From contig CAJXDP010000016.1 in the NCBI GenBank assembly GCA_913052445.1, positions 1 through 35,278 of the forward strand: 35,278 bases of DNA, read 5' to 3'. Both the position numbers and the translations under genes were made by a program. Origin of the DNA: an uncultured Formosa sp. (GTDB lineage: Bacteria; Bacteroidota; Bacteroidia; Flavobacteriales; Flavobacteriaceae). Shown one piece after another: positions 1 to 35,278 of this stretch (position 1 is the first letter of the stretch; each line of letters starts with the position of its first letter). The notes beneath the pieces were generated by a model. The model was not told the DNA's origin and did no database searches. It was given only the letters and a program-made list of their open reading frames with translations.

Positions 1-32
1 GATTTGAAAAATAATTCGATGTGTTCTATCAT
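1..32 (-). CDS. nqrE: NqrE, N-terminal fragment (Na+-NADH:quinone reductase subunit E)
   Basis: The gene starts at an ATG on the minus strand (30-32) and runs off the left edge. The ten visible codons read MIEHIELFFK, which fits the start of the integral membrane subunit NqrE. It begins 30 nt after the nqrD stop, where nqrE lies in the conserved order A-B-C-D-E-F. In this family NqrD and NqrE are homologous six-helix subunits that form part of the sodium path. Identification rests mainly on gene order, because only ten residues are visible. Confidence 0.75.
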   Translation of the reverse strand, partial: MIEHIELFFK

Positions 33-62
33 TGTCTTTTATTTAAATTCTTACTGTAGGAA

Positions 63-707
63 TTAATCTTCAATTAATGTTGTATTTCTACTCCGTTGTA
101 CCCAAATAATTAGACCAACTATTATCAAAGCCATTGGAGGCATGAGCATAAATCCATTATTTTCATAACCTGTAGAATAGAGTCCTGTTTTTTCGATAGG
201 ATCACCAAGCACAGGAATTCCAAAAAGAGTTCCAGATCCTAAAAGCTCTCTAAAAAATCCAACAGCAAGAAGGATTACTGCATATCCTAATGCATTTCCT
301 ATACCATCTAAAAAGGCTTTCCAAGGTCCATTTCCAAGAGCAAAAGCTTCAAATCGACCCATAATAATACAATTTGTAATAATCAAACCAACAAATACTG
401 ATAAAGTCTTACTAAGCTCATAAGCATAGGCTTTAAGAACTTGATCAACAATAATTACTAATGAAGCTACAACAATAAGTTGAACGATAATTCTGATTTT
501 TGAAGGAATGATATTTCGCATTAATGAAATAACAACATTTCCAATTCCCAATACAAAGAGTACAGCTATCCCCATAACTAAAGATGCTTTGAGTTCTGCT
601 GTAATTGCTAAAGCAGAACAAATCCCCAATACTTGAATCGTAATAGGGTTGTTATCCGCTAAGGGATCTGTTATTAATTTAGCATCTTTTTTTGAAAGTA
701 ATCCCAT
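63..707 (-). CDS. nqrD: NqrD, Na+-translocating NADH:quinone reductase subunit D
   Basis: This 214-residue, almost wholly hydrophobic protein has about six membrane segments, the usual size and topology for NqrD. Recognisable family stretches are NCIIMGRFEAFA (about residues 111-122) and GFFRELLGSGTLFG (about 150-163). NqrD is one of the two homologous inner-membrane subunits (with NqrE) that carry the intramembrane Fe-S centre and help move Na+ as electrons pass from NADH to quinone. It follows nqrC with a single-base gap, so it is surely co-transcribed with it. The start ATG lies at 705-707; no strong Shine-Dalgarno sequence is visible, as is usual in Bacteroidota. Confidence 0.96.
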   Translation of the reverse strand: MGLLSKKDAKLITDPLADNNPITIQVLGICSALAITAELKASLVMGIAVLFVLGIGNVVISLMRNIIPSKIRIIVQLIVVASLVIIVDQVLKAYAYELSKTLSVFVGLIITNCIIMGRFEAFALGNGPWKAFLDGIGNALGYAVILLAVGFFRELLGSGTLFGIPVLGDPIEKTGLYSTGYENNGFMLMPPMALIIVGLIIWVQRSRNTTLIED

Positions 708-708
708 T

Positions 709-1467
709 TTAATTCAATTGGTTTTTTAAATTTTTAAAATATGGTAAATACAATTTTAGATCACTCTTAATCATTGCAGATACACCGTCACCTGTAATTG
801 TAGCGCCTGCTAATGCATCTACTTCATAATCGTCTTTTGTAAGATTCTTAGGGTCATTATTTCCTTTTGCTACAGTGATTCCTTTGAAATCTCCATTATC
901 CGATAGTAATTTTTCCCCAACAAAATCATCCATAAAATAACGTTGTTTGATATTGGCTCCTAGACCAGGAGTTTCAGCAGCATGATCAAAAAAGGCACCT
1001 TGAACAACCATGTCTTCGTCTAATGCAACATAGCCCCAAATAGCATCCCAAAGACCTTTTCCTCTGATTGGAATGATGTAAAATGTTTCTTCCTCCTTTT
1101 TTCCGACAAATAGAGGTAATTCTCTTGTTCCTCCATTTTTAGCTTTAGCTTGTTCTTTTTTAACATCAATTAGGTAAGCTTCTAGGTTTTCATCAGATGA
1201 ACCATCAGCATTAATGGTCAACTGTTTTGATATATATTTTGAAAACTCTCCTGATACTTTATCGGTTCCAATAAATTTAATATCAGTAGCTCCATTTTCA
1301 TTAATTCCCATTGCATACAGAATGTTTTGTTGTTTTTCCATTCGCTCATTCTCTTGAATATTGGGTTTCAAAGAAGAAGCTGTAAATGCTAGCAGGGATC
1401 CTACAATTACTACCATTCCGATAGCAAACAAGATCGTATATTTATTAGTGTCTGTATTAGTACTCAT
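709..1467 (-). CDS. nqrC: NqrC, FMN-binding subunit C of Na+-NADH:quinone reductase
   Basis: A 252-residue protein with one N-terminal membrane anchor (about residues 11-31) and a periplasmic FMN-binding domain. The motif DALAGATIT near residues 217-225 contains the threonine (about T223) that, in this family, receives covalent FMN from the flavin transferase ApbE. The ETPGLGA segment (about residues 165-171) is also typical. NqrC passes electrons between the NqrF/NqrD-E part and the FMN of NqrB. The gene lies 2 nt after nqrB and 1 nt before nqrD. The motif has Ala where the common form is SGAT; the threonine itself is kept. Confidence 0.96.
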   Translation of the reverse strand: MSTNTDTNKYTILFAIGMVVIVGSLLAFTASSLKPNIQENERMEKQQNILYAMGINENGATDIKFIGTDKVSGEFSKYISKQLTINADGSSDENLEAYLIDVKKEQAKAKNGGTRELPLFVGKKEEETFYIIPIRGKGLWDAIWGYVALDEDMVVQGAFFDHAAETPGLGANIKQRYFMDDFVGEKLLSDNGDFKGITVAKGNNDPKNLTKDDYEVDALAGATITGDGVSAMIKSDLKLYLPYFKNLKNQLN

Positions 1468-1469
1468 AA

Positions 1470-2675
1470 TTATGCAGTTTTAATTTTAATACGATTCATT
1501 CGTTTTTTTACATTTCCCTGAACCACATAATGGTCAATAGTTGGAGCAAAAACGTTCATTAAAAGAATGGCTAAAAACACTCCTTCTGGATAGGCTGGAT
1601 TAAAAACACGAATCATAATGGAAATGAATCCAATCAAAAATCCATAAATCCATTTTCCTTTATTAGTTTGAGCTGCTGTTACAGGATCTGTTGCCATAAA
1701 TACAGCTCCAAACAATACACTTCCTATGATTAAATGTTGCCAGAATGGCACACTCATCAATCCAAAAAATTTGCTAGAACTTGAAATCCAACCGGCATCT
1801 ACAACTCCATTAAATATAAGTCCCATACAAAGGGCACCTATGAGCGTACTTAGTATAATTCTCCAGCTTCCTATTTTTGTAAATATTAAAAAGAATGCTC
1901 CAAGAATAATCAATAGTTTTGAGGTTTCACCAACTGAACCTGGAATGATTCCCCAAAACATATCCCAATAATCGTAGATTACGGAGTTGTTTTGAGCATA
2001 ACTTCCTAAAATAGTTTCTCCAGAAATGGCGTCTGCTGTACCGGTACGTTCAACTGCTCCGTGAACCCAAACCTTATCTCCACTCATCCATGTAGGGTAT
2101 GCAAAGAACAAAAAGGCTCTGACAGTTAATGCTGGATTTAGGATATTCATACCTGTTCCTCCAAAAACTTCTTTTCCAATGACTACACCAAAGGCAACTG
2201 CTACTGCTAGCATCCACAAAGGCAAGTCTATCGGTACAATAAGTGGCACTAACATCCCTGTAACCAAATAGCCTTCTTCAACTTCATGACCTTTAATGAC
2301 CGCAAAAAGAAATTCAATTGCCAACCCTACTCCGTAGGAAACAACTACTAGTGGTAATACTTTCCACATTCCAATTATCAAATTGTCCCAGCTCCAAAAA
2401 GAAGGATCTAAAAATCCTTGAGCGGAATCAATAGCTCCCAAAGCTAAGTGATGCTGGTATCCAGCATTAAACATTCCGAAGATCAAGCAAGGAACCATAG
2501 CCATAATGACAGTATTCATGGTTCGCTTTAAATCATCAGCAGCTTTAATGTGCGTGCCATTGTGTGTAATTTCGTTTGGTAAGTACAAAAATGTATGCAA
2601 AGCATTAAACGCCGGAGCCATTTTAGTGCCTTTATACTTTTCTTTGAGATTGTGTAAATTACTTTTTAAACTCAT
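1470..2675 (-). CDS. nqrB: NqrB, core membrane subunit of Na+-NADH:quinone reductase
   Basis: A 401-residue polytopic protein of about ten membrane helices and normal family length. It is the large membrane subunit carrying riboflavin and covalent FMN, and it forms the main Na+ channel and the quinone site. The flavinylation motif appears as SGETIL at residues 218-223, with T221 the expected FMN acceptor. Conserved helix motifs such as GKEVFGGTGMNILNPALTVRAF (split here as GKEVFGG, about 167-173, and NILNPALT, about 177-184) and ATDPVTAAQT near residues 329-338 are clear. It is translated 2 nt after nqrA. The residue before the FMN threonine is Glu rather than the usual Ala. Confidence 0.97.
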   Translation of the reverse strand: MSLKSNLHNLKEKYKGTKMAPAFNALHTFLYLPNEITHNGTHIKAADDLKRTMNTVIMAMVPCLIFGMFNAGYQHHLALGAIDSAQGFLDPSFWSWDNLIIGMWKVLPLVVVSYGVGLAIEFLFAVIKGHEVEEGYLVTGMLVPLIVPIDLPLWMLAVAVAFGVVIGKEVFGGTGMNILNPALTVRAFLFFAYPTWMSGDKVWVHGAVERTGTADAISGETILGSYAQNNSVIYDYWDMFWGIIPGSVGETSKLLIILGAFFLIFTKIGSWRIILSTLIGALCMGLIFNGVVDAGWISSSSKFFGLMSVPFWQHLIIGSVLFGAVFMATDPVTAAQTNKGKWIYGFLIGFISIMIRVFNPAYPEGVFLAILLMNVFAPTIDHYVVQGNVKKRMNRIKIKTA

Positions 2676-2677
2676 TT

Positions 2678-4033
2678 TTATCCTATTTCTTTTAGCATTA
2701 AGTCAAGTCCTTCTCTAATTATTTTTTGATGTGGTTGCTTTGAAACACAAACAAATTCAGTCAAAGCAAAATCCTCAGGAGCAACTTCGTACATCCCCAA
2801 AGCCTCCATTTCATCCAGGTCTTGGTACATACAGGCCTTTAATATCTGCATAGGGAAAATATCTAAAGGGAATACTTCTTCGTAGTTTCCTGTAAGGACA
2901 AAGGCTCTATGTTCTCCGTTAGTATTTGTATTTAAATCAAATTTTTTATTTGGAGTCATCCATGAAAATGTCAAAGCTCTAGAAGTAGAAATTTTATCAA
3001 AAACAGGCTTGTTCCAACCAAAGAATTCATAATCATCTCCTTGTGGAATTACCGTTATTAAATTTGAATAGTAACCTAAAAATCCATCTGGTTTTATTTC
3101 CTTACCACTCAACACATTTCCTGAAATTATTCGAACATTTGCATCTTTTTCGATGCCACGGTCATAGACCATAGTTGCTATTTCACTTCCTATTTTAGTA
3201 ACTAAATAGCGGGGCTCCTGAATACCTGATCCCGCAAGTGCTACAATTCTTTCAGCATTGAACTTTCCGGTAAGAAGAACTTCACCAATAATAACTAAAT
3301 CCTGTGGAGATAAAGTCCATATGACCTCGCCTTTGTTGATGGGGTCTATTTTATTTATAAGGGTTCCAACGTTTCCTGAAGGATGTGGGCCAGAAACTTT
3401 ATGAGTAACCACATCTTCTAGATTGGTGAAAGGAGAATGTGAATCTTTTGAAACACTCACATTTACTTTACCATTAGTTAGTTTTGCCAATGCTGTGACT
3501 GCTGCCTGTAATTCGGCTTGCTTTCCATTTAACACAAAGTCATAATTTGCCGCTAAGGGTGCCGATGCATAGGCAGAAATAAATATTCCTTTAGGAGTAT
3601 GCTCGGGGTCAGCAATTACATCGTAGGGACGTTGAATTATAAATGGCCAACAACCAGATGATAAAAGTTTAGATATAATTGCTTCTTTTTTAGCACTTTT
3701 AACTTCTAGCTTTTTATGAACAAAGTAATTTTGAGTTTTATCTGATTGAATTTTAACTTCTAGTATACGACGCTTCTCTCCTCTTTTAACTTCAATTACC
3801 TCACCTGAAACAGGAGAAACAAACTGAATTAATTCATTTGATTTATCATAAAAAATTGGTTCACCAGCTTTGACATTTGCACCAACCTTTACTAATAACT
3901 TAGGAGTGAGACCATGAAAATCTTCGGGCTTTACACTGTAGAAGTTGCTTTTGATAGCATCGGCTTTGACTAGAGATGCCTCACCTACTAACTTAATATC
4001 TAAACCTTTTTTAATTCGGATGTCGTTTGACAT
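2678..4033 (-). CDS. nqrA: NqrA, peripheral subunit A of Na+-NADH:quinone reductase
   Basis: A 451-residue soluble protein with no signal peptide or membrane segments, the usual NqrA length. The N-terminus (IKKGLDIKLVGEA, about residues 6-18) and a biotinyl-lipoyl-like fold segment (GEPIFYDK, then SPVSGEVIEVKRG, up to about residue 86) match the family. The conserved C-terminal region has LGMYEVAPEDFALTEFVC-type sequence. NqrA docks on the cytoplasmic face of NqrB and is associated with quinone binding. It is the first gene of the operon, with a good Bacteroidota promoter about 40-70 nt upstream of its ATG. NqrB to NqrE follow with almost no gaps. Confidence 0.97.
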   Translation of the reverse strand: MSNDIRIKKGLDIKLVGEASLVKADAIKSNFYSVKPEDFHGLTPKLLVKVGANVKAGEPIFYDKSNELIQFVSPVSGEVIEVKRGEKRRILEVKIQSDKTQNYFVHKKLEVKSAKKEAIISKLLSSGCWPFIIQRPYDVIADPEHTPKGIFISAYASAPLAANYDFVLNGKQAELQAAVTALAKLTNGKVNVSVSKDSHSPFTNLEDVVTHKVSGPHPSGNVGTLINKIDPINKGEVIWTLSPQDLVIIGEVLLTGKFNAERIVALAGSGIQEPRYLVTKIGSEIATMVYDRGIEKDANVRIISGNVLSGKEIKPDGFLGYYSNLITVIPQGDDYEFFGWNKPVFDKISTSRALTFSWMTPNKKFDLNTNTNGEHRAFVLTGNYEEVFPLDIFPMQILKACMYQDLDEMEALGMYEVAPEDFALTEFVCVSKQPHQKIIREGLDLMLKEIG

Positions 4034-4070
4034 AGGTATTATTGTTGGAATTATTATCTAAAAAACGCTG

Positions 4071-4103
4071 CAAATTTACAAATTTAAAGCGCAGTTTGCA
4101 CAA
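4071..4103 (-). promoter_or_regulatory. Predicted nqr operon promoter (TTG-N22-TAAATTTG)
   Basis: Read on the minus strand, TTG (4101-4103) is followed after 22 bp by TAAATTTG (4071-4078), an exact match to the Bacteroidota -7 consensus TAnnTTTG. A second TAAATTTG lies directly upstream (4079-4086), so the box is duplicated in tandem. Transcription from the proximal box would begin near 4064, about 30 nt before the nqrA ATG. Confidence 0.55.
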
Positions 4104-4190
4104 TAATTAATCACATTTTTTTGATAAATACATGATTTTTATTAGGGCTAAAAATTTGATTATATTTACCAAGAAATTTATAGTAAATAT

Positions 4191-5438
4191 ATGTATAAAT
4201 ATTTTTTCATTATTTTCTTTTTAGCAGGCCTGTCTACAGTAGGCTCACAAGTAAAAGAATTAGATCCTTTGGAAGAAATTAAGTCCATCACATTTAAAAG
4301 TAACACCAATCAGTCTGAACTACCTATTTTAAGTCTTAATGAGCGCTTGTATTTGGAGTTCGATGTGCTAAATTCAAATGAAGATGACTTTTACTATGTT
4401 ATTGAGCATTATAATTTTGATTGGACAAAATCAAAGCTAATGAAGTCTGAATACCTTCAAGGCTTAGACAACTTACGAATCACAAATTATGAAAACTCAT
4501 TTAATACCTATCAAATCTATTCTAATTATAAGCTTCAAATTCCAAACAAACAAACGCGACTTAAAGTTTCTGGAAATTATCTAATCAAAATTTTTGACGA
4601 AGATGATGAACTTGTTTTTAGTCGTAAATTTATGATCTATGAAAATTTAACTAATGTTGAGCTGCAAATAAAACGTTCAAGAGATGTTACTTTAATAAGT
4701 GCAAAACAGTCTGTCGATTTCATCATCAAAACCGATCCTGCCAGCTTACGCTTTAACAATCCAAAACAAACCGTTAATACGGTCATTCTTCAAAACAATA
4801 ATCTAAAGACAGCTATTTCAGGTTTAAAACCTCAATATATACTAGGAAATGAACTTATATACAGGTACAAAAATGAGACTACTTTCTGGGGTGGAAATGA
4901 GTATTTATATTTCGAAAACAAAGACGTTAGAGGAACTAATTTAGGAGTTCAGTTTACAGATCTTGAAGAAATATACCACAGCTATCTATACCTAGACATA
5001 GACCGATCTGACTCAAAGTATACATATAATCCTGATATTAACGGAAATTTCCAAATTACGGTTCTTGATAGAGCAAACCCTTCGATAGAAGCAGATTATA
5101 CTGTTATTCATTTTTCACTTCGTAAGCCCGAATTATTTAACAAATCTGTACATGTATATGGAAGCTACAATAATTATGCTCTGAATCAACAAAACAAGAT
5201 GACTTATAATCCTGAAAGTAGTGCCTATGAAATTAGCATAAAGCTAAAACAGGGATTCTACAATTATAAATATGTAACTGTGAATGCTAGAAATGAATTA
5301 GAAGAAGGAGCTATTAGTGGCAATTTTTATGAAACCGAAAACAACTTCAAAGTTATTGTATACTATAAAGATCTAGGAGCACGGTACGATCGAATTGTAG
5401 GGATTGGAGAGGGTACTTCAACTCAAATAAGTAATTAA
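4191..5438 (+). CDS. Type IX secretion system plug protein (DUF5103 family)
   Basis: A 415-residue secreted protein with a signal peptide (about residues 1-19, cut near STVGSQ) and a beta-rich body. Sequence pattern and length match the DUF5103 family: the N-terminal part has RLYLEFDVLNSNEDDFYY (about residues 47-64) and a following YNFDW motif. The C-terminal part has paired FN-type strands ending in GFYNYKY (about 349-355). Members of this family were identified structurally in Flavobacterium as the plug that closes the periplasmic side of the SprA translocon. The gene is divergent from nqr and lies upstream of apaG and pruA. Assignment is by recognition of the family, not by a search. Confidence 0.85.
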   Translation: MYKYFFIIFFLAGLSTVGSQVKELDPLEEIKSITFKSNTNQSELPILSLNERLYLEFDVLNSNEDDFYYVIEHYNFDWTKSKLMKSEYLQGLDNLRITNYENSFNTYQIYSNYKLQIPNKQTRLKVSGNYLIKIFDEDDELVFSRKFMIYENLTNVELQIKRSRDVTLISAKQSVDFIIKTDPASLRFNNPKQTVNTVILQNNNLKTAISGLKPQYILGNELIYRYKNETTFWGGNEYLYFENKDVRGTNLGVQFTDLEEIYHSYLYLDIDRSDSKYTYNPDINGNFQITVLDRANPSIEADYTVIHFSLRKPELFNKSVHVYGSYNNYALNQQNKMTYNPESSAYEISIKLKQGFYNYKYVTVNARNELEEGAISGNFYETENNFKVIVYYKDLGARYDRIVGIGEGTSTQISN

Positions 5439-5475
5439 TTTTTTAATTTGACATAATTGATTATTTTTATATGAT

Positions 5476-5862
5476 ATGACAGAACAAGTTACAAAAGGCA
5501 TAAAAATCTCGGTTAAGACTGAATTTGAGGGTACTTTTTATAAAAACGAAAGAATTAACTATGCGTTTAGCTATGAAATCTCTATAGAAAATCTCAGTGG
5601 AGACACTACTCAACTATTAGCTAGGGAATGGACTATTATGGACTCACTAAATGATACCGAAACTATTACTGGAGAAGGAGTTGTGGGGGAAACACCCATT
5701 ATTCTGCCAGGTGGGTCTCATAGCTACAAATCTGGATGTATACTACGATCACCCAACGGCTCTATGAAAGGTTTCTATCTTATGAAAAATCATTTAACCT
5801 CAAACCAGTTTCAAGTAACTATTCCTGTATTCAAATTAAACGCAGTGTTTGCGCAAAATTAA
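5476..5862 (+). CDS. apaG: ApaG domain protein (Co2+/Mg2+ efflux-associated, DUF525)
   Basis: A 128-residue protein of the usual ApaG length. It is a single fibronectin-like beta domain with the family features YEISIENLS (about residues 33-41), LLAREWTIMDS (about 47-57), GEGVVGETPIILPGGSHSY (about 66-84) and a C-terminal IPVFKL strand. ApaG proteins are small cytoplasmic domains linked genetically to Co2+ resistance and Mg2+ efflux in enterics; their biochemical role is still unclear. The gene starts 37 nt after the plug gene stop and ends 70 nt before pruA, so it could be co-transcribed with both. Metal transport is not implied by anything else nearby. Confidence 0.93.
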   Translation: MTEQVTKGIKISVKTEFEGTFYKNERINYAFSYEISIENLSGDTTQLLAREWTIMDSLNDTETITGEGVVGETPIILPGGSHSYKSGCILRSPNGSMKGFYLMKNHLTSNQFQVTIPVFKLNAVFAQN

Positions 5863-5932
5863 ACTCAAAATAAGAATCTAAATTTGGGTTTTAAATCGTA
5901 ATTTCGATATCTAATTTATTAAAAACATACAC

Positions 5933-7561
5933 ATGGGAAAAGGTTTTTTTAAGGTTCCAGTTGCTATCAACGAACCTGTTAAATCATACAAGCCAGGTTC
6001 AGAGGAACGTGAAGAAGTGATTTTAACTTATAATACTATGCTGGCAGAACGAATTGATGTTCCAATGTACATAAATGGTGAAAACGTTATTTCTGGTAAT
6101 ACTGAGACGATGCACCCACCACATGATCACAAATACGTTCTAGGGACTTATCATACCGCTCAAAAGAAACATGTAAAATCTGCAATTTCAACTGCTTTAG
6201 AAGCTCGCAAATCATGGTCACAATTACCATGGGAACAAAGAGCTGGAATTTTCCTAAGAGCAGCTGAATTAATAGCAGGCCCGTACCGTGCAAAAATAAA
6301 TGCCTCCACAATGATTGCGCAGTCAAAAACTGTATTTCAGGCAGAAATCGATGCTGCTTGTGAGTTCGTTGACTTTCTAAGATTTAATGTTCAATTCATG
6401 ACGGATATTTACAAAGACCAACCTGAAAGCACAAGTGCTGCATGGAATCGTATAGAGTATCGTCCTTTAGAAGGATTCACTTATGCTGTATCTCCATTCA
6501 ATTTTACGTCTATTGCAGGAAATCTTCCAGCTTGTATGGCATTAATGGGAAATGTGGTTGTCTGGAAACCAAGTGATAGCCAAGTTTATTCTGCTAAAGT
6601 TATTATGGATATTTTTGAAGAAGCTGGAATCCCTCCTGGAGTTATTAATGTTGTTTTTGGAGATCCAGTAATGATTACAGATACGATTTTGGCAAGTCCT
6701 GATTTTTCAGGACTTCACTTTACGGGTTCTACAAATATTTTTAAAGACCTTTGGAAACAAATAGGAAATAATATACATAACTACAAAACATATCCACGTA
6801 TTGTAGGCGAAACAGGTGGTAAGGATTTTATTGTGGCTCACTCTTCGGCGAATGCCAAACAAGTCGCTACAGGAATGCTAAGAGGAGCATTTGAATTTCA
6901 AGGCCAAAAATGTAGTGCCGCTTCAAGAGCATATATTCCCAAAAGCCTTTGGCCCGAGATTAAATCATTTTTAATTAAAGAAATGAAAACTTTTAAGATA
7001 GGATCTCCCGATGATTTTAGTAATTTTATAACAGCGGTTATTCACGAAGGATCATTTGACAAACTTGCAAGTTTTATTGATCAAGCTAAAAAAGATTCTG
7101 ATGCAACCATAATAGCTGGAGGTGGATATGACAAAAGTAAGGGTTACTTTATTGAACCTACACTTATTGAGACTATTAACCCTAAATACCCTACAATGAG
7201 TACTGAACTGTTTGGTCCTGTGATGACTGTTTATGTATATGAAGACTCTGAATATGAAGCGACTTTAAAGCTTATTGATCAAACAAGCCAATACGCATTG
7301 ACAGGCGCTATTTTTTCTAATGATCGCTTTGCTGCAAATGTAGCTACTAAAGCCTTAGAAAATGCAGCAGGAAACTTTTACATAAATGACAAACCATCTG
7401 GAGCTGTTGTTGGACAACAACCATTTGGAGGTGCACGAGCTTCTGGTACTAATGACAAGGCTGGTTCTGCACAAAACTTATTACGCTGGGTATCTCCACG
7501 AATGATCAAAGAAACATTTGTTACACCTACAAACTATCGTTACCCGTTTTTGGGTGAATAA
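5933..7561 (+). CDS. pruA: 1-pyrroline-5-carboxylate dehydrogenase
   Basis: A 542-residue stand-alone P5C dehydrogenase of the aldehyde dehydrogenase superfamily. It oxidises glutamate semialdehyde/P5C to glutamate with NAD+, the second step of proline breakdown. The catalytic glutamate sits in GETGGKDF (E293) and the nucleophilic cysteine in GQKCSAASR (C327). Other family motifs are SPFNFTSIAGN (about residues 187-197) and FTGSTNIF (about 263-270). No proline dehydrogenase domain is fused, and no putA/prodh gene lies next to it here. The length is normal for the Bacteroidota/eukaryote-like type. It is last in its direction and ends at a strong terminator. Confidence 0.96.
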   Translation: MGKGFFKVPVAINEPVKSYKPGSEEREEVILTYNTMLAERIDVPMYINGENVISGNTETMHPPHDHKYVLGTYHTAQKKHVKSAISTALEARKSWSQLPWEQRAGIFLRAAELIAGPYRAKINASTMIAQSKTVFQAEIDAACEFVDFLRFNVQFMTDIYKDQPESTSAAWNRIEYRPLEGFTYAVSPFNFTSIAGNLPACMALMGNVVVWKPSDSQVYSAKVIMDIFEEAGIPPGVINVVFGDPVMITDTILASPDFSGLHFTGSTNIFKDLWKQIGNNIHNYKTYPRIVGETGGKDFIVAHSSANAKQVATGMLRGAFEFQGQKCSAASRAYIPKSLWPEIKSFLIKEMKTFKIGSPDDFSNFITAVIHEGSFDKLASFIDQAKKDSDATIIAGGGYDKSKGYFIEPTLIETINPKYPTMSTELFGPVMTVYVYEDSEYEATLKLIDQTSQYALTGAIFSNDRFAANVATKALENAAGNFYINDKPSGAVVGQQPFGGARASGTNDKAGSAQNLLRWVSPRMIKETFVTPTNYRYPFLGE

Positions 7562-7577
7562 ACAAATCTTTTTAAAT

Positions 7578-7611
7578 AAAAAAAAGCCACTCAAATGAGT
7601 GGCTTTTTTTT
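7578..7611. terminator. Strong bidirectional intrinsic terminator
   Basis: A perfect inverted repeat with 15-bp arms: eight A, then GCCACTC (7586-7592), loop AAAT, GAGTGGC (7597-7603), then eight T. A run of A on one side and T on the other lets it end transcription of both pruA (plus) and the converging Omp28-type gene (minus), whose stop lies 15 nt away. Confidence 0.93.
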
Positions 7612-7625
7612 ATTTAGTTGTAAAA

Positions 7626-8963
7626 TTATAATTCCTGAAAAGTTTGGGTATCTCCAAAATAAGCAGATCTGGAGTTAATTGCTTGATTTGAACTTCCAGG
7701 AGTTCCATTACCGGAACTGTTAACTACTATAGCTACAATTGACAAATTATCGCTATTAGTCACATTCGAAGGAATATTAGTGGTAATAGTCTGGGTGAAA
7801 ATATTATCCGCTGTCATAGAAGATTGTGGGATTGGATCGCCTAACAAGTCTGTCAAAGATGCCCTTAAAACATGATCATGTTCAAAATCAGTTAAAACAG
7901 ATGCACCTCCATAATACTCAGTATAATTATCTTGATCAGAAAACAAATCATCCTCTAAAACATAAACAACTAGTGCTAATTCTGCTAAAGAGTAATCAAT
8001 GCCAAACTTAACCTCTATTTGAATATTCATAGTATTATCTGTTATTGTTGGATTTATTGATAGACCTAAATCTGAAGCTCCATTAGTTAAATTTATAACT
8101 TGTCCAATGTTGTTTGGCTCTGGATAGCCCCAAGATATAGTTCTATTTAACATGGCAGTAGGGTAGCCAGTTAGCCCAATTAAGCTTTCTAAAGCCTGTG
8201 CATTAAAATTATACTCATCTTGTCTGTGAATAGCCACAACAACTGCTTTATCTGTTTCTGCTTTGACTAGTTCGATTCCATAAGAAACTCGAGGACAGTA
8301 TCCACACCATGTACCTGTATAGTCTTCAATCAAAACATTTTTTTGAAAGCTTGCTGGGCTAGGCAGAACATCGATTTGTGTTTCATTGCTAACCAATGAG
8401 TTGTAAGTAGCTGTAAAAGTAAATGTACCTTCAGTAGTAGTATCGTAAGTATTCCCGGTGAGGACAGTGCCATCAGCCATTGTGATAGAAGAATCCGTTG
8501 TATATTCAATGCCATCATTTCCAATCACTGTGAATGTAGCAACTTCGTTTATTAAATATGAAGATAAATTTGATGAAAGAGTAATACTTGTTAGTTCATT
8601 GGAATTATTTTCTGTAATTGTGAAGGATAATTCATTACTAGTTAACCCCTCATACACAGCAGTAAAGACATAGGTACCTTCAGAAATGAAGGAATAAGAA
8701 TTTGATGAAATTAAAGCACCATTAAGATAAAAATCCGCAGAAGATGTTATTGAGTCTCCAGTATTTGTAACAACGTTGAAAGTTATAAGATCGTTAAGGT
8801 TTGCAGTATTAGAATCAGCTGAGATTACAATTGAGGTAACATCAGGAGAATTGTCAACATTTTGCGCACTACCACCTACAGGTTCGTTAGGACCACATGC
8901 AATAAAAAAGCATGTTAAAAGAAAAAAGTAAAGCGGAAAATAAATTTTTGATATAGTTTTCAT
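7626..8963 (-). CDS. Omp28-related lipoprotein with two Ig-like repeats and a thioredoxin-like CxxC domain
   Basis: A 445-residue lipoprotein. The signal peptide ends in a lipobox FIAC (lipidated C23), followed by CGPNEP. Residues about 43-118 and 124-200 form two similar beta-sandwich repeats, seen from the repeated phrases SITLSS/SIVISA, TFNVV/TFTVI and GTYVFTA/GTFTFTA. The rest is a thioredoxin-like Omp28-type domain with NVLIEDYTGTWCGYCPR (C220 and C223), the conserved AIHRQD and a GYPTAMLNR cis-proline region. Proteins of this family sit in the Bacteroidota outer membrane or at the surface; the CxxC suggests a thiol role, which is inference. It is transcribed divergently from the TlpA-like gene and ends at the shared terminator at 7578-7611. 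Confidence 0.88.
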   Translation of the reverse strand: MKTISKIYFPLYFFLLTCFFIACGPNEPVGGSAQNVDNSPDVTSIVISADSNTANLNDLITFNVVTNTGDSITSSADFYLNGALISSNSYSFISEGTYVFTAVYEGLTSNELSFTITENNSNELTSITLSSNLSSYLINEVATFTVIGNDGIEYTTDSSITMADGTVLTGNTYDTTTEGTFTFTATYNSLVSNETQIDVLPSPASFQKNVLIEDYTGTWCGYCPRVSYGIELVKAETDKAVVVAIHRQDEYNFNAQALESLIGLTGYPTAMLNRTISWGYPEPNNIGQVINLTNGASDLGLSINPTITDNTMNIQIEVKFGIDYSLAELALVVYVLEDDLFSDQDNYTEYYGGASVLTDFEHDHVLRASLTDLLGDPIPQSSMTADNIFTQTITTNIPSNVTNSDNLSIVAIVVNSSGNGTPGSSNQAINSRSAYFGDTQTFQEL

Positions 8964-9053
8964 AAAACATTTATAATTTGTTCGAATATATAAACAAAAG
9001 AATAAATTACACTACTTTCGTGAACTTAAACTACTTATTTAACAGTTTTTAAT

Positions 9054-9070
9054 AGTTGTTAAAAACAACT
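9054..9070. repeat. Small inverted repeat upstream of the TlpA-like gene
   Basis: AGTTGTT (9054-9060), loop AAA, AACAACT (9064-9070): a perfect 7-bp stem, 43 nt before the TlpA-like start codon and in the divergent gap shared with the Omp28-type gene. It is not followed by a T run, so a terminator is unlikely. It could be a leader hairpin or an operator, or chance in AT-rich DNA. Confidence 0.3.
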
Positions 9071-9112
9071 TGTCAAACATTTGATAGCACATTTTAATAA
9101 AATTTATAACAG

Positions 9113-9595
9113 ATGAAAAAAATCATAATTTTAATTGCTCTAACATTTTCAAGTGGATTACTATTCTCACAAAACTTACCCAATATTAATTTGAAGGGAT
9201 TAGACGGCAAGACTGTTAATATCAAAAAAATTTCAAAATCAAAAAATATAAAGATTTTCGCATTTTGGGCTACTTGGTGTGTACCTTGTATAAATGAATT
9301 AGATGCTATTAGTGAGGTTTATGAAGATTGGCAAGATGAAACTAATGTAGAGTTAATAGCTATCTCTACTGATGATTCAAGAACAAAAAAAAGAATTAGA
9401 CCTCTTGTTAATGGAAAAGATTGGAGCTATGACATTCTTTTAGATGATAACCAAGACTTGAAACGAGCACTAAACATAACTGTACTTCCACACTTATTAA
9501 TTGTGAAAAACGGAAAAATTCTCTACCGAAAAACAAGCTATATTCCAGGGAGTGAAGATGAAATATACGAAATCATTCAAAAATACACGAATTAA
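9113..9595 (+). CDS. TlpA-like periplasmic thioredoxin
   Basis: A 160-residue exported thioredoxin-fold protein of the TlpA/ResA type. The signal peptide covers about residues 1-19 (SSGLLFSQ cleavage region). The redox motif is WATWCVPC with C56 and C59, and the cis-proline is P126 in ITVLPHLL. The domain is short, with no lipobox and no extra cytochrome or DUF4369 domain. Such proteins act in the periplasm as thiol-disulfide reductants, for example for cytochrome c or cell-envelope proteins. It is followed 17 nt later by the DUF6029-like barrel gene and is probably co-transcribed with it. The adjacent Omp28-type protein also has CxxC, so a shared thiol pathway is possible. Confidence 0.92.
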   Translation: MKKIIILIALTFSSGLLFSQNLPNINLKGLDGKTVNIKKISKSKNIKIFAFWATWCVPCINELDAISEVYEDWQDETNVELIAISTDDSRTKKRIRPLVNGKDWSYDILLDDNQDLKRALNITVLPHLLIVKNGKILYRKTSYIPGSEDEIYEIIQKYTN

Positions 9596-9612
9596 ATAAT
9601 CTTATTTATAAA

Positions 9613-11295
9613 ATGAAGAAACTATTGATATTTATGATATCTATCCAAATTGGATTGATCCTAAATGCACAGGTCTTAGAGAACCTAACTATTGGCTTAG
9701 AAAGTAATACTGTTTGGTATAATGATGATGGTGAGACTGGTCCCTTTTTTGACACATCTAATAATGACGGAGATAAACATTTACGTTCAAACAACTATTT
9801 AAAAATCGATTATAATTTTTTACAAAACTTCACTGCCTCTGTACAAATTGAATCTTATGAACCTTTTGCATTATTAAATTATTCTAAGAGCTATGAAGGC
9901 ACAAACCTTGGAACTTACAGTCTAAATTATAGAGACTCAAAATTAAACATCACGGCTGGACACTTTTACAGTCAGTTTGGAAGCGGACTTATTCTTAGAA
10001 ACTGGGAAGACAGACAGCTAGGGATTAACAATGCCCTACAAGGAGGTAAGATAGTTTATGAGCCTGCAGATTTTATTTCATTAACTGCTTTGTATGGCAA
10101 GCAACGAGTTGGGTTCAAGACATCAGAAGGAGAGGTCTTTGGGTTTAATTCTGAACTGGACGCTGCAGCTCTTTTAGATTTTAGAGACTCCTCATTAGAT
10201 ATTGGACTAAGCTATGTGGGAAGAAAAGAAGACACTCCGTTTGTAAACCCAACCTTTGATGAATTAACCAATTTATTTTCTGGAAGAGTTGATTTTTATC
10301 AAAATAACTTTTATTCAAACGCAGAGTATATCCTAAAAGGTGAGGATGCTATTAAGCAAGGTGGGCAACTTTCAAACAGGTTTATAACTGGTGGAAACGC
10401 CATCCTGTTCAACACTGGATATTCCAAAAGTGGATTAGGAATTGACGCGACATTTAGGCGATTAGAAAATATGAGTTTTTTCTCTGAAAGAAATGCTGCA
10501 GGAAATGTTTTTAATGAAAGCTCTATTAATTATATCCCTGGTCTCACTAAACAACATGACTACCTTCTTACTAATATTTTTGTATACCAAGCCCAATCTA
10601 TTGTCAACCTAGACACTTCGCAATCAGGTGAAATTGGGGGGCAATTAGATTTATTTTATAAAATCAAAAAAGAGACACTTATTGGAGGTAAATATGGGAC
10701 CAAAATTGCCTTAAATGCTTCTTATTGGTCTGGACTCAAAGGAGACTATATCCAAGATAATCCCGATGCAGGGACTCTACCTAGCTATGATGTAGACTTA
10801 TTTGCCTTTGGAAATAAATATTTTTCTGACTTTAGTATTGAAATTAGAAAGAAATGGACACCAAATTGGAGGTCAATATTCTACTTTGTGAATCAATCCT
10901 ACAACAAAAAAATTGTTGAGGGTAGTGGACAAATGATCACATCAAATATTGGAGTAATTGAGTCCACTCATAAACTAGGTAATAGAAAATCGGTTCGGTT
11001 TGAAATTCAAAAATTAAATTCGGACTCCAAAAAACATGACTGGACAGGTGGAACTATAGAGTATAACTTAAACTCTAAATTTTCTATTTATGTAAATGAT
11101 ATATATAATAATGGATCAGATAGTGACACTGAAAAAACACATTTTTTCAACATCGGAGGTAGCTACACAAAAGGGGCAACCCGTCTGGGTCTAAATTATG
11201 GACGACAGCGGGCAGGATTATTGTGTGTGGGCGGAGTTTGTAGGTTTGTAGCAGAAGCAACAGGACTAACGGCTAACCTAAGTATGTCTTTTTAA
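9613..11295 (+). CDS. DUF6029-like outer-membrane beta-barrel protein
   Basis: A 560-residue protein with an N-terminal signal peptide (about residues 1-19, LILNAQ). The body is made of alternating short amphipathic strands with aromatic ends, as in a porin-like barrel. It ends in LSMSF, a typical terminal outer-membrane strand with C-terminal Phe. Early motifs GHFYSQFGSGLILRNWEDR and LQGGKI (about residues 116-142) are characteristic of the family I associate with DUF6029. Two cysteines close together in CVGGVC (C538 and C543), in the second to last strand region, could form a disulfide, and a thioredoxin gene lies directly upstream. Substrate and role are unknown. Confidence 0.75.
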   Translation: MKKLLIFMISIQIGLILNAQVLENLTIGLESNTVWYNDDGETGPFFDTSNNDGDKHLRSNNYLKIDYNFLQNFTASVQIESYEPFALLNYSKSYEGTNLGTYSLNYRDSKLNITAGHFYSQFGSGLILRNWEDRQLGINNALQGGKIVYEPADFISLTALYGKQRVGFKTSEGEVFGFNSELDAAALLDFRDSSLDIGLSYVGRKEDTPFVNPTFDELTNLFSGRVDFYQNNFYSNAEYILKGEDAIKQGGQLSNRFITGGNAILFNTGYSKSGLGIDATFRRLENMSFFSERNAAGNVFNESSINYIPGLTKQHDYLLTNIFVYQAQSIVNLDTSQSGEIGGQLDLFYKIKKETLIGGKYGTKIALNASYWSGLKGDYIQDNPDAGTLPSYDVDLFAFGNKYFSDFSIEIRKKWTPNWRSIFYFVNQSYNKKIVEGSGQMITSNIGVIESTHKLGNRKSVRFEIQKLNSDSKKHDWTGGTIEYNLNSKFSIYVNDIYNNGSDSDTEKTHFFNIGGSYTKGATRLGLNYGRQRAGLLCVGGVCRFVAEATGLTANLSMSF

Positions 11296-11317
11296 TACAA
11301 AAATTGTTTTTAGTATT
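11294..11317. terminator. Weak AT-rich hairpin between two converging stops
   Basis: AATACAAAAA (11294-11303), loop TTG, then TTTTT-A-GTATT (11307-11317) pair as a 10-bp stem with one bulged A. The hairpin fills the gap between the barrel gene's stop and the rsmG stop and overlaps the former by 2 nt. It could act as a weak two-way terminator, but the stem has only one G-C pair. Confidence 0.3.
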
Positions 11318-11947
11318 CTAACCTTTATACTTTAGGGGGATGTGAACAATTTTTTTTGTTTCAAAAAAATCTTCTTCAAAATACGTACTTAAATCGTAAA
11401 CAGTAGCTTTCTTATATAATTTTAGTTCTTCTGTTAAATCCCCCCCTTTTAAGCAAATAATACCGTTTTTTATAGAATGCAAGCTTTTCTTAGCAACTCT
11501 ATTTTTAATCCAGCTTACAAAATCAGGCATTTTGGTAACTGCTCGACTTATTATAAAATCATAATGTCCTATAATTAATTCTGCTCTGGAATGAGTTGTC
11601 TTTATATTTGATAGCCCTAAACTAAATGCTACTCCATTTACGACATTTAACTTTTTATTAATACTATCAACCAAGTGAAATTTCACTTCTGGAAATAAGA
11701 TTGCTAACGGAATCCCTGGAAATCCGCCACCAGTTCCAATATCTAATATTTTAGAACCATCTTTAAACTGAATTAGTTTCGCAATAGACAGAGAATGAAG
11801 TACATGACGTAAATAAAGAGACTTAATATCCTTGCGGGAAATTACATTAATCTTTAAGTTCCAGTCCTCATAAAGTTCCTGTAATGCTTCAAATTGGCTT
11901 ACTTGAACGTCGGAAATTTCTGGAAAATATTTTGATATTAAATTCAT
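11318..11947 (-). CDS. rsmG: RsmG, 16S rRNA (guanine-N7)-methyltransferase
   Basis: A 209-residue SAM-dependent methyltransferase that makes m7G at position 527 of 16S rRNA (E. coli numbering). The SAM-binding loop is ILDIGTGGGFPGIP (about residues 67-80). Other family features are LYLRHVLHSLSIA (about 44-56), with the conserved RH.L.S, and FIISRAV. I chose the ATG giving MNLISKYFPEI, the usual RsmG start; the frame stays open upstream for another 19 codons (GTG-initiated) that would add a non-family hydrophobic tail. It converges with the barrel gene and is divergent from the desaturase gene. Confidence 0.94.
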   Translation of the reverse strand: MNLISKYFPEISDVQVSQFEALQELYEDWNLKINVISRKDIKSLYLRHVLHSLSIAKLIQFKDGSKILDIGTGGGFPGIPLAILFPEVKFHLVDSINKKLNVVNGVAFSLGLSNIKTTHSRAELIIGHYDFIISRAVTKMPDFVSWIKNRVAKKSLHSIKNGIICLKGGDLTEELKLYKKATVYDLSTYFEEDFFETKKIVHIPLKYKG

Positions 11948-12026
11948 AAAAAAATAAATTTGTGTAAAAATAGCCATTAATCTGTTAAATATGATAATTA
12001 ACACTAACCGAAACTTAATAATTAAT

Positions 12027-12034
12027 TATATTTG
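12027..12034 (+). promoter_or_regulatory. Possible -7 box of the desaturase promoter
   Basis: TATATTTG exactly matches the Bacteroidota -7 consensus TAnnTTTG and lies 25 nt before the desaturase ATG, at a suitable distance. No clear TTG is seen 19-22 bp upstream, so the match is partial. Confidence 0.4.
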
Positions 12035-12059
12035 AAAGTATTATGATAAATCAAATAAC

Positions 12060-13160
12060 ATGTTAAATAAAACATTGACTTTTTCGAGGGTAGACACTGC
12101 TAAGTTTTTCAAAACCTTAAATGGTCGCGTAAACGAGTATTTCAAAGTTAATAATTTAAAACGCACCGGAAATTGGCAATTATGGTTAAAAACTATTGTG
12201 CTATTTTCAATATTTTTAGTCCCTTATTTTTTAATGCTTTCAATAGAAATGTCAGCATGGATTCAACTTTTATTTACAATTGTCATGGGAATAGGAATGG
12301 CAGGTGTCGGCATGAATGTAATGCATGATGGCAATCATGGTTCTTTTTCAAACAAGCCATGGGTCAACAATATTATGGGAGGTAGTATATACATTTTGGC
12401 AGGAAATGTATACAATTGGAAAGTTCAACACAATGTTCTACACCACACCTACACAAATATTCATGGACATGACGAAGATTTAGATGCAGGTCGTATTTTA
12501 CGCTTCACAAAACATGCTGAATGGAAGAGTCACCATAAATTTCAACATATATACTCTGTATTGCTTTATGGATTATTAACGATTAACTGGGCTACTACAA
12601 CCGATTATTTTCAAATGAAACGCTTCATGAAGCGAAAACTTTCATATGGTAAATTTCCTAATCCATTTTTAAATTGGAGTAAACTTGTTATTTCAAAAGT
12701 GATTTACTGGAGTTTATGGATAGTACTACCAATGCTAATTTTGGATATGGCTTGGTATAAAGTTTTATTAGGATTTTTCTTGATGCATTATACTGCTGGA
12801 CTCATACTAAGTATGGTATTCCAATTGGCACACGTTATGGAAGATGCAGAAATGCCTTTACCTGAAGCTAATGGGACCATCAAAAATACATGGGCCATTC
12901 ACCAGCTTAGAACTACTGTAAACTTTTCTCCTAAAAACAAACTAATTAATTGGTTTACAGGAGGCTTAAACCACCAGGTTGAGCATCATATTTTTCCAAA
13001 CATCTCACATATTCATTATGGTAAAATAGCCGAAATCGTCAAGAAAACAACACTTGAATTTAACTTGCCGTACAACGAATATAAAACTACAAGAAAAGCC
13101 ATCATTGCCCACTTTAAATACTTAAAGCAAATGGGAATGAAACCGGCATTACAATTATAA
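12060..13160 (+). CDS. Membrane fatty acid desaturase (front-end-like, without cytochrome b5 domain)
   Basis: A 366-residue integral membrane di-iron desaturase. The three histidine boxes are HDGNH (residues 89-93), HNVLHH (124-129) and HQVEHH (305-310). Hydrophobic pairs lie before the first box and between the second and third boxes. The third box with Gln at the place of the first His (QVEHH) is typical of front-end (delta-5/delta-6 type) and related acyl-lipid desaturases, but no fused cytochrome b5 domain is present. The electron donor is therefore probably a separate ferredoxin (inference). It inserts a double bond into membrane acyl chains, useful for fluidity in the cold. It lies 9 nt before the aminotransferase gene. 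Confidence 0.9.
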   Translation: MLNKTLTFSRVDTAKFFKTLNGRVNEYFKVNNLKRTGNWQLWLKTIVLFSIFLVPYFLMLSIEMSAWIQLLFTIVMGIGMAGVGMNVMHDGNHGSFSNKPWVNNIMGGSIYILAGNVYNWKVQHNVLHHTYTNIHGHDEDLDAGRILRFTKHAEWKSHHKFQHIYSVLLYGLLTINWATTTDYFQMKRFMKRKLSYGKFPNPFLNWSKLVISKVIYWSLWIVLPMLILDMAWYKVLLGFFLMHYTAGLILSMVFQLAHVMEDAEMPLPEANGTIKNTWAIHQLRTTVNFSPKNKLINWFTGGLNHQVEHHIFPNISHIHYGKIAEIVKKTTLEFNLPYNEYKTTRKAIIAHFKYLKQMGMKPALQL

Positions 13161-13169
13161 AAATATATA

Positions 13170-14357
13170 ATGAGTAAATTACTTTCTGAAAGAATTTTAA
13201 ATATGGCTACCTCTGCTACCTTAGCAATGGCGGCAAAAGCTAGAGAATTAAAAGCTGAAGGTAAAGACATCATAGGTCTTAGTTTAGGAGAACCTGACTT
13301 TAACACTCCTGACTTTATTAAGGAAGCTGCAAAAACTGCCATAGATGAAAACTATAATTCTTACACACCAGTTGATGGTTATCCTGAACTTAAACAGGCT
13401 ATCATAACCAAGTTTAAGCGCGATAATAACCTTGAATATGACCCTAAACAGATTGTGGTTTCTACAGGTGCTAAACAATGCTTGGCTAATGTTGCTCTAG
13501 TTTTACTTAATAAAGGTGACGAAGTTATATTACCTTGTCCTTACTGGGTTAGCTATGCGGATATTGTAAAACTATCAGATGGCATTCCCGTAGAAGTTAT
13601 TACTTCTATTAATAATGACTTTAAAATGACTCCTCAACAGCTAGAAGCAGCTATTACTCCAAAAACAAAAATGATTTGGTTCAGTTCTCCTTGTAACCCT
13701 AGCGGATCGGTTTATAGTAAATCAGAGCTAAGAGCTTTGGCAGATGTAATAGTGAAGTACCCTAATATTTATATTGTATCGGATGAGATTTATGAACATA
13801 TTAATTTTGCAGGAGGTCATGCTAGTATGGCAGAATTTGATGATATGTACGATAGAACCATCACGATTAATGGCGTTTCTAAAGCTTTTGCAATGACTGG
13901 GTGGCGCATTGGGTATTTAGGAGGTCCAGAAGCCATTGCGCGTGCCTGCAATAAGATGCAAGGACAAATCACGAGTGGTGCAAACTGTATAGCACAACGC
14001 GCAGTGATTACGGCATTGGAGGAAGCTCCTACAAAAGTTCAATACATGATTGATGAATTTAAAGTTCGCAGAAATTTAATTCTAAACTTATTGAATCATA
14101 TTGATGGGTTTAGTTGTAACATTCCAGAGGGGGCCTTTTATGTATTTCCAGATATTTCTGCTTTTTTTGGAAAAACTCTGGATGGAACACTTATAAAAAA
14201 TGCAACTGACTTTTCATTGTATTTGTTAGAGGCCGCACTGGTTGCAACAGTCACCGGAGATGCTTTTGGTAACCCAAACTGTATTCGTATTTCATATGCA
14301 GCTTCTCAAGATCAAATAGAAGAGGCGATGAGTAGGATAAAAAAAGCCGTGAGTTAG
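13170..14357 (+). CDS. aspC: Aspartate aminotransferase-type PLP enzyme (class I/II)
   Basis: A 395-residue fold-type I aminotransferase. The PLP-binding lysine is K238 in NGVSKAFAMTGWRIGY. The cofactor ring aspartate is D205 in IVSDEIYEH, and N176 lies in SSPCNPSG. The substrate-carboxylate arginine is expected in NCIRISYA near the C-terminus. The N-terminal motif SLGEPDFNTP (about residues 38-47) is that of the prokaryotic I-gamma aspartate aminotransferases, which interconvert aspartate/2-oxoglutarate and oxaloacetate/glutamate. Some relatives also accept prephenate or aromatic acids, so exact specificity is not certain. It is probably co-transcribed with the desaturase, with no evident metabolic link. 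Confidence 0.92.
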   Translation: MSKLLSERILNMATSATLAMAAKARELKAEGKDIIGLSLGEPDFNTPDFIKEAAKTAIDENYNSYTPVDGYPELKQAIITKFKRDNNLEYDPKQIVVSTGAKQCLANVALVLLNKGDEVILPCPYWVSYADIVKLSDGIPVEVITSINNDFKMTPQQLEAAITPKTKMIWFSSPCNPSGSVYSKSELRALADVIVKYPNIYIVSDEIYEHINFAGGHASMAEFDDMYDRTITINGVSKAFAMTGWRIGYLGGPEAIARACNKMQGQITSGANCIAQRAVITALEEAPTKVQYMIDEFKVRRNLILNLLNHIDGFSCNIPEGAFYVFPDISAFFGKTLDGTLIKNATDFSLYLLEAALVATVTGDAFGNPNCIRISYAASQDQIEEAMSRIKKAVS

Positions 14358-14366
14358 ATTACTTAC

Positions 14367-15863
14367 TTAACGGTTTCTCCAGAAAAAAGGAGTCAATAAT
14401 ATAAAGACTGTAAATAATTCTAACCTTCCTATTAACATTAAGAAAGCTGCCCACCACTTTCCAGCTGTAGGCATTTCAATAAAATTATTAGAAGGTCCAA
14501 AGTCTCCCAAAGCAGGCCCTACATTGCCTAAACTAGAGGCTGCAACTCCAACAGACGACTCAAAATCTAGCCCTAACAAGGCGAAGCCTAAAGACCCTAA
14601 AATAAAAGACAACATATAAAGGATGAAGAATCCTAAAACATTAAAAACGATTTCACCTGAAACCGATTTATTATTATAACGCACAGGCAAAATTGCACTT
14701 GGATGTAATGTTCTTTTAAATTCTAAAAATCCATTTTTTATAAGAATTAGGTGCCGTACGACTTTGACCCCACCAGAAGTACTTCCAGCGGAACCTCCCA
14801 AGAACATTAATCCAAAAAAGAATACAAGTAGAAATGGAGACCATAGGGTAAAGTCTGCAGTTACAAATCCAGTAGTTGTAATGATTGCCACAACTTGAAA
14901 GAGCGCATGTCTTATTGAGCCTTCGGTACTTCCCAGAACCAAAGGATGTTCAAATGCAATTGAATCATTTAAATAAGAGTGACTATAAATAACTCCCCCA
15001 ACAATCAACGTAAAAAATATAACAAATCTAAAATATAATTTAAACTCATCATCATTTATTATTTTGTTGACTCTACCTTTGAATGCGAAATAACTTAACA
15101 CAAAATTAGTGCCCGCTAAAAACATAAATAGAATAATAATGTATTGAACAACTGGTGTGTCATTCCAATGGGAAACGCTTGCATTTTTAGTAGAAAAACC
15201 ACCTGTTGATAAGGTGCTCATAGAATGGTTAAGTGCATCAAAGAAGGACATACCAGAGACAGACAGCAACAAAGTTTCGGCTGCGGTATAACCAAAATAA
15301 ATAAGCCATAGTCTCTTAGCAGTATCTGTAATTCTAGGATGTAATTTATCAGCGCTCGGTCCGGGAGCTTCCGCAGCAAAAAGCTGCATCCCTCCTATTC
15401 CTAAAATAGGTAATATGGCAATCGCTAATACAATAATTCCCATACCGCCAATCCAATGGGTTAAGCTTCGCCAAAACAAAATGCCTTTTGGAAGTGCTTC
15501 TATATCATTTAATATAGTAGAACCGGTAGTTGTATATCCAGAAATTGTTTCAAATACTGCATTTGAAAAATCTGGAATTGCACCCGTAAATAAATATGGT
15601 ATTGTTCCTGATAATGTCATTACTATCCATCCAAAAGCCACAACTAAATAGCCTTCGCGCTTATTCATTTCTTTAGTATGGTTTTTAGTGCCTAACATAG
15701 TCAAGCCACCTAGAGCCAGAACAGAAATTCCAGCTAAAAATAAATCAAGTGATGCGCCATCTTTATAACAAAAACTTAATAAAGCTGCGAGAAGCATAAA
15801 GCCCCCGTTAAATAATAATAAGAGTCCGAAAAAGTGAAAAATAATTTTATAATTGAGTTTCAT
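14367..15863 (-). CDS. trkH: TrkH-type potassium transporter subunit
   Basis: A 498-residue channel-like membrane protein with the four pore loops of the Trk/Ktr family: GYTTTGSTI (about residues 109-117), STLSTGGFS (about 216-224), TTTGFVTADF (about 329-338) and SLGNVGPALGDFG (about 444-456). The glycines in these loops form the K+ filter. Length and termini fit TrkH rather than the shorter KtrB. It forms the K+-conducting dimer gated by the cytoplasmic TrkA ring. It follows trkA with a 12-nt gap, so the two are one operon. The stop lies 9 nt from the aspC stop on the other strand, leaving no room for a normal terminator. Confidence 0.95.
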   Translation of the reverse strand: MKLNYKIIFHFFGLLLLFNGGFMLLAALLSFCYKDGASLDLFLAGISVLALGGLTMLGTKNHTKEMNKREGYLVVAFGWIVMTLSGTIPYLFTGAIPDFSNAVFETISGYTTTGSTILNDIEALPKGILFWRSLTHWIGGMGIIVLAIAILPILGIGGMQLFAAEAPGPSADKLHPRITDTAKRLWLIYFGYTAAETLLLSVSGMSFFDALNHSMSTLSTGGFSTKNASVSHWNDTPVVQYIIILFMFLAGTNFVLSYFAFKGRVNKIINDDEFKLYFRFVIFFTLIVGGVIYSHSYLNDSIAFEHPLVLGSTEGSIRHALFQVVAIITTTGFVTADFTLWSPFLLVFFFGLMFLGGSAGSTSGGVKVVRHLILIKNGFLEFKRTLHPSAILPVRYNNKSVSGEIVFNVLGFFILYMLSFILGSLGFALLGLDFESSVGVAASSLGNVGPALGDFGPSNNFIEMPTAGKWWAAFLMLIGRLELFTVFILLTPFFWRNR

Positions 15864-15875
15864 TGCCTACTATTT

Positions 15876-17222
15876 TTAGTCGAAATAACTCTCTACTTTT
15901 TTTATCGATTGTGGTAAACAACAAACTACAACTCGGTCACCAGAGACAATCTTAAAATCTCCCAAAGCGATTATTCCACCTTCATTTCGAATCACACCTC
16001 CAATGATTGCAGAAAGTGGAAATTCTATTTCTTTAATGTACCGGTTACATATTTTTGAAGTAGGCTTTACAAAAAACTCAAGTAATTCTGCTTCCGTGTT
16101 ACTTAATTTAGTCATTGCAACTACTTCGCCTCTTCGAATATATCTAAAAATACTGTTAGCAGCTAATAGCTTCTTATTAATGAGTGTATCAATCCCTATG
16201 GAGTGAGACAATTCATAATAATCCATATTTTCTACAAGTGCGATTGTTTTTTTAACTCCTTTAGATTTAGCAACTAGACAAGACATGATATTAGTTTCAG
16301 AATTGCCTGTTACAGAAATAAAGGCATCCATATCCTTGATGTTTTCTTCTTCCAGAAGATCTACATTTCGACCATCTCCATGAATTATTAAACTATTTGG
16401 TAGTTGTTCTGCTAAATCAAATGCTCTATCTTTTATTTTTTCAACAAGTTTAATATTAAAATTTTGAGAAAGGTCACTAGCTGTTTTAAAGCCAATCTTA
16501 CCACCACCTAAAATCATCACATTTTTGATTTCAGTTTTTTGTTTTCCAGTCAATTTACAAAGTTCTTCATCTCCTCCTTTAGAGGTAATGAAAACAACTC
16601 TATCACCATCATAAAAGATAGTATCACCTCTTGGAATAATAGTTGAGTGTGACCCCAAACGTTGAATTGCTATGGGCATAAAATGAATGTCAGAAAGTAA
16701 TTTCGCAGCAGCTTTAACAGACTTATTGACGATTTTGGCATCATTAGAAAGTGAGAGTCCAAGCATTGTTAATGCACCATCTTCAAACTCATAAGAATCA
16801 TTAAAAACAGACTGACTTAGCAATAATTCAATTTCAGAAGCCGCGAGAGATTCTGGTGAAATAAGCTCATCAATTCCAAACTTTGTAAATCCAACTTCTT
16901 CTTTATTATTTATAAATTCAGGGTTTGAAATCCTAGCAATTGTGCGCTTAGCGCCTAATTGTTTGGCTAAAACACAAGAAGTAATATTAGAGGTTTCGGA
17001 AGATGTTACTGAGATAAATAAATCAGAATTTATAATCCTAGCATCTTTCAATACCGAAATTGAAGTCGAATCCCCTTTAATGACTTTAATATCCAAATGA
17101 TTGTCTGCATATGCTAGGCTTTCTTTGTCTCGATCTATTAGAGTGATCTCCTGTGATTCGTAAGATAAAAGCTTTGCTAAATGAAACCCGACTTCACCTG
17201 CACCAGCTATAATGATTTTCAT
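15876..17222 (-). CDS. trkA: TrkA, NAD(H)-binding regulator of potassium uptake
   Basis: A 448-residue cytoplasmic protein made of two tandem RCK units, each with a Rossmann half and a C-terminal half. The first nucleotide loop is AGAGEVG (about residues 6-12) followed by LIDRD. The second is GGGKIG (about 238-243), followed by the LVEK acidic strand. Two matching VTSSETSNI and VTGNSETNI segments show the internal duplication. TrkA rings sense NAD(H)/ATP and open the TrkH pore. It is the promoter-proximal gene of trkA-trkH and is divergent from ubiE across about 107 bp. Confidence 0.96.
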   Translation of the reverse strand: MKIIIAGAGEVGFHLAKLLSYESQEITLIDRDKESLAYADNHLDIKVIKGDSTSISVLKDARIINSDLFISVTSSETSNITSCVLAKQLGAKRTIARISNPEFINNKEEVGFTKFGIDELISPESLAASEIELLLSQSVFNDSYEFEDGALTMLGLSLSNDAKIVNKSVKAAAKLLSDIHFMPIAIQRLGSHSTIIPRGDTIFYDGDRVVFITSKGGDEELCKLTGKQKTEIKNVMILGGGKIGFKTASDLSQNFNIKLVEKIKDRAFDLAEQLPNSLIIHGDGRNVDLLEEENIKDMDAFISVTGNSETNIMSCLVAKSKGVKKTIALVENMDYYELSHSIGIDTLINKKLLAANSIFRYIRRGEVVAMTKLSNTEAELLEFFVKPTSKICNRYIKEIEFPLSAIIGGVIRNEGGIIALGDFKIVSGDRVVVCCLPQSIKKVESYFD

Positions 17223-17329
17223 TAATTATCAGTTAAAAAAGATGAGTAAATATACGTTATTTTTAGGGATTTGTTTGTGAATTGTATTTCTTTGCACTGA
17301 ATTTAATTAAGAAGAAGGTCACAATACAT

Positions 17330-18061
17330 ATGTCTGAAAAAATAACTCCTTACAAGAACAGTGCACTTGGTAAAAAACTACAGATTACTAAAATGTTCGA
17401 CACAATTTCTAATGAATATGACGACCTGAATAGGGTGATATCATTTGGAATAGACATCAAATGGCGTAAAAAAGTAGTTCAAATTATTTCGAAAAAAAAA
17501 CCTAAAAATATCCTTGATATTGCCACAGGAACTGGAGATTTGGCCATCAATCTAACCAAGACAGATGCATCTGAAATTATTGGGTTAGATATTAGCGAGG
17601 GTATGCTTAAAGTGGGGCGTAAAAAAATATTAAAAAAACAACTTGACAGTACTATTAAAATGGTTATCGGGGATTCAGAAAACTTACCTTATGAAAATAA
17701 CTCATTCGATGCAATTTCTGTCGCATTTGGTGTTCGTAATTTTGAAAATTTAGAAATAGGATTAGCAGAAATCTTAAGAGTTTTAAAGCCAAAAGGGCTT
17801 TTAGTTGTTTTAGAAACGTCTGTACCTATAAAATTTCCTTTTAAACAAGGTTACTACATTTATACTAAAGCCTTACTTCCAATGATAGGAAGATTGTTTT
17901 CAAAAGATAAATTAGCTTATCGCTATCTGAGTGAATCTGCTTCTAAATTTCCTTATGGTCAAGCTTTTAACAATATTTTAAATAAAATAGGGTTTATTAA
18001 CTCAACAGCAATGCCTCAGACTTTTGGAGTTGCCACTATTTACACTGCCACTAAAAAATAA
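17330..18061 (+). CDS. ubiE: UbiE/MenG demethylmenaquinone methyltransferase
   Basis: A 242-residue SAM-dependent C-methyltransferase that turns demethylmenaquinone into menaquinone, the quinone expected in Flavobacteriaceae and used by Nqr. Family motifs are MFDTISNEYDDLNRVISFG (about residues 22-40), the SAM loop DIATGTGDLA and the SVAFGVRNFEN motif. I start it at the ATG at 17330 (MSEKITPYK) rather than an upstream in-frame ATG at 17282. The 16 extra residues are not family sequence, and a purine-rich AAGAAGG lies 10-16 nt before the chosen start. The porT gene follows after 2 nt, so the two are co-transcribed. Confidence 0.95.
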   Translation: MSEKITPYKNSALGKKLQITKMFDTISNEYDDLNRVISFGIDIKWRKKVVQIISKKKPKNILDIATGTGDLAINLTKTDASEIIGLDISEGMLKVGRKKILKKQLDSTIKMVIGDSENLPYENNSFDAISVAFGVRNFENLEIGLAEILRVLKPKGLLVVLETSVPIKFPFKQGYYIYTKALLPMIGRLFSKDKLAYRYLSESASKFPYGQAFNNILNKIGFINSTAMPQTFGVATIYTATKK

Positions 18062-18063
18062 AA

Positions 18064-18777
18064 ATGAAGAAAGTTTTATTAGTAATTATTATTTTAATGT
18101 TTATTCAGCCTGTGTCTGGTCAACTTTTTAGTAAAGATCGCGTTCTTAACAACCAAAACTTTGACAAACCTCAATTATCATATGCATATTATTTAGGCTT
18201 TAATGTTTATGATTATGATATCGATTACGCAGCGAACGTTAAAGATGTTCAAGTGCTTAAGTCTATCGGACTTAATGTGGGGCTGGTCGGTAATTTGAGG
18301 ATGGGTGATTATGTTGACATACGTCTTGAACCAGGACTTGTAATTTCTAAAAGGGAATTAAATTATAGTTACAGCTATTTTAATGGGCTTTCATTTGAAG
18401 ATAGAGATTTAAGTCGTGAAGTACAATCAACTTTTATCCACATCCCACTATTGATAAAATTTTCAACAAAAAGAATTAATAATATCAAACCATTTATACT
18501 TGCCGGATTTTCAACAGCATTAAATTTGTCAAGTCAACAAGATAACCCTGAGGATAACAGTAATAATAATTTCAGGGTCACTAAAAACAATCTTTACTAT
18601 GAACTTGGAATTGGTATCGACTTTTACTTATACTGGTTTAAGTTCACTCCGTCATTACGAGGGATTTTCTCAATCCAGGATGAGTTAGTAAACGACGTTG
18701 ACCTAAATAGCCCTTGGACCAAAAATATTACACAAATGCAAACTAGAGGTTTATTTCTTAACTTTACTTTTCAGTAG
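18064..18777 (+). CDS. porT: PorT-type outer-membrane protein of the type IX secretion system
   Basis: A 237-residue protein with a signal peptide (about residues 1-19, PVSGQ) and a small eight-strand-like beta-barrel pattern. Examples are GLNVGLVGNLRMGDYVDIRLEPGL (visible in two parts, about residues 75-85 and 87-98) and a final GLFLNFTFQ strand with polar C-terminal residue. PorT (SprT in gliding flavobacteria) is needed for T9SS function and is thought to help assemble its outer-membrane parts. Its place directly after ubiE is common in Flavobacteriaceae and supports the call. The 3' end overlaps the opposing RNA methyltransferase gene by 14 bp. Confidence 0.87.
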   Translation: MKKVLLVIIILMFIQPVSGQLFSKDRVLNNQNFDKPQLSYAYYLGFNVYDYDIDYAANVKDVQVLKSIGLNVGLVGNLRMGDYVDIRLEPGLVISKRELNYSYSYFNGLSFEDRDLSREVQSTFIHIPLLIKFSTKRINNIKPFILAGFSTALNLSSQQDNPEDNSNNNFRVTKNNLYYELGIGIDFYLYWFKFTPSLRGIFSIQDELVNDVDLNSPWTKNITQMQTRGLFLNFTFQ

Positions 18778-19495
18778 CAGTTCTCTTAAATTCACTTAAT
18801 ATAATCGCTGCTGCGTTAGCAACATTTAAGCTTTCTGTCTGTTTAAGACTTCCAAATCTTGGGATAGATAAACGTGTATTTATCAATGCTTCTATCTCCT
18901 TGGATATACCATTAGCTTCATTACCTAGGACAATAACCCCTTTCTCAGGTAAGTTTTGATCATAAATAGATATACCTTCCATAAAAGTACCAAAGCAGGT
19001 TTCAGAATGCTCTAAGGCCATTTGAATATCTAAGTAATTGATATTAACACGTGCATGTGACCCCATGCCAGACTGCACTACTTTTGAATTGTAACAATCT
19101 ACAGTGTTTTTACTACAGACTAAATCATTAATTCCGAACCAATCACAAAGACGAATAATGGTTCCCAGATTTCCTGGATCGTTGATGTTATCAAGAGCCA
19201 AAACAAGTCCAGACCAATTAACAGAAACAGCTAAAGGGGTTTTGAAGATTGCCAGCACTTTATTAGGTTCACTGAAAGTACTTATTTTAGATAATTCTTT
19301 AGAACTAACTTCTGTGAAATTTGAGCTACAGTTGGAGTAGCTCAAATCGTTTGAAAAAATTTCTACTAATTCGTAATTTGAATTTAAAAACTCATGAACA
19401 ACTTTAACTCCTTCAGCGACAAACATGTGATGAAATGTTCGATATTTTTTTTGTCTTAGACTATGGATTAATTTTATTTGGTTTTTAGTTAACAT
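18764..19495 (-). CDS. TrmH/SpoU-family RNA 2'-O-methyltransferase
   Basis: A 243-residue knotted (SPOUT) methyltransferase. The N-terminal substrate-binding part includes KYRTFHHMFVAEGVKVVHE (about residues 17-35). The three SpoU motifs are all present: NINDPGNLGTIIR (about 121-133, motif 1), VLGNEANGIS (about 190-199, motif 2) and IPRFGSLKQTESLNVANAAAI (motif 3, about 211-231). It methylates the ribose of an rRNA or tRNA; the exact site cannot be told from sequence. The fully conserved motif residues suggest an active enzyme. It converges on porT with a 14-bp overlap and is divergent from tamL, only 61 bp away. Confidence 0.93.
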   Translation of the reverse strand: MLTKNQIKLIHSLRQKKYRTFHHMFVAEGVKVVHEFLNSNYELVEIFSNDLSYSNCSSNFTEVSSKELSKISTFSEPNKVLAIFKTPLAVSVNWSGLVLALDNINDPGNLGTIIRLCDWFGINDLVCSKNTVDCYNSKVVQSGMGSHARVNINYLDIQMALEHSETCFGTFMEGISIYDQNLPEKGVIVLGNEANGISKEIEALINTRLSIPRFGSLKQTESLNVANAAAIILSEFKRTATEK

Positions 19496-19505
19496 CTAAA
19501 AAATG

Positions 19506-19513
19506 TACTTTTG
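19506..19513 (+). promoter_or_regulatory. Possible -7 box upstream of tamL
   Basis: TACTTTTG exactly matches TAnnTTTG and lies 43 nt before the tamL start. The nearest upstream TTG (19478-19480) is 25 bp away, longer than the usual 19-22 bp spacer, so the promoter call is tentative. Confidence 0.35.
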
Positions 19514-19556
19514 GTTATTAATAATTTAGACTGTAAAGCTAAATTTTATTTATTGA

Positions 19557-22112
19557 TTGTTGAAAGAAACTCTGACAAAAATAATCGCCTTGTGCATAAT
19601 GATCACCTTTTTTACTGCATGTAATGTAGTAAAACAAGTCGGGCCTACTGATTATTTATTGACCGAAAGTAGTTTTTATATAAATGGTGAAAAAAGAAAA
19701 TTAGAAGAATTTTCTAAACTCTCATTTCAGAAAAAAAATACGCAACTATTTGGAATACCACTACGTTTACATATTTACAATTTGGCCCTAAAAAATAAGG
19801 ACTCTCTATTTGATTTATGGCTAAAAAAGAAACCTACACGAGAAAGAAAATTAATATCAATACTGTCTAAAAAACAACTTTATCAACTAAAGTCATCATC
19901 AATTGGGTTTAACAAATGGCTAAAAGAAACTGGAGAAAAACCGAGTTTACTAGATTCATTAAAAATCAACAAAACATTGATAAATCTTGAGCGCTATTAT
20001 TTCTTAAATGGGTGGTTTGACAGAAAAGTTGATTTTAAAGTTGATTCATTAGGTCTAAAAAAGGTGAAGTTAACTTTTGAAATCAAAACAGGTAATCCAT
20101 ATAATATCGGAATAGTTTCAGAACAAATAGAGTCTCCTATTATTGACTCTTTGTACAAAAACCTAAAACCTAAATCAAAAATAAAAAAGGGAGAGCAATT
20201 TTTGTTGTCTAACTTTGAAGAAGAGAGGAATAGACTCACGACAGCGTTCAGAAACTTAGGAGCTTACCACTTTAGTCAAGATTATATTCGATTTGAAAAT
20301 GACACAATCGCAACTAAAAACAATGTTAATGTTTCTGTTCAAATACAAAATAGAATTATCCGAAATGATGATTCAATTGTAAAAGTCCCATTCCAAACAT
20401 ACAAAATTAAAGAAGTTAATATTTTTACAGATGCTTCATTTGAAAATCGCTCTAAACCAATTAATGACTCTATAAAATTTAACAACTATAATGTATACGC
20501 TTACGAAAAGCTAAAATACAAACCCAAGGCACTTACAAATGCTGTATTGATTTCAAAAGGGAATCTCTTTAAAGACCTAGATCGCTCCAGAACCTTTCGC
20601 TATTTAAATGAGCTTAAGTCATTCAAATACCCAAATATAGAATACACAGAAAACCCAGGTGACTCAACGCTAACGGCTGATATCTTTTTGATTCCAAAGA
20701 AAAAATATGGATTAGGCTTTGATATCAATGTATCTCAGAGCAATATACAAAAGGTAGGACTTTCATTTTCTTCTGGAGTTGTTATCAGAAATGTATTTAA
20801 AGGAGCCGAAACTCTTCAAATTTCAGTACTTGGTGCTATTGGAGCCTCTAAAGATGGGGCAAAAACAGCAAAGAAATTTTTTGACATTAATGAAATTGGA
20901 GCTGACATTAAGCTTAATATCCCACGCTTATTTTTTCCAATTAAAACACAGAAATTAATTCCAAAATACATGTCTCCAAGCACACGAATCAGCACAGGAT
21001 TTACGGGACAAACTAACATTGGACTTGATAAACAAACTTTTAATGGTATTCTCGGATATAATTGGTTTCCTTCAAAAAAAGTGACCAATACCCTAGATCT
21101 TGTCAACTTTCAATATGTAAGAAATCTAAATCCAGACAACTATTTCAGTGTTTATCAAAACTCATTCAGTCGCCTGGACAATATAGCTATTGATGTCTAT
21201 AATACTCCATCAAATTTTATAAATATAAATTCAAATGGACAATCCGAGTTAATGATTTCTATGGCTGATGAGTTCATTAACTTGGTTAGTTCTGATTACT
21301 CTTTTCAAAACTCAAACCCGAACGATTATCAAACCGTTAAAAATATTAAAGAACGTAAAAATCGTCTAACACAAGACAACTTCATTTTAGCCAGTAACTT
21401 CAACTACGTTCGAAATAATCGAGAAAATGCCTTTGACACCAATTTTTCAATTTTTAGACTTAAACTTGAATTTGCTGGCAATCTACTCTATAGTTTTTCT
21501 AAATTATTAAGCCTAAAAAGTAATTCCGACGGAGCGTATCAAGTGAGTGGAGTGCCTTTTTCTCAATATTTTAAATCAGAAATCGACTACATTAGACTTT
21601 GGGATTTAGGAAGTAATAATGTATTAGCATTAAGAAGCTTTTTTGGAATTGCTATTCCTTTAAAAAATGCTTCCAGTATTCCATTCTCTAAAAGTTTTTT
21701 TGCTGGAGGATCAAATGATAACAGAGCATGGACAGCCTATGATCTTGGACCAGGAAGATCCGATAACAACAACGAATTTAACGAGGCTAATATGAAATTA
21801 GCTTTCAGCCTTGAATACAGGTATAAGCTATTTGGAAAGTTAAATGGTGCTTTTTTCGCAGATGCGGGGAATATTTGGAATGTTTTAGATGATGTCAACG
21901 ATCAAAAAGCAACTTTTAACAATATCGAGTCATTAAAAGATCTAGCATTGGGAGCTGGGTTTGGGTTACGCTACGATTTTGATTTTTTTATTTTAAGACT
22001 AGATACTGGCTTCAAAGCATATAACCCAACATATGAAATTAATAACCGATGGCTTAAGGACTTTAACTTTAGTAATGCTGTATACAATATTGGGATTAAT
22101 TATCCCTTTTAA
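19557..22112 (+). CDS. tamL: TamL, lipoprotein-type Omp85/TamA family outer-membrane protein
   Basis: An 851-residue Omp85-family protein. The N-terminus has a lipoprotein signal with lipobox FFTAC (C22), which defines the TamL branch in Bacteroidota as against non-lipidated TamA. POTRA-like repeats occupy roughly residues 25-380, and the C-terminal half is a 16-strand type barrel. That barrel includes FFAGGSNDNRAW (about residues 718-729, the counterpart of the lid-lock/VRGY loop) and the final strand NIGINYPF. The frame opens with two TTG codons (19557 and 19560) and no ATG precedes the signal peptide, so initiation at TTG is implied. The usual partner gene tamB is not adjacent. Confidence 0.88.
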   Translation: MLKETLTKIIALCIMITFFTACNVVKQVGPTDYLLTESSFYINGEKRKLEEFSKLSFQKKNTQLFGIPLRLHIYNLALKNKDSLFDLWLKKKPTRERKLISILSKKQLYQLKSSSIGFNKWLKETGEKPSLLDSLKINKTLINLERYYFLNGWFDRKVDFKVDSLGLKKVKLTFEIKTGNPYNIGIVSEQIESPIIDSLYKNLKPKSKIKKGEQFLLSNFEEERNRLTTAFRNLGAYHFSQDYIRFENDTIATKNNVNVSVQIQNRIIRNDDSIVKVPFQTYKIKEVNIFTDASFENRSKPINDSIKFNNYNVYAYEKLKYKPKALTNAVLISKGNLFKDLDRSRTFRYLNELKSFKYPNIEYTENPGDSTLTADIFLIPKKKYGLGFDINVSQSNIQKVGLSFSSGVVIRNVFKGAETLQISVLGAIGASKDGAKTAKKFFDINEIGADIKLNIPRLFFPIKTQKLIPKYMSPSTRISTGFTGQTNIGLDKQTFNGILGYNWFPSKKVTNTLDLVNFQYVRNLNPDNYFSVYQNSFSRLDNIAIDVYNTPSNFININSNGQSELMISMADEFINLVSSDYSFQNSNPNDYQTVKNIKERKNRLTQDNFILASNFNYVRNNRENAFDTNFSIFRLKLEFAGNLLYSFSKLLSLKSNSDGAYQVSGVPFSQYFKSEIDYIRLWDLGSNNVLALRSFFGIAIPLKNASSIPFSKSFFAGGSNDNRAWTAYDLGPGRSDNNNEFNEANMKLAFSLEYRYKLFGKLNGAFFADAGNIWNVLDDVNDQKATFNNIESLKDLALGAGFGLRYDFDFFILRLDTGFKAYNPTYEINNRWLKDFNFSNAVYNIGINYPF

Positions 22113-22169
22113 GTCCTTAACTTAACGATATCGTTTTCGTACAAAATACTATTAATCCTATTCACTAAA

Positions 22170-22201
22170 TTGAACGTAACTATTTAAAATCATTACTTTT
22201 A
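22170..22201 (+). promoter_or_regulatory. Predicted fbaA promoter (TTG-N21-TACTTTTA)
   Basis: TTG (22170-22172), a 21-bp spacer and TACTTTTA (22194-22201; one mismatch to TAnnTTTG) precede fbaA. Transcription would start near 22208, about 14 nt before the ATG. Confidence 0.5.
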
Positions 22202-22221
22202 CCAAAACTTAAATTAACTAA

Positions 22222-23289
22222 ATGAGTCATCACATAAAACCAGGCGTTGCTACAGGACGTGAAGTACAAGAGATATTTAAACTTGCTAAAGAAAAAAGTT
22301 TTGCACTTCCAGCAGTAAATGTAATTGGATCTAACACTATCAATGGTGTTTTAGAAACTGCTAAGGACTTAAATGCCCCAGTGATTATTCAATTTTCAAA
22401 TGGAGGTGGTGTATTCAACGCTGGAAAAGGTCTTTCTAACGAAGGGCAAAAAGCAGCTATTGCTGGCTCAATTGCAGGTGCTAAGCACGTACATGAGATG
22501 GCAATAGCCTACGGAGTGCCTGTGATATTACACACTGATCATTGTGCTAAAAAATTACTTCCATGGATAGATGGCTTACTAGACGCAAGTGAAGCTCATT
22601 TTGCTCAAACAGGAAAACCATTATATAGCTCACACATGATAGATTTATCTGAAGAGCCTATTGAAGAAAATATTGGAATTTGTAAAACATATTTAGAGCG
22701 CATGTCCAAGATGGGTATGACGTTAGAAATTGAGTTAGGAATCACAGGCGGAGAAGAAGACGGAGTAGACAATAGTGATGTTGATGCTTCTAAATTATAT
22801 ACCCAGCCAGAAGAAGTTGCCTATGCTTACGAAGAGCTTAGTAAAGTAAGCAACCAATTTACTATTGCTGCAGCATTTGGAAATGTTCACGGGGTTTACA
22901 AGCCAGGGAATGTAAAGCTAACCCCAAAAATTCTTAAAAACTCTCAAGAACATATCTCCGAAAAATATGGGGTTTCTAAAAACCATATTGATTTCGTATT
23001 CCACGGGGGATCAGGCTCTACTGTTGAAGAAATTAGAGAAGGAATATCTTATGGGGTAATCAAAATGAATATCGATACCGACATGCAATATGCATTTATG
23101 AGCGGAGTTCGTGACGATTTCAAAACTAATGAAGCCTATTTAGCAGCACAAATTGGTAACCCAGATGGGGAAGATTTGCCAAACAAAAAATACTATGATC
23201 CCAGACGCTGGTTAAGAGAAGGAGAAAAAGCATTCATAAATAGACTTAAAAAAGCTTTTGAAGACTTAAATAATGTCGATACATTATAA
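22222..23289 (+). CDS. fbaA: Class II fructose-bisphosphate aldolase
   Basis: A 355-residue Zn2+-dependent class IIA aldolase (E. coli FbaA type), cleaving fructose 1,6-bisphosphate to DHAP and glyceraldehyde 3-phosphate. The catalytic aspartate D106 and zinc ligand H107 are in LHTDHCAK. The glycine loop GITGGEEDGVDNS (about residues 174-186), AAFGNVHGVY (about 224-233) and VFHGGSGS (about 260-267) hold the other zinc ligands and the phosphate-binding loop. The gene stands alone between tamL and accD, with its own predicted promoter. No truncation or missing residue is visible. Confidence 0.97.
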   Translation: MSHHIKPGVATGREVQEIFKLAKEKSFALPAVNVIGSNTINGVLETAKDLNAPVIIQFSNGGGVFNAGKGLSNEGQKAAIAGSIAGAKHVHEMAIAYGVPVILHTDHCAKKLLPWIDGLLDASEAHFAQTGKPLYSSHMIDLSEEPIEENIGICKTYLERMSKMGMTLEIELGITGGEEDGVDNSDVDASKLYTQPEEVAYAYEELSKVSNQFTIAAAFGNVHGVYKPGNVKLTPKILKNSQEHISEKYGVSKNHIDFVFHGGSGSTVEEIREGISYGVIKMNIDTDMQYAFMSGVRDDFKTNEAYLAAQIGNPDGEDLPNKKYYDPRRWLREGEKAFINRLKKAFEDLNNVDTL

Positions 23290-23292
23290 AAA

Positions 23293-23325
23293 TTGTGTAG
23301 TTTTGTGCTATAATTTATAGTTTTG
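23293..23325 (+). promoter_or_regulatory. Possible accD promoter (TTG-N22-TAGTTTTG)
   Basis: TTG (23293-23295) is followed after 22 bp by TAGTTTTG (23318-23325), an exact -7 match. A second TAGTTTTG lies at 23298-23305. The downstream box would give a start only about 5 nt before the accD ATG, so either the leader is almost absent or the upstream box is the real one. Confidence 0.35.
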
Positions 23326-23336
23326 AAATAACTTAT

Positions 23337-24194
23337 ATGGCTTGGTTCAAAAGAAAAGACAAAGGAATTCAAACTCCTACAGAAGCGAAACGTGATACAC
23401 CAAAAGGACTTTGGTACAAATCTCCAACCGGAAAAATAATTGAAACTGATGAGCTAGAAAGAAACTTCTATGTGAGTCCTGAAGACGGATATCATGTTCG
23501 TATCGGAAGTAACGAATACTTTGAAATGCTTTTTGATGAAAATAAATTCAAAGAGCTAGACATTAATATAACCTCTAAAGATCCTTTAAAGTTTGTAGAC
23601 AAAAAAGCATACACTGATCGTCTTAAAGCTGCACAGTCAAAAACAAATCTGAAAGATGCTGTGCGTACTGCCGTTGGAAAATCTAAAGGAAAAAAAATAG
23701 TTATTGCTTGTATGGACTTTAGCTTTATTGGCGGATCTATGGGATCTGTTGTTGGCGAAAAAATTTCGCGTGCGGCAGACCACGCTTTAGAAAAAAAACT
23801 ACCATTCATGATTATTTCGAAATCTGGAGGTGCTAGAATGATGGAGGCAGCTTTGTCTTTAATGCAATTAGCTAAAACTTCAGCGAAATTAGCACAATTA
23901 GCAGATGCAAATATCCCTTATATTTCTCTCTGTACTGATCCAACAACAGGCGGAACAACTGCCTCGTTTGCAATGCTAGGAGATATAAATATTAGCGAAC
24001 CAGGAGCTCTTATCGGATTTGCTGGACCACGAGTGGTCCGGGATACTACTGGGAAAGAACTCCCAGATGGGTTTCAAACTGCTGAATTTGTTATGGAACA
24101 TGGTTTTCTTGATTTCATCACACACCGAAATGAATTAAAAAATAAAGTCAATCAGTATATTGATTTAATTTTAAACCAACCTCTTAGAACCTAA
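23337..24194 (+). CDS. accD: Acetyl-CoA carboxylase carboxyltransferase subunit beta, lacking zinc-ribbon cysteines
   Basis: A 285-residue AccD. With AccA it transfers the carboxyl group from biotin to acetyl-CoA to make malonyl-CoA. The crotonase-like core is intact: [13 protein letters not shown] (about residues 162-174), [14 protein letters not shown] (about 201-214) and GFAGPRVV (about 228-235). The N-terminal segment LWYKSPTGK...[13 protein letters not shown] aligns with the normal four-cysteine zinc ribbon. However, all four metal positions are changed: about S29, G32, S47 and D50 replace Cys. The ribbon fold may be kept without metal. The gene is separated from fbaA by 47 bp. Confidence 0.95.
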
Positions 24195-24210
24195 TTCTTA
24201 CCTCAATAAG

Positions 24211-24240
24211 TTTCTAATCCAAACAAAATTATTATATTTG
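24211..24240 (+). promoter_or_regulatory. Predicted rpsO promoter with TATATTTG box
   Basis: TATATTTG (24233-24240) exactly matches the -7 consensus. About 19 bp upstream is TTTC (24211-24214), one base off the -33 TTTG. The start near 24247 would give a leader of about 50 nt before rpsO, with a 14-bp palindrome (ATTATTTAAATAAT) close to the start codon. Confidence 0.55.
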
Positions 24241-24297
24241 CCCACTAATTACGATAGACGTAGTTAATCGCATAAAAATTATTTAAATAATATTGGA

Positions 24298-24567
24298 ATG
24301 TACTTAACAAAAGAAGCTAAAGAGAAACTCTTTAAAAAACACGGGAAAGATGCCAAAGACACTGGCTCTTCTGAAGGTCAAATTGCCTTATTCACTGAAA
24401 GAATAAACCACCTCACAAGTCATTTAAAACAAAATCGTAAAGATTACAACACAGAACGTTCATTAGTAAAACTAGTTGGAAAACGTCGCTCATTATTAGA
24501 TTACTTAATGAAGTCAGATATCTTAAGATATCGTGCGATTGTAAAAGAATTAGGATTAAGAAAATAA
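24298..24567 (+). CDS. rpsO: 30S ribosomal protein S15
   Basis: An 89-residue S15 of exact family length. Diagnostic segments are DTGSSEGQIALFTERINHLTSHLKQNRKD (20-res blocks from about residue 21) and RRSLLDYLMKSDILRYR (about 62-78). S15 binds the central domain of 16S rRNA early in small-subunit assembly. It lies just before pnp, the same rpsO-pnp order as in many bacteria, with a 113-bp gap that holds a hairpin. In other bacteria S15 can control its own leader; here the leader is AT-rich and no established S15-binding fold can be claimed. Confidence 0.97.
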   Translation: MYLTKEAKEKLFKKHGKDAKDTGSSEGQIALFTERINHLTSHLKQNRKDYNTERSLVKLVGKRRSLLDYLMKSDILRYRAIVKELGLRK

Positions 24568-24604
24568 CACTAAAACTTTTAAAGTTCATAAATAATAGAA
24601 GAAG

Positions 24605-24669
24605 CTAATTAGAGTTTTTCATTGGTCACACCACACAACGACAACGACACAACACCAATGTTTAATTAG
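24605..24669 (+). promoter_or_regulatory. pnp leader hairpin with an A/C-rich 27-nt loop
   Basis: Two nested inverted repeats lie between rpsO and pnp. CTAATTA (24605-24611) pairs with TAATTAG (24663-24669), and CATTGGT (24620-24626) pairs with ACCAATG (24654-24660). An 8/2-nt internal loop separates the stems. The 27-nt apical loop is almost only A and C (two G, no T). The structure ends 11 nt before the pnp ATG and has no following T run, so it looks like a leader control element rather than a terminator. In E. coli a leader stem at the same place is cut by RNase III and used for PNPase autoregulation; that comparison is by position only. Confidence 0.5.
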
Positions 24670-24680
24670 AACAAAAAATT

Positions 24681-26891
24681 ATGATACCAAAAGTATTTAA
24701 AGAGGTCATAGACCTTGGCGATGGAAGAGAAATTTCTATCGAAACGGGTAAGCTAGCTAAGCAAGCCCACGGATCAGTAGTAGTACAAATGGGAAAAGCC
24801 ATGCTGCTATGTACAGTAGTCTCAAACTACAAACAATCGGATGTAAATTTTCTACCTTTAACTGTAGATTATCGCGAAAAATTTGCTGCGGCAGGACGCT
24901 ATCCAGGTGGATTCTTTAAAAGAGAAGCACGCCCCAGCGATGGAGAAGTCTTAACAATGCGTTTAGTTGATCGTGTATTGCGTCCATTATTTCCAAAAGA
25001 TTACCACGCAGAAACGCAAGTAATGATTCAGTTAATGTCTCATGACGAAAATGTGATGCCAGATTCTTTAGCTGGACTAGCCGCATCTGCAGCTATTCAA
25101 TTAAGTGATTTCCCATTTGAATGTCCAATTTCCGAAGTACGTGTTGCTCGAGTTAGTGGTGAGTTCGTAATCAATCCAAGCCGTGCACAATTAGCAGACT
25201 CTGATCTTGAAATGATGATAGGCGCTTCTGCAGATTCAGTAATGATGGTAGAAGGTGAAATGGATGAAGTATCTGAAGAAGAAATGGCCGATGCTATTAA
25301 GTTTGCTCATGAAGCAATTAAAATTCAAGTTGCTGCGCAAGTACGCCTGGCAGAAGCATTTGGTAAAAAAGAAGTACGTGAATATGAAACTGCTGAAGTT
25401 AATGAAGATTTGGAACAACGTGTTCATGACTTAGCTTATGACAAATGTTATGCGATCGCTAAAAAAGGAACGTCAAAAGCTGAACGTAGTGCTGCATTTA
25501 GTGAAGTTAAAGAAGAAGTAAAAGCATCGTTTACTGAAGAGGAAAACGAAGAGTTTGGACATCTTGTTAGTGGTTATTACAGTAAAGCTGAAAAAGAAGC
25601 TGTTCGTGAATTAACACTAAGTGAAGGCGTTCGTTTGGATGGTCGTAAGACTGACGAAATTAGGCCAATATGGTGTGAGATCGATTACTTACCTTCAACT
25701 CATGGCTCTGCTATATTCACACGTGGAGAAACCCAAGCCTTAGCAACAGTAACTCTAGGAACATCTAGGGATTCAAACAAAATTGACATGCCTTCTTTTG
25801 AAGGTGAGGAGAATTTTTACTTACACTATAACTTCCCTCCTTTTTGTACAGGTGAAGCTAGACCGTTAAGAGGAACCTCACGTCGTGAAGTAGGACATGG
25901 TAACCTTGCACAAAGAGGATTAAAAGGAATGATTCCTGAAGATTGTCCATATACAGTACGTGTAGTTTCTGAAGTATTAGAATCAAATGGATCATCTTCT
26001 ATGGCGACTGTTTGTGCTGGTACAATGGCATTGATGGATGCTGGTGTTAAAATTGAACGACCAGTTTCTGGAATTGCAATGGGATTAATTTCTGACGGCG
26101 ATCGTTACGCTGTATTATCTGATATTTTAGGAGATGAAGATCATCTAGGAGATATGGACTTCAAAGTAACGGGTACATCTGAAGGGATCACTGCTTGTCA
26201 AATGGATATTAAAATCAAAGGATTGCCTTATGAAATACTTGTAAATGCTTTGAAACAAGCACGTGCAGGACGCTTACACATTCTTGAAAAATTAACAGAA
26301 ACAATAGCTGTTCCAGCTGAAGATGTAAAACCACACTCTCCAAAAATGGTAACTCGTACGATTCCAAATGAATTTATCGGAGCACTTATTGGACCTGGAG
26401 GAAAAGTAATACAAGAGCTACAAAAAACAACTGGAACTACAATTGTGATCAACGAAGATCCAGTGACTGAAGAAGGGATTGTAGAAATTCTTGGAACAGA
26501 ACAAGATGGTATAGATGCTGTATTAACTAAAATTGACTCTTTATTATTTAAACCAACTGTAGGAAATACCTATCAGGTTAAAGTGATTAAAATGCTTGAT
26601 TTTGGAGCGGTTGTAGAATATATGGATGCACCAGGAAACGAAGTACTACTTCACGTAAGTGAACTAGCATGGGAGCGTACTGAAAATGTCTCAGATGTTG
26701 TAAACATGGATGATATTTTTGATGTGAAGTATTTTGGCCAAGATCCTAGAACTCGAAAAGAGAAAGTATCACGCAAGGCTTTGTTAGAAAAACCTGAAGG
26801 GTATGTTGCCAGACCACCAAGAGATGACAAACGTTCTGGTGGACGTGACAATCGTGGACGTGACAATCGTGGACGTGACAACAGACGCTAA
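24681..26891 (+). CDS. pnp: Polyribonucleotide nucleotidyltransferase (PNPase)
   Basis: A 736-residue phosphorolytic 3'-5' exoribonuclease that degrades mRNA to nucleoside diphosphates. Two RNase PH domains flank an alpha-helical linker rich in Glu/Lys (about residues 190-300). The active-site segment [20 protein letters not shown] is near residues 391-410. A KH domain has [13 protein letters not shown] (about 564-576), and an S1 domain lies at about 628-700. The tail is very basic, with repeated GRDNR units, an RGG-like RNA-binding extension. It follows rpsO and a leader hairpin and ends at a strong terminator. Confidence 0.97.
26841..26885 (+). repeat. 15-bp tandem repeat encoding the GRDNR tail of PNPase
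   Basis: Two identical 15-bp units GGACGTGACAATCGT (26841-26855 and 26856-26870) are followed by a third, partly changed unit (26871-26885). The repeat length is a multiple of three, so copy-number change would lengthen or shorten the basic tail without breaking the frame. Confidence 0.9.
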
Positions 26892-26920
26892 ATCAAATTA
26901 AGTCATACTTAATTATATCT

Positions 26921-26954
26921 AAAAACCGTTTTTAATTTAAAAACGGTTTTTTTT
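26921..26954 (+). terminator. Strong intrinsic terminator after pnp
   Basis: A perfect inverted repeat with 14-bp arms, AAAAACCGTTTTTA (26921-26934) and TAAAAACGGTTTTT (26938-26951), with a 3-nt loop. The T run continues to 26954. It lies 29 nt after the pnp stop and separates the rpsO-pnp unit from rpoD. Confidence 0.9.
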
Positions 26955-26975
26955 GTAACATTTGGTGTCAAATGC

Positions 26976-26996
26976 TCGTATAACTATATGATACGA
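26976..26996. repeat. Inverted repeat upstream of rpoD
   Basis: TCGTAT (26976-26981) and ATACGA (26991-26996) are separated by 9 bp, 33-53 nt before the rpoD ATG. It could be an operator or leader hairpin; six-base arms may also be chance. Confidence 0.25.
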
Positions 26997-27028
26997 AGAT
27001 TAACAACTTTCAAATAAAGCCTTTTAAA

Positions 27029-27892
27029 ATGAGACAGCTAAAAATTACTAAGCAGGTTACCAACAGAGAAACTGCATCACTAGACAAATATCTTCAAGAA
27101 ATCGGAAAAGTTGATTTAATCACCGCTGATGAAGAAGTTGAATTAGCACAACGAATTAAGGCTGGTGATCAGATTGCTTTAGAAAAACTAACAAAAGCTA
27201 ACTTACGTTTTGTAGTTTCTGTAGCTAAACAATACCAAAACCAAGGCTTAACTTTACCTGATCTAATTAACGAAGGAAATTTAGGCTTAATTAAAGCAGC
27301 TCAACGCTTTGATGAAACTAGAGGATTTAAGTTCATTTCTTACGCAGTTTGGTGGATTCGTCAATCAATTTTACAAGCTTTAGCAGAACAATCTCGTATC
27401 GTTCGATTACCGTTAAACAAAATTGGATCTATAAATAAAATAAATAAAACCTATGCGTTTTTAGAGCAATCACACGAACGTCCTCCTAGTGCTGAAGAAA
27501 TCGCAAAGGAGTTAGATATGACTATTAACGACGTCAAAGAATCTATGAAAAATTCTGGACGTCACGTCTCAATGGATGCTCCTTTGGTTGAAGGAGAAGA
27601 TTCAAACTTATATGACGTACTTAGAAGTGGGGAATCTCCAAACCCTGACAAAGACCTATTACACGAATCCTTACGCACAGAAATTGAACGTGCATTGGAA
27701 ACCCTAACCCCAAGAGAGGCAGATGTGATTAGATTATATTTTGGACTTGGTAATCAACACCCAATGACTCTAGAGGAAATAGGTGAAACATTTGATTTGA
27801 CTCGTGAACGAGTACGACAAATAAAAGAGAAAGCCATTCGTCGTCTAAAGCATACATCAAGAAGTAAAATACTAAAAACTTACCTGGGTTAA
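27029..27892 (+). CDS. rpoD: Primary sigma factor (sigma A/RpoD, short Bacteroidota type)
   Basis: A 287-residue sigma-70 factor directing RNA polymerase to the TTG/TAnnTTTG promoters of this phylum. Region 1.2/2 spans about residues 15-125, with the hallmark [33 protein letters not shown] and [10 protein letters not shown]. Region 3 covers about 126-205. Region 4 has the helix-turn-helix [22 protein letters not shown] near 245-266. It lacks region 1.1 and the large non-conserved region of proteobacterial RpoD, as is normal for Bacteroidota primary sigma factors. The gene is monocistronic, set off upstream by the pnp terminator. Confidence 0.95.
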
Positions 27893-27925
27893 TAATAGGA
27901 AAATAATTAATGCTCTGCTATTATT
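27891..27925 (+). terminator. Weak terminator-like hairpin after rpoD
   Basis: AATAATAG (27891-27898, overlapping the stop codon) and CTATTATT (27918-27925) form an 8-bp AT-rich stem with a 19-nt loop, followed by GTTTT. It may give partial termination of rpoD transcripts. Confidence 0.3.
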
Positions 27926-27970
27926 GTTTTAATAAAAGTATTCTATAACTTTTTTTAAACTACTGACTCT

Positions 27971-27996
27971 AAGCACATATAGAAATATTTGTGCTT
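27971..27996 (+). terminator. Hairpin between rpoD and the antiterminator gene
   Basis: AAGCACA (27971-27977) and TGTGCTT (27990-27996) form a 7-bp stem with a 12-nt AT-rich loop, followed by TTAATTT. It is a better terminator candidate than the hairpin closer to rpoD, and it separates rpoD from the polysaccharide locus. Confidence 0.45.
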
Positions 27997-28002
27997 TAAT
28001 TT

Positions 28003-28024
28003 AGTTATGGGCCAGTTATGGGCT
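28003..28024 (+). repeat. Direct tandem repeat AGTTATGGGC(C/T) x2
   Basis: AGTTATGGGCC (28003-28013) is followed at once by AGTTATGGGCT (28014-28024), the only G/C-rich spot in this intergenic region. It lies 38 bp upstream of the predicted -7 box of the antiterminator gene, one helical turn per repeat, so it could bind a regulator on one face of the DNA. The 208-bp gap (27893-28100) contains no recognisable gene or RNA. Confidence 0.6.
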
Positions 28025-28061
28025 TATTTAATGTGTAAATATTCTTAAATTTGTATTAAAC

Positions 28062-28069
28062 TACTTTTG
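28062..28069 (+). promoter_or_regulatory. Possible promoter -7 box for the polysaccharide locus
   Basis: TACTTTTG matches TAnnTTTG exactly and lies 31 nt before the antiterminator start codon. A second match, TAAATTTG, is at 28046-28053. No clear TTG lies 19-22 bp upstream of either, so an activator might be needed. Confidence 0.4.
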
Positions 28070-28100
28070 CAATGAAAGTATATTTATATACGCATTATCA

Positions 28101-28637
28101 ATGAGCCTTATATTACCTAAACCAGTTCGACTAAGTCCGCTTAATTATAGAAAAAAAAAAAAGACCGCTCATTGGTATGTTTTGTATGTAAAGTCTAATC
28201 TTGAAACTAGTATTCAAGACCAAATCAATAAACTTGGTTTAGACATTAAGGCTTATAGTCCAACACATGTGATAATAAAACAATGGAAGGACCGAAAAAA
28301 GAAAGTCATCTCCGCACTTTTACCAAAAATAGTATTTGTAAAAACAGAAGAAAAACTCCGGGAAGAAGTTTTTCAAATCCAAGGTGCCGTTCGCTATTTG
28401 TTCGAACAAAAAAAACCAGCTATTGTTAGAGAGTCAGAAATAGAACAACTAAAATGCGTTTCAGAGAATATAGGACTTATTAGTCATGAGGTCACATCTG
28501 TGGTAAAAGGAGATGAAATAGACTTAAGTCCCTATGGATTTAAAGGATTAAAAGGAATTGTTGACAAAGTTTCCAAAGAAGTATGTTGGGTAAACATAAA
28601 TACATTGAATTTTGCACTAAAGATTAAGCTTAAATAG
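28101..28637 (+). CDS. NusG-like transcription antiterminator (UpxY/RfaH type)
   Basis: A 178-residue specialised NusG paralog. A basic N-terminal extension (RKKKKT, residues 17-22) precedes the NGN domain, which begins HWYVLYVKSNLE (about residues 24-35) and includes LLPKIVFVKTEE (about 73-84). The C-terminal part (GDEIDLSPYGFKGLKGIV, about 138-155) is a KOW-like domain. Such proteins stand first in capsule or exopolysaccharide operons of Bacteroidota and help RNA polymerase read through these long operons. The sugar-transferase gene starts 9 nt after its stop. A run of 12 A (28151-28162) inside codons 17-21 is a possible slippage site that would break the frame. Confidence 0.88.
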   Translation: MSLILPKPVRLSPLNYRKKKKTAHWYVLYVKSNLETSIQDQINKLGLDIKAYSPTHVIIKQWKDRKKKVISALLPKIVFVKTEEKLREEVFQIQGAVRYLFEQKKPAIVRESEIEQLKCVSENIGLISHEVTSVVKGDEIDLSPYGFKGLKGIVDKVSKEVCWVNINTLNFALKIKLK

Positions 28638-28646
28638 CCGTATAAG

Positions 28647-29738
28647 ATGGAAACTATTAATTCATTTTTACTAGAAAATATCTTGTTCACTGTAGGAGCT
28701 GTACTTATTAGTTCGTTTTTGATTGCATCAAGTATTTTTCCAACAATCATATACCTAAGCTATGTAAAAAATCTTACTAAAAAGCCCAATGGTCGTAGCT
28801 CACACAGTTCATCAATTCCAACACTAGGAGGGCTAGCAATTTTCATAGGATTGATCATTACAAGTGCATTAGTCGCAGTTTTAATAGGAAATAAAAGTGA
28901 AATATCTGAAATTCTATCGGTTTTCACTACTTCTATAATTTTACTATTTGTGGGGATTAGAGATGACCTGATGGAGATTTCATCAAGAAATAAATTCCTT
29001 ACCCAACTTGTTGCTTCGGTATTACTAATCACATTAACAGGGCATTATATTACAGATTTTGATGGGATTCTAGGATTACATAAAATCAGCAGCGAGTTCT
29101 CTTTCCCATTTACGATATTTGTCTATATTCTTATTATAAATGCTTACAACCTAATTGATGGCATTGATGGTTTAGCTACAGGGATCAGCATTATTTTATT
29201 TGGATTTTTTGGAACTTATTTGATATCCAATAACATGTATACCGGCGGCTTACTATCCATTGCTTCTATTGGAGGACTCATAGCTTTTTTAAGATATAAT
29301 ATCTCTAAAACTCGAAAAGTATTTATGGGTGATACCGGTTCAATGATAATTGGACATATCTTAGCCTACCAATCAGTACTTCTAATTGCTTGTAGCAGTA
29401 GTGAACAATTGGAAAATCAAGTTATCAACATGCCCATAGTAGTTTTAGCCTTACTATCCTATCCTCTGTATGACACTTTAAGAGTTTTTATTATACGGAT
29501 CAGAGAAAAAAAGAGTCCATTTAGTGCCGATAGAAATCATATACATCACAAGTTCATTGATTTAGGTCTTACTCATATTCAAGCTAGTTCGTTCATTATT
29601 TTATATACCATAATCATTGGGTTTATAGCGATTATCATAGAACAGTTAGACATCAACATTCAACTGATTATTATAATAATAACTTCAATAAGTTTATTAT
29701 CTATCCCAAGTTTGATCAAAACAAATAATAGAAATTAA
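28647..29738 (+). CDS. WecA/MraY-family polyprenyl-phosphate sugar-1-phosphate transferase (copy 1)
   Basis: A 363-residue membrane protein of about ten or eleven helices. It transfers a HexNAc-1-phosphate from a UDP-sugar to undecaprenyl phosphate, starting a surface glycan. Motifs in order: substrate loop KKPNGRSSHSS (about residues 46-56), the catalytic aspartates IRDDLMEIS, NAYNLIDGIDGLA (about 168-180), FMGDTGS and the HxHH box ADRNHIHHK. The HIHH box places it in the WecA/TagO branch rather than MraY. It is translationally close (9-nt gap) to the antiterminator gene and should be its first target. The exact sugar is not visible. Confidence 0.9.
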   Translation: METINSFLLENILFTVGAVLISSFLIASSIFPTIIYLSYVKNLTKKPNGRSSHSSSIPTLGGLAIFIGLIITSALVAVLIGNKSEISEILSVFTTSIILLFVGIRDDLMEISSRNKFLTQLVASVLLITLTGHYITDFDGILGLHKISSEFSFPFTIFVYILIINAYNLIDGIDGLATGISIILFGFFGTYLISNNMYTGGLLSIASIGGLIAFLRYNISKTRKVFMGDTGSMIIGHILAYQSVLLIACSSSEQLENQVINMPIVVLALLSYPLYDTLRVFIIRIREKKSPFSADRNHIHHKFIDLGLTHIQASSFIILYTIIIGFIAIIIEQLDINIQLIIIIITSISLLSIPSLIKTNNRN

Positions 29739-29747
29739 AATAGACAA

Positions 29748-29762
29748 AACTATCAAATAGTT
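29748..29762. repeat. Short inverted repeat after the first sugar transferase
   Basis: AACTAT (29748-29753), loop CAA, ATAGTT (29757-29762), 10 nt after the stop of the plus-strand transferase gene. It is at best a weak terminator. The remaining gap to 29942 (204 bp in all between two converging genes) holds a 12-bp palindrome CTAAATATTTAG at 29921-29932 and nothing else that I recognise. Confidence 0.3.
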
Positions 29763-29942
29763 ATTGTAATCTTTTAAAAATAAAAAAGTTTAAAAACCTA
29801 TCCCCTACCTTCAACAATCAATAACAATTACTCAAATCACATAAGCGACAGAAAGTTTTGTGTATAATAAATTTACCGTTTTAAAAGTCTGTTAAAATCA
29901 ATGACATAAAAAGGATAACTCTAAATATTTAGTTAATAACAA

Positions 29943-31019
29943 TTATAGTAAAGAAAGTTGTTTTTTGAAGCGAATTCTGATAATAGAGGTCAATATAATC
30001 ATACTGAAAATTAGAACAAAATACGAACAAACAACAAACAGTGTGGTTGTTCTAAAGGCTAATAAACTAAAAACAAAAATAAATAAAATTAATGCAGTAG
30101 TAATAACTAAAGATGTTACTAGATGTGACTTTGTGAATAACAGAACCAAGTGGTGTAAATGAAATTTATCCGCAGAAAAAGGACTCCTTCCAAGGTAAAG
30201 TCTGTACAGATAAATACTTGCTGAATCGATTATAGGAATAATAAAGATAACAAGAGGAGCAATCGGCAGGATCATGCGGTCAAAATCAAGGGTAAATGAA
30301 ACAGGTGCATTGGTATTAACCACAAGCATCGTCATTACAAATAAAATGTAACCAATAAACATAGAACCAGAGTCGCCCATAAATACTTTCCTCTTGGTGC
30401 TAAAGTTAAAAGGCAAATAAGATGCAACGATTCCAATCATTAAGAAACAAGCTCCAAAATATCCCTTGTAGTCTAAAATCCAGAAAACAACTGAAAAAGC
30501 AGCAAAAGAAATAATAGCAATAAAACCTGACAGGCCGTCAATGCCATCGATTAAATTAAAAGCGTTAATCATGAAAACTCCAATAAAAGTGGTAAAAGCT
30601 AAACCTACAAATGGATTCAAAATTTCAATTCCTAAAAAACCATGTAAATTCTGAACAGCCAACTGGTTGTGTACAACTATAAAAAATATCGCAATTATTT
30701 GGTAGAATAATTTTTTATAAGCCCTCATTATTTTCAAATCATCCCAGAAGCCAACTACACAAATTATAAAACCGCCGGCAATTAAGCCTGTCAAATCCTT
30801 TTTATCAATAAATGGTTCTAAAATTATAAGACCTAAAGTAAATAAAAACAAAAAAACAACTCCACAAGAATTTGGAATAGGTTTTTTATGAAAGTCTCTT
30901 TTCTTAGTTTTTCCAAATATTCGGTAGGTTATAATGAATCTTCTAAATGAGCTAATCATGACCATTCCAATCATAAATATGATTAAAATAAAAGCTAAAA
31001 TAAAATTAAAACTATACAA
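29943..31019 (-). CDS. WecA/MraY-family polyprenyl-phosphate sugar-1-phosphate transferase (copy 2)
   Basis: A 358-residue membrane protein with all catalytic features of the WecA branch. These are FHKKPIPNSCG (about residues 43-53), WDDLKIM with the Asp pair (about 92-98), NAFNLIDGIDGLSG (about 151-164), FMGDSGS (about 213-219) and ADKFHLHHL. Despite the same family it differs widely from the plus-strand copy outside these motifs, so the two are old paralogs rather than a recent duplication. It is on the opposite strand and so outside the antiterminator operon. The frame opens with TTG (31017-31019) with a stop codon four codons upstream; the next ATG would cut into the first helix. Confidence 0.88.
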   Translation of the reverse strand: MYSFNFILAFILIIFMIGMVMISSFRRFIITYRIFGKTKKRDFHKKPIPNSCGVVFLFLFTLGLIILEPFIDKKDLTGLIAGGFIICVVGFWDDLKIMRAYKKLFYQIIAIFFIVVHNQLAVQNLHGFLGIEILNPFVGLAFTTFIGVFMINAFNLIDGIDGLSGFIAIISFAAFSVVFWILDYKGYFGACFLMIGIVASYLPFNFSTKRKVFMGDSGSMFIGYILFVMTMLVVNTNAPVSFTLDFDRMILPIAPLVIFIIPIIDSASIYLYRLYLGRSPFSADKFHLHHLVLLFTKSHLVTSLVITTALILFIFVFSLLAFRTTTLFVVCSYFVLIFSMIILTSIIRIRFKKQLSLL

Positions 31020-31086
31020 TGTATTTAATTACAAATTTCAGGTAAATATAAAACATATAATACGATAATTAGTACAAAATAAACTA

Positions 31087-31094
31087 TATATTTG
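31087..31094 (+). promoter_or_regulatory. -7-like box only 4 nt from the Kelch-like gene start
   Basis: TATATTTG exactly matches TAnnTTTG and ends 4 nt before the ATG at 31099. If used, transcription would begin at or just past the start codon, giving a leaderless message. No TTG is seen at the proper distance, so it may be a chance match. Confidence 0.3.
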
Positions 31095-31098
31095 TCTC

Positions 31099-32502
31099 AT
31101 GAATATAAGACTATTATTTGTTTTAATTTTTAGCTATATAAATGCTTCATTTAGTCAAAATAGTGAATTTGACTTTTATAGAGGTGATTCAGATAATGTA
31201 AGTGTGTTAGGCAACAATGAGAACTATTTTTTTGTAAGAAAAAATAAATATATTTTAAAAAAAGATTACAAAAATTCTCTGTTAGAAACTTTTTTATTTG
31301 AAAACAATATTCCATCCAAAGAAATTCAGCTGGTAATTCAAAATGACATTCCAGTTATAGTTAGCCGAGGCGGTGGAATGGTTTGGAAAGTTACAAACGA
31401 TACTTTTAGAAGAGTTGACAACTCATTTGACCACAAAATGACAAACCAATCGACTGTGTTTGTTCGTAATGATACCATAATGAAGTTTGGTGGCTATGGG
31501 TATTGGAGTAGTCGAAATTTCTTTACTTATTATTCTGAAACAACAAAAGAATGGGAGTTCTACCAAATTAACCAGCTAAGCGCACTCCCACCTGGAGTAA
31601 GTGACGTAAGTTCAACATATTCCAATAATAATTTTTATTTTTCAGGTGGTCTGAAGTCAGACCCGAAGTTTCCATTATCCAAAACTATCAACGACAATGT
31701 TTGGCGCTTTGATTTTACAAACAGGACTTGGGTAGATTTGGGAACAGCAAAATTTAATTCCAATACGCGGCGGGGTCAATCGTTAGAAATAGGCGACGGA
31801 CGTATGCTATTTGACACTAATGATCCCCTAGTCAAGCTTGTTCAGGATGACCTTAAAATCAATTCCAAGTTCACAGATTTTAGTAAAGTAGACTATAATC
31901 AATTTGGGGCTTTTATTTACGACTATCAAAAAAATGAACTTAGCACAGTCGAACAGATTGGTCCTTATTTGGAAATTACAAAAGCTTTTGTAGCAAATGA
32001 CAGCATTTACAACTACAGAAAAAATAAACTAATTGGAATAAGTCTAAATTCATTGCTTACAAAAGCTGTAAGACAAGGAGCGATGTACGTAGACACTAAA
32101 ATACTATTTGATAATTTAACTCGTTTTACTGGAGTAGCACTGATTTTGCTGTTTATAGCTCTGCTATTTATTTATTCAAAAAATCGGAAACGACCTAGAC
32201 TTTCAGAATCAGGATTCAGATTCAATAGAGTGCATTATCCTTTGAGTGAAAACGAATTATTGATTCTCAACTTAATAATATATAACAAACGAGTGGAGTC
32301 TAAAACGATATTAAAAAAAATTTACGATACAGATTTGAGTATTGCTCAAAATAATAGAATAAAAAATGAAGCAGTAGAGTCCCTTAATAAAAAAGTGTCT
32401 AACATTATGGGAGTGAAAAACTTTATTAATTCTAAAAAGAGTTTAAAAGATCAAAGAATGTTGATTTATTATTCAAATTTTAGAAAGGATTTTGTAATTT
32501 AA
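31099..32502 (+). CDS. Unrecognised Kelch-like periplasmic domain + one membrane helix + possible cytoplasmic winged helix
   Basis: I do not recognise this 467-residue protein as a named family. It has a signal peptide (about residues 1-19, ASFSQ) and a beta-rich extracytoplasmic part. Kelch-like blades show GG pairs and paired aromatic residues: MKFGGYGYWSSRNFFTYY (about 128-145) and FYFSGGLKSD...NVWRFDFTNRTWVDLG (about 179-215). One membrane helix spans about 342-360 (FTGVALILLFIALLFIYS), followed by a basic KNRKRPR stop. The last 90 residues are cytoplasmic and look like helix-helix-helix-wing: LSENELLILNLII, ESKTILKKI, NRIKNEAVESLNKKVSNIMG, then MLIYYSN. The architecture suggests a one-component membrane regulator in the polysaccharide locus; this is inference. 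Confidence 0.6.
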   Translation: MNIRLLFVLIFSYINASFSQNSEFDFYRGDSDNVSVLGNNENYFFVRKNKYILKKDYKNSLLETFLFENNIPSKEIQLVIQNDIPVIVSRGGGMVWKVTNDTFRRVDNSFDHKMTNQSTVFVRNDTIMKFGGYGYWSSRNFFTYYSETTKEWEFYQINQLSALPPGVSDVSSTYSNNNFYFSGGLKSDPKFPLSKTINDNVWRFDFTNRTWVDLGTAKFNSNTRRGQSLEIGDGRMLFDTNDPLVKLVQDDLKINSKFTDFSKVDYNQFGAFIYDYQKNELSTVEQIGPYLEITKAFVANDSIYNYRKNKLIGISLNSLLTKAVRQGAMYVDTKILFDNLTRFTGVALILLFIALLFIYSKNRKRPRLSESGFRFNRVHYPLSENELLILNLIIYNKRVESKTILKKIYDTDLSIAQNNRIKNEAVESLNKKVSNIMGVKNFINSKKSLKDQRMLIYYSNFRKDFVI

Positions 32503-32617
32503 ATCTTAAATAACTAAAGGCTTCCAACAGTTTTAAAAAGGAGTCTTAACTATAAACATAGCTTAATTTAATAGCTGTGACTCGAAATAATTAACAGGTT
32601 AAAATGTAACACCTATT

Positions 32618-32630
32618 GGCGAAGCCGTGG
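32618..32630 (+). promoter_or_regulatory. ops-like GC-rich hairpin element
   Basis: GGCGAAGCCGTGG stands out in a 163-bp AT-rich gap (32503-32665). Its first nine bases fold as GGC-GAA-GCC. It agrees with the E. coli ops element GGCGGTAGCGTG at 8 of 12 positions, including the flanking GGCG and CGTG. ops pauses polymerase and loads RfaH, a relative of the antiterminator encoded at 28101. The match may be chance. The rest of the gap shows nothing recognisable. Confidence 0.3.
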
Positions 32631-32665
32631 ATATTTAAGATTACAATAATTATTAGTAATTAAAA

Positions 32666-33094
32666 ATGAAAAATATGAAAGTAGGAATCACTTTTTCAAC
32701 CTTTGATCTTTTCCATGCCGGGCATGTAAAGATGCTGGAAGAAGCCAAGCGTCAATGTGATTATTTAATCGTTGGATTGCAACTTGATCCATCAATAAAT
32801 CGTCCTGAAAAAAATGCACCATCTCAGTCAATTATAGAACGTTATATTCAACTTAAAGGATCTAAGCACATTGATGAAATTGTGCCTTATGTTACGGAAC
32901 AAGATTTAGAAGATATTTTAAAATCTTTCAAAATTGATTTACGAATTATTGGCGAAGAATACAAAGAAAAGAACTTTACGGGAAAAGACTATTGCCGTGA
33001 AAAAGAGATTGAGATCTATTATAATTCAAGAGATCATCGATTCTCTTCTAGCGGACTTAGAAAACACGTGAAAAAAGCAGAAACTAGTAAATAA
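32666..33094 (+). CDS. Cytidylyltransferase-like nucleotidyltransferase (TagD/GCT family)
   Basis: A 142-residue single-domain nucleotidyltransferase of the glycerol-3-phosphate cytidylyltransferase type. The HxGH signature is in STFDLFHAGHVKML (HAGH at residues 17-20). The C-terminal FSSSGLRKH segment matches the second nucleotide-binding motif (RTSGIST-like) of the family. It would join CMP (or AMP) to a small alditol- or sugar-phosphate, giving an activated donor for the glycan. Its substrate cannot be read from sequence. An ATG three codons later (32675) is an equally good start. It stands upstream of fcl-gmd with a 91-bp gap, so a shared transcript is likely. Confidence 0.88.
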   Translation: MKNMKVGITFSTFDLFHAGHVKMLEEAKRQCDYLIVGLQLDPSINRPEKNAPSQSIIERYIQLKGSKHIDEIVPYVTEQDLEDILKSFKIDLRIIGEEYKEKNFTGKDYCREKEIEIYYNSRDHRFSSSGLRKHVKKAETSK

Positions 33095-33185
33095 TTATAT
33101 GAAAATTATAGTTTTTGACTCTATGGTATTCAGGGTTTTGTTAAATTGTTTAAGGCTTATAAATTTTAAAAATTAAAAGGTTACT

Positions 33186-34142
33186 GTGATCTCAAAACAA
33201 ACCAATATATATATAGCAGGACATACAGGAATGGTTGGATCTGCAGTTTGGAGTAAGCTTGAGTCTGAAGGGTATACTAATTTAATTGGTGAGACCAGTA
33301 AGGTCCTGGACTTAAGAAATCAACAATCTGTATTTAAGTTCTATAAAAAAGAGCAGCCTGAAGTGGTGATTGATGCTGCTGCAAAAGTTGGTGGAATACT
33401 AGCTAATAATGATTTTCCGTATCAATTTTTAATGGAAAATATGCAGATTCAAAATAATTTGATTGATGGGGCTTTTAAAAATGGTATTGAAAAATTTATC
33501 TTTTTAGGCAGTTCATGTATTTATCCGAAGTTTGCACCACAGCCACTAAAAGAAGACTATTTACTAACAGATTCACTAGAACCCACCAACGAGTACTATG
33601 CTCTGGCTAAAATTTCCGGAATCAAAGCTTGCGAGTCCATTCGAAAACAATATGGAAAAGATTATGTTAGTTTGATGCCCACTAATTTATATGGGTATAA
33701 CGATAATTTTGATTTAAAATCATCTCATGTGATACCCGCAATGATCAGAAAATTTCACCAGGCTAAAGTAGATAACCATAGTACTGTTACCCTGTGGGGC
33801 TCTGGATCTGTGAGGCGAGAGTTTTTATTCGTAGACGATTTAGCCGCAGCAGTTGTCCATGCATTGGAAAATAAATTAACAAATCATTTGTACAATGTAG
33901 GAACAGGAAATGACGTTACTATTAAAACATTAGCCAAAAGCATACAAAAAATAATTGGGCACAAGGGTGATATTATTTGGGATACTAGCAAACCTGATGG
34001 CACTCCAAGAAAACTCATGGATGTGTCTAAAATGAAAGAAATCGGATGGAGCTATAAAACAGAGTTAGAAGAAGGTTTAAAAAAGACCTATGATTGGTTT
34101 TTAAATAATCTTCTGAATTATAAAGAAAATAAATTAGATTAA
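33186..34142 (+). CDS. fcl: GDP-L-fucose synthase
   Basis: A 318-residue short-chain dehydrogenase/reductase that epimerises and reduces GDP-4-keto-6-deoxymannose to GDP-L-fucose using NADPH. The nucleotide loop is AGHTGMVGS (about residues 11-19). LGSSCIYP (about 107-114) carries the active-site Ser/Cys region, and the catalytic YxxxK is Y138-K142 in [20 protein letters not shown]-type sequence ([11 protein letters not shown]) follows near residue 215. The frame begins with GTG (33186-33188); there is no in-frame ATG before the Rossmann strand, so GTG is the likely start. The stop overlaps the gmd start by one base (TAATG). Confidence 0.95.
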
Positions 34143-35224
34143 TGAAGGTAGCACTTATCACAGGCGTAACAGGACAAGATGGCTCCTATCTTGCAGAACT
34201 TTTGCTAGAAAAGGGATATATAGTACATGGGGTCAAACGACGTTCATCTTCTTTTAATACACAGCGTGTTGACCATATCTATCAAGATCCTCATGTCAAA
34301 AACCCTAGATTTAAGTTACATTACGGAGATCTAACAGACTCCTTAAACATTACTAAAATTATTAAAGACACTCAGCCAGATGAAATATACAATCTAGGCG
34401 CCATGTCACATGTGAAAGTGTCTTTTGATATGCCAGAATACGTAGCTAATGTTGACGGAATTGGGCCTTTAAGAATACTTGAAGCGGTGCGTTTGTTAGG
34501 ATTAGAAAAGAAAACAAAAATTTATCAAGCTTCTACTTCGGAACTCTACGGAGGAATGAAAAACAATAAAAATGAAAACGGCTTTTATGATGAAAAATCA
34601 GCTTTTTATCCACGATCTCCATACGGAGTTGCTAAAATTTATGGGTTTTGGATCACCAAAAATTATCGTGAAGCTTATGACATGTTTGCTTGTAACGGAA
34701 TTTTGTTTAATCACGAATCGCCTAGACGAGGAGAGACTTTTGTGACTAGAAAAATCACTCGAGCAGTGGCTCAAATTGCTCTTGGTCAAAAAGATAAATT
34801 CTACCTAGGAAATCTAGATGCTAAACGTGATTGGGGACATGCTAAGGACTATGTACGTATGATGTGGATGATTCTACAAGCCGATCAACCAGAGGATTGG
34901 GTAATAGCCACAGGTATTTCAACTTCTGTTAGAGAAATGGTTAGTATGTCCTTCAAAGAAGTGGGAGTCGAATTAGAGTTTAAAGGTAAAGGTTCGAATG
35001 AGAAGGCTTTTATAAAAGCTTGTCACGATAAAAAATACCAACTTAAAATTGGAAAAGAAGTACTCTCAATAGACTCAAACTATTATCGTCCAACAGAAGT
35101 AGATTATTTGGTGGGAGATCCTACAAAAGCAAAAGTAAAACTAGGTTGGAAGCCAGAGCATAATATTACTTCTTTAGTTAAAGAAATGATACAATCTGAT
35201 CTAAAATCGTTTAAAAATAATTAA
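34142..35224 (+). CDS. gmd: GDP-mannose 4,6-dehydratase
   Basis: A 360-residue extended SDR enzyme that turns GDP-D-mannose into GDP-4-keto-6-deoxy-D-mannose, the substrate of the fcl product. The nucleotide loop is GVTGQDG (residues 8-14). Catalytic residues are T132 and E134 in STSELYGG, then Y161 and K165 in [23 protein letters not shown] follows, the typical GMD-binding loop. Compared with many homologs it has a short insert (about residues 285-310) near the C-terminal substrate domain. It is coupled to fcl by a 1-nt overlap, so both steps are made together. A nucleotide-sugar dehydrogenase follows 7 nt later. Confidence 0.96.
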
Positions 35225-35231
35225 AAAGTTT

Positions 35232-35278
35232 ATGGAAATTAAATCTATCTGTTGTATTGGAGCTGGTTACGTTGGTGG
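35232..35278 (+). CDS. UDP-glucose 6-dehydrogenase, N-terminal fragment
   Basis: The ATG at 35232 opens a frame that runs off the right edge. The visible MEIKSICCIGAGYVGG is a Rossmann start with the GAGYVG motif of UDP-glucose/GDP-mannose dehydrogenases. The form CCIGAGYVGG resembles the eukaryote-like UDP-glucose dehydrogenases found in Bacteroidota. It would supply UDP-glucuronic acid to the glycan. Substrate assignment is tentative, with 16 residues visible. Confidence 0.72.
   Translation, partial: MEIKSICCIGAGYVG

Follow-up and report, generated by a model that had tools for sequence, protein, structure and literature searches.

The gene at 31099–32502 of the window, as we call the whole 35,278-nucleotide stretch of uncultured Formosa sp. 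DNA analysed here, very probably encodes a Kelch protein that senses the periplasm and acts on genes across the membrane through a winged-helix tail. That it is a transmembrane DNA-binding regulator of one target or another we regard as highly likely. For the narrower reading, a bitopic one-component transducer regulating the adjacent polysaccharide genes, we estimate a probability of about 0.6, and the proposal that its ligand is a sugar is less certain than this control of adjacent genes. The sequence-only reading had pictured a regulator made of a Kelch sensor and a DNA-binding tail, and fold searches with the propeller and with the tail both favour that picture.

The open reading frame is intact on the forward strand, with an ATG at 31099, a stop at 32502 and 467 residues (label P0001 in our searches), and occurs once in the 1.7-Mb genome assembly, which is ∼81% complete. 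Used as a single-sequence query, the protein returned no solved relative and none in genome_contigs, so that an alignment profile was needed; an NCBIfam scan gave no match, and a Kelch similarity at residues 112–238 (PF24681, E 6.2e-10) fell under the Pfam cut-off. Using 41 sequences (the window protein and fetched loci) as input, AlphaFold produced a full-length model with a mean pLDDT of 85.7. The signal peptide, Kelch domain and single membrane helix that had been read from the letters alone are present in this model and in a hydropathy scan, and so is the cytoplasmic tail, which at 104 residues is slightly longer than the 90 first claimed. The scan found one C-terminal membrane segment (340–358), with a net charge of +4 on its inner side and 0 on its outer side. 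A single C-terminal membrane segment was likewise found by hydropathy in 39 of the 41 members, 38 of these 39 being more positive inside. A Pfam scan and the model show no receiver domain within the 467 residues. The features are collected in Table 1.

Table 1. Predicted features of the Kelch gene, its protein and the adjoining genes in the window
Feature	Position	Strand	Residues	Basis and remarks
UpxY-like NusG paralogue	28101..28637	+		PF02357 E 1.9e-14; NF033644 E 7.7e-27, 94.3 bits against a cut-off of 100; linked in clade
WecA-like polyisoprenyl-phosphate sugar-1-phosphate transferase	28647..29738	+		PF00953
Second PF00953 transferase (WecA/MraY-type)	29943..31019	-		divergent from Kelch gene, 79 bp between
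TATATTTG box, putative Bacteroidota-type -7 promoter	31087..31094	+		ends 4 nt before ATG of Kelch gene
Putative signal peptide	31099..31155	+	∼1-19	model helix 3-19, disordered stretch 19-30 next; hydrophobic start, no lipobox cysteine
Six-bladed Kelch beta-propeller, predicted periplasmic	31201..32082	+	35-328	model strands; Kelch matches by profile and fold
Single membrane helix, predicted	32095..32187	+	333-363 (hydrophobic core 340-358)	model and hydropathy; positive-inside flank SKNRKRPR
OmpR/ToxR-like winged-helix tail, predicted cytoplasmic	32188..32499	+	364-467	model, fold, profile, conservation
Recognition helix within tail, predicted			415-437	
Wing within tail, predicted			444-458	conserved DxR at 451-453

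The family that joins a Kelch domain to this tail occurs Bacteroidota-wide. Of 60 genomes tallied in a search with the window protein, 11 gave matches, apparently including the window's own. The alignment profile reached 44 loci in GTDB species genomes and matched 35 genomes out of 397 belonging to the same family, a few of the weakest of these matches extending over just a part of it. With the tail alone as a profile, more members were found in the order, class and phylum, and the named records with family members include Flavobacteriaceae, Crocinitomicaceae, Cyclobacteriaceae, Saprospiraceae and Flavihumibacter. Of 78 Kelch proteins collected, 73 are free of truncation at a contig end; 71 of them keep the same tail, in line with the initial reading, and the other two are short frames (333 and 268 residues). 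Because the full architecture was found again in dozens of genomes, its arising by chance is excluded. The same tail (E 1.2e-12) also follows seven hydrophobic segments in one protein that has no Kelch domain (genome G674, L157 6708–7838), in which Pfam names no domain. Such a domain swap would be expected of an exchangeable output module, and this one case suggests that the tail may be of that kind. The seven-segment protein could itself represent a second undescribed receptor type. Two further members depart from the usual layout: a 738-residue protein (L189 3956–6172) carries ∼280 extra residues ahead of the propeller, in which Pfam finds no match, and a 1220-residue open reading frame (L190 4824–8486) consists of two Kelch-plus-tail units in tandem.

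The case for glycan targets comes from the gene neighbourhood. The antiterminator and the two sugar transferases that had been noted beside the gene are indeed there, as a UpxY-like NusG and two PF00953 genes, and further neighbours in the window include cytidylyltransferase-like, GDP-fucose-synthase-like and GDP-mannose dehydratase genes. The divergent arrangement of transferase and Kelch gene is conserved in the window's clade (SH-aLRT 100), where 9 of 10 rows adjoin a UpxY-like NusG and/or a WecA-like transferase; in the tenth, L037, the gene starts 407 bases from the contig end. In two paralogous clades of four rows each, found in capsule-export loci, the Kelch genes flank a transferase; a NusG is near, and usually Wza- and Wzz-like genes are as well. 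At four loci (L020 7506–11353, L102 7835–11666, L105 7571–11376 and L113 7599–11409), a WecA-like transferase stands between divergently oriented Kelch paralogues from two different clades. Beyond the housekeeping NusG and MraY, the 23 genomes searched usually hold none to two extra copies of these genes each. As we read the gene positions, the Kelch gene lies within ∼10 kb of an extra (non-MraY) PF00953 transferase in 10 of 16 genomes, where ∼0.02 per genome would be expected, and within the same distance of an extra NusG in 8 of 13. Assuming that each genome has a 2% chance, a rough binomial calculation yields 7e-14 for the transferase and 3e-11 for NusG; both values are overstated because of kinship among the genomes, although about six genera are represented.

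This linkage does not extend to the whole family. The expectation that the gene would always stand next to glycan genes holds almost universally in the window's clade and the two paralogous clades and fails in many distant members, so a family-wide glycan linkage was rejected. Of the 72 tree rows, 43 have no scored glycan gene within four genes of the Kelch gene, and on the tree, a quick one whose deep forks are uncertain, the linkage was gained or lost in at least 10 changes. The other contexts are diverse: a TonB receptor with a GFO/IDH/MocA oxidoreductase and an SSF symporter in some, and MFS, amine oxidase, WYL or CotH genes in others. These rows speak for an alternative in which the protein is still a transmembrane one-component regulator, yet answers to varied periplasmic cues and controls genes other than the adjacent glycan genes, the linkage in the window's clade reflecting a shared genomic neighbourhood. 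We consider this unlikely, though it deserves attention, since the WecA-like and UpxY-like genes are strongly linked in several separate clades, one of the arrangements being a transferase with a Kelch paralogue on both sides.

We then consider the tail. Modelled alone, it reached a pLDDT of 95.3 and showed the order strand-strand-strand-helix-helix-helix-strand-strand, in which the last two strands form the wing. Foldseek placed MarR, SarX and MecI types at the top with E-values near 0.01 (best 7.5e-3), modest values that are usual for small winged helices. VIA-align, applied as a re-examination of Foldseek's candidates, gave as best solved matches CosR on DNA (Z 10.9), BaeR (10.6), ToxR on toxT DNA (10.3), CadC (10.2) and SaeR (10.2), with the ToxR–DNA and CadC alignments covering 92–94 residues. 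MarR types thus rank first by Foldseek and OmpR types first by VIA-align, and both lists point to a DNA-binding winged helix; the model and these matches rule out a tail of some other fold. Pfam assigned no significant family to single tails. Independently of the structure comparisons, a sequence profile of the tail matched PDB sequences of AdcR (E 1.6e-4), HP1043 (2.4e-4) and DrrD (0.014); in the HP1043 alignment, the basic helix of the family falls on the third helix. Conservation falls on the predicted recognition helix and wing: K or R occupies position 420 in 36 of 41 members, 422 in 35 and 447 in 36, and in the DxR of the wing D451 is present in 41 of 41 and R453 in 40 of 41. Model, fold matches, profile and conserved residues agree with the ToxR/OmpR-type effector originally suggested, and we infer that the predicted winged helix would bind DNA.

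Winged helices may also bind proteins or RNA. The tail could accordingly serve protein–protein contact, and the protein, instead of regulating transcription, could act in polysaccharide synthesis or export as a membrane scaffold or assembly factor, an idea to which the Wza- and Wzz-like neighbours in some loci lend colour, as does the presence, further down the match list, of winged helices without a regulator's DNA function such as ScpAB. We think this improbable: the best matches to the tail are DNA-binding regulators, several of them solved on DNA, the conservation is basic and sits on recognition helix and wing, and the tail is also found on a seven-helix membrane protein and in members away from any glycan locus.

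The predicted propeller has six four-stranded blades, and the fold search proposed for the sensor part returned Kelch structures, with LZTR1 at Z 17.1 and the bacterial YjhT/NanM (2uvk) at Z 15.2. Pfam Kelch models match family members, although the window protein itself falls under their cut-offs. NanM/YjhT resembles the sensor as a bacterial Kelch propeller; it differs in being a soluble enzyme that lacks the membrane helix and effector predicted here. A reading of the Kelch domain as a sugar-modifying enzyme or carrier of this type in the periplasm, with a tail that serves only to autoregulate expression, is very improbable despite the YjhT match and a weak match to the Pfam NANM model in 6 of 41 members, since all Kelch domains have the same fold, eukaryotic binding propellers outscore YjhT and family members conserve the fusion of this domain with a membrane helix and a DNA-binding tail.

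With a sensor and a predicted DNA-binding effector in one membrane-spanning polypeptide, the modelled protein fits the general kind of membrane-integrated one-component regulators. Like ToxR and CadC it would be bitopic, with a periplasmic sensor, a single membrane helix and a cytoplasmic OmpR-type winged helix, and without a phospho-acceptor. However, the DNA-binding domain of ToxR-family proteins is N-terminal and their periplasmic sensor C-terminal (PMC5936718), and in the window protein this order is reversed, the Kelch sensor being N-terminal behind a signal peptide, which places it outside that family. The response regulators of the OmpR/PhoB type (BaeR, SaeR, DrrD, CosR) share the effector fold by structure and profile, whereas the window protein is membrane-anchored and has neither a receiver domain nor a phospho-acceptor aspartate, and so does not belong with them. 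A closer parallel in domain order is SusR of Bacteroides, also from Bacteroidota, a maltose-responsive membrane regulator of starch utilisation that binds maltose in the periplasm through its sugar-binding sensor and activates glycan genes with a C-terminal cytoplasmic DNA-binding domain (PMC3878776). This likeness is one of architecture, as taken from the published description. According to the paper, which makes no mention of Kelch, the SusR DNA-binding domain does not significantly resemble any other known factor and contains only a putative helix-turn-helix (PMC3878776). SusR also controls polysaccharide utilisation, whereas the role proposed for the window protein is in synthesis. In the open-licence literature we found no published Kelch one-component regulator in Bacteroidetes or Flavobacteriaceae, which is weak evidence of novelty.

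For regulation of the adjacent polysaccharide genes, we propose the following sequence of events. The Kelch propeller would be exported to the periplasm, as the signal peptide and charge asymmetry indicate, and would bind a ligand there, most likely a saccharide or an envelope component tied to polysaccharide assembly. By analogy with CadC, the signal would cross the membrane by way of the single helix, probably as a result of dimerisation or a change in orientation, and the C-terminal winged helix predicted at the inner face would bind promoter DNA. The conserved neighbourhood points to the adjacent antiterminator and transferase genes of the surface-polysaccharide locus as likely targets in the window, and the Kelch gene's own divergent promoter is perhaps another. 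Since glycan genes are missing from the surroundings of many distant members, different clades may respond to different signals, or the signal may not be a sugar at all. Tentatively, we suggest that the family may form an undescribed Bacteroidota-wide class of one-component receptors whose Kelch propeller, lying in the periplasm, detects a glycan that is exported or membrane-bound and signals straight to DNA, so that the initiation of surface polysaccharides would be controlled at the level of the product, in concert with a UpxY-type antiterminator. Membrane-integrated one-component regulators make up 3% of bacterial one-component systems (PMC5936718). To these, a conserved Bacteroidota family that senses through a Kelch domain would contribute a new input module, and in marine Flavobacteriaceae it would provide a testable candidate for the switching of surface-polysaccharide loci. 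Such switching has otherwise been studied mainly in gut Bacteroides, via UpxY antiterminators.

Finally, we looked at the DNA upstream of the genes. The TATATTTG box ahead of the Kelch gene, which we take to be a -7 box from the consensus of Bacteroidota promoters, recurs with the same spacing to the ATG in L030, L032 and L038, and with one mismatch in L029; the 4-nt gap is also the commonest spacing for other genes of these loci (13 of 732). As the box stands four bases ahead of the ATG and is common to relatives, the Kelch transcript is probably leaderless. When the intergenic regions, which are short and AT-rich, were searched for repeats and palindromes, no operator was recognised, the matches being AT-rich and chance-like. 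A 29-nt imperfect direct repeat (79%; 27936–27964 and 28037–28065), with copies 101 nt apart, lies upstream of the UpxY-like gene; it may be an operator, or a chance product of the AT-rich sequence.
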